Assembly (NCBI GenBank): GCA_916610825.1
Contig: OU744448.1
Span: forward strand, 21,059,032 to 21,123,031
Direction: 5' to 3'
DNA from: Haliclystus octoradiatus
Taxonomy: Eukaryota; Cnidaria; Staurozoa; Stauromedusae; Haliclystidae
Length of the DNA stretch: 64,000 nucleotides
The notes under the pieces were generated by a model that was not told the origin of the DNA, ran no database searches, and saw nothing but the letters and a program-made list of their open reading frames with translations. The position numbers and the translations under genes were made by a program. Shown here one piece after another: positions 1 to 64,000 of this stretch (positions are counted from its first letter, which is position 1; every line of letters starts with the position of its first letter).

Positions 1-353
<353 letters not shown>

Positions 354-389
354 TTTTCTATTTATTTATTTATTTATTTATTTAACTAT

Positions 390-791
390 TCAATTGTGTT
401 GCTCTCGTCTTTTTACAAATGTTTGATAGCTGGGTATTGCGAGACATGATAGAATATGAAGGTAATTTGAAGCCTCTTTTCCACATTCATTACAATGACA
501 TTTATTTGTTGGTTTATGATACGTTTGCACATCACATACTAAATGATGAAAACCATGCATCGATAAGCGAGTAATGATATGCTTGTTGGGTTGGTTTGAT
601 AGTTTCCACCAAGTAATGTTGGCCATAGGAGATAATAGTGTAAAAGCAGTGATCCATTGTCTAATTTTTGCTGACAAGTTATTATTTACAGTATTAAGTG
701 CAGATTGATTTAGACAGAATTTTTGCGAAAGTTCAGTGGATAGTGTTGGGACTTGCGTGAAGAAATGAGTTAAAAAGTTTGATGAATACAT
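390..791 (-). pseudogene. 133-codon ORF with a C-x-C-x2-C...H-x4-C knuckle; retroelement-like remnant (A1 copy)
   Basis: I do not recognise this protein firmly. The C-terminal third has a cysteine/histidine cluster (CHCNEC followed by LHILSC) like the zinc knuckle found at the C-termini of many non-LTR retrotransposon ORFs. There is no reverse transcriptase, signal peptide or membrane segment. It is flanked by the TTA array and by a truncated LINE on the same strand. Identical copies lie at 13711-14112 and 21399-21800, but the region is absent from the B3 copy (around 39270-39310), as expected for mobile or dispensable DNA. It could instead be a small unannotated gene; identity of the copies reflects recent duplication and not selection. 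Confidence 0.35.
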
Positions 792-1056
792 ATAGAAACT
801 TTGAGTGATCGTTTAATGAAATGACTTTTGACGGTGTTCAGATCGGCTAATTGTGATGACGTTAAGTAAAAGGAAATTTAAGAGAGTACAGGTTTGTCGT
901 AAGAGAGAGAGAGAGAACATGTTTGTCGCTATCCAGTATGGAATGATTTTTTTCTGTGATATATTGTTCATTTTTCAATTCTACGTTCGAGAAACCAATC
1001 CCACTGATACTAATTCGCTGCTATATAAGATACCAATAGTTTGACATAAAATGTAT

Positions 1057-1967
1057 AATATCTCAATTAAACTTTTTTTTATTTTCTTTTTTTTTGTTGT
1101 TGCTGAAAAATTCAATATAATTTATTTCTTCATAAATATATATATATATACATTCAATAAAATGTTAACTTTAAACAGAACTATGTGTCATTTAAAAATT
1201 TGCCTAATATACCCCTATTCTAATTTATCTAATTAATCTATTTCAAAATTGTTCTCAACGTCATCATTAATAAAGGTAACCCATGATACTATTAGCATTC
1301 CCTCTTTGTACTGCCACTGAAATCCTCGCTTTTAAATATTTTCCTGCATTTTTTTTCTGTGACCTGTGTAGATACTCTCAACCTTGAAGATAGCTGCTTT
1401 AAGAACAACGTAGCAGCCGATCCGTACGAGCCCATCGTCTCTATGGCTACGGGGATGAAGATGTACTTTGTTGACAGCTGCCTATACTTTGTGATCTTCT
1501 TTGCTTCGGCGTTTTCAGCAGCTGCTCCTGCTGTGAGAGATGTTCTTTCGATATGGCTGGGAGCAAGAGTATCAGGACATGTGAAGTCCCATAAAGCTGA
1601 GCTACTTTTTTCCCAAGGAATTAGGGTGATTCCATCAGGTCTTTTAAAATCTGTTCTTGCTAGGCCTTGAGGCTCAAGTTTACAAGGGACGCTTGCAGTG
1701 CACAAAGCCTTCTTGATGATGACTTTTACTTCATGGTGCCTTGCATATCGTCCAGAACTCTTTTTACATGAAAGGCCGTGGACTCCTTGTTGATCTACTA
1801 GTTGGCCGCATTTACATATATGGGATTGTACCGTCTCCAGTCCCAATCGGAATGAAATTATTATGCGTAGCTGATTGTTATTAAGCATTAAACCCCCTGT
1901 TAAACCCATGGCGGGTGACGGGAGTGCATTGAGCCATGCCCCAGATAAAATTAAATCTCTCAATTAA
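1057..1967 (-). mobile_element. 5'-truncated LINE insertion with 14-bp target duplication (A1 copy)
   Basis: The insertion is bounded by 1057-1070 (AATATCTCAATTAA) and 1954-1967 (AATCTCTCAATTAA), a 14-bp target duplication with one mismatch. On the - strand the coding part abuts the upstream duplication directly, and the other end is A-rich (plus-strand T-runs at 1072-1098). That is the layout of a 5'-truncated, target-primed insertion with a poly-A-like tail. The B3 copy has the same target sequence at 39485-39497 but a different insert, so this LINE is not part of the ancestral segment. Confidence 0.8.
1292..1963 (-). pseudogene. LINE ORF C-terminus: CCHC plus restriction-like endonuclease region (A1 copy)
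   Basis: The 223-codon frame is the C-terminal end of an RLE-type non-LTR retrotransposon polyprotein (R2/NeSL/Utopia-like group, from general resemblance). Visible marks are SGAWLNALPSP near the N-terminus, a C-x-C...H...C cluster around residues 49-65 (CKCGQLVDQQGVHGLSC), then KRPDG (about residues 108-112) and WDFTCPDTLAPSH (about 125-137). The last two have the spacing and residues of a PD-(D/E)XK nuclease core. The reverse transcriptase is missing because the copy is 5'-truncated at the target duplication; the apparent start Met is derived from that junction. A copy at 22301-22972 is equally open, while the copy at 14613-15290 is frameshifted next to the assembly gap. The fragment cannot move by itself. 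Confidence 0.75.
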
Positions 1968-2552
1968 ATATATTCTTGATTGTACGATAGTTTATCGATT
2001 AGACTGGTTAGGAAAGCTATTGTCCGCCATCGCAAATGTTATTGTCTAGCAGGCTCGGGAACACGTGACGTCCAAGTTGCATCGATTTTATAAAAAGATA
2101 TCTTCGATACAGCGATGGGCGCTTAAAGACCTTAGATTGAACATGTTGTTGCACGATATTATTGAAAAAAAGTGACTAATATAACACCATTTCTATGATA
2201 ATTGAGACAATTCATGAGCTATATCGAAGTCTTACAATGATAAGATTTTATTTCATACGAAGCGCTATCATTGTAATTTGCTTTAACTTGACCATGAAAT
2301 GGCTTAGGATTTAGATATATTTAGCGGGAAATGTGACACGAGTCTACTTTATTTACTGTTTCTGTTCATTCTTCATATCTATTGAACCTCAACTTAGTTT
2401 TCAATTAATTATTGCCAATTGTTTCCGGGCTGAAATTGGAAGCAGGGATTGATTTTGATATAGAATTCTATTCGCGAAAAGTGTATTCGTCATTGCCAAT
2501 GTGTGTCCAGCACTTGCGGTTAGACGGATTATATTGTTATCATAGTTATATT
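1968..2552. other. AT-rich spacer between LINE remnant and P-type transposon
   Basis: No gene, structural RNA or repeat boundary is visible here. The segment presumably contains the left end of the P-type transposon, but I could not identify a terminal inverted repeat or an 8-bp target duplication. The A3 copy (22977-23561) looks the same; the A2 copy is lost in the N gap after 15432. Confidence 0.5.
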
Positions 2553-5500
2553 ATGCCTGGTCAAAATTGTGGCTTTTATGGATACAATATAGTCATATAG
2601 GTGATTTTCACCCTGGCAATCCTATGGAAAAATTGTCTTTTCTCAAATACCGACTTGCCGTAAAAACGACGGGGAATTTACCATTGAGAAGAAAACCAAA
2701 GCGCACGGAGAGTGGATCAATGTCTTAGCTCGAACATGTGGGGTTAATGTACATTTACAGTGACAATTTGATGCCACTGAATACAATTCATTTATGTGAA
2801 TTAAATTCTGACCCTGAGGACATTGATACATACAGCAAACGTAAAATGCTAATAATAAGTATAGTATACCAACAAGGAATTTACCAATCAAGCCTTCAGA
2901 ACAACGGGAAATCCGGAACAGGGATGTCCCCGCTAGAAAATTATTGGAGAGAATACCTATAGAAACCAGTCAAAGTCAAGCTGATGTATTTGCTGCATTA
3001 AAATAAAGTTTACATAAAATTAAATTGGATCCATGGGAATTGGTAATTACAGATGTGCATGTTAAAATTATTTATGATGATAGGGAGACATCAATTTCAA
3101 AATTTTTGGTACTGATTCCTCAGAATATGCTCGTGACGTGTTTTTATTATGGCTGGAGAATTCCCTCTGTTCCTTAATTGGACATTAATTCATTTACATT
3201 GAAATCAATCCTCTTTGTTTGATTTAAAAGAAGTAAAATTATCACTGCATTGCCAACAGAATTCTCTTATAAAAATACTATTATGCATCATGTATCAGTG
3301 CACCCAGGATTTGATGCTGAGCAGCCACCATTTGCATCATATTCTATTGTCCGCAGTAATCATTGCCAAATCATTATTTTGGATGAAACAGACAAACATT
3401 ATTGTGCAGAATGTAATAGACTGGCAGATATTCAAATAAAACCTCTTCATTGAAATACCATCTAAAATATTGCAGTTCCCCCAACCTGCTAAAAGAAAAG
3501 CCCCATTATCCGCATGCGGAACGCTAAAGCTAGTTGCCACTGTCAAAGCCAACAGACTAAAATGTAATCACTTGGAGGGCGAGTTGGAAAATTTAAGAAG
3601 AGACATTGAGAAAAGGGGTGTACATGTCAATGAAAACCTGCAAAATGACTTGATGAACATTATGGAGGGAGCACACATTTTCATATGTCCCCTCATATGA
3701 AATTGGTATGGGATGAACAGAAACGCTTGAATGAAGCATCAACCAAGGGAAGAAGGTATCATCCCCAATTCATAAGGTTCTGCTTGTCGATTCAGGCAAA
3801 AAGTTCCTCTGCTTATGATCAATTGTCTGAGGTTCTCAATTTACCAAGCCAGAGATTTCTGAGAAATTAAAAACATACATTCAAGGCACGCCCAGGCATC
3901 GTCAAAGAAAAAGTTGAAAAGCTGAAATTAATGACAGCAGAATACTAAGGGACTCAAACGTATGTTTGTATTTTAATGTTCTTTCACTTAAATTATTTAG
4001 TAATGCATTTCAATTGACCACTATTGACAGGGTCTGCTGTATAGAGGTAATAAATATGTTTTATCAATTTCAATTTTTCAAATCTTGATTTACATATTTC
4101 TTCTTTAGATATGTTGGCATTCTATTCGATGAGATGAAGATAAGCTGTGGTCTCGTTCTTAATAAACACACTGGAGATGTTGTTGGCTATGTTGACATTG
4201 GTGATCTTGCTGAAGACTATGCCTCATTCTCTGATGTCCATGAATTTGCAACCCATACCCTGGTATTTATTGTAAGCGGTTTATGTCCCGGGGGTAACTT
4301 CCATTGCGCTTCAACGGGGTCGTTCAAATGGAACTTTGGCAGAATGACCATAAAAAATTTTCACATGATGAAAAAGATACCCAAATATATTTTCATGAAT
4401 GGCAGGTTCAGCCAAAATAAATAAAAAAAAAAGAAATTTCATAGGCAAAATTTGTTTTGCACTATAAAAAACTGGCAAAGGCGTCAAAAAGATACCTCAA
4501 AAAAGAATTATCACTAAGCATACCCCAAAGATTTTGAAAAAAGTACCCTTTAATATTTGAACATCCCCGTATACCCAAAGTATGGAAGTTTCCCCCCGGG
4601 GTTTATGTACCAGTGTAAAGGCAGTAGTGACCTACCATATGACAGGTTCAACTCGGTGGCACATCATTTCAGCTATGGCCATTATTCTGGCAGGTCCTAT
4701 TTACGTTGGAGCTGGCTATCAGCTTAAAAGTGGTTTTTTCGGTCTGTGATGGTGCATTGCAAAACAGGAAGTTTTTAGAATGCATCAGCATCTGCAAGTA
4801 TATCCCTCCACTGATGAACATGTCGAGAGCACTTTCCCAACCTATTTTGCTGTGAACCTGGCAGATGTGAACCGAAGATATATTTTATAGCAGACGTACC
4901 CCATTAGATAAAAGCAACCAGAAATTGCTTACTGTCATCTGGGCTCTCTGATAAATCAACCCGGCTGATGGAGAACAATAGTAAGTTAATTACGTGGAGC
5001 CACATTGTAAAAGCCTACTACTATGACAGCAAAAATAGGTTACATCGACTAAATAAAATTGGACCTGATCAGATACGTGTGTCCTCATTTTGAAAAATGC
5101 AGGTCTTATTTGCCATACAACCATTCAAGTCCTTAGCAAAACTATGGCATTGGCTCTACGTCATTATCTGCCAGGTGAAGCAGAATGAAATAGCTAATGT
5201 GTGTTCTCTAGTGAACGATTTGTTCGATATGTACAATGTGAGGTCTAACACAGAACACAAAAGAACAAGGAATTCCAATTTGGCACCCTACACATCCGTT
5301 GATGACCCTAGACTGGAATGGATGAAAAATGAATTTCTGGCCTACTTCATTTAATTGGAAAAAATCAATAGCAAGCCGACCAAGGGAATATTCAAAGGAT
5401 GAAATGGGTAGAATGTTTATTTCGCAGCAAACATTCGAAGGATATCAAATCACTGTAAATTCTACTGTTGAATTGGTTAAATTTCTCTTGAAAAGTGGGT

Positions 5501-5741
5501 TTAACTATGTCCTTACAGAAAGATTCATGCAAGACGTACTTGAGGAATATTTTGGATACCAACGCAGTCATGGAAGGAGATCCGACAACCCTCTTGCAAA
5601 CAAATTTGGTTATAATGATCAAATAATAAACATGCAGCGCACCATAGCACCACAGGGGGAAAGCACACATCTAAATGGGCAACTGTATCGGATGCCCCAT
5701 TGCTAAAAAAAGAAATCAAAATAAAACAAGAACCTGTATGA
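2553..5741 (+). pseudogene. P-element/THAP9-like transposase, multiply broken (A1 copy)
   Basis: Pieces of a P-superfamily transposase occur in collinear order but in different frames. From about 2553 there is a decayed THAP zinc-finger region (Met-Pro-Gly start; CELNSDPEDID near 2800, where THAP domains have C..H, so the His is lost). At 3470-3700 is a predicted coiled-coil stretch. At 3685-3870 is the typical MKLVWDEQ...RYHPQFIRFCLSI block, ending in a stop at 3868-3870. An intron-like stretch (donor about 3960, acceptor ending about 4108) precedes FDEMKIS...DVVGYVDIGDL from 4109, one of the RNase-H-fold acidic blocks. A MITE interrupts this at 4287-4600. The NVRSNTEHKRTRNSNLAPY and DPRLEWMKNEF block lies at 5097-5354, then a frameshift, then the C-terminal LTERFMQD...EEYFGYQRSHGRRSDNP block at 5329-5706. 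Stops and frameshifts show that it is dead. The same lesions occur in the A3 copy. Confidence 0.87.
4287..4600. mobile_element. MITE with 8-bp target duplication inside the P-type transposase (A1 copy)
   Basis: The element is 314 bp with terminal inverted repeats CCCGGGGGTAACTTCCAT at the left and the inverse of a near-identical sequence at the right end. It is flanked by perfect 8-bp duplications GTTTATGT at 4279-4286 and 4601-4608. The 8-bp duplication fits a hAT-type (or P-type) transposase acting in trans. It has no coding capacity. A second member of the family lies at 12098-12359 with a different target site. Confidence 0.93.
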
Positions 5742-6154
5742 GCTAGCATATATAATCATCATTCTCAAATGTGTTGAGTTATATCAGAAAAGCTGTCAAT
5801 TATATATATGAGTGCAGTTTATATATAAGGTAGTTTAAATTTACAATGATAAATTCGGACATTATTCTCTGATAATATTGATACTGCAGAAAACTAAATA
5901 TAATTAATCGTCCAGTGAATTAAAGTTGGCATCAAAAATGTTGTATTAGAAAGTTTATAATTAAGAATGATAAATTATTTATGTTACAAGTTATCTTTTT
6001 AATACTGATTAAGATTAAGCATAATTTCATAGGCCTACCTCATTTGAAAGAGATTTTCTTAATGCCTTCTGTCTCTTATCAATGTGCTGTTGTAGGTGGT
6101 ATTTTTTACAGACATCTTTGGTATGTGAAAAACTACGCACGGTTAATTACATTT
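5742..6154. other. AT-rich spacer after the P-type transposase
   Basis: I see no gene here. The segment has TATA-rich runs (5795-5830) and probably contains the right end of the P-type transposon. The A3 copy (26761-27177) carries small indels relative to this one. Confidence 0.5.
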
Positions 6155-7185
6155 TTAAAATATTAAGTATAGACATAGCTCATCACACTCTTTAGGTATT
6201 TCACATTCATGAGCCAGAAGCAAAGAGCTCCACAGTGAGTTTATCGTGAAATCTCTCAGACTTTCCATTAACATCTGTTCTGTTGGACTAATTTTTATTC
6301 GAGTCCCTACAACTTTCCTGAATTTTTCTTCGACAATTTGAACAATTTGTAAAACTGTTGAGTTAGGATTCCACAAACCACCTCTATCGAGAGAAGCAAG
6401 GTAATCATTCTCTTCTGTGGCTACTCTAAGGGTCTTTGAGAAAACGTCCTCTATATCAATCTGCCAAGCAAGGTCTACCACGACCTGTTTCAAACATTGC
6501 CCTTTTAAATAATTTTGAAAGAACAGCTCCAGTAACAAAAGCCATAGGCCCTTTCTCCTCTTCTTTAATTGTGAAATCAGTTGAATTTGATAACTCGATT
6601 TGTAATATCTGGATCGTCCTGCCATTGGACAAAACCCACCAACTCTGGTGCAAGCATCATTAAAAATAAGTTCACCGCCAGTGATATTATCCTCTGGGTA
6701 AAACAATGACCCCTTTAAATTGACCTATTTTGAAAATTTTGAGTAAAAGCTTTCCATGCTACTTCGTTTACGAAACGGGGACACAAGACGGTTCAATTGC
6801 ACATGAAGTTCCGTGAAGAAATAGCACGTGGAAGCGTGTCCAACACAGATAACGGGAAAATGCCTTCTACAGCCAGCTTGTCATTGACAATCCTGCAAAT
6901 ATTGCTAGCGTCTTCTTCCGATAACCAAGGTAATGTACAGTTAACATTATTGTCAATATGCATTTTTCCTTTGTGGATACTCAAGCCAGCTTTTGATTAG
7001 CACATTTTCGAGAAAATATCGCAAGAGAATTCCATAATACCAATCATTTCATCAACGTCTTCATTAGAAACAAAATTAACATTGAAACATAACTCCTCAT
7101 TTCCCATAATAATCTCAGTTAATTGAAGAGACTCTGAGACAGAAAACTCCGTAGAAATAACGTTATAATTGTTGCTAGTAGCCAT
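6155..7185 (-). pseudogene. Decayed - strand protein-coding remnant, unidentified (A1 copy)
   Basis: Three adjoining frames read on the - strand (7185-6997, 6984-6793, 6706-6155). The first starts with Met-Ala-Thr-Ser and is rich in acidic residues. The last contains ASLDRGGLWNP followed by a helix-like VQIVEEKFRK stretch, a pattern I associate loosely with C-terminal regions of cut-and-paste transposase-type proteins. I cannot name the family. The frames are separated by stops, so this is either a pseudogene or a multi-exon gene whose introns I cannot define. In the A3 copy a LINE has inserted between the 'SLDRG' and 'LWNP' parts (27407-28977), so that copy at least is broken. Confidence 0.4.
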
Positions 7186-7581
7186 TGCAAATTCGACGAA
7201 ATGAAATGGCGTTTTGATTCAAGGCTTCAAAACTTGATGCAACGTGAACGTTGTATTGTTGAAATGTAATTAGATATTACATTCAACTGGAGTGATTGGT
7301 GGATCCCCAAAAATCCCACAAGTGGTATTGCCCCTGTTACTGGGACGTAGTTATGTAACTACTCCATCGGGAAGTCTTTGGTCGCATAGTCAGTCGTTTT
7401 TCCATTGAAGAAGCGTAGGTTGGCTTGATAGGCAGTGAGTCCGCGTATTTCAAATTTTGAGTGTATTAATAATTTATGTTTTGATATGTATTACATTGTT
7501 GGGTATATTTGCAATATCACCTCCTTCATTATTGAAAAATCTTCATTATTAAAAAATCTCCTGGCTCCTTTTTTATTAATT
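7186..7581. other. Spacer without recognisable genes
   Basis: Nothing is identified between the unidentified remnant and the Penelope-like fragment. The downstream endonuclease part of the Penelope-like element would be expected here on the - strand, but I see no GIY-YIG motif. Confidence 0.4.
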
Positions 7582-7898
7582 TCAATAAGTCAGTACCGGA
7601 GTAAAAACGTTATGAATCAGTATGTCGTGCTTCAAGGATAGTTTGATCATTAGTGTGTATGAGATTATCATAGAGGTTTTTGTTTCTACGAAATGTAATA
7701 AGCGGTTGAATGTCATAAAACTGCATGTGTGATTCAAAGCAGGGTATGAGAACTTCATTGAGGAGAGTAGTGAATAAATCAATGGTCCCGTCATGATAAG
7801 TTGTAACGAACGGGATTATGTGATTTGTGATTATGTGATGTCTGATCCTTGGGCGTGGTCATGAAACAAATGCATTATGATTTGAAAAGTCCGTTTCG
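7582..7898 (-). pseudogene. Penelope-like element RT C-terminal fragment, internally deleted (A1 copy)
   Basis: This matches the better-preserved fragment at 30211-30520. Shared - strand motifs are the ending 'FRRNKNLYDNLI' and the region before it. Relative to A3 this copy lacks a short stretch near 7820-7835, and it loses the whole upstream reverse-transcriptase segment, jumping from 7898 directly into the sequence that starts the B block. The fragment is not functional. Confidence 0.55.
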
Positions 7899-8448
7899 GT
7901 GTTATATTTATTCATTAATGTAGGCATGTATCCCTATGGTGTGTTTAGAGACTTATATGGCTTGAATGATACAAATAATATAGTTATATTTATCATTATA
8001 TATGCTGTGATTGTGTAACGATGCTGGATTAAGATATATAGGATAAATCGTTACTAGAAAATACACATATACGAGAGAATGATGAATCGTTATTTAGGTC
8101 TTGTTCTAATGACGGTAGGCAGAGGACTGTTATTGATATAGTTATATAAGTGAATTCAATGATTAAATATTGGAATACATGACTGAGAGGCTTAATGATA
8201 AGAGGCTAAAATATTATACACTAAAATTGCCTGTGAAGCATTTTTGTTAATATTTTTACTTCTGTTTTGATGTCAGAAGTACCAATAGCTTAATCCAGGC
8301 AAACGTCCATACTTTTGATATACGGAGATGTCCAACTATTAAAGATTGAGAACCTTTTTCAAAATTCAGGAACAAATTTTGTTAAAACTGCATTTGTAAG
8401 TGTATAGCTTTTATTGTGATGAACTCAAACTTCTAGAATAGTATTGAA
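7899..8448. other. Start of the B1 block, non-coding
   Basis: No gene is visible. The sequence from about 7931 onward is repeated from the end of the N gap (15633) and again from about 35463, which defines the left edge of the GPCR-bearing B segment. Confidence 0.6.
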
Positions 8449-8631
8449 GGGTTACCACATACTTGCCATGTTTGTATTCATATTTACTAAACGAGAAAAT
8501 GTTGGGAGACACGAGTGAAGCGCTAAAAAATCACGAGCTCCGAGCGAGTGATTTTTAGCTTCCCGAGTGTCTCCCAACATTTTCGAGTTTAGTAAATATG
8601 AATACAAACATTTGCAAGCATGTGGTAACCC
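8449..8631. repeat. Long imperfect palindrome (foldback element), B1 orientation of the core
   Basis: The two arms of about 80 nt start GGGTTACCACAT and end ATGTGGTAACCC; they pair across nearly the whole 183 bp, including the stretch AATGTTGGGAGACAC and its complement. The centre (8530-8552) is an asymmetric 23-bp core. In the B2 copy (16152-16332) the same core is exactly inverted. The B3 copy lacks it together with its flanks (the segment matching 8444-9183). No clear target duplication is seen, so I call it a foldback repeat and not a proven transposon. Confidence 0.9.
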
Positions 8632-10662
8632 TTTTCTAAAATAAAACAAATGTCGGAATCTCATTCGACGGCGAATTTTCAATTCATGAATTCACAATTT
8701 AAAATTCAATTTCAATTCATAAACCAAGCATGAAGAGAATCCCACAACAAGATAGATTTTGTCGAATAAAGAAAGACATATACAAGAACGTCTGTAATAT
8801 AAGTGGTACAATAGTTCTTAAGCAAATTAATGCAGTAATTGTTATTTAAATTTTAGGTTTACCTTGAAACAGCATAGCCTATAATTGTCTTTCATTCTAT
8901 GTTTTTGTTTTGCATGTTACACTATGGTTACACGACCAATAACTCATTTACCACGCTTTTCGATAAATAAAAACATCTTGAGCTAAATATCGTTTTGTAA
9001 ATCGTAGCCATTATTGAGATATTTATTGGATTGTTGTTATCAAAAAATTATAAATTCTGTATTTTATCACAGATCATACTTTTTGAAGCTTGCGGTTTTT
9101 CCCGGTTTTCGGAGCCATGGATTTCATGCACGCTATTTCGACCAATCAGATCGCAGAAAACCTTCGTGATATTTTAGAAAACCTTTTCTTTAATAGAAAT
9201 ATAATAACGATAACTAATAACTATAATAGCATAATAAGAGACAAAGATGAGGCAAAAACCTATTATCTTCAGAAGGTAATACTGTCTGAATATCGCAATT
9301 AATTCATCTTTGTCTCTTATTAAATGATGCTCTGTTTTACCCAACATTGCATTTTCATATTCATAGGTGTGTCTGAGTTTACACTTGCCACAATTATTTT
9401 TTTTTTTAATTTATTAGAACTATAATAGTATGAATAGTACAACTGGTCTGACAAGTGTTTCGTTCCTTCCAAGGGAATCACCAGAGAGAGACCTTTTAAT
9501 AATAGTAATACCAATATAATGTCAATAACATTACCTTGGCCTTATACCTCTTAAGTAAATACAATATATACTTTATCGAACCTTAGCAATGCTCTTACAA
9601 TTAATACAAAGAATATATAGGACGTATTAATAAACTAAGTATTAAACTATTTGCTTTTAACAAATGTTAGGGCATTCTTTATTTTGATTTTATTCATTCT
9701 TTCATTCATGCCTTTTTTTGATTATGTCATTATAACATAGATATGGCCTTCGAAAAAGCAACTTTTTCAAATTGATAACTTATATTATATTTTTGCCGAT
9801 CCTTCATTTGTAACTTAATTTAAATATGTTTCTTATTACGTGCACAAAGCTTGTGTAAAACTATCATATATAACACAAGCGAATATAACACATCATGGAT
9901 ATAGATGTATCATATTTTATTTGACTTGAAACGCCAGCTCAAGGGGTACGTTGAACACTAGTATATTTTCAAATGAATTTCCCCCTGGGGAAGGGGGTTT
10001 TGTAACTTCAGAACTTTTGTAAGTTGTGTACGCGTGCTGTTTAGAAAATCTTGCTATAGCACCCCAATATTGCAAGCTATGCTGGATATGACTTACCTCA
10101 TCATCACAAATGATATTTTTTCGGACATTTTGCACCAGATATGCTATTTTGAAACCTCACAGTAGGAATCCAAATCTGAAAAATTGATACCCCAAAATTG
10201 TCAGCATGGTCCCAAAATTATTCCCCGAAAATGGCATATCCCCGTGTAGCGCCTATACCAAGTCCCACCGGGGACATTTGCAGCCACAGAACGACCAAAT
10301 ATCATGATTACAAACATTGAATGTATTGTTTTCAGTCATTGTTACCCAGGATAACCGACCCGTTGAATAATTGCTTTAATTGTTCATGATTGTTATTTCA
10401 CAAGTCGTATAGGGTATTGCTCGCCATTGCACCAGTGAAATCATCACAGATAAGCTATTTCTACATACAGCATCACGATCTGATTTCAATTTCAAAATAA
10501 ATTTATCCATGAGAATCCTTACATCCTCAGCGAGAAACAAGACTTAGACAAGACTATTCTTACTTTTACGTTTACGAAGTTGCTTTTACACAAACGGATC
10601 GTTTGTTTGTTGGTTAACAAGAAAATCAAACGTGATTTTTTATTGTAACAAAGGACAGAGAA
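8632..10662. other. Upstream region of the B1 receptor gene
   Basis: I find no credible protein gene here. Several short open frames (for example 9090-9302 +, and 9917-10135 on the - strand) have no recognisable domain and are shared only because the block is duplicated. The last few hundred bases before 10663 are conserved in all three B copies and are the likely promoter and 5' UTR, but no specific element can be assigned by eye. Confidence 0.5.
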
Positions 10663-11652
10663 ATGTTGAACAAGTCATCGTTTACAAACGACATGTTTTC
10701 TATTATTGATTATAATTGCAAAAGCACGAGGGAATTTTTCGACTTGGATGTGAATAGATCAATTACAGATTATATATTTGGTGTTATTGGCGTAATCCTG
10801 ATAGTCCCTACGGCATTATCTAATATTCTTGTTATTATATCTATTCTGAAAATACGCTCTCTTCGTTCAGCGGAAAATTCCATTCTTATTATTTTAGCAG
10901 CTAGCGATGCATGTACTGGAGTATTCCTGTTACCTTTGTTTTCCTATTTACATTTAAAGGACGCGTATAATAATTGTCTTATAGTTCTCTCGTCGCAAAT
11001 TGTTGCCTTTACATTATTAACATTCACTGTAATTGGTATGATTTTAGTAGCAGTTGATCGTTATATAGCTATATTTTATCCATTCAAATACATCAAGTTT
11101 ACGAATACTAGATCTTTAACAATTATAGCGAGTTCATCATTTGGATCTTCGCTTTTACTAAGCATTTCAGCAATATTCACAAAGGATTACGAATTATTAA
11201 TTAGAACATATACATTTTTACTGACATTCATGGTGTGCTGGAGTGCATTTGTTCATATAAAATCACTTCGACTATCAAGAAAGATTCGTGAACAAGATCA
11301 AACTGCTCAAAAGAGCAAGGAAAAACATTTGAGAGATAAAAAAATTACTCATATGATATTTATTATTTTGATCATCATGTTGATTTGTTACATTCCCTAT
11401 ATTGTTATATGTGCATTGTTTAATAGTACGAAACAAGGACACGGGAATCCAACACTGCAGAAGATTGCTATGGCAAGCGCGATATTACTCTTATCAAATT
11501 CACTAATCAATCCATTTATTTACTGTTGGAAAATCAGAAGAATTAGAGGGACAATTATGAGGATTCTCAGACAGAGGAATTTACGCATACGTCATATTGT
11601 GACCTCGAATACAGATCGAAATAGGAATGGAACTAAAATAAATCGATATTGA
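10663..11652 (+). CDS. Class A (rhodopsin-like) GPCR, B1 copy
   Basis: This is an intronless 329-residue seven-transmembrane receptor. The extracellular N-terminus has glycosylation-type NKSS at residue 3. TM1 is at 37-61 (N54 of the LSN motif), TM2 at 72-92 (D82), TM3 starts at C105 and ends in DRY (132-134), TM4 at about 150-172, TM5 at 182-203, TM6 at 229-254 and TM7 at 265-288 with NPFIY (283-287), followed by a basic helix 8. The second extracellular loop is only about 9 residues (TKDYELLIR) and has no Cys, so the usual TM3-ECL2 disulfide cannot form. TM6 has CYIP where CWxP is usual. TM4 lacks Trp and TM5 lacks Pro. These features are known from MECA-type receptors (melanocortin, S1P, cannabinoid); ligand and G protein are unknown. 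The start fits the paralogues, whose N-termini all read as a short Asn-rich segment then a conserved YNCK-type motif. Confidence 0.93.
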   Translation: MLNKSSFTNDMFSIIDYNCKSTREFFDLDVNRSITDYIFGVIGVILIVPTALSNILVIISILKIRSLRSAENSILIILAASDACTGVFLLPLFSYLHLKDAYNNCLIVLSSQIVAFTLLTFTVIGMILVAVDRYIAIFYPFKYIKFTNTRSLTIIASSSFGSSLLLSISAIFTKDYELLIRTYTFLLTFMVCWSAFVHIKSLRLSRKIREQDQTAQKSKEKHLRDKKITHMIFIILIIMLICYIPYIVICALFNSTKQGHGNPTLQKIAMASAILLLSNSLINPFIYCWKIRRIRGTIMRILRQRNLRIRHIVTSNTDRNRNGTKINRY

Positions 11653-12089
11653 TATTCTTTTAGAGATATAGATTAACAAATCCAATATAAATTGTATGCT
11701 TTTATGTAGAATCATCGCTGTACAGTATTTAACACCTGCGATTAAGCACAAATGTCAATATCATTCAGAATATAAGTGAATTTGATCGGACTGTATTGAA
11801 TGATTTAATATCATTGCTTTTTTATCTTGCTTTTATGTCAAATAAGACAACATATTTTAATTTGATAAAAATGATCCCCGCCAATTTCATATATATTACG
11901 ACTTTATCAAGACTATCCGTTATATAGATAGATTACCCATGATAGTTGACTGCGAACCATTCCATTTCTCTTTTATATTCTCTCCCAGACAATAAGCTAT
12001 ATACCTCGAACGTGGCTGAATCTTCTATCCCGTATCTCTCTACTTTTTGTAGTCCTCACTTTCCTTTCAATCCATAACTAACATTACAA
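11653..12089. other. 3' flank of the B1 receptor
   Basis: This is an AT-rich 3' flank with no gene seen. It ends at the target site CGTAGTTG of the MITE at 12098. Confidence 0.5.
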
Positions 12090-12097
12090 CGTAGTTG

Positions 12098-12359
12098 CAC
12101 GGGGGTAACTTCCATACTTTTGGTATACGGGGACGTGGTATGCTTAGTCATGACAATTTTTTTGAGTGCAATTTTTTCATTCTGCAAAAATATTCTACCT
12201 ATGAATTTTTCTTTTTTTCTCTTTGCTTTGGTTAAATCTGTCATTCATAAAAAGATATTTGGGGTATCTTTTTCATCATGTGGAGCATTTTTATGGTCAT
12301 TCTGCCAAAGTTTCATTTGAACGACCCCATCGAAGCGCAATGGAAGTTACCCCCCCGGG
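12098..12359. mobile_element. MITE with 8-bp target duplication downstream of the B1 receptor
   Basis: The element starts CACGGGGGTAACTTCCAT and ends in the inverse repeat (ATGGAAGTTACCCCCCCGGG side). It is flanked by perfect 8-bp duplications CGTAGTTG (12090-12097 and 12360-12367). It is the same family as the element at 4287-4600, and its interior shares the GGTCGTTCAAATG region in inverted form. The B3 copy holds the unoccupied site (38928-38935), which proves insertion. Confidence 0.95.
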
Positions 12360-12603
12360 CGTAGTTGTGATTCCTTTTTACAAATTTGTAGTTAATCCTC
12401 TTTGTAGGAAAAGCTTACAAGCAAACTATATACCGTCTCATTATTGTGTTTATACTCTTTATCAATTAATTTATTATAACATAACATATAATATGCCAAG
12501 TTTAGGATTTTTAAAACGATTTTTAATTATGAGGTATAGTACAAAGGCGTAAAAGTTATCGGTCGGGAAGATGACTTCATGGCACTCTAACTAATTTGCT
12601 ATA

Positions 12604-12800
12604 TAATAATGTTTTGAATGAGAGACACTTCATTTCGACTTTATTATACGGAGTAGCGGCATATAGAACACATGACAATCTACAACAGTTTCGATTTATC
12701 CCGCTGAAATCATCGTCAGGCAAGTGAAAGAGAGAGCAGAGAGAGAGAGGACAGGTTTTCAAGCTAGGTTTGTCGCAAGAGAGAGTTAATACATTTATTT
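12604..12800 (-). repeat. Terminal-repeat-like segment of a Penelope/retrozyme-type element (B1)
   Basis: This stretch is present in B1 and B2 but absent in B3, where 12603 joins directly to the equivalent of 12801. It is a diverged relative of the repeats at 56102-56327 and 57092-57512: shared pieces are TTCGACTTTATTATAC, the GTAGCG block, the hammerhead-like core and the GTGAAAGAGAGAG run. No target duplication was found, so a deletion in B3 is also possible. Confidence 0.6.
12680..12724 (-). ncRNA. Candidate hammerhead-ribozyme motif (B1)
   Basis: On the - strand the core CUGACGA is followed by U, a stem II of GAUUU/AAAUC closing a CAGCGGGAU loop, then GAAAC, a minimal stem III and GUU. 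The UUGC before the core pairs with GUAG after it, using wobbles. The U between CUGACGA and stem II is a deviation from the canonical fold. Hammerhead motifs are known in Penelope-like elements, and this genome contains such elements. Activity is not shown. Confidence 0.4.
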
Positions 12801-12942
12801 CACCCATCCAGGGTAGACTTTCAGTTGGCTCTAAAGGTAACATTAGTAACTTTTAGTTTCCACTAAAGGTTACATTTCAGACTATTTACATATATATTGT
12901 TGATAAAAATAAGAATAAGAGTTTTTTTATTTATTTTTTTAT

Positions 12943-13674
<732 letters not shown>

Positions 13675-13710
13675 TTTTCTATTTATTTATTTATTTATTT
13701 ATTTAACTAT

Positions 13711-14112
13711 TCAATTGTGTTGCTCTCGTCTTTTTACAAATGTTTGATAGCTGGGTATTGCGAGACATGATAGAATATGAAGGTAATTTGAAGCCTCTTT
13801 TCCACATTCATTACAATGACATTTATTTGTTGGTTTATGATACGTTTGCACATCACATACTAAATGATGAAAACCATGCATCGATAAGCGAGTAATGATA
13901 TGCTTGTTGGGTTGGTTTGATAGTTTCCACCAAGTAATGTTGGCCATAGGAGATAATAGTGTAAAAGCAGTGATCCATTGTCTAATTTTTGCTGACAAGT
14001 TATTATTTACAGTATTAAGTGCAGATTGATTTAGACAGAATTTTTGCGAAAGTTCAGTGGATAGTGTTGGGACTTGCGTGAAGAAATGAGTTAAAAAGTT
14101 TGATGAATACAT
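13711..14112 (-). pseudogene. 133-codon ORF, A2 copy of 390-791
   Basis: This copy is identical in translation to the frame at 390-791, including the CHCNEC...LHILSC cluster. Its identity is unknown; see the A1 copy. Confidence 0.35.
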
Positions 14113-14377
14113 ATAGAAACTTTGAGTGATCGTTTAATGAAATGACTTTTGACGGTGTTCAGATCGGCTAATTGTGATGACGTTAAGTAAAAGGAAATTT
14201 AAGAGAGTACAGGTTTGTCGTAAGAGAGAGAGAGAGAACATGTTTGTCGCTATCCAGTATGGAATGATTTTTTTCTGTGATATATTGTTCATTTTTCAAT
14301 TCTACGTTCGAGAAACCAATCCCACTGATACTAATTCGCTGCTATATAAGATACCAATAGTTTGACATAAAATGTAT

Positions 14378-15290
14378 AATATCTCAATTAAACTTTTTTT
14401 TATTTTCTTTTTTTTTGTTGTTGCTGAAAAATTCAATATAATTTATTTCTTCATAAATATATATATATATACATTCAATAAAATGTTAACTTTAAACAGA
14501 ACTATGTGTCATTTAAAAATTTGCCTAATATACCCCTATTCTAATTTATCTAATTAATCTATTTCAAAATTGTTCTCAACGTCATCATTAATAAAGGTAA
14601 CCCATGATACTATTAGCATTCCCTCTTTGTACTGCCACTGAAATCCTCGCTTTTAAATATTTTCCTGCATTTTTTTTCTGTGACCTGTGTAGATACTCTC
14701 AACCTTGAAGATAGCTGCTTTAAGAACAACGTAGCAGCCGATCCGTACGAGCCCATCGTCTCTATGGCTACGGGGATGAAGATGTACTTTGTTGACAGCT
14801 GCCTATACTTTGTGATCTTCTTTGCTTCGGCGTTTTCAGCAGCTGCTCCTGCTGTGAGAGATGTTCTTTCGATATGGCTGGGAGCAAGAGTATCAGGACA
14901 TGTGAAGTCCCATAAAGCTGAGCTACTTTTTTCCCAAGGAATTAGGGTGATTCCATCAGGTCTTTTAAAATCTGTTCTTGCTAGGCCTTGAGGCTCAAGT
15001 TTACAAGGGACGCTTGCAGTGCACAAAGCCTTCTTGATGATGACTTTTACTTCATGGTGCCTTGCATATCGTCCAGAACTCTTTTTACATGAAAGGCCGT
15101 GGACTCCTTGTTGATCTACTAGTTGGCCGCATTTTACATATATGGGATTGTACCGTCTCCAGTCCCAATCGGAATGAAATTATTATGCGTAGCTGATTGT
15201 TATTAAGCATTAAACCCCCTGTTAAACCCATGGCGGGGTGACGGGAGTGCATTGAGCCATGCCCCAGATAAAATTAAATCTCTCAATTAA
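14378..15290 (-). pseudogene. Truncated RLE-type LINE, A2 copy, frameshifted beside the gap
   Basis: Same insertion as 1057-1967. Here the endonuclease-region frame is open only from 15026 down to 14613. Single-base insertions break the upstream part: an extra T in the T-run near 15131-15134 and an extra G near 15235. Both lie within 300 bp of the N gap, so assembly error is as likely as mutation. Confidence 0.65.
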
Positions 15291-15432
15291 ATATATTCTT
15301 GATTGTACGATAGTTTATCGATTAGACTGGTTAGGAAAGCTATTGTCCGCCATCGCAAATGTTATTGTCTAGCAGGCTCGGGAACACGTGACGTCCAAGT
15401 TGCATCGATTTTATAAAAAAGATATCTTCGAT

Positions 15433-15632
15433 NNNNNNNNNNNNNNNNNNNNNNNNNNNNNNNNNNNNNNNNNNNNNNNNNNNNNNNNNNNNNNNNNNNN
15501 NNNNNNNNNNNNNNNNNNNNNNNNNNNNNNNNNNNNNNNNNNNNNNNNNNNNNNNNNNNNNNNNNNNNNNNNNNNNNNNNNNNNNNNNNNNNNNNNNNNN
15601 NNNNNNNNNNNNNNNNNNNNNNNNNNNNNNNN
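15433..15632. other. Assembly gap (200 N)
   Basis: Exactly 200 N, the usual placeholder for a gap of unknown size. The left flank ends at the equivalent of 2106 in A1, and the right flank resumes at the equivalent of about 7934, so about 5.8 kb (the P-type transposase and Penelope-like part) is missing here. Confidence 0.99.
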
Positions 15633-18365
15633 TCTATGGTGTGTTTAGAGACTTATATGGCTTGAATGATACAAATAATATAGTTATAATTATCATTATA
15701 TATGCTGTGATTAGTGTAACGATGCTGGATTAAGATATATAGGATAAATCGTTACTAGAAATACACATATACGAGAGAATGATGAATCGTTATTTTAGGT
15801 CTTGTTCTAATGACGGTAGGCAGAGGACTGTTATTGATATAGTTATATAAGTGAATTCAATGATTAAATATTGGAATACATGACTGAGAGGCTTAATGAT
15901 AAGAGGCTAAAATATTATACACTAAAATTGCCTGTGAAGCATTTTTGTTAATATTTTTACTTTCTGTTTTGTGTCAGAAGTACCAATAGCTTAATCCAGG
16001 CAAACGGTCCATACTTTTGATATACGGAGATGTCCAACTATTAAAGATTGAGAACCTTTTTTCAAAATTCAGGAACAAATTTTGTTAAAACTGCATTTGT
16101 AAGTGTATAGCTTTTATTGTGATGAACTCAAACTTCTAGAATAGTATTGAAGGGTTACCACATACTTGCCATGTTTGTATTCATATTTACTAACGAGAAA
16201 ATGTTGGGAGACACGAGTGAAGCGCTAAAAATCACTCGCTCGGAGCTCGTGATTTTTAGCTTCCCGAGTGTCTCCCAACATTTTCGAGTTTAGTAAATAT
16301 GAATACAAACATTTGCAAGCATGTGGTAACCCTTTTCTAAAATAAAACAAATGTCGGAATCTCATTCGACGGCGAATTTTCAATTCATGAATTCACAATT
16401 TAAAATTCAATTTCAATTCATAAACCAAGCATGAAGAGAATCCCACAACAAGATAGATTTTGTCGAATAAAGAAAGACATATACAAGAACGTCTGTAATA
16501 TAAGTGGTACAATAGTTCTTAAGCAAATTAATGCAGTAATTGTTATTTAAATTTTAGGTTTACCTTGAAACAGCATAGCCTATAATTGTCTTTTCATTCT
16601 ATGTTTTTTGTTTTGCATGTTACACTATGGTTACACGACCAATAACTCATTTACCACGCTTTTCGATAAATAAAAACATCTTGAGCTAAATATCGTTTTG
16701 TAAATCGTAGCCATTATTGAGATATTTATTGGATTGTTGTTATCAAAAAATTATAAATTCTGTATTTTATCACAGATCATACTTTTTGAAGCTTGCGGTT
16801 TTTCCCGGTTTTCGGAGCCATGGATTTCATGCACGCTATTTCGACCAATCAGATCGCAGAAAACCTTCGTGATATTTTAGAAAACCTTTTCTTTAATAGA
16901 AATATAATAACGATAACTAATAACTATAATAGCATAATAAGAGACAAAGATGAGGCAAAAACCTATTATCTTCAGAAGGTAATACTGTCTGAATATCGCA
17001 ATTAATTCATCTTTGTCTCTTATTAAATGATGCTCTGTTTTACCCAACATTGCATTTTCATATTCATAGGTGTGTCTGAGTTTACACTTGCCACAATTAT
17101 TTTTTTTTTTAATTTATTAGAACTATAATAGTATGAATAGTACAACTGGTCTGACAAGTGTTTCGTTCCTTCCAAGGGAATCACCAGAGAGAGACCTTTT
17201 AATAATAGTAATACCAATATAATGTCAATAACATTACCTTGGCCTTATACCTCTTAAGTAAATACAATATATACTTTATCGAACCTTAGCAATGCTCTTA
17301 CAATTAATACAAAGAATATATAGGACGTATTAATAAACTAAGTATTAAACTATTTGCTTTTAACAAATGTTAGGGCATTCTTTATTTTGATTTTATTCAT
17401 TCTTTCATTCATGCCTTTTTTTGATTATGTCATTATAACATAGATATGGCCTTCGAAAAAGCAACTTTTTCAAATTGATAACTTATATTATATTTTTGCC
17501 GATCCTTCATTTGTAACTTAATTTAAATATGTTTCTTATTACGTGCACAAAGCTTGTGTAAAACTATCATATATAACACAAGCGAATATAACACATCATG
17601 GATATAGATGTATCATATTTTATTTGACTTGAAACGCCAGCTCAAGGGGTACGTTGAACACTAGTATATTTTCAAATGAATTTCCCCCTGGGGAAGGGGG
17701 TTTTGTAACTTCAGAACTTTTGTAAGTTGTGTACGCGTGCTGTTTAGAAAATCTTGCTATAGCACCCCAATATTGCAAGCTATGCTGGATATGACTTACC
17801 TCATCATCACAAATGATATTTTTTCGGACATTTTGCACCAGATATGCTATTTTGAAACCTCACAGTAGGAATCCAAATCTGAAAAATTGATACCCCAAAA
17901 TTGTCAGCATGGTCCCAAAATTATTCCCCGAAAATGGCATATCCCCGTGTAGCGCCTATACCAAGTCCCACCGGGGACATTTGCAGCCACAGAACGACCA
18001 AATATCATGATTACAAACATTGAATGTATTGTTTTCAGTCATTGTTACCCAGGATAACCGACCCGTTGAATAATTGCTTTAATTGTTCATGATTGTTATT
18101 TCACAAGTCGTATAGGGTATTGCTCGCCATTGCACCAGTGAAATCATCACAGATAAGCTATTTCTACATACAGCATCACGATCTGATTTCAATTTCAAAA
18201 TAAATTTATCCATGAGAATCCTTACATCCTCAGCGAGAAACAAGACTTAGACAAGACTATTCTTACTTTTACGTTTACGAAGTTGCTTTTACACAAACGG
18301 ATCGTTTGTTTGTTGGTTAACAAGAAAATCAAACGTGATTTTTTATTGTAACAAAGGACAGAGAA
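15633..18365. other. B2 block upstream region
   Basis: This is a copy of 7934-10662 at offset about 7703. The first kilobase has single-base indels against B1 (for example near 15670, 15712, 15760, 15795, 16593, 16607); beyond about 16650 I see no difference. It contains the foldback at 16152-16332. No gene is visible. Confidence 0.6.
16152..16332. repeat. Foldback palindrome, B2 copy with inverted core
   Basis: The arms are as at 8449-8631. The 23-bp core (16231-16253) is the exact reverse complement of the B1 core (8530-8552), and the arms stay in place. Confidence 0.9.
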
Positions 18366-19355
18366 ATGTTGAACAAGTCATCGTTTACAAACGACATGTT
18401 TTCTATTATTGATTATAATTGCAAAAGCACGAGGGAATTTTTCGACTTGGATGTGAATAGATCAATTACAGATTATATATTTGGTGTTATTGGCGTAATC
18501 CTGATAGTCCCTACGGCATTATCTAATATTCTTGTTATTATATCTATTCTGAAAATACGCTCTCTTCGTTCAGCGGAAAATTCCATTCTTATTATTTTAG
18601 CAGCTAGCGATGCATGTACTGGAGTATTCCTGTTACCTTTGTTTTCCTATTTACATTTAAAGGACGCGTATAATAATTGTCTTATAGTTCTCTCGTCGCA
18701 AATTGTTGCCTTTACATTATTAACATTCACTGTAATTGGTATGATTTTAGTAGCAGTTGATCGTTATATAGCTATATTTTATCCATTCAAATACATCAAG
18801 TTTACGAATACTAGATCTTTAACAATTATAGCGAGTTCATCATTTGGATCTTCGCTTTTACTAAGCATTTCAGCAATATTCACAAAGGATTACGAATTAT
18901 TAATTAGAACATATACATTTTTACTGACATTCATGGTGTGCTGGAGTGCATTTGTTCATATAAAATCACTTCGACTATCAAGAAAGATTCGTGAACAAGA
19001 TCAAACTGCTCAAAAGAGCAAGGAAAAACATTTGAGAGATAAAAAAATTACTCATATGATATTTATTATTTTGATCATCATGTTGATTTGTTACATTCCC
19101 TATATTGTTATATGTGCATTGTTTAATAGTACGAAACAAGGACACGGGAATCCAACACTGCAGAAGATTGCTATGGCAAGCGCGATATTACTCTTATCAA
19201 ATTCACTAATCAATCCATTTATTTACTGTTGGAAAATCAGAAGAATTAGAGGGACAATTATGAGGATTCTCAGACAGAGGAATTTACGCATACGTCATAT
19301 TGTGACCTCGAATACAGATCGAAATAGGAATGGAACTAAAATAAATCGATATTGA
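18366..19355 (+). CDS. Class A GPCR, B2 copy
   Basis: This 329-residue receptor has a translation identical to the one at 10663-11652. D82, C105, DRY 132-134, CYIP 242-245 and NPFIY 283-287 are all kept, with the same short cysteine-free second extracellular loop. The flanking kilobases are also identical, so this is a very recent duplicate or the same locus assembled twice. If it is real, receptor dosage is doubled. Confidence 0.85.
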   Translation: MLNKSSFTNDMFSIIDYNCKSTREFFDLDVNRSITDYIFGVIGVILIVPTALSNILVIISILKIRSLRSAENSILIILAASDACTGVFLLPLFSYLHLKDAYNNCLIVLSSQIVAFTLLTFTVIGMILVAVDRYIAIFYPFKYIKFTNTRSLTIIASSSFGSSLLLSISAIFTKDYELLIRTYTFLLTFMVCWSAFVHIKSLRLSRKIREQDQTAQKSKEKHLRDKKITHMIFIILIIMLICYIPYIVICALFNSTKQGHGNPTLQKIAMASAILLLSNSLINPFIYCWKIRRIRGTIMRILRQRNLRIRHIVTSNTDRNRNGTKINRY

Positions 19356-19800
19356 TATTCTTTTAGAGATATAGATTAACAAATCCAATATAAATTGTAT
19401 GCTTTTATGTAGAATCATCGCTGTACAGTATTTAACACCTGCGATTAAGCACAAATGTCAATATCATTCAGAATATAAGTGAATTTGATCGGACTGTATT
19501 GAATGATTTAATATCATTGCTTTTTTATCTTGCTTTTATGTCAAATAAGACAACATATTTTAATTTGATAAAAATGATCCCCGCCAATTTCATATATATT
19601 ACGACTTTATCAAGACTATCCGTTATATAGATAGATTACCCATGATAGTTGACTGCGAACCATTCCATTTCTCTTTTATATTCTCTCCCAGACAATAAGC
19701 TATATACCTCGAACGTGGCTGAATCTTCTATCCCGTATCTCTCTACTTTTTGTAGTCCTCACTTTCCTTTCAATCCATAACTAACATTACAACGTAGTTG

Positions 19801-20062
19801 CACGGGGGTAACTTCCATACTTTTGGTATACGGGGACGTGGTATGCTTAGTCATGACAATTTTTTTGAGTGCAATTTTTTCATTCTGCAAAAATATTCTA
19901 CCTATGAATTTTTCTTTTTTTCTCTTTGCTTTGGTTAAATCTGTCATTCATAAAAAGATATTTGGGGTATCTTTTTCATCATGTGGAGCATTTTTATGGT
20001 CATTCTGCCAAAGTTTCATTTGAACGACCCCATCGAAGCGCAATGGAAGTTACCCCCCCGGG
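19801..20062. mobile_element. MITE, B2 copy
   Basis: Copy of 12098-12359 with the same CGTAGTTG duplications on both sides (19793-19800 and 20063-20070). It was duplicated with the block and is not an independent insertion. Confidence 0.93.
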
Positions 20063-20306
20063 CGTAGTTGTGATTCCTTTTTACAAATTTGTAGTTAATC
20101 CTCTTTGTAGGAAAAGCTTACAAGCAAACTATATACCGTCTCATTATTGTGTTTATACTCTTTATCAATTAATTTATTATAACATAACATATAATATGCC
20201 AAGTTTAGGATTTTTAAAACGATTTTTAATTATGAGGTATAGTACAAAGGCGTAAAAGTTATCGGTCGGGAAGATGACTTCATGGCACTCTAACTAATTT
20301 GCTATA

Positions 20307-20503
20307 TAATAATGTTTTGAATGAGAGACACTTCATTTCGACTTTATTATACGGAGTAGCGGCATATAGAACACATGACAATCTACAACAGTTTCGATTT
20401 ATCCCGCTGAAATCATCGTCAGGCAAGTGAAAGAGAGAGCAGAGAGAGAGAGGACAGGTTTTCAAGCTAGGTTTGTCGCAAGAGAGAGTTAATACATTTA
20501 TTT
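20307..20503 (-). repeat. Penelope/retrozyme-type terminal-repeat segment, B2 copy
   Basis: Copy of 12604-12800 that moved with the block. It contains the same hammerhead-like core at 20383-20427. Confidence 0.6.
20383..20427 (-). ncRNA. Candidate hammerhead-ribozyme motif (B2)
   Basis: Identical to the B1 motif: CUGACGA, a GAUUU/AAAUC stem, GAAAC and GUU on the - strand. It gives no independent support because the block is a duplicate. Confidence 0.4.
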
Positions 20504-20645
20504 CACCCATCCAGGGTAGACTTTCAGTTGGCTCTAAAGGTAACATTAGTAACTTTTAGTTTCCACTAAAGGTTACATTTCAGACTATTTACATATATAT
20601 TGTTGATAAAAATAAGAATAAGAGTTTTTTTATTTATTTTTTTAT

Positions 20646-21362
<717 letters not shown>

Positions 21363-21398
21363 TTTTCTATTTATTTATTTATTTATTTATTTAACTAT

Positions 21399-21800
21399 TC
21401 AATTGTGTTGCTCTCGTCTTTTTACAAATGTTTGATAGCTGGGTATTGCGAGACATGATAGAATATGAAGGTAATTTGAAGCCTCTTTTCCACATTCATT
21501 ACAATGACATTTATTTGTTGGTTTATGATACGTTTGCACATCACATACTAAATGATGAAAACCATGCATCGATAAGCGAGTAATGATATGCTTGTTGGGT
21601 TGGTTTGATAGTTTCCACCAAGTAATGTTGGCCATAGGAGATAATAGTGTAAAAGCAGTGATCCATTGTCTAATTTTTGCTGACAAGTTATTATTTACAG
21701 TATTAAGTGCAGATTGATTTAGACAGAATTTTTGCGAAAGTTCAGTGGATAGTGTTGGGACTTGCGTGAAGAAATGAGTTAAAAAGTTTGATGAATACAT
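21399..21800 (-). pseudogene. 133-codon ORF, A3 copy of 390-791
   Basis: Translation identical to the A1 and A2 copies. Unidentified retroelement-like remnant with a Cys/His knuckle. Confidence 0.35.
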
Positions 21801-22065
21801 ATAGAAACTTTGAGTGATCGTTTAATGAAATGACTTTTGACGGTGTTCAGATCGGCTAATTGTGATGACGTTAAGTAAAAGGAAATTTAAGAGAGTACAG
21901 GTTTGTCGTAAGAGAGAGAGAGAGAACATGTTTGTCGCTATCCAGTATGGAATGATTTTTTTCTGTGATATATTGTTCATTTTTCAATTCTACGTTCGAG
22001 AAACCAATCCCACTGATACTAATTCGCTGCTATATAAGATACCAATAGTTTGACATAAAATGTAT

Positions 22066-22976
22066 AATATCTCAATTAAACTTTTTTTTATTTTCTTTTT
22101 TTTTGTTGTTGCTGAAAAATTCAATATAATTTATTTCTTCATAAATATATATATATATACATTCAATAAAATGTTAACTTTAAACAGAACTATGTGTCAT
22201 TTAAAAATTTGCCTAATATACCCCTATTCTAATTTATCTAATTAATCTATTTCAAAATTGTTCTCAACGTCATCATTAATAAAGGTAACCCATGATACTA
22301 TTAGCATTCCCTCTTTGTACTGCCACTGAAATCCTCGCTTTTAAATATTTTCCTGCATTTTTTTTCTGTGACCTGTGTAGATACTCTCAACCTTGAAGAT
22401 AGCTGCTTTAAGAACAACGTAGCAGCCGATCCGTACGAGCCCATCGTCTCTATGGCTACGGGGATGAAGATGTACTTTGTTGACAGCTGCCTATACTTTG
22501 TGATCTTCTTTGCTTCGGCGTTTTCAGCAGCTGCTCCTGCTGTGAGAGATGTTCTTTCGATATGGCTGGGAGCAAGAGTATCAGGACATGTGAAGTCCCA
22601 TAAAGCTGAGCTACTTTTTTCCCAAGGAATTAGGGTGATTCCATCAGGTCTTTTAAAATCTGTTCTTGCTAGGCCTTGAGGCTCAAGTTTACAAGGGACG
22701 CTTGCAGTGCACAAAGCCTTCTTGATGATGACTTTTACTTCATGGTGCCTTGCATATCGTCCAGAACTCTTTTTACATGAAAGGCCGTGGACTCCTTGTT
22801 GATCTACTAGTTGGCCGCATTTACATATATGGGATTGTACCGTCTCCAGTCCCAATCGGAATGAAATTATTATGCGTAGCTGATTGTTATTAAGCATTAA
22901 ACCCCCTGTTAAACCCATGGCGGGTGACGGGAGTGCATTGAGCCATGCCCCAGATAAAATTAAATCTCTCAATTAA
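22066..22976 (-). pseudogene. Truncated RLE-type LINE, A3 copy
   Basis: Same insertion and target duplications as 1057-1967. The 223-codon endonuclease-region frame (22301-22972) is open and identical to A1. Confidence 0.75.
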
Positions 22977-23561
22977 ATATATTCTTGATTGTACGATAGT
23001 TTATCGATTAGACTGGTTAGGAAAGCTATTGTCCGCCATCGCAAATGTTATTGTCTAGCAGGCTCGGGAACACGTGACGTCCAAGTTGCATCGATTTTAT
23101 AAAAAGATATCTTCGATACAGCGATGGGCGCTTAAAGACCTTAGATTGAACATGTTGTTGCACGATATTATTGAAAAAAAGTGACTAATATAACACCATT
23201 TCTATGATAATTGAGACAATTCATGAGCTATATCGAAGTCTTACAATGATAAGATTTTATTTCATACGAAGCGCTATCATTGTAATTTGCTTTAACTTGA
23301 CCATGAAATGGCTTAGGATTTAGATATATTTAGCGGGAAATGTGACACGAGTCTACTTTATTTACTGTTTCTGTTCATTCTTCATATCTATTGAACCTCA
23401 ACTTAGTTTTCAATTAATTATTGCCAATTGTTTCCGGGCTGAAATTGGAAGCAGGGATTGATTTTGATATAGAATTCTATTCGCGAAAAGTGTATTCGTC
23501 ATTGCCAATGTGTGTCCAGCACTTGCGGTTAGACGGATTATATTGTTATCATAGTTATATT

Positions 23562-26500
23562 ATGCCTGGTCAAAATTGTGGCTTTTATGGATACAATATA
23601 GTCATATAGGTGATTTTCACCCTGGCAATCCTATGGAAAAATTGTCTTTTCTCAAATACCGACTTGCCGTAAAAACGACGGGGAATTTACCATTGAGAAG
23701 AAAACCAAAGCGCACGGAGAGTGGATCAATGTCTTAGCTCGAACATGTGGGGTTAATGTACATTTACAGTGACAATTTGATGCCACTGAATACAATTCAT
23801 TTATGTGAATTAAATTCTGACCCTGAGGACATTGATACATACAGCAAACGTAAAATGCTAATAATAAGTATAGTATACCAACAAGGAATTTACCAATCAA
23901 GCCTTCAGAACAACGGGAAATCCGGAACAGGGATGTCCCCGCTAGAAAATTATTAGAGAGAATACCTATAGAAACCAGTCAAAGTCAAGCTGATGTATTT
24001 GCTGCATTAAAATAAAGTTTACATAAAATTAAATTGGATCCATGGGAATTGGTAATTACAGATGTGCATGTTAAAATTATTTATGATGATAGGGAGACAT
24101 CAATTTCAAAATTTTTGGTACTGATTCCTCAGAATATGCTCGTGACGTGTTTTTATTATGGCTGGAGAATTCTCTCTGTTCCTCAATTGGACATTAATTC
24201 ATTTACATTGAAATCAATCCTCTTTGTTTGATTTAAAAGAATTAAAATTATCACTGCATTGCCAACAGAATTCTCTTATAAAAATACTATTATACATCAT
24301 GTATCAGTGCACCCAGGATTTGATGCTGAGCAGCCACCATTTGCATCATATTCTATTGTCCGCAGTAATCATTGCCAAATCCTTATTTTGGATGAAACAG
24401 ACAAACATTATTGTGCAGAATGTAATAGACTGGCAGATATTCAAATAAAACCTTTTCATTGAAATACCATCTAAAATATTGCAGTTCCCCCAACCTGCTA
24501 AAAGAAAAGCCCCATTATCCGCATGCGGAACGCTAAAGCTAGTTGCCACTGTCAAAGCCAACAGACTAAAATGTAATCACTTGGAGGGCGAGTTGGAAAA
24601 TTTAAGAAGAGACATTGAGAAAAGGGGTGTACATGTCAATGAAAACCTGCAAAATGACTTGATGAACATTATGGAGGGAGCACACATTTTCATATGTCCC
24701 CTCATATGAAATTGGTATGGGATGAACAGAAACGCTTGAATGAAGCATCAACCAAGGGAAGAAGGTATCATCCCCAATTCATAAGGTTCTGCTTGTCGAT
24801 TCAGGCAAAAAGTTCCTCTGCTTATGATCAATTGTCTGAGGTTCTCAATTTACCAAGCCAGAGATTTCTGAGAAATTAAAAACATACATTCAAGGCACGC
24901 CCAGGCATCGTCAAAGAAAAAGTTGAAAAGCTGAAATTAATGACAGCAGAATACTAAGGGACTCAAACGTATGTTTGTATTTTAATGTTCTTTCACTTAA
25001 ATTATTTAGTAATGCATTTCAATTGACCACTATTGACAGGGTCTGCTATATAGAGGTAATAAATATGTTTTATCAATTTCAATTTTTCAAATCTTGATTT
25101 ACATATTTCTTCTTTAGATATGTTGGCATTCTATTCGATGAGATGAAGATAAGCTGTGGTCTCGTTCTTAATAAACACACTGGAGATGTTGTTGGCTATG
25201 TTGACATTGGTGATCTTGCTGAAGACTATGCCTCATTCTCTGATGTCCATGAATTTGCAACCCATACCCTGGTATTTATTGTAAGCGGTTTATGTCCCGG
25301 GGGTAACTTCCATTGCGCTTCAACGGGGTCGTTCAAATGGAACTTTGGCAGAATGACCATAAAAAATTTTCACATGATGAAAAAGATACCCAAATATATT
25401 TTCATGAATGGCAGGTTCAGCCAAAATAAATAAAAAAAAAAGAAATTTCATAGGCAAAATTTGTTTTGCACTATAAAAAACTGGCAAAGGCGTCAAAAAG
25501 ATACCTCAAAAAGAATTATCACTAAGCATACCCCAAAGATTTTGAAAAAAGTACCCTTTAATATTTGAACGTCCCCGTATACCCAAAGTATGGAAGTTTC
25601 CCCCCGGGGTTTATGTACCAGTGTAAAGGCAGTAGTGACCTACCATATGACAGGTTCAACTCGGTGGCACATCATTTCAGCTATGGCCATTATTCTGGCA
25701 GGTCCTATTTACGTTGGAGCTGGCTATCAGCTTAAAAGTGGTTTTTTCGGTCTGTGATGGTGCATTGCAAAACAGGAAGTTTTTAGAATGCATCAGCATC
25801 TGCAAGTATATCCCTCCACTGATGAACATGTCGAGAGCACTTTCCCAACCTATTTTGCTGTGAACCTGGCAGATGTGAGCCGAAGATATATTTTATAGCA
25901 GACGTACCCCATTAGATAAAAGCAACCAGAAATTGCTTACTGTCATCTGGGCTCTCTGATAAATCAACCCGGCTGATGGAGAACAATAGTAAGTTAATTA
26001 CGTGGAGCCACATTGTAAAAGCCTACTACTATGACAGCGAAAATAGGTTACATCGACTAAATAAAATTGGACCTGATCAGATACGTGTGTCCTCATTTTG
26101 AAAAATGCAGGTCTTATTTGCCATACAACCATTCAACTCCTTAGCAAAACTATGGCATTGGCTCTACGTCATTATCTGCCAGGTGAAGCAGAATGAAACA
26201 GGTAATTTGTGTTCTCTAGTGAACGATTTGTTCGATATGTACAATGTGAGGTCTAACACAGAACACAAAAGAACAAGGAATTCCAATTTGGCACCCTACA
26301 CATCCGTTGATGACCCTAGACTGGAATGGATGAAAAATGAATTTCTGGCCTACTTCATTTAATTGGAAAAAATCAATAGCAAGCCGACCAGGGGAATATT
26401 CAAAGGATGAAATGGGTAGAATGTTTATTTCGCAGCAAACATTCGAAGGATATCAAATCACTGTAAATTCTACTGTTGAATTGGTTAAATTTCTCTTGAA

Positions 26501-26760
26501 AAGTGGGTTTAACTATGTCCTTACAGAAAGATTCATGCAAGACGTACTTGAGGAATATTTTGGATACCAACGCAGTCATGGAAGGAGATCCGACAACCCT
26601 CTTGCAAACAAATTTGGTAATAATGATCAAATAATAAACATGCAGCGCACCATAGCACCACAGGGGGAACACAAAGGGGAAAGCACACATCTAAATGGGC
26701 AACTGTATCGGATGCCCCATTGCTAAAAAAGAAATCAAAATAAAACAAGAACCTGTATGA
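23562..26760 (+). pseudogene. P-element/THAP9-like transposase, A3 copy
   Basis: Collinear with 2553-5741 and about 1% different. The THAP region is degenerate (CELNSDPEDID near 23815). The coiled coil lies at 24479-24709, the MKLVWDEQ block at 24694-24879 ending in the same stop, the FDEMK...YVDIGDL block from about 25130, the MITE at 25296-25608, the NVRSNTEHK block at 26105-26362 and the C-terminal block at 26337-26726. The C-terminal part has a 12-bp in-frame insertion relative to A1 (around 26670), adding an EHKG-like unit. The shared lesions show that the element was dead before the segment was duplicated. Confidence 0.87.
25296..25608. mobile_element. MITE inside the P-type transposase, A3 copy
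   Basis: Copy of 4287-4600 with the same GTTTATGT duplications (25288-25295 and 25609-25616) and small SNP and indel differences. Confidence 0.92.
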
Positions 26761-27406
26761 GCTAGCATATATAATCATCATTCTCAAATGTGTTGAGATA
26801 TATCAGAAACGCTGTCAATTATATATATGAGTGCAGTTTATATATAAGGTAGTTTAAAATTACAGTGATAAATTTGGACATTATTCTCTGATAATATTGA
26901 TACTGCAGAAAACTAAATATAATTAATCGTCCAGAGAGTGAATTAAAGTTGGCATCAAAAATGTTGTATTAGAAAGTTTATAATTAAGAATGATAAATTA
27001 TTTATGTTACAAGTTATCTTTTTAATACTGATTAAGATTAAGCATAATTTCATAGGCCTACCTCATTTGAAAGAGATTTTCTTAATGCCTTCTGTCTCTT
27101 ATCAATGTGCTGTTGTAGGTGGTATTTTTTACAGACATCTTTGGGATGTGAAAAACTACGCAAAGTTAATTACATTTTTAAAATATTAAGTATAGACATA
27201 GCTCACCACACTCTTTAGGTATTTCACATTCATGAGCCAGAAGCAAAGAGCTCCACAGTGAGATTATCGTGAAATCTCTCAGACTTTCCATTAACATCTG
27301 TTCTGTTGGACTAATTTTTATTCGAGTCCCTACAACTTTCCTGAATTTTTCTTCGACAATTTGAACAGTTTGTAAAACTGTTGAGTTAGGATTCCACAAA
27401 CCACCT

Positions 27407-28977
27407 GATATGTTTGGATTTGTACATAGTCACAGTGCTGAAATGGCCCTCATGAAACTCACACAAGATTGTAGAACAGCCATCAACAAAAAACAAACTA
27501 CTGCAATCGTCTCCCTCGATCTCTCCAAGGCATTTGATATGGTACACCATAAACTTCTGATGGAAAAATTGAGAGCTTACGGTGTAAATCCATCAAGTTG
27601 TAACTTAATCAACAATTACCTAAGTGGAAGAACACAATCTATCAGAGTTGAAAGTCAGACTTCCTCGCCCTTCTCCTGCCCTCGGGGAGTCCCACAAGGA
27701 TCGATAATATCACCACTACTATTTAATATCTACGTAGCAGACTTTTCATTTCTTCCAATAACCTCTTCTATCATACGATACGCAGATGATACAACGCTAT
27801 ACTATTCCTCCAACCACAAAAACACTGCTGTCCAACACCTCAACAAAGACTTGGAAAAGGTGCACCAATGGTTCCAGCTGAATTGTCTAAAACTGAACCC
27901 CTCAAAAACTCAATGCCTACTAATCACTCACATTCCAGAACCCGACATTCACGTTACGAGCGCAAATCTTCTAAGTACTAATCAAATACATAACAAAGAC
28001 ATTACAATCGATGATGTAACCTTACCTTGGCTCAATATAATAAAGATACTCGGTGCTCACATTGACAGTAGATTAAACATGAGATGTCATCTTCGCAATT
28101 GCATCAGAAAAGCCAATCTCTCCCTATATCAAATCAAACAGGTTAAAAAATCCCTAAACCCACACCTTGCCAATACACTTTACAAGACATACATCCGTCC
28201 TCACCTAGAACATTGTAGCCTACTTCTTCTTGGAATTAATCAAACGGATAGACTAAAATTAGAAAGAATTCAAGAAAAATCACTAAAACATCTAACACGA
28301 CCCAATACTGGTAAAGAATATCGCCTTCCATCTCTACACGTCAGAAGAATAGTAAAATTAACCAATATGATCCACAAAACACTCATAACAGAAACTCCAA
28401 AACTTTTACACTCCCTCTTCAAGATATCCAACACTAAATATACGTCATCTTGCCGTCCAAACAAACTCATCCCACCCATTTGCAGAACAACCCTTATGAA
28501 ATGGTCGATTGTAGCAGTAGGTACTAGAGTTTGGAACTTTATCCCGGAAGTAATACGTGGGGAAGCAATAAGAACATTCAAAGAGTCAACTCTTGCGTAT
28601 TTGACATCCCTGGAATGGAAAATAAATTATTGGTTTATGTCAATCAGCTGTCGATAGTTAGATTATAATGTTAATCTATCAAAAACACTAGCATTTTCCT
28701 CATAAATATAATACAATTAGCATAATTATGGAACTTGTCTCGTTCAAAAAACGAAAAAAAAAAAAAAAAAAATAAAAAAAAAAATAAAAAAAAAAAAAAT
28801 AATAAAATAATAAAATAATAATAAAAATTATATTATATTATTAATACTATTATCCTTATCATTATTTCTACTAATTTACAATATTATAATTAATAACTTA
28901 CGTTTAAATTCGTATCAATGTATAAACGAGCATTTGCTCATTTTGGTTACGAATCGAAATAAAATTATACACACACA
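27407..28977 (+). mobile_element. 5'-truncated CR1/L2/Jockey-like LINE, present only in A3
   Basis: Comparison with the uninterrupted A1 sequence (ACCACCTCTATCG near 6377-6389) gives the exact insert: 1571 bp bounded by CACCT at 27402-27406 and 28978-28982. The insert has an RT frame from its very first bases, a 3' region with long A-runs (28741-28800) and ends in (AC)n. The truncated 5' end and the presence/absence pattern identify a target-primed insertion that post-dates the block duplication or is polymorphic between copies. Confidence 0.92.
27410..28657 (+). CDS. LINE reverse transcriptase, C-terminal 415 residues
   Basis: The frame starts inside the RT domain because the element is 5'-truncated; the first Met is not a native start. 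Catalytic blocks are visible: DLSKAFD (37-43, first Asp), RGVPQGSIISPLLFNIYVAD (92-111) and YADD (124-127) with the two catalytic aspartates. A thumb and C-terminal region follows, with YIRPHLEHCS and a terminal VWNFIPEVIR block typical of Jockey/CR1/L2-type ORF2. The upstream endonuclease is missing, so the copy cannot be autonomous. The frame itself is intact, indicating a young insertion. Confidence 0.88.
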   Translation: MFGFVHSHSAEMALMKLTQDCRTAINKKQTTAIVSLDLSKAFDMVHHKLLMEKLRAYGVNPSSCNLINNYLSGRTQSIRVESQTSSPFSCPRGVPQGSIISPLLFNIYVADFSFLPITSSIIRYADDTTLYYSSNHKNTAVQHLNKDLEKVHQWFQLNCLKLNPSKTQCLLITHIPEPDIHVTSANLLSTNQIHNKDITIDDVTLPWLNIIKILGAHIDSRLNMRCHLRNCIRKANLSLYQIKQVKKSLNPHLANTLYKTYIRPHLEHCSLLLLGINQTDRLKLERIQEKSLKHLTRPNTGKEYRLPSLHVRRIVKLTNMIHKTLITETPKLLHSLFKISNTKYTSSCRPNKLIPPICRTTLMKWSIVAVGTRVWNFIPEVIRGEAIRTFKESTLAYLTSLEWKINYWFMSISCR

Positions 28978-30662
28978 CACCTCTATCGAGAGAAGCAAGG
29001 TAATCATTCTCTTCTGTGGCTACTCTAAGGGTCTTTGAGAAAACGTCTTCTATATCAATCTGCCAAGCAAGGTCTACCACGACCTGTTTCAAACATTGCC
29101 CTTTTAAATAATTTTGAAAGAACAGCTCCAGTAACAAAAGCCATAGGCCTTTTCTCCTCTTCTTTAATTGTGAAATCAGTTGAATTTGATAACTCGATCT
29201 GTAATATCTGGATCGTCCTGCCATTGGACAAAACCCACCAAATCTGGTGCAAGCATCATTAAAAATAAGTTCACCGCCAGTGATATTATCCTCTGGGTAA
29301 AACAATGACCCCTTTAAATTGACCTATTTTGAAAATTTTGAGTAAAAGCTTTCCATGCTACTTCGTTTACGAAACGGGGACACAAGACGGTTCAATTGCA
29401 CATGAAGTTCCGTGAAGAAATAGCACGCATGTAAGCGTGTCCAACACAGATAACGGGAAAATGCCTTCTACAGCCAGCTTGTCATTGACAATCCTGCAAA
29501 TATTGCTAGCGTCTTCTTCCGAAAACCAAGGTAATGTACAGTTAACATTATTGTCAATATGCATTTTTCCTTTGTGGATACTCAAGCCAGCTTTTGATTA
29601 GCACATTTTCGAGAAAATATCGCAAGAGAATTCCATAATACCAATCATTTCATCAACGTCTTCATTAGAAACAAAATTAACATTGAAACATAACTCCTCA
29701 TTTCCCATAATAATCTCAGTTAATTGAAGAGACTCTGAGACAGAAAACTCCGTAGAAATAACGTTATAATTGTTGCTAGTAGCCATTGCAAATTCGACGA
29801 AATGAAATGGCGTTTTGATTCAAGGCTTCAAAACTTGATGCAACGTGAACGTTGTATTGTTGAAATGTAATTAGATATTACATTCAACTGGAGTGATTGG
29901 TGGATCCCCAAAAATCCCACAAGTGGTATTGCCCCTGTTACTGGGACGTAGTTATGTAACTACTCCATCGGGAAGTCTTTGGCCGCATAGTCAGTCGTTT
30001 TTCCATTGAAGAAGCGTAGGTTGGCTTGATAGGCAGTGAGTCCGTGTATTTCAAATTTTGAGTGTATTAATAATTTATGTTTTGATATGTATTACATTTT
30101 TGGGTATATTTGCAATATCACCTCCTTCATTATTGAAAAATCTTCATTATTAAAAAATCTCCTGGCTCCTTTTTTATTAATTTCAATAAGGCAGTACCAG
30201 AGTAAACACGTTATGAATCAGTATGTCGTGCTTCAAGGATAGTTTGATCATTAGTGTGTATGAGATTATCATAGAGGTTTTTGTTTCTACGAAATGTAAT
30301 AAGCGGTTGAATGTCATACAACTGCATGTGTGATTCAAAGCAGGGTATGAGAACTTCATTGATGAGAGTAGTGAATAACTCAATGGTCCCGTCATGATAA
30401 GTTGTAACGAACGGGATTATGTGATTTGTTGTTTTTGACAATACTGGTATGTCTGATCCTTGGGCGTGGTCATGAAACAAATGCATTATGATTTGAAAAG
30501 TCCGTTTCGGTGTATAGGACTTGGAGCAGAAAATGAGATAGAGGGAATATAGACGAATTAATAAGATGTCATAATTTGTTATGTTTCGGATATAACGTAA
30601 AGTGCATGATTTTACTATTGCCTATTTAGATTGTGCTGGGTGGTAAGAGGTAAAGTGGAGTA

Positions 30663-30869
30663 TGATGAAATAGACTTGTTTGTAATAAAACAACGTTTAT
30701 TTATTGATGAGTAAACATAAGACATTTAGCCAACATGGCGGACATTAAAAGTAAAAGTATAAAGCTAAAAAGACAAGAGCACATGTCATGAACACTACTG
30801 CGCATGTGCAATAAACTAATTGTCACCACTATAACTATAACACGCAATTATACAATAGGTGTTTCATCA
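30663..30869 (-). repeat. copia 3' LTR (207 bp)
   Basis: Begins TGATGAAATAGAC and ends GGTGTTTCATCA (TG..CA, with short inverted ends). It matches the other LTR apart from one missing 36-bp tandem unit. Confidence 0.96.
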
Positions 30870-30880
30870 CTCCTTCTTAA
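30870..30880 (-). promoter_or_regulatory. copia polypurine tract
   Basis: On the - strand AAGAAGGAG immediately precedes the 3' LTR start. This is the expected primer for plus-strand DNA synthesis. Confidence 0.7.
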
Positions 30881-33800
30881 TTGTTTGTTTTTGTTAAGCC
30901 ATATCGTTCACGTAAGATCTCGAACTGCTGTGCAGGAATTGGTTTTGTAAGGTTATCAGCAATCATGTCTTTCGTGTTGCAATACACTATATCAATTTCT
31001 CCTTTTTCTTGCTTTTCTCTCGTGAAATGATACTTGGTAGCAACATGTTTGATTTTGGGATGGTTAACCGGATCACTTGATATTTTGATAGTTGATTGAT
31101 TGTCTTCGAATACTACTGTGGCTTTATTCTGTTTTTCATGCAAATCTTCTAGCAAACGACGAAGCCACACACACTCCTGAACAGTAAAATAAACAGCCAT
31201 GTACTCTGCTTCTGCGGTAGACTGTGCAACGCAGGTTTGCTTTTTACTTTTCCATGAGATAGCACCACCGTTCTTCAGCAAAACATACCCGGAGGTTGAT
31301 TTCCTGTCATCCAAATCTCCTGCGAAATCAGCATCAGAGTATGCAATTAAATTTGAGTTTCCTTCCAACTTGTAAAGTATGCCTAGTTGTTTTGTACCTT
31401 GGATGTAACGAAAAATGCGCTTTACCATTGTCCAATGACCAGTTGTAGGATTAGAGGAATATTGTGCCAGCTTATGTACACTTTGTGATAAATCGGGTCT
31501 TGTTCCAGCAGCAAGATACATCAAACTCCCGATGGTTGACTGGTACGTTTTGACATCAAATTTTTCATCATCCTCTGTTGCTTTCTTTGGTTTAGCCGTT
31601 GTCTCCATAGGGGTAGCTACTGGATGACAATTTTCCATTTTGAATCTTTCAAGAACATTGTTGGCGTATTTTTCTTGTCCAATCCATACAGCACCATTAG
31701 ATTGGTGAACTTTGACACCTAAGAAGTAATGAAGGTGTCCCATATCTTTTACTGTGAATTTCTTTTTTAATAAATCCTTGGCTTTGATTATTACTGATGA
31801 TTTCTTTGATGCAATGATGATATCATCAACATAAACAGCGAGAAATACCAAATCATCATTAACTTTTCCAATGTAGATACACGGATCTGCTGAAGACTGA
31901 ACAAATTGCATGTTTGTAAGTTGGTTATGTAGAACTTCGTTCCAACATCGAGGTGATTGCTTTAAGCCATAGAGCGATCGCTTCAACTTGCACACAAGGT
32001 TTTCTTCTCCAGGTTTAACAAAGCCATCTAGTTGCTTCATGAATATTTCTTCATCAATTTGGCCATTTAAAAAGGCTGTTTCCACATCCATTTGGTGAAG
32101 TTCCATGTCGTACTGTACTGCCATACTGATCAGAGTGCGAATTGATTCCCAACGAACAACAGGAGCAAACACTTGGAAGTAATCTTCTCCAAATACTTGA
32201 TTGTAGCCTTGTGCAACCAGACGTGCTTTATATCTTTCAATGATTCCCACCTCATCATGCTTGACTTTGAACACCCATCGACTCCCTATCACATTTTTGT
32301 CTTTTGGCGGTAACACTAACTCCCAAGTTTGATGCTCCAATAGTGAATTATACTCCTTTTGTGCGGCTGCCTGCCAGTACTCTTTTGACCCAGAATTGAT
32401 AGCTTGCTTCCAAGTCTTAGGTTCATCGACCTAGATGTCAGTTAATGTACTTGAGGCATTTACCCATTCACCATATCTATCAGGACTAACACCTTGAGTC
32501 GTGCGGTTTGAACGTCGTTGAACTGGTTCCTCGATGGCATCATTGTTCTGTAAGTTCCCCTCGTTGTGGTCTTCAACGGGTAACTGTTCTTCTTCATCTT
32601 CTTCCTCGTCAGCAGTGACATGCAGTGTCTCAGCACTTGTCTGATCTTCCTCTGATGCTCTTTGACCAGGAAAGGTAAATTCATTAAAGATAACATCTCT
32701 TCTGACGATCAGCATCCGACGATCCAAACTCCAGAGGCGATATGCTTTTGAGCAAGTACTATACCCAAAAAATATACATTTTTCAGTCTTCTTGTCTAAT
32801 TTCCTTCGTTGTTTTTTTGGAATATGAGCATAACAAATACAACCAAATACTCTTAAGTGTTTTACAGAAGGCTTTGTTCGCCACCAGGCTTCATATGGTG
32901 TTTGATTATCAAGAGATATGGTAGGACTTCTGTTTTTTAGGTATGTTGCGTTTGCAATAGCTTCTGCCCACCATTTCTTTGCCAATCCAGAATTTCCAAG
33001 AATGGCACGCACCTTTTCTACCAAGGTTCGATTTAACCTTTCTGCGACTCCGTTTTGTGGACTTCCATCTGCCGTTGATAGTTGATGTTGGATTCCCTGT
33101 TTCTGAAGGAAATCCTTAAATTCTTTGGAGAGATATTCACCACCTCTGTCAGATCGAATACTAATCACTTGTAAACCTGTTGCACGCTCTACCTTCAATC
33201 CAGTTGACCTTTCTAACATTTTAACCAGATCCTTAAACTTGTTAAACACCTCTGATTTATGTTGCAGGAATCTAACCCAGGAAAAACGAGTGAAATCATC
33301 TGTGAAGGTTACAAAGTACTTATGGCCACCATTTGATTGAGGGGTGATAGGACCACACACATCAGTGTGAATTAATTCTAGTTGACGTGATGCGCGTGTA
33401 TCTGAACGTAAAGGATAAGGCAGTTGATGAGATTTACCCTCAACACAAGGTTCACAGAATGACAAGCTGCTGTCGTCTATGTCCATGCCGCTAACCATAT
33501 CTTTTGCTTTCAATTTTTTAAGATTTTGCTCTCCTAAATGCCCAAAGCGTTGGTGCCACAAGTCAATAGATGTGAGAGCAGTACTTGATACCTTTTTAAT
33601 TGTCTCCGTGTTTTTATTAAAATCACAATTTAACGTGTAAACTCCTGCATCAGCCGATCCAGTTGCAAGTATATTGCCATCATTGTCATTGACCCACGCT
33701 CTGTCCTGTCCAAGTGTGATTGTTTTCATACCATCTGCTGTGGCTGCTCGAACCGAGAATAATGTATATTTCATCTTCGGAACATACAAACAGTTGCTCA

Positions 33801-34896
33801 TGGTAGCAGGACGCTGGTGTCCTTCAGTATCAATAAGCTGTAATGATATTGTTCCTATAGCAGTACCAAGTAGTATTGAGCCATCACCTAAAATAACGTT
33901 CTCAGGTACATCAATATTTTGAATTTTGCTAAAAAGCTCCTTCTGCCCTGACATGTGTCTAGAGGCTCCAGAATCCATGACAACTATCGGCTTTACAGTC
34001 TTTATAGAAGATGAAATAAAGCTCACATTTGATTCAGGCTGACTGACATAATTGGAATAAGAAGCACCTCCAGTTTGATCTTCTTTCTTCTTGTTCAGGT
34101 AAGTAGGACATTCCCTCTTCACATGACCCTCTCCGCCACATCCATAACATCTTAAAGTCTGCTCTTTACTTTTCCGTCCTTGGAAACTAGTCTTCTTTGA
34201 ACCACTTGAAAAATAGGCTGCCTCTGGTTCTTCTTCCTCTTTTAGGGCACTGCGTTTAAAATTTTCAACAAAATCTACAAGTTGCTTCATTGATAGTGTC
34301 CCTGCTGCAAGCTGTGTAGTTAAAGAAGTATATAACGGCTTGTATGAGTCTGGTAGCAATGCAAGTGTTGTCATACATTGTTGTTTTTCAGGAATAGCCT
34401 CTCCGATAACAGATAGTTGTTCATATAAACTCAAGCGCTTTCTCAACCAAACTCCAGGCTCTTGCTTTTCTGACAGAGTTAGTTTTACAAGCTGTTGCTG
34501 AATATTAAAAATGTTAAATGCTGATTTTGACTCAAAATGTTCAATCAGACTTTTCCACACAACGTGAGTATCACTTGGGCGACTTGGTATCAGATGATTA
34601 AGTTTTTCTGAAATTGCAGGAACAAGTAATCCAATAGCTTTTGCCTGCTTCTTTTTAAAAATAACCTTCTCTTTCTGATAATTTGCAACTGCAGCTTCAC
34701 TTGCATCATCTGGAGCAGCATCTGGTAAAACTTCAGAACCATCCACAACTCCCCACAGATCATCTTTAATAGCAAAGATAACTTTGTTCCAATATGCCCA
34801 ATTACTGTCTATTAAAAGAGGAACAGCTGTTCTACTACTATGTTCAGCCATGATGTATAGGCCTAACCACAAATCCAGTTCACTATAATTGATCAA
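30877..34896 (-). CDS. copia Gag-Pol polyprotein, interrupted by one in-frame TAG
   Basis: One 1340-codon frame encodes Gag, protease, integrase, reverse transcriptase and RNase H in copia order. The start at 34896 gives MINYSELD; Met16 (MAEHSS) is an alternative. The Gag knuckle CYGCGGEGHVKREC is at residues 250-263 and the protease DSG at 308-310. The integrase zinc site is H448, H453, C481, C484, and its catalytic D512, D583, E619 (D,D35E spacing). After a TAG at 32431-32433 (codon 822) the same frame continues; from Met at 32340 it shows RT with YVDD and RNase H with DADFAGD and the ADxT-like control motif region (AQSTAEAEYMA). Only this stop separates integrase from RT. It is read most simply as a nonsense mutation in a young copy; stop readthrough is not excluded. 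Confidence 0.93.
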
Positions 34897-35004
34897 ACTT
34901 TCTGATCACTGCAATATTCGGAAATGTAAAACTAAAATGTTATACTACTTTAAAACCTTTAAACATTCTTCTTAAAAACCAATAAATAAACCAAGAATAG
35001 CATT

Positions 35005-35026
35005 AACATGTTTTGGGCCCATAACC
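35005..35026 (-). promoter_or_regulatory. copia primer-binding site
   Basis: Directly inside the 5' LTR the - strand reads GGTTATGGGCCCAAAACATG. From memory this closely resembles the primer-binding site of Drosophila copia, which uses an internal part of initiator tRNA-Met (a half-tRNA primer). That would make this element a half-tRNA user. Confidence 0.65.
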
Positions 35027-35269
35027 TGATGAAATAGACTTGTTTGTAATAAAACAACGTTTATTTATTGATGAGTAAACATAAGACATTTAGCCAACAT
35101 GGCGGACATTAAAAGTAAAAGTATAAAGCTAAAAAGACAAGAGCACATGTCATGAACACTACTGCGCATGTGCAATAAACTAATTGTCACCACTATAACT
35201 ATAACACGCAATAAACTAATTGTCACCACTATAACTATAACACGCAATTATACAATAGGTGTTTCATCA
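35027..35269 (-). repeat. copia 5' LTR (243 bp) with a 36-bp tandem duplication
   Basis: Same sequence as the 3' LTR plus one extra copy of a 36-bp unit (AATAAACTAATTGTCACC...CACGC) at about 35174-35245. It should hold the promoter. Confidence 0.95.
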
Positions 35270-35440
35270 CAGTACATTGTGAATGTTGGTTGGTTTGATA
35301 TATATATATATATATATATCTGTTTCCAGTCTGCTTTTGTTTTTGTAGACATTGAGATCAAGGAAGGCAACATGTGCGATGGAGATAGTCGATAGTCAGT
35401 CGATAGTCTGTTGCCATTGAATTTTGTTAGTAAACTATCA

Positions 35441-37500
35441 TATATTTATTCATTATTATTAATGTAGGCATGTATCGCTATGGTGTGTTTAGAGACTTAT
35501 ATGGCTTGAATGATACAAAAAATATAGTTATATTTATCATTATATATGCTGTGATTGTGTAACGATGCTGGATTAAGATATATAGGATAAATCGTTACTA
35601 GAAAATACACATATACGAGACAGTGATGAATCGTTATTTATGTCTTGTTCTAATGACGGTAGGCAGAGGACCGTTATTGATATAGTTATATAAGTGAATT
35701 CAATGATTAAATATTGGAATACATGACTAAAAGGCGTAATGATAAGAGGCTAAAATATTATACACTACAATTGCCTGTGAAGCATTTTTATTAATATTTT
35801 TACTTCAGTTTTGATGTCAGAAGTACCAATAGCTTAATCCAGGAAACGTCCATACTTTTGATATACGGAGATGTCCAACTATTAAAGATTGAGAACCTTT
35901 TTCAAAATTCAGATTTTCAAATTTTGTTAAAATTGCATTTGTAAGTGTATAGCTTTTATTGTGATGAACTCAAACTTCTAGAATAGTATAACTTTTTTCT
36001 TTAATAGAAATATAATAACGATAACTAATAACTATAATAGCATAATAAGAGACAAAGATGAGGCAAAAACCTATTATCTTCAGAAGGTAATACTGTCTGA
36101 ATATCACAATCAATTCATCTTTGTCTCTTATTAAATGATGCTCTGTTTTACCCAACATTGCATTTTCATATTCATATGTGTATCTGAGTTTACACTTACT
36201 ATGATAACTTTTTTTATAATTTATCGTAACTATAATAGTATGAATAGTATATAATATATAATATAGTATATAATAACTAGGCTGGTCTGACAAGTGTTTC
36301 GTTCCTTCCAAGGGAATCACCAGAGAGAGACCTTTTAATAATAGTAATACCAATATAATGTCAATAACATTACCTTGGCCTTATACCTCTTAAGTAAATA
36401 CAATATATACTTTATCGAACCTTAACTATGCTCTTACAATTAATACAAAAAATATATAGGACGTATTAATAAACTAAGTATTAAACTATTTGCTATTAAC
36501 AAATGTTAGGGCATTCTTTATTTTGATTTGATTCATTCTTTCATTCATGCCTTTTTTTGATTATGTCATTATAACATAGATATGGCCTTCGAAAAAGCAA
36601 CTTTTTCAAATTGATAACTTATATTATATTTTTGCCGATCCTTCATTTGTAACTTAATTTAAATATGTTTCTTATTACGTGCACAAAGCTTGTGTAAAAC
36701 TATCATATATAACACAAGCGAATATAACACATCATGGATATAGATGTATCATATTTTATTTGACTTGAAACGCCAGCTCAAGGGGTACGTTGAACACTAG
36801 TATATTTCAAATGAATTTCCCCCTGGGGAAGGGGGTTTTGTAGCTTCAGAACTTTTGTAAGTTGTGTACGCGTGCTGTTTAGAAAATCTTGCTATAGCAC
36901 CCCAATATTGCAAGCTATGCTGGATATGACTTACCTCATCATCACAAATGATATTTTTTCGGACATTTTGCACCAGATATGCTATTTTGAAACCTCACAG
37001 CAGGGATCCAAATCTGAAAAATTGATACCCCAAAATTGTCAGCATGGTCCCAAAATTATTCCCCCAAAATGGCATATCCCCGTGTAGCGCCTATACCAAG
37101 TCCCACCTGGGACATTTGCAGCCACAGAACGACCAAATATCATGATTACAAACATTGAATGTATTGTTTTCAGTCATTGTTACCCAGGATAACCGACCCG
37201 TTGAATAATTGCTTTAATTGTTCATGATTGTTATTTCACAAGTCGTATAGGGTATTGCTCGCCATTGCACCAGTGAAATCATCACAGATAAGCTATTTCT
37301 ACATACAGCATCACGATCTGATTTCAATTTCAAAATAAATTTATCCATGAGAATCCTTACATCCTCAGCGAGAAACAAGACTTAGACAAGACTATTCTTA
37401 CTTTTACGTTTACGAAGTTGCTTTTACACAAACGGATCGTTTGTTTGTTGGTTAACAAGAAAATCAAACGTGATTTTTTATTGTAACAAAGGACAGAGAA
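35441..37500. other. B3 block upstream region
   Basis: Collinear with 7931-10662 but lacking the segment that matches 8444-9183, which includes the foldback; the junction lies near 35989. There are scattered SNPs, and the region around 36235-36285 has an expanded TA-rich stretch. No gene is visible. Confidence 0.6.
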
Positions 37501-38484
37501 ATGTTGAACAAGTCATCGTTTACAAACGACATGTTTTCTATTATTGATTATAATTGCAAAAGCACGAGGGAATTTTTCGACTTGGATGTGAATAGATCAA
37601 TTACAGATTATATATTTGGTGTTATTGGCGTAATCCTGATAGTCCCTACGGCATTATCTAATATTCTTGTTATTATATCTATTCTGAAAATACGCTCTCT
37701 TCGTTCAGCGGAAAATTCCATTCTTATTATTTTAGCAGCTAGCGATGCATGTACTGGAGTATTCCTGTTACCTTTGTTTTCCTATTTACATTTAAAGGAC
37801 GCGTATAATAATTGTCTTATAGTTCTCTCGTCGCAAATTGTTGCCTTTACATTATTAACATTCACTGTAATTGGTATGATTTTAGTAGCAGTTGATCGTT
37901 ATATAGCTATATTTTATCCATTCAAATACATCAAGTATACGAATACTAGATCTTTAACAATTATAGCGAGTTCATCATTTGGATCTTCGCTTTTACTAAG
38001 CATTTCAGCAATATTCACAAAGGATTACGAATTATTAATTAGAACATATACATTTTTACTGACATTCATGGTGTGCTGGAGTGCATTTGTTCATATAAAA
38101 TCACTTCGACTATCAAGAAAGATTCGTGAACAAGATCAAACTGCTCAAAAGAGCAAGGAAAAACATTTGAGAGATAAAAAAATTACTCATATGATATTTA
38201 TTATTTTGATCATCATGTTGATTTGTTACATTCCCTATATTGTTATATGTGCATTGTTTAATAGTACGAAACAAGGACACGGGAATCCAACACTGCAGAA
38301 GATTGCTATGGCAAGCGCGATATTACTCTTATCAAATTCACTAATCAATCCATTTATTTACTGTTGGAAAATCAGAAGAATTAGAGGGACAATTATGAGG
38401 ATTCTCAGACAGAGGAATTTACGCATACGTCATATTGTGACCTCGAATACAGATCGAAATAGGAATGGAATTAAAATAAATTGA
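37501..38484 (+). CDS. Class A GPCR, B3 copy
   Basis: This 327-residue receptor differs from the B1/B2 protein by Phe146 to Tyr at the start of TM4, Thr324 to Ile, and loss of the last two residues, because a CGA codon has become TGA. All signature residues are kept (D82, C105, DRY, CYIP, NPFIY). I count three nucleotide differences in the coding region. The copy lies beyond the copia element and lacks the downstream MITE, so it separated from B1/B2 before that insertion. Confidence 0.92.
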   Translation: MLNKSSFTNDMFSIIDYNCKSTREFFDLDVNRSITDYIFGVIGVILIVPTALSNILVIISILKIRSLRSAENSILIILAASDACTGVFLLPLFSYLHLKDAYNNCLIVLSSQIVAFTLLTFTVIGMILVAVDRYIAIFYPFKYIKYTNTRSLTIIASSSFGSSLLLSISAIFTKDYELLIRTYTFLLTFMVCWSAFVHIKSLRLSRKIREQDQTAQKSKEKHLRDKKITHMIFIILIIMLICYIPYIVICALFNSTKQGHGNPTLQKIAMASAILLLSNSLINPFIYCWKIRRIRGTIMRILRQRNLRIRHIVTSNTDRNRNGIKIN

Positions 38485-39484
38485 TATTGATATTCTTTTA
38501 GAGATATAGATTAACAAATCCAATATAAATTGTATGCTTTTATGTAGAATCATCGCTGTACAGTATTTAACACCTGCGATGAAGCAAAAATGTCAATATC
38601 ATTCAAAATATAAGTGAATTTGATCGGACTGTATTGAATGATTTAATATCATTGCTTTTTTATCTTGCTTTTATGTCAAATAAGACAACATATTTTAATT
38701 TGATAAAAATGATCCCCGCCAATTTCATATATATTACGACTTTATCAAGACTATCCGTTATATAGATAGATTACCCATGATAATTGAATGCGAACCATTC
38801 CATTTCTCTTTTATATTCTCTCCCAGACAATAAACTATATACCTCAAACGTGGCTGAATCTTCTATCCCGTATCTCTATACTTTTTGTAGTCCTCACTTT
38901 CCTTTCAATCCATAACTAACATTACAACGTAGTTGTGATTCCTTTTTATAAATTTGTAGTTAATCCTCTTTGTAGGAAAAGCTTATACAAGCAAACTATA
39001 TACAGTCTCATTATTGTGTTTATACTCTTTATCAATTAATTTATTATAACATAATATATAATATGCCAGGTTTAGGATTTTTAAAACGATTTTTAATTAT
39101 GAGGTATACAAAGGCGTAAAAGTGATCGGTTGGGAAGATGACTTCATGACACTTTAACTAATTTGCTATACACCCATTCAGGGTAGACTTTCAGTTGGCT
39201 CTAAAGGTAACATTTCAGAATTCAGACTATTTACATATATATGGTTGATAAAAATAAGAATAACAGATTGATTTATTTATTTATTTACCGGACGGCTTTT
39301 TTTTCTGCTTTCTTTGTCGCAAGAGGGAGAGAGAGAGCGAGAGAACATTTTTGTCGCTACATGATGTTTTTATGTGATATATTATGCATTTTTCAATTCT
39401 ACGTTCGAGACACCAATCCCACTGATACTATAATTGGCTGCTATATAAGATAACAATAAAGACGTAGTTTGACATAAAATGTAT
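38485..39484. other. B3 3' flank; ancestral, less-inserted version
   Basis: Collinear with B1 downstream sequence but without the MITE (empty site at 38928-38935), without the 12604-12800 segment (junction near 39170), and without the long TTA array and the 133-codon ORF. After a short TTTA run (about 39270-39285) it continues into the equivalent of A-block 880-1067. No gene is seen. Confidence 0.7.
38928..38935. other. Empty target site of the B1/B2 MITE
   Basis: A single CGTAGTTG with the same flanks as in B1 and B2, where it is duplicated around the MITE. Confidence 0.95.
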
Positions 39485-39497
39485 AATATCTCAATTA

Positions 39498-39676
39498 GTA
39501 ATATCAAGGTACTTAATTATGTTGTCTTTGCTGTTTCAATAGTGCTCGATGCCATAAATGCAGAGCTGTTTAATAATTAATAAACGAATTCACAGATTAA
39601 ATTGCCTGATGATCGCCTTGGCGTGAAACTAATAGTAGCAAATATGAATGTCTGATTTTTTCGTTTATTAATTATT
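39498..39676 (+). mobile_element. 179-bp insertion with 13-bp target duplication and inverted-repeat core
   Basis: The insert is flanked by AATATCTCAATTA at 39485-39497 and 39677-39689. Inside, arms TTAATAATTAATAAACGAA (about 39570-39588) and its inverse (about 39660-39678) enclose a hammerhead-like motif. It has no coding capacity. The same target point carries a LINE in the A blocks. Confidence 0.75.
39602..39641 (+). ncRNA. Candidate type I hammerhead ribozyme
   Basis: The + strand reads stem I UUGC (39602-39605), core CUGAUGA (39606-39612), stem II CGC/GCG closing a CUUG tetraloop (39614-39623), GAAA (39625-39628), stem III ACU/AGU with loop AAU (39628-39636), A17 at 39637 and GCAA (39638-39641) pairing with stem I. 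Every invariant core position is met. The weak points are a U-U opposition at the base of stem II and short stems. Self-cleavage is predicted after A39637. Confidence 0.55.
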
Positions 39677-39689
39677 AATATCTCAATTA

Positions 39690-39966
39690 AATATATGCTT
39701 TATTGTACTGTAAAGGATATCTATTATTTTATTGAATAGACATTATTTATTGATTGAAATGTACTTCTCAGATTTATAAAGTGTTCTATATGAGCATACG
39801 TGTCTCTTTTGTTCCAACTTCAATATAATTAATTTATTCAAGCAATTAAAGGAAATCGCTTCTAATTAACACCATAGGGGCATGACCACTTGAATCCAAC
39901 AAATGTTCAGTACATCCGCATATTTAATTTTATATGATCTTAGAATTCATCACCTTTATGACTTTA
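39690..39966. other. AT-rich spacer
   Basis: Only the first 30 bases resemble the A block (ATATATGCTTTATTGTAC); similarity to the repeated segment then ends. No gene is visible. Confidence 0.5.
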
Positions 39967-40694
39967 AAGGCTTGGGTAGACGATACGATTTTGTAGTACA
40001 ACATCGTACACTTTGTTGTATTTAACGTGTTGCATCGTTTGCAAACCCTATTTATACATTGTTGTACGCAATTTAATGACCAATAAATTGCTGCACAACA
40101 CGAAAAAGTCCATCACTTGAAGTCATAAACATTTTCGTTGTTGTACTTAAATTAAGTCGTGGAATTTTTACGAGGTTGATGCCTCTGAAGCATTTATTTG
40201 AAACGAAGCGCAGGCGCAGTATCCTTCGTTACCGCGTTTTCGAAAAATATTTATTGTATCACAGACAGCAAATCACTTTCAACGAAAATATCATGCCACA
40301 TAGAAAATAAAAAAACAGTATATACAATTTGAAAACATGACGATTGTACCAAACAAAAGATTGGATGGTACTGGCATATAAATAATTGTGAAATTAAATT
40401 AATATGATGCTTTCAAAGGTATTAACACGATAGAAAATAGCAACTCATTGATCAAGGACAACTTTTGATAATTCATTGTTATAAATAAATCATTATAGAG
40501 ACTGCTTTTCCTCGATCGATTGGTTATCATTCTACGCATTTTGTATGTTAGTTATAGTTGGTATTTGATCGCGTATTTGATGCAACAACTTGAAGCTTCA
40601 TTTAGCCACCTCATAAAATGGTCAAAATCACAAAAGATTTCAAAATCTATTGTTCAATGTTGTACAACAAAATCGTATCGTTTGCCCAGGCCTT
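39967..40694. mobile_element. Non-autonomous TIR element (about 730 bp)
   Basis: Left end AAGGCTTGGGTAGACGATACG and right end (inverted) AAGGCCTGGGCAAACGATACG form an imperfect terminal inverted repeat of about 35 bp that continues through GATTTTGT and GTACAAC. There is no open frame of note inside. I could not recognise a target duplication, so the exact ends are approximate. Confidence 0.7.
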
Positions 40695-40930
40695 GATTGA
40701 AGGTGTGACTGTCATTGAAGCATGGTTCTATGTCTGGGAAAAAGTGAAGACTTTATAATATTCTGATAATTTTGCTATGGATTTGATGGCTGATTTGTGT
40801 ATTTACATGGCAAAAGCATCCGGGAGTGCAGCCATAGAATGCAGCCATAGAATGTATATTGATTATTTTTCATTGTGATGATATCTTGGCATGGCATGCA
40901 GTATTAAAATCGTTGCAAAAAGTATCAGAG

Positions 40931-41878
40931 ATGTCTAACAATTCATCGTTTGTAGAACAGCTGCTTTCTGTCACTGAATATAATTGCAAAACTACTCGTC
41001 AGTTTCTTGGTTTACAAATAAGTGGATTATATCCAGGCTATTTGTTTGGTTTTATTGCGATATCTATGATAATACCAACGCTATTATTGAATATTCTAGT
41101 CATATTCTCCATTGTAAAAATACGTAATTCACTTCATGCATCGGCGAATTCAATTTTGATTATCTTGGCATGTAGCGATGCTGGCACTGGAATATTATTG
41201 TTGCCAGTATTTTGCTATTTGCATTTTAGTAATTATACTATTTGTGGCGTTGTTCTCTTATTATCAATTGTGGCCTTTACATTGTTAACAATAACTGTCA
41301 TTGGTATGATTCTAGTTACAGTTGACCGCTATTTAGCTATATTTCATCCCTTTAAATATATCGATTTTACAACTACAAGATCTATGAAGATCATGATTAC
41401 TTCATCATCTGGATTTTCACTTTCTTTGGGTATTGCGTCAATATTCACAAAAGAGTTTGAATTATTCACTAATACTTATGCATTTTTAATTGCATGTATG
41501 ATATGCTGGAGCATATTTGTGCATATAAAATCATTTCGATTATCAAGAAAAATTTGTAACAAGGATCTAAATGCAAGGAGAACTAAAGAAAAGGAACTAA
41601 GAGATAAAGTGATGACATATACAATAATATTAATATTGATTATTATGTTAATTTGCTATCTACCTTATGTTATTGTCTGTGTACTATTTAACACTACAAA
41701 GCAAGGACACGGGAATCCAATCATACAACACGCTGCTAACATTAGCTTATTACTGGTCATGTCAAATTCACTTTTGAATCCAATCATTTATTGTTGGCGA
41801 ATCAGAAGAATTAGAAGAACCGTTTTGAGGATTATTCGGCAATGGAAGGAATTTATATGGGACTTAAGATGCCTCTAG
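40931..41878 (+). CDS. Class A GPCR paralogue
   Basis: This 315-residue intronless receptor is clearly related to but diverged from the B-block receptors. I place the start at MSNNSSF (40931) because it lines up with the Asn-rich N-termini of the paralogues; the frame is open upstream to 40859. N54, D83, C105, DRY 132-134, CYLP 242-245 and NPIIY 283-287 are present. The short second extracellular loop (TKEFELFTN) lacks Cys. The C-terminal tail is short and ends soon after the basic helix 8. The upstream 200 bp include the end of unrelated repeat sequence, so the promoter is unclear. Confidence 0.9.
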   Translation: MSNNSSFVEQLLSVTEYNCKTTRQFLGLQISGLYPGYLFGFIAISMIIPTLLLNILVIFSIVKIRNSLHASANSILIILACSDAGTGILLLPVFCYLHFSNYTICGVVLLLSIVAFTLLTITVIGMILVTVDRYLAIFHPFKYIDFTTTRSMKIMITSSSGFSLSLGIASIFTKEFELFTNTYAFLIACMICWSIFVHIKSFRLSRKICNKDLNARRTKEKELRDKVMTYTIILILIIMLICYLPYVIVCVLFNTTKQGHGNPIIQHAANISLLLVMSNSLLNPIIYCWRIRRIRRTVLRIIRQWKEFIWDLRCL

Positions 41879-42367
41879 CAATATAGGTCTCTCCATGTTT
41901 ATGATTTGACTTTTGAAGGATTTAAATTAAGAAGAAATAGTTGCCTGACAAGTGAGAATGTTTCTGGCCATTACCCCAACATTTTTGTTAGTCCAGCGTT
42001 AACTAGTTGAACGTAATGTAATATCGCCAATTAATTACATTGATCATTGTCATAATTGTTTATAGTAGATAACAATGCCCCTTACGCTTATATTTTTATG
42101 GACTCGAAAATAAATTTATTAATGTATTCGATAATAAACAGCACGTTAAAACTGAATATTTATTTAAATGAAATAAGCACATAGTGCATTGATTTAAAAT
42201 CAACTTGTAAGAGGAATAATTAGCTTGCTTCAACCCGTGAGTCCACATCATCATTGACATTAGTTTTACTTGTTGGGGGAGGGGGCTATCAAAATCGTGA
42301 GCAAATACGATATGCATGCTTAAATTTACAGATCAATAATTTTTTTCAGATGAAGAGTCACTTAATT
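41879..42367. other. Intergenic spacer between receptor and integrase-core gene
   Basis: No gene is recognised. The short - strand frame at 42096-42317 has no domain. The 3' UTRs of the two convergent genes presumably meet here. Confidence 0.5.
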
Positions 42368-45300
42368 TTATTGTGTTACAATATCATATATCATATCTAT
42401 GTCGAAGTTGTCTTTTAGAAACAGATAAGCGCTAGCTGCATCAGCAGGATCCACAGTGTCAATAGAAGAGAGATTTCGTTCACATTCTATTCGAAAACCC
42501 TCATCCAAAAAGTTGTTGTCATTGTCAAGTACGCCTGATAAACCAGCTACCTCGTTGAGATCTTCTTCCGTAACAAGAACACCACAATTTTCTCCGCCAT
42601 ATTTGTGCGGACGGGCGTAGATATAATCCGGAACTCCTGATGGTAGATCTTTGTTTTTCTGTCTACCAACACGATGACTGTTCCAAACAGACAGTCTGAA
42701 AATTTCCAATTCTTTCTGCAGGATAGGGATGTAAACAAAAGCAAGCAAATTCCTACAAAATGAGAAATCTCCAAGACAACATATTTGTAATATACATAGA
42801 CACTATTCTTTATGCACCAGTGATTTCACAAAACGGCCCCGGCTCATGGTCTGGGACCCCCTGGAAAATGTCTGGCACTATATAACGCGTCATACCAATC
42901 CACATTAAAAAAAATGTCAGCATCTTCATTGCATGGGTACTCGGATTCTGGTTCTGATATTGACACTACTAGACCCACTTCTAGAAAGTGCACGGTGAAA
43001 GTCCAGAAATTTAAATTTTTTTTAATTTAAAACTATTTTACAATGGCACCAATAATGTCAGCCAGAAAATCGTTCTGGAGTGACATGATATTCACTTTTT
43101 TGAATCATTACTATACTATTCAGAACGTACACATGAAGAAATTTGTTTTTTTCTTTTTTTTAATATAATATATCAATATATTTCAAAACAAATTTTTATG
43201 AAAACATACAAAGAAGAGGTTAATTTCTTATTTTATTGATATTCACTTGATATGGTGTTGATGTGGGTCCATCATTAGTTGATGGATCCTACCACATCCA
43301 TTATATTGGCATCTTGTAGGGTGTTTGTGAATGGTGTTTACTTGATTGCTTTTGAACCCCGAATGCACAAAATTGCAGATCGAACAAGGGTGAAGGACAA
43401 TTTGTTTCTGAGCCAATTATTGCTTCTTTGATACAATAGTAAACGAAAATGGGATTGGAATCTATAGAAATATCTGACATACCTATCTATTTGGCCACTG
43501 GAGTCATAATCACCATCATCTAAGAGTTTAGACAACTGATGTTTGAAGAGTCTCTCTATTATCTCTAAGAGCTCCCTCCACCATCTTTCAATGTTATTTT
43601 GAGTAGATGGTCCGTGCATGACTGTATCCACCGCATCATTCCAATCAACAGTATTTGCATGGAGATAACAATGTATGATTGCCAATTTACCTGTTTTCAT
43701 TTCCCTGTCTATTCTGAGCTTTGCTGAAAGTACTGCAGAAGAAGAATACATAAATTTAAATTTCAAATGTATTATTAACTACTCTGGATAGATTTTCGTA
43801 CGCCTAGTAACAGGTTGAGGATGGTGAGAAAGGGAATATGGGTTAGTTGGGTAATCTGCACTTATATAATAAGTTCTACGTCTAAAACTAGAATCGCTAG
43901 AACTGAGACGAGTCAAAGCAGACCTGATTATATGCTATATTATAAAATATCACAGACCTACGGTAGACTTGAAGGTAAATACCTTATCTTTACATTATGA
44001 TAATTCTAAATATACGCTGCGTACGCGGACATATATTTAAACTCAAATCAAGCAATTCACCACGCTTTGAGTCCAGCAAGCATCGATTTTCCTTTCGTAC
44101 CATCCAATGGTGGAATTCATTAGAAGAACATATTGTAGAGTCAAAAGTATTAACGGCATTTAATCATCATTTAAACAGAGCATGCATTTCATCTTTTTGC
44201 AAATTGTATTAACAAGCCGCTCATAATTAATATAAGTAATAAAGATAAAAATAATGATCATGTAAAATTTAAATATATACTCAATATATGTTTTGTGTCG
44301 GTCCGTTACTCTGAGTTTCGCGTAGAGACGCTCTTCAGACGGTTTATTCATAATCCGTTTTATAAACTTTAAATTTTTTATTATTTTCATTTTGCCAAAT
44401 GTTCTTTCGTTCTTAGCAACTGTGAAAGGGGCTGTGAAGAGAAGCTTGTATGCTTCGTAGATGGTAGAAAACAGACGCTTAAGACTAAACGCTATCTCAC
44501 AACACTCTTTGATGTTGAGTTGAGGATTGGATCTAGATTTAAAACATGGATTCTAAATATTTCCATTTCAGCGTTGAAATAATCAATATCAAATGAACGG
44601 CTTATCGGGAATAGATTGAGAATTTGTTGTTCATTTAATCACTCAATTCATTATTACACAGCGGAGGCTCTAGCAAAGTTACCAGGGGCTTTATCTTCTC
44701 CAAGCATTTAACAACATTTTCGGAATACTCGCGTATTAACGAGTAAAATCGTTTGATAAAATTTGAAAAATGAGTAAAAATATCTGTTTTTTCCCGACAA
44801 AGTATACTGTTTCGTGGTCAAAAGTGCCCGGATTTTTTCGGGGAAAATGGATTGGGGGGTGTGACATCCCCCATACCCCCGGAAGTTAAGTGCCGTGTTT
44901 AGATTAGACTATCATATGTCTATTCTACTGACTAGTGTATAAACATAAAAGTACCCTTAACCATGCTTTGACAATATGAAATACTATATTCTTAATCGAC
45001 AATAATCAGCCAGGAAATCCTTCTGTAAATTTTACCATGTATCTACTTCTTACGAATGACGATTGAAAACAATATATATCTATATATCTACAATATCTTT
45101 AGTTTCTTGTTCCTTCGATGTTTTCGGAATTTTCTGTGCGATCTTTGTAAGTAAATGTTCAATAGAATAATAGATACAGCCGAACAGGTCTGCATTGATT
45201 TGTTGCTTGCTGAAACAGCAAGAATTAATAATCGGGCAACAGAGAACAAAAGTCTCATTAATTTTATTGCTTAAAGGGTTCCACCAATCAGTATGTTATT

Positions 45301-46081
45301 ATGCTGTATATTTTTATCAGTAAAAGCTATACATATATGTATTGTTTTATTGTTTTAATCAGGCTTTCTTACCTCAATGCTCAAATAGATAGTCAAAATA
45401 GAATCTACCAATGATTTTGGGGTCATTGTTGCTAGTCCAAATCTTCAGAAATTGATTTTGTCCGCTGTATGTGTCCTGTGCACCGTATATGTATAAGGAG
45501 AAGGTGGAATTTTGATAACCGAACAATTTATCGTGCCCATCCAGAGACCATATGTAATCTGCTCCCTATTAAAACAATGTCTAGTTAATATTATGCAAGA
45601 ACAACGGGATAGAAATTATCCTACATGATAATGGTCAAAATCTACTTACTACAGGGGATAAAAATACACGACTTCGTTGGGGTCTATTTGATTGTCCCAC
45701 ACCTCTTCGTCCTTTCAGTCCATCAACATATAACTTGGTCATGACGTCGTATACTACGCTCCTTGGAACCTGTAGACCATGTATCTCCCTGATTCTCTTA
45801 TGCAGTTTCCGATTGCCAAGCAGCTTTCCAGGACCTTCCAGTTCTTTTTTAACTGCATTTTTGACATCATCAATGTCAGTATTGTAGTTTATAGAAAAAA
45901 TGTCAAAGAAGCTCATTCCACGAGTAAGAGTTCTTTTACTCCAAGCATATAGCGGATATTCTATTTTCAGCAGACGTAATATTTCTGTGCAACGCAAATT
46001 CTGCTTCACATATTTCTGTATTATTTCGGGACTAATTAATGTATAAGAGTATTCCGCGTATACCTTTTTATTTATTTTCAA
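42368..46081 (-). pseudogene. Four-exon integrase-core (DDE) gene with one in-frame stop
   Basis: Exons: 46081-45650, 45565-45373, 43732-43483, 42752-42368. All junctions have GT..AG and the phases agree. Exon 1 encodes a helix-turn-helix-like N-terminus and the ELEGPGKLLGNRKLHKRIRE...VPRSVVYDVM block. Exon 2 has WSLDGHDKLFGYQ (first catalytic Asp) and WTSNNDP. Exon 3 has LRIDR (second Asp), AIIHCYL, then HGPSTQNNIERWWRELLE (Glu). Exon 4 has VWNSHRV...LPSGVPDYIYARPHKYG. This is the integrase-core-domain family, with a helix-turn-helix front end, found widely in fish and invertebrates; its role is unknown. A TGA at 45374-45376, the last full codon of exon 2, interrupts the roughly 418-residue frame. 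The segment after LRIDR (REMKTG) is also atypical of the family, suggesting decay. Confidence 0.8.
43997..44212 (+). pseudogene. LINE ORF2 C-terminal remnant inside the integrase-gene intron
   Basis: A short + strand frame contains RGHIFKLKSSNSPRF...HRFSFRTIQWWNSLEEHIVESKVLTAF. This is the pattern (RGH..KL...R..FF..R....WN.LP) that ends Jockey/CR1/L2-type ORF2 proteins. Upstream RT is missing or scrambled. It lies in intron 2 of the - strand gene, in antisense orientation. Confidence 0.6.
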
Positions 46082-46951
46082 AAGATGATATGCATCAAAT
46101 TTTAATGCGCTACTTTACCTAGGTTTGAAACCATAAGGTATCATGCAGCGAAATTGACTGTAGATCTAGAGGTAATGTAAGCTACTAATAAGGGGCAGAG
46201 TAATTTACGAATGCATAAAGGGACTGGGGATTACCTAGATAATATATTTAATCATTGAGTGACTGTATATAAATATAGACTTCTTATTGTGAGCATTAAT
46301 TATTACATTCCATTCTCTCATATACCAGACACCAAAACAGACATCACAGACACAACGGTATACTCATGTTTTTGTTTGTATGCAAGTAATTAAAGATAAT
46401 TATACAATTTCGAATGAATAAAGCAATAGTGGAAAATGCAAGGCAAATAAGATAAGTTATATAGGTATGCATTTTTGCATCAGAGTCATCAGCGCTGGTT
46501 ATAGTAATAATATAATCTTGGTTAATCTTATTTAATAATCACTTGAAAAAAACTTGTGCGGTTATAGACCTATACCTGCACGGTTTTAGCCAAACAACTA
46601 GAACACATGTTTTGAAAATGGCGACTAGCTGCGACAGATTGAATATTTTTTCATAAAATCGACTTAAATGTATACTCTGTAATTGAAAATTCAATTGAGA
46701 AATTAAAAAAAGTAACAACTTGGGATTTTCTACATTCAAATGTAACTTTTACTATATATTTCTAATATTGCCAACATATTGAATTCTTCGCGTTATATTT
46801 TTAAATGATATTCGTAACAATTTCATTCAAATTGCATTTAATGAAAAATCAATGACCCATTAAATTAGCCAAAACAAATCATTGTTGTAGTGAAATTGAT
46901 GAGAGATAATTGATGTTCCAGACAAAGGTTATGTTACATAATTATTAAAAT
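46082..46951. other. Upstream region of the integrase-core gene
   Basis: No coding region is recognised; a 66-codon - strand frame at 46539-46739 has no domain. The promoter of the - strand gene should lie within the first few hundred bases above 46081. Confidence 0.45.
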
Positions 46952-47130
46952 GATTACATCACTCTTTGTTCGTGGGCCATCGAAATTTAGACCCACTCGT
47001 TCTCTAACAACAAACTTGAAATCCATATCGTAAACTCGGTGGCCTCGTTTACGATATGGATTTCTCGTTTGTTGTTAGTGAACTCGTGGATCTAAATTCC
47101 GATAACCCACTCACAAGAGTGATGTAATCC
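46952..47130. repeat. Foldback palindrome of 179 bp
   Basis: The arms are imperfectly complementary over about 85 nt: GATTACATCACTCTT at the left end against AAGAGTGATGTAATC at the right. Inside, TCTAACAACAAAC and AAATCCATATCGTAAAC face their complements. The loop is near 47038-47047. Its sequence is unrelated to the 8449 foldback, but its size and architecture are the same. It abuts the truncated alpha-kinase fragment. Confidence 0.88.
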
Positions 47131-47280
47131 CTTATTACGCTGGTTACACATAATTTTTTATTCACTAATATACTTAACAGATAGTCTAAGCATGAGTTTA
47201 CAATAAGTTATCCGTCTGTCCATACTCTACGACTGGTCGTTCCAGCTCCAGGTTATGTGCAAAATATCACGATAATGCAT

Positions 47281-48010
47281 TCATTTGCACTGCTTCCTTG
47301 TGTAATCACTGACAGATTTTTGAATACATTTCTTGTATAATGCTTCCTTTCTATACTTTTTGATGATGCGTTTGCCAATCGTAATACCATAAAGGGCCTT
47401 TGCCTTGTGCGCATGACGGAATGTGCCACTGGAAAAAAGTTTCTTTTCCACAAGGAATTTTGCATTTGTTGGTTTATCCCATTGCATCTTGCCGATATTA
47501 AGTTCCTCCAACTGTACATCCAACATTTCCACGTCTGCTTCAATAACTTTCCCCACGTCTTAGCATTTGGCTTAAAGGAGCTGAAGCCTCAATCAAACCA
47601 TGAACAAACAGCAGCTGGTCAACGGCTGTGAGTAATTAGCAAAGATTGCAACGTCCTTGGCCAGTGAACTTTTTTGCTTTGGAAATGGAGGATTAATCTT
47701 TCCACAAAACGCACGTGAATTATTTCCCAATCTTGAACTTGGTCGGCATGTGCGTAATACGGTCCTCGCTCTCCAGCTAGAACAACACAATCCAGTTTGG
47801 AATTAAAATGGACCTTACAAGCGGCTTTGATATTTGACAGCGTCGGCTCATTTTCGAAAGGCACCAAAGTAAAAGGGCCAATTCTTGTGTATTTTTGGGA
47901 TTTTCCCTCTACGGTAGATGACCTTCTTTGAGCGGAGATGTTAACATCTAGTATAACTTGCGTCGTTTGTACTATATAGCCTGTGTGCAGACAAAACATT
48001 CCCTTTAACT
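47281..48010 (-). pseudogene. Decayed alpha-type protein kinase gene fragment
   Basis: From an acceptor-like site at about 48010 the - strand frame gives RIGPFTLVPFENEPTLSNIK and CVVLAGERGPYYAHADQ, the N-terminal module that precedes alpha-kinase domains in many invertebrate and fish proteins. After HVRF the frame shifts (KINPPFPKQKSSLAKDV, about 47705-47660), a stop occurs near 47598, and a third frame (47556-47281) reads EADVEMLDVQLEELNIGKMQW and LVEKKLFSSGTFRHAHKA, the glycine-containing start of an alpha-kinase catalytic domain, ending after KQCK. The rest of the kinase is missing; the palindrome at 46952-47130 lies just beyond. Either intron boundaries that I cannot resolve or frameshifts explain the changes of frame; I favour a pseudogene. 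Confidence 0.6.
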
Positions 48011-48340
48011 GTGAAGGAAGAAGGAAACCGATTATTGTGAAGATGCGACAAATAATCATAAGAAATTTGGTAATATATAATATACTCACTATTGTTCCTA
48101 ACTTTGCGTCAAACAATAAATAGATCATTTGCGATATTATTCCATTGAGTAAGATATATAAGCCAGTATACATACTTTTGTTTGCAAACTTCTAATTTAT
48201 TAGTGCATTTGTGTCTCATCAATTGGAAATGAATTGCTAATTCTTATCTATCACGTATGATTACTTGTACAGTATATATATGGCAATTAACCAAAACATC
48301 GTAATAATTAGTTACAGAGACGTTTCACAACTATACCGAG

Positions 48341-49330
48341 ATGTTTCACAACTCTACCGAATTGTCAGTTCTTGATTTCAATTGCAAAGGAACAAGGGAA
48401 TTATTTAACATAGAAGAAAACAGATCAACTTCAAATTACATCTTTGGAATAATAGGACTAATCATGATAATTCCAACGATCTTATCAAATATTCTTGTCA
48501 TTATAGCCATTTTGAAACTTCGCTCACTTGAAACGGCTGCAAACTCTGTGTTGATTACTTTAGCCTGCAGTGATGCATGTACCGGAGTGATTATCTTACC
48601 AACATTTGCGTATTTACATTTGACGCAATATAGTAGCTGTATCGTGGTACTCTTTATAACAGTAATTGCGTTCACATTATTCGCATCAACTGCGACTGGC
48701 ATGATTCTAGTAGCACTTGACCGATATATTGCTATATTTTATCCATTCAAATACATCAAATTAACTACTACGATTAAGCCATTAATGTTAATAGTATTTG
48801 TATTGTTTGGATTTTCACTAATACTTGGATCAACATCAATACTTACCAAAGATTTTGAGTTATTCTTTAGAGTATATTTAATCTTGATAGTATTCATGAT
48901 CAGCTTTAGCGTTTTTGTTCATATAAAATCATATTGTCTATCGAAAAAAATCCGCGAAAGAGATATATCATCTACTGAAGATAAAGTGAAGGAAAGAAAG
49001 GATAGGAAAATTAGTTATATGATATTATTAATATTGATTGTTATGCTAGTTTGTTATTTTCCTTATGTTACATTTGCTGGATTGTTTACAAGTGGGAAGC
49101 AAGGAGAGCGCAGTAATATGCTACAACAGTTTGCCATGATTGGTTTGATATTACTGTTTTCAAATTCACTTATTAATCCATTTATCTATTGCTGGAAAAT
49201 GAGAAGAATTCGAAGAATGATCTTAAAATTATTAAATATAAGAAGCTCGTTAACAAAACGTGTTCAAAGTGAAACTTCAAGTACTTTCCAAAGTAGGAAT
49301 CGAGAACGTTCTTCTGATGCCACAATGTAA
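48341..49330 (+). CDS. Class A GPCR paralogue
   Basis: This 329-residue intronless receptor has N50 and D78, C100 at the TM3 entry, DRY 127-129, CYFP 238-241 in TM6 and NPFIY 279-283, then a tail containing RVQSETSS that is shared with the two following paralogues. The second extracellular loop (TKDFELFFR) is short and cysteine-free. The start codon lies within a small tandem repeat of TTTCACAACTMTACCGA (48325-48360). It is transcribed away from the alpha-kinase fragment, whose remnant ends about 330 bp upstream on the other strand. Confidence 0.92.
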   Translation: MFHNSTELSVLDFNCKGTRELFNIEENRSTSNYIFGIIGLIMIIPTILSNILVIIAILKLRSLETAANSVLITLACSDACTGVIILPTFAYLHLTQYSSCIVVLFITVIAFTLFASTATGMILVALDRYIAIFYPFKYIKLTTTIKPLMLIVFVLFGFSLILGSTSILTKDFELFFRVYLILIVFMISFSVFVHIKSYCLSKKIRERDISSTEDKVKERKDRKISYMILLILIVMLVCYFPYVTFAGLFTSGKQGERSNMLQQFAMIGLILLFSNSLINPFIYCWKMRRIRRMILKLLNIRSSLTKRVQSETSSTFQSRNRERSSDATM

Positions 49331-50123
49331 TACGAATGTAGAAAATGTCTATCGTCTTGAATATTTCTAGATCAAATATTGCTTAATAATTAATGTTAAA
49401 TATAAATACATCTCATTGACAGTGCTATAAATCACTTTATTTTGCAAATATCACTGAACAATGAGGAATGTGCGTATATCATAGAAAACTTGTAAATGAG
49501 GCCCGGATATGAAGCTGGTATATATATATATATAGACATATCTTACGGCTCTTACGGGCTAATCGACATTTTTATGCTTAGTTCCTTGTCTTTCTTACTT
49601 TTGACTATTTTCCGTAAGTAAACGCAAATAAATGCTCTACTAATTGTCCCAACTTAGAATAATGTTGCTTTTTAACTTTAAGCGGCTAATCAAAAATATA
49701 CACATACGGAACAGCTACTACAGCCTTCTAATAGTTCGTTATTGTAAAGGGACCCCCTGATTATTCATTTCGCAGCTTTTACGTCCATGATCAACAACAA
49801 CACTGTCATCCTAAATGTTTTATTCGCATTGTTCTAATTTCAAATATTTTTAACAATATCTATTCATGCCAAAACAATACATAAAATGTTTCTGATACTA
49901 CTCTTGTACGCATCGTGGCGTAATTATAGATTATTCGATGATTTCATAATTAACAAACCTCCAATTCACAGTACAATGCGTGTGATATAATAACTTTCTG
50001 CTGATTAAATAATTGTAATATAATATTGTTACATGGTGTAATTCTCTATCTATTGCTATAATAACTACGTTACTTGTATATAATTGAATATTCCAAAGTA
50101 TTTCGAAAACTTCGAATACGGAG
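49331..50123. other. Intergenic spacer between two receptors
   Basis: No gene is visible. AT-rich with a TA dinucleotide run at about 49518-49536. Confidence 0.5.
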
Positions 50124-51173
50124 ATGATGTATAACAACTCATCGTTTAATGATACAGCTGAGTTATCTGTTATTAATTACAACTGTATTTCAATGACAGA
50201 ATTATTCGCCTTGGACTTACACAGATCAACTGTAGATTATATATTTGGTTTCATTGCAACACTTATGGTAATTCCAACAGCAATGTTGAACATTTTAGTT
50301 ATAATGGCTATTTTAAAAATTCGTTCGATGAAAGCTGCTGCAAATTCCGTTTTGATTATTTTGGCATGTAGTGATGCTTCTACTGGTTTATTCGTTTTGC
50401 CTATGTTTGCATATTTACATCTAGCAGATGGATTTATTCCTTGCACTGTCGTAATTTTAATGTCTATCATAGCATTTTCATTATTGACATTAACAGTTAT
50501 TGGAATGATTTTAGTAGCGGTTGACCGTTACGTGGCTATATTTTATCCATTCAAATACAATCAATTAACCTCTACGAAGTCGTTAATGATTGTTATCATT
50601 GCGTCATTCAGTTTTTCACTCTTACTTGGTTCGACATCAATATTAACAAAAGATTTTCAATTATTCGTTATGACATATACAATGTTATTACTTTTCATGC
50701 TATTTTGGAGTATTTTTGTTCATACCAGGTCCTTTTTATTATCAAGAAAAATCCGCAAAAAAGACACTTCATTATCATCTCAAACTAACGTAAAAAGACT
50801 GAAGGATAAGAAAATAACTTTTATGATATTATTGATATTGGTCGTTATGTTAATTTGTTATCTTCCATATGCTATTTTTGGCGCATTGTTTACAAATTCA
50901 AAACAAGGACATCGTAGCAATATCTTACAGCGATTTGCTATGATTTGCTTGCTATTGTTAATGTCGAATTCACTCATGAATCCATTCATATATTGTTGGA
51001 AAATTAGTAGAATTAGAAGAAGCATTTTAACAATGTTCAAAGACCGAAGCACAATAACAACACGGGTTCAAAGTGAGACTTCAAATAGCCAAGCCAATAG
51101 CATTCAAAGGAGAACTCAAGTCCATTATGTTGGGGAGAAATCAATTCACGATAAATCAAGATCATGTAGTTAA
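50124..51173 (+). CDS. Class A GPCR paralogue
   Basis: This 349-residue intronless receptor has N56, D84, C107, DRY 134-136, CYLP 245-248 and NPFIY 286-290. Its N-terminus has NNSS glycosylation-type sequence and its C-tail is the longest of the family (about 55 residues after TM7), with RVQSETSN and a basic end. Two adjacent Met codons could start it. It is closest in appearance to the receptors at 48341 and 54370 (shared FALDLHRST and NSVLIILACSDAST stretches with the latter), indicating tandem duplication. Confidence 0.93.
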   Translation: MMYNNSSFNDTAELSVINYNCISMTELFALDLHRSTVDYIFGFIATLMVIPTAMLNILVIMAILKIRSMKAAANSVLIILACSDASTGLFVLPMFAYLHLADGFIPCTVVILMSIIAFSLLTLTVIGMILVAVDRYVAIFYPFKYNQLTSTKSLMIVIIASFSFSLLLGSTSILTKDFQLFVMTYTMLLLFMLFWSIFVHTRSFLLSRKIRKKDTSLSSQTNVKRLKDKKITFMILLILVVMLICYLPYAIFGALFTNSKQGHRSNILQRFAMICLLLLMSNSLMNPFIYCWKISRIRRSILTMFKDRSTITTRVQSETSNSQANSIQRRTQVHYVGEKSIHDKSRSCS

Positions 51174-54100
51174 TTAATATAGTAAAATACATAATATAAA
51201 TAATATCATATAATACCAAGTAACAATTTCAAATGTATATTATATAGTTAGCCAAATAATAAATACGTTATATAAGTTTTTAAAATCTGTACGTCATATA
51301 TACTTTGCCCAATACTTTGTGTAACATATATATAATTATATATGGTCAGTTCTAAACTACATCGAGCAATTCCATAATTGACTTGAGTTTTAGGTTTCTT
51401 GAGATCATCTCTACTGACACAATCCATATCAATGTCTAACACTGTACTCCCAAGGCTTTGAATCACACGAAATGCATGAAATTTGATTGTAGGCGGTTAT
51501 AATAGTAGATTATATAGATCAATCAGTATCTTCTGTGATATCTTCTCTATTTTATCATCAAAATGGCATCTACTGTCTGACAGTTGTACTTTATACAAAA
51601 CAATTCAAATCATTTGAAAATATATAACCCATGGTTCCGCAATTTGTCTTATGGAACACTGAATAATAAGATATCGACGCTCGTTGGAAAGGAAACCACA
51701 AACTTTCGTGTAGGAAATGAGGAAAAGTACGGAAGGAGTGGTAAATAAGGTTTTTATGGGATTGGACGCAATAGTCGCATTTAGTTTTCTATGATTGTCA
51801 ATAATCTCAGCCTGTATCCAATCTCTGTGGTCATTTATCATGATAATATCTTGGCTTGCAGTGGTCAGCTAAGAATTAAGATTCCAGTAGATTCGGCATC
51901 GTATAGCTATAAGATGTTATATATAAGCTATATATGCTTAGAAAATGACATGATACTTCATGTATACTCAAATTAAGATTTACCTGTTCAACATTCAATG
52001 GATGAGGAATATATGCTAAAGAATGAGCTCAGGGTCAGCACCAGCGGAGGTGATGGTGCTAGTATAGATGGTCACAGCAATAAGGGGCTGCCCCTCTTCC
52101 AACTATATCATAACATATTTGCTACACAAAGAACGCCACAAATCACGGTCAGACATGGCTGAAAATAAAACTTGTAAATAATTGACATTTAGAATACAAA
52201 GCATTACGGAAAAGGTGATGGGGTGCAACAGCCCTTTGGAAAAATTTCTGGGTTGGAAAATGCTGATTTTTCATTACTTTGTCTCGCATATTCACTCTCT
52301 TATATATCAGCCATTTCGATTGATGTGAAACTGGAAGGCTCCGAAATAACAATAAATTTATTAAAATTAATGAATTGTACTATGTATATAAAATTCATGA
52401 ATAGTTCTAATATATTATATAGATTGGAATGAGCATTTAAAGGAGTATGGATTCTAGCTACCAAACTCTCGTAACAGCATATGTCACTAGAGAGTATTTG
52501 ACGGTATAATGATTGTTATTCTACGGATCAAACACAGCTTGTATCCCCTATTCAATGTGGTCTTAATAGGGTCGACTCATAAAAGATCGAAAATCAAAAT
52601 TTGTATCTTAACTTGTTGTACTAATTAATGAATTGATTATTCTGATAAGTTTTTACGCTAAACGGATTAATATTTTTTGAGAAATAAGCATTTAAATAGT
52701 GAGAAATTCAAATCTTGAAAAAACACATACGCAATCTTTTTATATAGTCCAGAAATATCATTATTATTCAACTGGAATTTCTTCTTCGTCTCTTTTTTAC
52801 ACTTCACAACATCTATAGCAGTGTTGTTTCTAATTAAATTCTAGAGTATTGTTCGAGAATATACTATATGCGAAATGCTGATAGCATAGATCTTCCACTT
52901 TAAAATTACATTTATTTCCGTAATTCCGTTTGAATTGAATAAGTTCAACATAAACGGTGAATAATATGTGATTCAATTACTTATTTCAAAGTAATCAATA
53001 TCAATCGCCGTATATGGACGGGATAATTTTCTTTCTAACTAATTTTTTTATCCAAGGTAAAACAAAAGAGAAACAGAGAACAGCATGTTCAAAACTCTAA
53101 AATATGATGAGAATTTGTGATCTGGTAGAATTCACAACACCTTCATTTTCTCAAGTCGTGAGTTTGAAAAGTAAATTTTTTTAATGTTTTTATTTTTTGG
53201 TGCTGAGTCCTGATATGCTAATGAACGGTCATTGAAATAGATAATCAATTACAGTACTTTCAATGCGCAAATTCGCGCATGCTTATAGATTAACTGCATA
53301 GATAAATGTTTGTATTTCAATTTCAATAAACGTAATGTATTCACATTGAGACAATACTATTCCTTTCTAAGACTTCTGAGACACAGCTCTTTAAATTTTA
53401 GCTTCGTATTGTAATTTCAATAAAATTATTAAGCTCAGATAATAACTTATGCATATCTACGTATATTGCTACTTAACAGAAAATTAACGATACTCAATAT
53501 GAATATGGTATCACGAAAGCGTTTTACAGTATTGTGTTTTCTATCACAGATTATGGTTCATTGGGTCTAGTAAAAAGAGAATTAAAGAAATATCAAAGAG
53601 ACAGTTTGCTCATGATGGATTCAGTAAAGTTTATATGCATACTCAATTTTGTTGATTTTCTCTTCCATATTATAATTACCTTAAAGTTAAGTTTAAAGTA
53701 AATATTTGAAAGCTATTATTATATGGAAAAAATAAAACATTTAGTATTCGATAAGTTAACCAATCTTTATACATGTAAGATTTTTATGATATATATTGTC
53801 ATTTCTACTCGAACTATAACCTCGAACGAATAGTGATGAAAAGGTTTCAAAATAATTACGAACATAAGCTTCTTAGAGATTAGCTGATGTCCAAATTACG
53901 TATGTATACACTGCTTATTGTTTCTATTTTAATGAGCCTTTTATGTTAAAACAATAGTACATCGTTGCTGATATTACTGATCAGTATACTAACTTGATGT
54001 TTTCCTCAAAGTCTGAACTCATACATATATTATATAATTTTCTATTGTGATTGCCGTTCATAAATCGTAAACTCTGGCAAAATGATGACTGAATTTCTTA

Positions 54101-54369
54101 TAAATTGCGATTTACAGTATACATATAACAGCAGCATTGATTATTTGTCGATTAGAGATAAAGAGATTGGATATATGCTGTGACTTGTCTATGTATACAC
54201 AGTATAAACTTTAGTGAGATAGCGAGAGGTCGGGATATTTTATGGAGATAGCGTCAGCTTCATCATAGTGATTGTACATTAACTTCATCAATTTTAATCA
54301 ACATTCATAATATAGTATATACACATGGTAAATACCTACAGAACTGGGAATAATTATATAGCAGCACGG
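51174..54369. other. Long AT-rich intergenic region
   Basis: In about 3.2 kb I find no convincing gene, RNA or repeat boundary. Short frames (51605-51841 -, 52149-52352 -, 52223-52432 +) lack domains. The end next to 54370 should hold the promoter of the next receptor. Confidence 0.45.
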
Positions 54370-55365
54370 ATGTTTAACAATTCATCATCTCCCGTGGAGT
54401 TATCTGTTACTGATTACAACTGCAAGGTAACAAGAGATTTATTTGCATTGGATTTACACAGATCAACTCCAGATTATATATTTGGTTTTATTGCAGTACT
54501 TCTGACAATTCCAACTGTTTTATTGAACATACTTGTCATAATAGCAATATTAAAAATTCGCTCACTCAAAACAGCTGCTAACTCAGTGTTGATTATTTTA
54601 GCCTGTAGTGATGCTTCAACTGGTGTTTTGGTCTTGCCAACATTTGCCTATTTACACCTGAGTAAGGGATATAGTAGTTGTATCGTTGTTCTTTCTATGA
54701 CAGTAGTAGCCTTTACACTGTTTATATTAACTGCGGTTGGTATGATTTTAGTAGCAGCTGATCGTTACGTTGCTATATTTTACCCATTCAAATACATTCA
54801 ACTAACATCAACTAAGCCATTAGTGTTGATCGTGATATCATCATTTGGGTTCTCAATTTTACTCGGTTCATTATCAATATACACCAAAGATTTTAATCTA
54901 TTCGTCATAACATATTCAATTATATTGACATTCATGCTATGCTGGAGTGCCTTCGTTCATCTCAAGTCATTTTTATTATCAAAAAAAATACGCTCTAAAG
55001 AGCTATCAACTACTCGAAATAGAGCGAAAGAGTTGAGAGATAAAAAAATTACTTATATGATATTATTGATATTAGTAGCAATGCTCATTTGCTATCTTCC
55101 ATATGTTATTGTTCGTGCATTGTTTGCAGATCAAAATCAAGGAAGACAGAGTAGAACGCAGCAACAAATTTCTATAATTAGTTTAATACTACTGATGTCT
55201 AATTCACTAATGAACCCGTTCATCTATTGTTGGAAAATGGGTAGAATTCGACGAAGTATTTTAACAATGTTTAAAGATCGGAATACACTTTCTCGTGTTC
55301 AAAGTGAGACCTCAAATGCTCTATCGCTTAGTAGAAATAAAGGCCTTTCTGCTGGCGGGAAATAA
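54370..55365 (+). CDS. Class A GPCR paralogue
   Basis: I start it at MFNNSSS (54370), matching the paralogues; the frame is open to a Met at 54325. From 54370 it is 331 residues with N53, D81, C104, DRY 131-133, CYLP 241-244 and NPFIY 282-286. TM5 has no proline, and the second extracellular loop (TKDFNLFVI) lacks Cys. The tail again has RVQSETSN. It is the most distal receptor in the window; no further member is seen in the remaining 8.6 kb. Confidence 0.93.
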   Translation: MFNNSSSPVELSVTDYNCKVTRDLFALDLHRSTPDYIFGFIAVLLTIPTVLLNILVIIAILKIRSLKTAANSVLIILACSDASTGVLVLPTFAYLHLSKGYSSCIVVLSMTVVAFTLFILTAVGMILVAADRYVAIFYPFKYIQLTSTKPLVLIVISSFGFSILLGSLSIYTKDFNLFVITYSIILTFMLCWSAFVHLKSFLLSKKIRSKELSTTRNRAKELRDKKITYMILLILVAMLICYLPYVIVRALFADQNQGRQSRTQQQISIISLILLMSNSLMNPFIYCWKMGRIRRSILTMFKDRNTLSRVQSETSNALSLSRNKGLSAGGK

Positions 55366-56101
55366 ATCCATAAAAATACAATGTAATTACTGTATTGTAA
55401 TGGTCTAATTTCTAACGTCAACGTATATATAACATATTTAGTAAGTCGTTATTTATAGCTACTGTTAAATTAGCATTTGTACATATAATATATAATATAA
55501 TTTGTCCATATGACATATATACACTACATTTTTGACTCATTTTAATTATATCTACATTAAATATTCATATGAGTATATACTATAGGGATCAACTCAAACT
55601 TACAAGTAAAAACGTATTAAATATAAAGCATGTTTATTAAACATCCGCACTGCACTTTTATCTACTGAGCTAGATCATTTGATAATAGAAAATGTTTGTT
55701 TCACAGATCTGCATGCAGAAATACAGATGTATGTTGATTATGCAGATTCATATATAGTAGTCGGATCTCAATGAATCACTCATGAAGTTGTTTTTAGGAA
55801 TCCTGTATTTGCCTGTCAAACGTTAATTCTGACAAAATATATATATACAGTATCATCATACCATCATTATCATATCAATACGAGGTCAAAAATATGTTGT
55901 GCTACAGTGAAATTTAGATAGAAACGGTATATATATAGCTTTATTATTTTATATCAATAACCACGTTATCGAGTCATGTGTATGCAATGCGGAGTCGATT
56001 ATTCCAGTGTGTATTTCAAATCATTATGTTATTCTATTTTTCAAATGCAGCGTACTACATTCAATTTCCTGATTCCGACTTTATTAAATGCGGTAAAGTA
56101 T
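55366..56101. other. AT-rich intergenic region
   Basis: No gene is seen. TA-rich runs occur near 55485-55500 and 55838-55850. Confidence 0.45.
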
Positions 56102-56147
56102 AATGACTTCATTATACTTAGTAGCGACAAATAAAACACACGATAAT

Positions 56148-56189
56148 CTGCAACGGTTTCGATTTATTCTTAAATCATCGTCAGGCAAG
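56148..56189 (-). ncRNA. Candidate hammerhead-ribozyme motif
   Basis: The - strand has CUGACGA, U, stem GAUUUA-AGAA-UAAAUC, GAAAC, CGUU, with UUGC before pairing with GCAG after. The six-bp stem II is perfect. Confidence 0.42.
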
Positions 56190-56429
56190 TTAAAGAGAGA
56201 GAGAACAGGTTTTACATCGTATTTATAGTTAGAAATTATTTACATGATCTATTGAAATTTGGGGCTCTATATACGACTATAACACACTAAACAATACATG
56301 AAACATTATGACGGAAGGGATGGTCTAAAGCGGTACTAATTAAGGATACAATACAAAACAAATATGAAATAATAATTACTGTTATACAAAGAAAACAATG
56401 AAACAAAGAATAGAAAGTAAAATGTTCTA

Positions 56430-57044
56430 TCAAATGGTCATAGATATTTTAAATTTTATTGTCCAGCAGGTGTTGATAATGAAAATATTGCCGATCTGAG
56501 TGGCCGACATAACTATAATCCAATAGTCACACAAAATATCATCAACGTTAAGGCATGAAAACAAGTAAATTAGGTATCGCTCCCAATCTTCAAGTTCAAT
56601 TTCGTATCTATTCATTGCATCCACATTCTCTTTCCAATTTCCAATAATATATTCCATTGAAACAATACAAAACATAATTACAAATACTAATGAAACATTG
56701 ATTAAAGTTGACAACGGACAATCCAGATTTAAACAGAGGACATATTTACCACGGCTATCTTGATCATTTGAAATTTCTTTGCATTTCAGCAGGGCGTTGA
56801 TAACGAAAAAATTGCCGACCTGAATGGCCGACGTAACTGCAATCCAACAGTCACACGTAATGTTACCAACTTTAAGGCATGAAAACATTAGAAATTGCTT
56901 ATAATCAATATTGCCATGTAAATGTCCATTTTGCAAATCTCGCTCTTCCTTCAGCTCTTTGGTACAAAATCCCATTAAATTTACGCAACACAGAACACTA
57001 AGGTTCATATCTCTCCAATGTAGTGAATTAAAATTAGTTCGCAT
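56430..57044 (-). CDS. Hypothetical 204-residue protein with two internal repeats and hydrophobic segments
   Basis: I do not recognise this protein. The two halves of about 100 residues are homologous. Repeat 1 has FSCLKVGNITCDCWIAVTSA then QVGNFFVIN; repeat 2 has FSCLNVDDILCDYWIIVMSA then QIGNIFIIN. Each is preceded by a hydrophobic helix (LSVLCCVNLMGF; LINVSLVFVIMFCIVSM). The differences are often conservative (V/I, C/Y), suggesting protein-level constraint after an internal duplication. It would be a small multi-pass membrane protein. It lies between the repeats of the composite element; whether it is a gene of that element, a host gene or chance is open. Confidence 0.4.
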   Translation of the reverse strand: MRTNFNSLHWRDMNLSVLCCVNLMGFCTKELKEERDLQNGHLHGNIDYKQFLMFSCLKVGNITCDCWIAVTSAIQVGNFFVINALLKCKEISNDQDSRGKYVLCLNLDCPLSTLINVSLVFVIMFCIVSMEYIIGNWKENVDAMNRYEIELEDWERYLIYLFSCLNVDDILCDYWIIVMSATQIGNIFIINTCWTIKFKISMTI

Positions 57045-57159
57045 TCCAAATCAATTGGAATGGCCAAACTTGTAGTCGCGATTGATAATTGTATAAATTG
57101 AGAGGTTCTTAATTTCGACTTCATTATACTTAGTAGCGACAAATAAAACACACGATAAT

Positions 57160-57201
57160 CTGCAGCGGTTTCGATTTATTCTTAAATCATCGTCAGGCAA
57201 G
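57160..57201 (-). ncRNA. Candidate hammerhead-ribozyme motif
   Basis: Same fold as 56148-56189, with GCAG CGG in place of GCAACGG next to the stem III region. Confidence 0.4.
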
Positions 57202-57402
57202 TGAAAGAGAGATAGAACAGGTTTTACATCGTATTTATAGTTAGAAATTATTTACATGATCTATTAGACCATCCCTTCCGTCATAATGTTTCATGTATTG
57301 TTTAGTGTGTTATAGTCGTATATAGAGCTCCAAATTTCAATAGATCATGTAAATAATTTCTAACTATAAATACGAAGTAAAACCTGTTCTCTCTCTCTTT
57401 CA

Positions 57403-57444
57403 CTTGCCTGACGATGATTTAAGAATAAATCGAAACCGTTGCAG
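57403..57444 (+). ncRNA. Candidate hammerhead-ribozyme motif (inverted copy)
   Basis: On the + strand: UUGC, CUGACGA, U, GAUUUA-AGAA-UAAAUC, GAAAC, CGUU, GCAG. It is part of the right arm of the 57092-57512 palindrome. Confidence 0.42.
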
Positions 57445-57512
57445 ATTATCGTGTGTTTTATTTGTCGCTACTAAGTATAATGAAGTCGAAATTAAGAACC
57501 TCTCAATTTATA

Positions 57513-57924
57513 AAAGTGTAATGAGCCTTTGTATTATTAATTGAGCTCTGATTTCTCGTGTTAGATCGACAGTTCAGCGTTCGGCATTCGGCTTTCAGTT
57601 TCAAAACTGTTAAAATGTGTCCTATACAATAACAGGAGCGTCTGTAGTAACGAGATCTTTAAGGACAATTTTCCAAATTTTTAAATTTACGGGTCTCAAC
57701 TTGCATCTGCTATATAGTGATGAGGCCATCAAACATACTCAAAACGGCACCCATTTGGAAGATGGGTTGTTTAAAAAGAATTTAGCTGCTTGCATAAAAT
57801 TGTGCTGATTTTAACAATGTTCAGGGTATCATATCAGAGTCTCGAGCATTTATCATTCAGCACCTATATATGACATTCCTTTATTATGTTCTCTCTACGG
57901 AAGAGATTTATGTCAACTGCCTTA
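57513..57924. other. Spacer left of the SINE
   Basis: No gene is supported; the 63-codon + frame at 57617-57808 has no domain. The stretch ends with the SINE's left target duplication (57914-57924). Confidence 0.45.
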
Positions 57925-58291
57925 TAATAAAGTATAGTAATGTGGACGGTGTCGCCCTACCGAAGGCACCCGTACCACTCCTCTATTTCTAGAAGAGTGG
58001 CTCTTTTCGCTAAGAACAATCATGTTAAACGCTCCTTAGATCTCAGCCGCAATACTGCAGATTAATTTCAACAGATTTCATGGCAGATAGGCCTTGATTG
58101 TCAATGCGCAACGATGCGCCGCAGCTACTCACAATGCAATTTCTTCTGAACCATTCCATCCACCATCCTTTGGTACTCATTTCATGTTTCAGATAAAGTC
58201 AAGGCTGAGTTGACCTGAGGGGGATTTGAACCACAGTCGATCAGATATGATACGATCTGAAGTTCGGCTGCTCTGCCATCTGAGCTAATCA
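57925..58291 (-). mobile_element. Full-length tRNA-derived SINE with perfect 11-bp target duplications
   Basis: Bounded by TCAACTGCCTT at 57914-57924 and 58292-58302. On the - strand it starts with a tRNA-like head (58291 to about 58203) containing an A box (TAGCTCAGATGGCAGAGCA) and a B box (GGTTCAAATCC). A body of about 250 bp follows, including a GC-rich stretch (GTAGCTGCGGCGCATC region, about 58110-58130), and an AT-rich tail next to the left duplication. The head suggests RNA polymerase III transcription; a partner LINE could not be identified. Confidence 0.9.
58203..58291 (-). promoter_or_regulatory. SINE internal RNA polymerase III promoter (tRNA-like head)
   Basis: An A box lies just inside the start and a B box near 58228-58238, with normal spacing. 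The anticodon arm is imperfect and the middle is enlarged by a GATC-rich palindrome, so this is a tRNA derivative and not a functional tRNA gene. Confidence 0.75.
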
Positions 58292-58555
58292 TCAACTGCC
58301 TTGTGAATATATTTGGTATCATATTTGTCTTATTCCCTCCATAATTCTAAATATACACATCGAGAAAAGAAACATGATGTTTAATTGCTATAAAAAAAAA
58401 CTAATTTTAAACAATTTATTTCAAATAGATCATATGCATAAACATATACAGATGAAAAGTACTGCAATTAATATATATATATATAATTCCTTTTCATTCC
58501 TCCCTCGTGAAATCATAGAGTCCATCTCCTACTCTAGCTAATATTCTTCACACAT

Positions 58556-60802
58556 TCATGCAATATTTCTCTGTATAAAATAATTTGATAACAAAAGTTC
58601 AATCGGATCGATCACTGACTGTTCATAGCTTGCACCATCCATCGGTTGTTTAGGTTCTGATGACGTAATTGGAAATATATCTAGTATGGCGTAACCAGCT
58701 TCACACATTGCTGCCATTGCATAGGAATTGAAAAGTGATGCTCTCTGCAAAAGCAAAAAAATCGACAAGAAAGGTAAATAGCTACAACATGTAGTACACT
58801 ACATTTAACAAATAGTAAACGGAGCTCAGCATTATGTACCCAAAATGGATAACCGTTCTTTATTTGATTTATAAAATAAGCAAAATGTTTATCTTCACAT
58901 TAAAAAGCTCGAAATAATTATTGCATGTAAAATCACTTTGAATAACGCAGCGTCATCGTAGAGATTATAGAACAAGCGAGGATTTTCAATAGGAACACGC
59001 ATCGTTTTTTGAGAAAAGCTATAAACAACAAGCTATAAAATGGAAGAAATAGATTGAAAATAAACGCGAAGAGCATTGGTCGGAAAACAGTACTTATATA
59101 GAATATTTAGGGAAAAATAGAGTATTGCGTTTGTATTTTTGAAGCAATGAAATCCTGAAATTTATTGTAATGTGCAACGTGCCGCTTGGAGGTTTGTCAA
59201 CAAAACAACATGTTTGTAGAACTACGGACAGAAACATTGATGAGCATCAACCTGTAAGCCGTATTTTTGCGATTTCAAGCAGCCTGAAACAAACATCAAC
59301 AGCACTCAATGCATTATAAATTGTTGCCATTTGGGGTAATACAGCATCAAAGCAAGGATAGCCTTGCAACATCGTTGAATACTCAATAAATCTCTCTCAA
59401 GCGGAAAAAAATTGAAAGCAGTTTTAACTTTTCAGTATGCACAATACAATATATACAGAAGATTAATGTGGGTTACCTGATAATTTTGAAAGCGCCTGCT
59501 GACTTTAGTATTCGTCTTCCACACTGCTGATGTTGTTCTCCATACAACCTGTCCTTCAAATGTCTTCAACATAGCAATTGTGCTATCTACTATATCTTTA
59601 AAATCTTCAAATGACACTGTTGCTGGCATATCTAAACCAAATGTAAATATCAAAGCACTTTTCTTATCTAGCTTGGCTCTTCTCAATATAGTTCTTAAGT
59701 GGCGTGTAATCTTTTTAGTAGAAATATCTTGATTTTCAAAATACGGCTCAATTCCATGATGTCGTGATATCCGATTGAAATGACGATTAACCCACGATGC
59801 TGAACTATACAAAAGGAAAACACGATCCAATATAAATGATTAAGAAGGTCCCTTGTGTATGTTCTAGGTCAATATTTTTTGGACTTGGAAGCATAACTTT
59901 GTTCAAGATAATGTAATGATTCTGATGATAAAAATATTGCATCATGTGATGTAAATGTCCAGTATTTTGCAATTACTTATACTAGCTTCCTAATTTATAT
60001 CACATTATCACTCATGAATTTTATAGGGAAAACGGCGTTTTAGCTTCTTTTCTGCTACTCCGAACCTCGTTGTATCCGTCATGTAATTTTCAAAAATTGT
60101 ATTCGTTTCGAGTAAAAGTCTGTCCCAAAGTCTAAAGTTCAGGGCATTACTTATAACGTAATTGATAGAAACTTTTGGCGCGAAAAATTTGATGCTTGCA
60201 ATTTTGACTGCGCATTTTCATTAGTACCCATTCTCTTTCAAAGTATCGTTCTGAATTTTGAAAAAAGGTAAGTATCCATATATGTTATATATATATAACA
60301 TTACAATCATTCCAGAAAGTCATATAATCTCATCAGGACAATAATAGCATGATGGCTGCAAATTGTAGTGAGGCATTATAACTACGATATATCCTATATA
60401 TACCTTCATGCACTGCTCCCGATACAATGAAAAAAATTGCATCTTCATAGTAGATACTTTTCTCTTGATTTAAGTTATGCTTAACTTTCTATGTAAATGC
60501 TTTCACTTATCAGGATAACACAATGCATATCCATTCTACAGTTAAGCATACATGATTGAACTTTCTTTTCTAATTTAAAGAGAAAAATACCACAACTTGA
60601 ACAAACAACATTGTCATTACATGTCCATTATGTTTATCCTGGCATGAATCAGCTTACCATCTACAATTAGAAAATATTTGGTTACAAAGTGGATCTTCCT
60701 CAGCCTCTTTATAAGTGTGAAGAGAAAATTGATCCCCGTAGAATAACAATGTTCCTTCCTCTTTTCTGTCAATGTGTTGAACAGGTTGATTCAATAACGG
60801 GT
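58556..60802 (-). CDS. SGNH/PC-esterase-like protein gene, last three exons (5' end not found)
   Basis: Exons 60802-60658, 59804-59477 and 58744-58556 have GT..AG junctions and join in frame. Exon order gives QPVQHIDRKEEGTLLFYGDQ, HTYKEAEEDPLCNQIF; then SASWVNRHFNRIS, SALIFTFGLDMPATVSFEDF, GQVVWRTTSAVWK, RRFQNYQ; then RASLFNSYAMAAMCEAGY, LDIFPITSSEP, PIELLLSNYF and a stop. The layout (FYGD, GLD, VWRTT, LD..P) resembles the GDSL/SGNH-type PC-esterase and NXPE-like proteins, probably acting in the secretory pathway; I cannot confirm the catalytic triad. The first exons, with any signal peptide, must lie above 60802, possibly toward the satellite. No stop or frameshift is seen. Confidence 0.65.
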
Positions 60803-61539
60803 CTTAAATGAGTAAAACAAACAGTAAAATAAAGATGTGCGCAATCCAATACAGCTACAACTAATAACACTGCCATGAATATCCTTAATACTAAGCAGAA
60901 TTACCTAACTGCATTCTGCATATAAACTATAGCTAAACAATGAAGTACATGTATCCGTAGAAGTTTATATGTATTACAAAATTACTGCTATAATTTAAAG
61001 GTATAATTTTACGAATTTCAATTCCATGAACTTAAACATGCAGCCTTTTTGTTTGTCAGATGCCAAGCAAGATTATCTAGCTTCTAGTTATTAATGCTAT
61101 CAAAACAGAGAAATTTAAACAAAAAGACGGGCACCTGCAGTGTACACACAGGAAAATCCATTTGCTAGGGTAGGCTTTTATTCTTGTTTTAAGCAACACA
61201 TTTTCTTAAAACAAGAAAATAAGTGGTGTGAATATTTCATAAAGAATATATTTTCTTGAATCAAGAAAATTTTTCTATGCTAGACTAAAATTGCTTGAAT
61301 TATTGAAATTTGCTAGCCTAGTTTAAATTTGCTTGCTGTCATGTATTTGATTTATAAAAATATAGAGTATCAATTTTGTTAAAATTAGCCCTATAAATTC
61401 ATACTGTTTTGTGCTCTTGGCTCATAAATTCAATATTCTACACTGTTTAACAGTTAGATAATGGATCTTGAAGTAGAAATTATAATATACAGCAAACTTT
61501 TATAATTGATTGAAGTTTCTATTATCTTACGTCTTAGAT
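60803..61539. other. Spacer between SGNH-like gene and satellite
   Basis: No exon is recognised. Short palindromic motifs occur near 61199-61217 (ATTTTCTTAAAACAAGAAA) and 61250-61270 (TTTTCTTGAATCAAGAAAA). From about 61370 sequence weakly resembling the satellite monomer appears. Confidence 0.45.
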
Positions 61540-64000
61540 AACAGATTTAGCCCAAATTAATCTAGCAATCCAGAATAGTTCACAAAATATCATCACGAAG
61601 ATCCACAATGCTTTTTGCTCATAAAATCAAAACTTTTCAAAATTATTTAACAAAACTACTCATTGTAGTTAGCCTATGTGAAATAGATAATATAACTTAT
61701 GTTAATAAATTTAATGATCAGCTGAAGTTCTAATTATGCTGAGGGTACTGATTTTGTTAATAACTACACGATAATTCACAATGTTATTTGCTAATAAATT
61801 CAAAAATTCTCAATATTGTTTGACAAAATTACTCATGGTAGTTAGTTTAGCTTAAGTAAAATAGAAAATATGATTTATTTTGAAAAAATTAAATAATTAG
61901 GTGAAGTTCCAATTATGCTAAGGGTACTGATTTTGTTAATATCAACGCGATAATTCACAATGTTATTTGCTAATAAATTCGAAAATTCTCAATATTGTTT
62001 GACAAAATTACTCATGGTAGTTAGTTTAGCTTAAGTGAAATAGAAAACATGATTTATTTTGAAAAAATTAAATATTTATCTGAAATTCCAATTATGCTAA
62101 GGGTAGGCCTACTGATTTTGTTAATATCAACACGATAATTCACAATGCTATTTGCTAATAAATATAAAAATTCTCAACATTATTCAGCGAAATTGCTTAT
62201 GGTAGTTAGTTTAGCCTAGGTGAAATAGATAATATGATTGAATTTGAAAAAATTTAATGATTAGCTGAAATTCCAATTATGTTAAGGGTATCGATTCAGT
62301 TAATATCAACACAACAATTCAAACTGCTATTTGCTAATAAACTCAAAGCTTCTCAATATTATTTGACAAAATTACTCATGGCAGTTAGTTTAGCTTATGT
62401 GAAATAGAAAATGTGATTTATTTTGAAAATATTCAATAATTAGCTGAAATTCCAATTATGCTAAGGGTACTGATTTTGTAAATATCAACACGATAATTCA
62501 CAATGCTATTTGCTAATAAATTCAAAGCTTCTCAATATTATTTGACAAAATTACTCATGGCAGTTAGTTTAGCTTATGTGAAATAGATAATATGATTTAT
62601 TTTGAAAAAATTCAATAATTAGCTGGAATTCCAATTATGGTAAGGGTACTGATTTTGTTAATATCATCACGATAATTCACAATGCTAATTGCTAATAAAT
62701 TCAAAGCTTCTCAACATTATTCAGCGAAACTGCTTATGGTAGTTAGTTTAGCCTATGTGAAATAGATTATATGGTTGATGTTGAAAAAATTTAATGATTA
62801 GCTGAAATTCCAATTATGTTAAGGGTATCAATTCAGTTAATATCAACAGGATAATTCAAAATGCTATTTACTAATAAATTCAAAGCTTCTCAATATTATT
62901 TGACAAAATTACTCATGGTAGTTAGTTTACCTTATGTGAAATAGAAAATATGATTTATTTTGAAAAAATTAAATAATTAGCTGAAATTCCAATTATGCTA
63001 AGGTACTGATTTTGTGAATATCAACATAATAATTCACAATGCTATTTGCTAATAAATTCAAAATTTCTTAACATTATTCAGCGAAATTGCTTATGGTAGT
63101 TAGTTTAGCGTAGGTGAAATAGATAATATGATTGATGTTGAAAAAATTTAATGATTACTTGAAATTCCAATTATGTTAAGGGTATCGATTTAGTTAATAT
63201 CAACAGGATAATTCACACTGCTAATTGCTAATAAATTCAAAGCTTCTCTATATTATTTGACAAAATTACTCATGGTAGTTAGTTTAGCTTATGTGAAATA
63301 GAAAATGTGATTTATTTTGAAAATATTCAATAATTAGCTGAAATTCCAATTATGCTAAGGGTACTGATTTTGTAAATATCAACACGATAATTCACAATGC
63401 TATTTGCTAATAAATTCAAAGCTTCTCAATATTATTTGACATAATTACTCATGGCAGTTAGTTTAGCTTATGTGAAATAGATAATATGATTTATTTTGAA
63501 AAAATTCAATAATTAGCTGGAATTCCAATTATGGTAAGGGTACTGATTTTGTTAATATCATCATGATAATTCACAATGCTAATTGCTAATAAATTCAAAG
63601 CTTCTCAACATTATTCAGCAAAACTGCTTATGGTAGTTAGTTTAGCCTATGTGAAATAGATTATATGGTTGATGTTGAAAAAATTTAATGATTAGCTGAA
63701 ATTCCAATTATGTTAAGGGTATCAATTCAGTTAAAATCAACAGGATAATTCAAAATGCTATTTACTAATAAATTCAAAGCTTCTCAATATTATTTGACAA
63801 AATTACTCATGGTAATTAGTTTAGCTTATGTGAAATAGAAAATATGATTTATTTTGAAAAAATTAAATAATTAGCTGAAATTCCAATTATGCTAAGGTAC
63901 TGGTTTTGTGAATATCAACACAATAATTCACAATGCTATTTGCTAATAAATTCAAAATTTCTCAACATTATTCAGCGAAATTGCTTATGGTAGTTAGTTT
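61540..64000. repeat. Satellite of about 180-bp monomers with a 5-monomer higher-order repeat
   Basis: The block AATTCCAATTATG recurs at about 61906, 62086, 62270, 62449, 62628, 62808, 62986, 63165, 63345, 63524, 63704 and 63882, a period of 179-184 bp. Variant markers repeat with a period of five monomers (about 896 bp), for example GGTAAGGG at 62637 and 63533, and TTGTGAAT at about 63010 and 63905. The first monomers (61540-61900) are diverged, as is usual at an array edge. The array continues past the window. Confidence 0.93.

Follow-up and report, generated by a model that had tools for sequence, protein, structure and literature searches.

A 179-bp insert at positions 39498..39676 of a 64,000-nucleotide stretch of the Haliclystus octoradiatus genome (contig OU744448.1; the whole stretch is referred to here as the window) combines an inverted repeat with a hammerhead ribozyme fold, which raises the question of where such a composite comes from and by what reaction it was built. 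A first-pass annotation, made from the letters of the DNA, had regarded it as a tiny mobile DNA that recalls retrozymes and Penelope-associated hammerheads and may form a new non-autonomous family. The reading preferred here is that it is probably a short insertion of a Penelope-like element (PLE), in which both cut strands of the target primed the copying of sense RNA, one at a site termed A and the other at a site termed B. In kind the insert is ordinary, a PLE insertion with a hammerhead, and it is the mechanism that is informative. PLEs constitute a third class of eukaryotic retroelements. The passages available from two papers on them, of 2013 and 2024, both defer the steps of insertion to future experiments (PMC3846280, PMC11167929). 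A genome with many leader-only copies records this reaction directly, and the record here comprises a pair of start sites, as a rule one for each strand, arms that overlap and meet head-to-head, and a duplication of ~14 bp.

The insert consists of two oppositely oriented pieces of one PLE leader sequence, which meet head-to-head. Positions in the leader are numbered on its uninterrupted sense strand, S, with site B at 0, end A at +72 and the predicted hammerhead cut between -40 and -39; A and B are two fixed positions of the element, 72 nt apart, with B upstream of A. In uninterrupted copies the order on S is a promoter-like TATA, TCACAG, the hammerhead, site B (CGTTTATTAATTATTA), a 72-nt tail and end A (GATATTAC). 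The layout at the locus is as follows.

39484..39497, no strand: left target-site duplication TAATATCTCAATTA, a 14-bp direct repeat with 39676-39689
39498..39588, minus strand: A arm, antisense leader, from the fixed distal end A (S +72, ...GATATTAC) upstream to S -17
39570..39588, no strand: left arm of the inverted repeat (19 bp), S -17 to about 0, present in both arms
39589..39677, plus strand: B arm, sense leader, beginning at S -88 and reaching the fixed proximal end B (S 0, CGTTTATTAATTATTA)
39660..39678, no strand: right arm of the inverted repeat (19 bp)
39676..39689, no strand: right target-site duplication TAATATCTCAATTA, a 14-bp direct repeat with 39484-39497

The final two bases of the B arm (39589-39677) are common to this arm and the right duplication, and the right half of the insert is identical (100% over 90 nt) to a PLE copy in locus L049. 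The 14-bp duplication around the composite both begins and ends with TA. The 179-bp insert with its inverted-repeat shape had been recognised at first pass and is present; the repeat is 19 bp long (39570-39588 / 39660-39678) and exists because the A arm and the B arm both copied the same stretch of leader. The target duplication had also been seen, although its length was given as 13 bp, one ambiguous base having been omitted, and is 14 bp.

Additional sites of the 14-mer TAATATCTCAATTA lie at 1056, 14377 and 22065, in paralogous loci of the window that match the left flank through to the end of the duplication and then continue with ~0.9 kb of different sequence. A clean empty site was found neither among these paralogous loci nor by a genome search with both flanks joined, which gave 7 matches from 6 candidates, 2 of them being the insert's own sides and 5 the left flank only. 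At 1056-1955, 14377-15278 and 22065-22964, the ~0.9 kb of other sequence stands exactly at the insert's point and is followed by a similar 14-mer, so that these sequences possibly represent a second, independent insertion into the same target. Other features of the window include a duplicated array (1-38935) whose long self-matches include one of 7.5 kb at 99.5% identity and another of 6.4 kb at 99.3%, intronless receptor-like frames, for example 37501-38484 and 40859-41878, which we take to be rhodopsin-type, and a satellite-like tandem repeat (61585-64000), whose self-matches give a period of roughly 178 bp.

The B arm harbours a type I hammerhead fold, identified by direct reading, a motif scan and a count of paired changes, with the following elements.

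39593..39654, plus strand: type I hammerhead fold
39602-39605 / 39638-39641, plus strand: inner block of stem I, TTGC / GCAA
39606-39612, plus strand: CTGATGA core
39614-39616 / 39621-39623, plus strand: stem II, capped by a CTTG tetraloop and mismatched (U-U) at its base
39625-39628, plus strand: GAAA core
A39628-T39636, C39629-G39635 and T39630-A39634, plus strand: stem III, with the loop AAT
39637..39638, plus strand: predicted self-cleavage site GUA^GC, after A39637, placed by its position in the fold

The outer block of stem I is CAGA/TCTG. A complete type I hammerhead had been claimed by the first-pass annotation, and all of its elements are indeed in place, with the predicted cut after A39637; the conserved core, three helices, UH cleavage site and open stem I of this type are all present. 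When the window was scanned for the complete motif, defined by the core, a stem II with 3 or more pairs, stem III, UH and a 4-bp stem I, two places were found, this insert and 44338 (minus strand), and in the control a match occurred in 1 of 400 random 64-kb windows of equal dinucleotide content. The second fold (44338-44295, minus strand) comprises CTGAAGA, a 4-bp stem II, GAAA and GTA^ACGG, and gave no match to an Rfam hammerhead. It lies within a 76-aa frame (44160-44390, minus strand), presumably related to the C-terminus of a hAT transposase, and is probably a coincidence, though such matches are rare in random windows.

The possibility that the fold in the insert is likewise a chance resemblance, without ribozyme activity, has to be weighed. 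A covariance-model search and the conservation of stems in further copies had been proposed at first pass as checks. The former failed to support the fold: it matched no Rfam hammerhead family at E up to 10, and the Rfam gathering score was reached nowhere in the 64-kb window. Stem III is weak, the base of stem II is mismatched, the majority of copied RNA was uncut at the site (see below) and the same scan found the second, probably coincidental fold. Against these points stand the rarity of the motif at random and the second check, in which the stems proved to be kept in divergent copies. Across 16 such copies, 91.3% of stem cells are paired (the outer stem I block was not counted) and four pairs are altered on both sides; none of 500 shuffles equalled the observed paired-change cells or covariation score, a result that is not a probability, as the 16 rows were hand-picked for divergence from 114 distinct sequences and represent few independent lineages. 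Further pair types were not above the shuffles (391/500). Published accounts, in the parts accessible, also report hammerheads in all available PLE sequences (PMC6155905), describe PLE hammerheads as minimal and often without helix III and tertiary contacts (PMC6155905, PMC7761336) and give an axolotl hammerhead a U-U at the same place, the base of stem II (PMC7229834). A chance fold is therefore regarded as unlikely, and a putative ribozyme of the PLE type is the reading retained. Divergent hammerhead families were also observed at other loci (L037, 216-347; L002, 1287-1335; L082, 976-1101), with compensated changes of C-G to U-A and G-C to A-U; in L037 and L082, two divergent hammerheads lie side by side in opposite orientation.

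The uninterrupted copies of the leader point to its source. They lie downstream of a PLE-like reverse transcriptase/endonuclease frame, and the association with Penelope hammerheads that had been suggested from the insert itself stands, as far as it was tested. Frames with GLYRDDGL and YIGLTEGTFKDRY end directly upstream of the leader, and stop-free frames upstream of S contain GLYRDDGL together with an endonuclease-like stretch, YIGLTEGTFKDRYSQH...TELSKHIW. We take GLYRDDGL / YRDD to be the reverse-transcriptase motif, and YIG...R...H...E to be the endonuclease motif, in the frames beside the leader. Neither piece was recognised by Pfam, and a PDB sequence search with the reverse-transcriptase piece gave no match. 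Genome-wide, this piece has at least 150 matches (924 candidates), which are mostly relatives at 60-66% protein identity belonging to other families than the insert's; 56 of the 150 lie in open frames of at least 700 aa, and the open frames of many relatives measure 721-740 aa. Among the 150 scored matches, 9 of 14 same-strand neighbours are spaced 2516-2525 bp apart and form tandem arrays, a layout that has been described for PLEs (PMC11167929, in the part available). Tandem or partial-tandem copies that form pseudo-LTRs are thus present, mostly among the relatives at 60-66% protein identity, the pseudo-LTR carries a hammerhead, and the target duplication lies in AT-rich DNA (14 bp at the insert, at least 10 bp in 26/52 copies). 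The source of the insert thus looks like a PLE, judged from motifs described in the literature, tandem architecture, hammerhead and tail. Frames of 721, 734, 736 and 740 aa, with equal or near-equal scores, were also seen in tandem and head-to-head arrays, which suggests that several PLE families have recently been active in this genome.

Relatives of the insert itself are numerous, with at least 63 matches in the 262-Mb genome (40 scored of 1700 candidates), and a 41-nt word from its left half has 159 exact genome matches, compared with 0 for the control; no relatives were found among phages or viral contigs. When 38 regions were compared side by side, the outer ends proved to be fixed and the middle variable. 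The junctions were analysed at 118 loci, of which 8 were set aside because they repeated a place already counted or were segmental duplicates and 15 had no alignment reaching S +68, leaving 97 A-arm records from 95 loci; three different places that share a TA-repeat flank (L060, L062 and L122) were counted separately. Two-armed A/B copies number 52. The tail served to select 17 of them, resemblance to the insert 23 and resemblance to the uninterrupted leader 12; arm length is biased in the two resemblance-based sets. With same-flank copies merged, the combination of A-arm end, B-arm start and gap is unique in 52/52, and therefore each copy was built separately and the 179-bp unit is not what multiplies. 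An exact duplication of at least 10 bp flanks 26 of the 52 (14 bp in 11 of them), compared with 29/2000 mismatched pairings, and TA precedes end A in 88 of the 97 A-arm records. The gap at the junction is 25 nt or less in 43/52 and extra bases are often held there; the widest gaps, 258 and 336 nt (L107 and L108), may separate unrelated neighbours. Many copies hold the leader only.

The two outer ends are used in a regular manner. The site-B word has 187 exact occurrences in the genome, 103 of which continue into the tail. In the first 100 of these 187 places, 16 head-to-head pairs are present, comprising 14 A/B, one A/A and one B/B (P = 0.002 for 14/16, compared with independent choice, for which about half would be A/B), and the optional tail is found on one arm only in 14 of the 16. 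The tail-selected set similarly contains 17 A/B pairs versus one A/A insertion, L123. Other copies, such as L093 and L086, consist of an A arm without a partner, and the duplication comes immediately after it. By the criteria used, 45 of the 97 A-arm records have no B arm, some partners being truncated, distant or beyond the fetched stretch, and double priming is therefore not obligatory. Double priming on sense RNA predicts head-to-head pairs only, and among neighbouring reverse-transcriptase matches within 6 kb (150 scored matches, mostly relatives at 60-66% protein identity) there are 22 head-to-head, 14 tandem and one tail-to-tail arrangements. In 29 of the 52 two-armed copies, this insert included, the upstream reach of the B arm exceeds that of the A arm by more than 5 nt, whilst the A arm carries a tail that the B arm lacks; 18 of these 29 belong to the 23 copies chosen by similarity to the insert, and the corresponding figure in the tail-selected set is 7/17. 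When gaps of 200 nt or more are omitted, these proportions become 27/50 and 5/15, respectively.

These features allow a reaction to be proposed. The PLE protein, probably as a dimer, would introduce two cuts ~14 bp apart into an AT-rich target, one per strand, and leave a 3' end in TA at each. Sense PLE RNA would then be reverse-transcribed from each of these 3' ends as primer, with A as the start site for one and B for the other, and both copies would run upstream, often to the 5' end of the RNA (about S -85), after which the two cDNA ends would be joined to generate the inverted repeat. A arms usually extend past site B and therefore either two RNAs or strand displacement must be assumed. 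Long products would carry coding sequence and short ones, such as this insert, the leader only. The hammerhead at the very 5' end of the RNA would cut off a leader of roughly 46 nt, an activity predicted from its fold. A search of titles and abstract openings, with most subscription journals outside its coverage, found no earlier proposal of such A/B double priming for Penelope.

Other origins of the head-to-head shape must be compared with this scheme. Snap-back self-priming, in which a single cDNA (or an antisense RNA) folds back and copies itself to yield a head-to-head palindrome, was proposed in 2013 for bdelloid Penelope from palindromes at head-to-head junctions (PMC3846280, in the passages available), and 23 of the 52 copies, those with arms equal within 5 nt or with a longer A arm, are compatible with either this route or double priming. 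However, self-priming needs one arm to have been copied from its partner, and the 29 copies (27/50 without the widest gaps) in which B has sequence that A lacks, and A has the tail that B lacks, therefore cannot be snap-backs; moreover, the A arm and the B arm end at separate fixed start sites. We accordingly consider snap-back an improbable source of the composites. Even less credit is given to a chance head-to-head arrangement, whether of two independent insertions or of a single insertion reshuffled afterwards by recombination or an assembly error. Chance neighbours do arise in genomes with many copies, and some apparent partner arms are hundreds of bases distant (L107 and L108), but a single 14-bp duplication encloses the whole composite, the great majority of junctions have the short gaps noted above and the excess of head-to-head over tail-to-tail neighbours (22 versus 1) is not expected from chance.

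The remaining explanation is that proposed by the first-pass annotation, a new small non-autonomous family, MITE-like or retrozyme-like, which multiplies as a 179-bp unit, perhaps via circular RNA. Many copies do measure 160-190 bp, have constant outer ends and are flanked by a duplication, and this size falls within the 170-400 nt given for animal retrozymes in the accessible text of PMC7229834. This explanation is nevertheless very unlikely, as the outer ends are internal positions of the PLE leader and every one of the 52 two-armed copies has its own junction, a finding with which the notion of a tiny mobile DNA has to be abandoned. The retrozyme likeness fares no better, since there is a single hammerhead in a head-to-head composite and tandem units are absent. 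As specific candidates, a MITE or other DNA transposon was rejected on the grounds that the left repeat arm begins 72 nt inside the insert and that arm length differs between copies, and an animal retrozyme on the grounds that, in place of tandem hammerhead units, there are one hammerhead and two head-to-head halves. Double priming by a PLE is thus the explanation carried forward.

The upstream ends of the arms bear on the RNA that was copied. Arm ends accumulate at S -85 to -82 (17/97 A arms and 20/60 partner arms), and at this pile-up an initiator-like TCACAG is located about 30 nt after TATATATATA. The simplest reading of the pile-up is a transcription start, in which case the hammerhead would be formed by the very first nucleotides of the transcript. 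Around the predicted cleavage site, in an interval picked after the data had been seen (S -41..-37), tail-selected A-arm ends number 4/22 with duplicates removed, compared with 1.1 expected (P = 0.026), and the ends of all arms 10/66, compared with 3.4 expected (P = 0.003). Genome-wide exact counts, in which mutations are not separated from true ends, give 8 stops at -38, 20 at -39 (the predicted cut) and 12 at -40, with 252 arms running through; 6 of the 20 stops at -39 fall in one stretch of C1 (29.47-29.53 Mb), and three places retrieved from that stretch, L099-L101, share flanks. As these genome-wide counts have no clear peak, a signature of hammerhead run-off was rejected and cleavage in vivo is not claimed. 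Most copied templates were uncut at the predicted hammerhead site, in agreement with the available text of PMC11167929, in which cleavage is dispensable for insertion in vitro.

Beyond this locus, we favour on balance, and with less assurance than for the insert itself, the view that double target-primed reverse transcription is the main insertion route of endonuclease-containing Penelope elements, A and B being fixed sites used one per strand because a dimer offers one site to each. One reaction would then account for the optional tail known from publications, for pseudo-LTRs inverted head-to-head and for scattered hammerhead copies that comprise the leader only. The question of insertion can be reduced to a simple test, namely inspection of both strands of one in-vitro product. 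Dispersed hammerhead motifs in animal genomes are mentioned in the portion of PMC7761336 available, and part of these may be leader-only PLE insertions, rather than separate elements.

Among known systems, twin priming of human L1 also uses a pair of target ends as primers on a single type of RNA, with an inversion as the outcome. In L1 the position of the second site varies and overlap between the arms is rare, whereas the present composites have two fixed sites and, in most cases, overlapping arms. Animal non-LTR retrozymes resemble the insert as small hammerhead-bearing insertions of similar size but, in the accessible part of their description, consist of tandem units expressed as circular RNA (PMC7229834), in contrast to the single hammerhead, inverted composite and copy-specific junction found here. 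The endonuclease-containing Penelope elements described from Adineta vaga (Arkhipova et al. 2013, PMC3846280) share several features with the present element: the passages available describe head-to-head inverted pseudo-LTRs, a TATA box with an initiator, target duplications of 8-10 bp and an optional 31-bp tail on one inverted pseudo-LTR. Self-priming, perhaps on an antisense template, was proposed there for the head-to-head copies (PMC3846280), whereas the arms here are not mutual copies in 29/52 and many copies are leader-only.

A further close counterpart is PAc, the Poseidon PLE of Anolis carolinensis (Frangieh et al. 2024, PMC11167929). According to the accessible text, it likewise has a hammerhead near the start of the pseudo-LTR/ORF and an AT-rich target; in vitro, its protein cleaves the two target strands and extends each of them, and copying starts at two adjacent internal sites of the RNA, which are the ends of the genomic tail. 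The tail is 72 nt here, compared with 30-40 bp there, and the cuts follow TA here, compared with an ATT motif there. The available portions of that report show neither head-to-head composites nor a pairing rule for the start sites, and in a term search the words 'duplication' and 'inversion' were absent from its main text (PMC11167929). By analogy, sites A and B are the natural counterparts of the two internal start sites of the anole element, and what the present data add is that both are usually used within a single two-armed insertion, one per strand.
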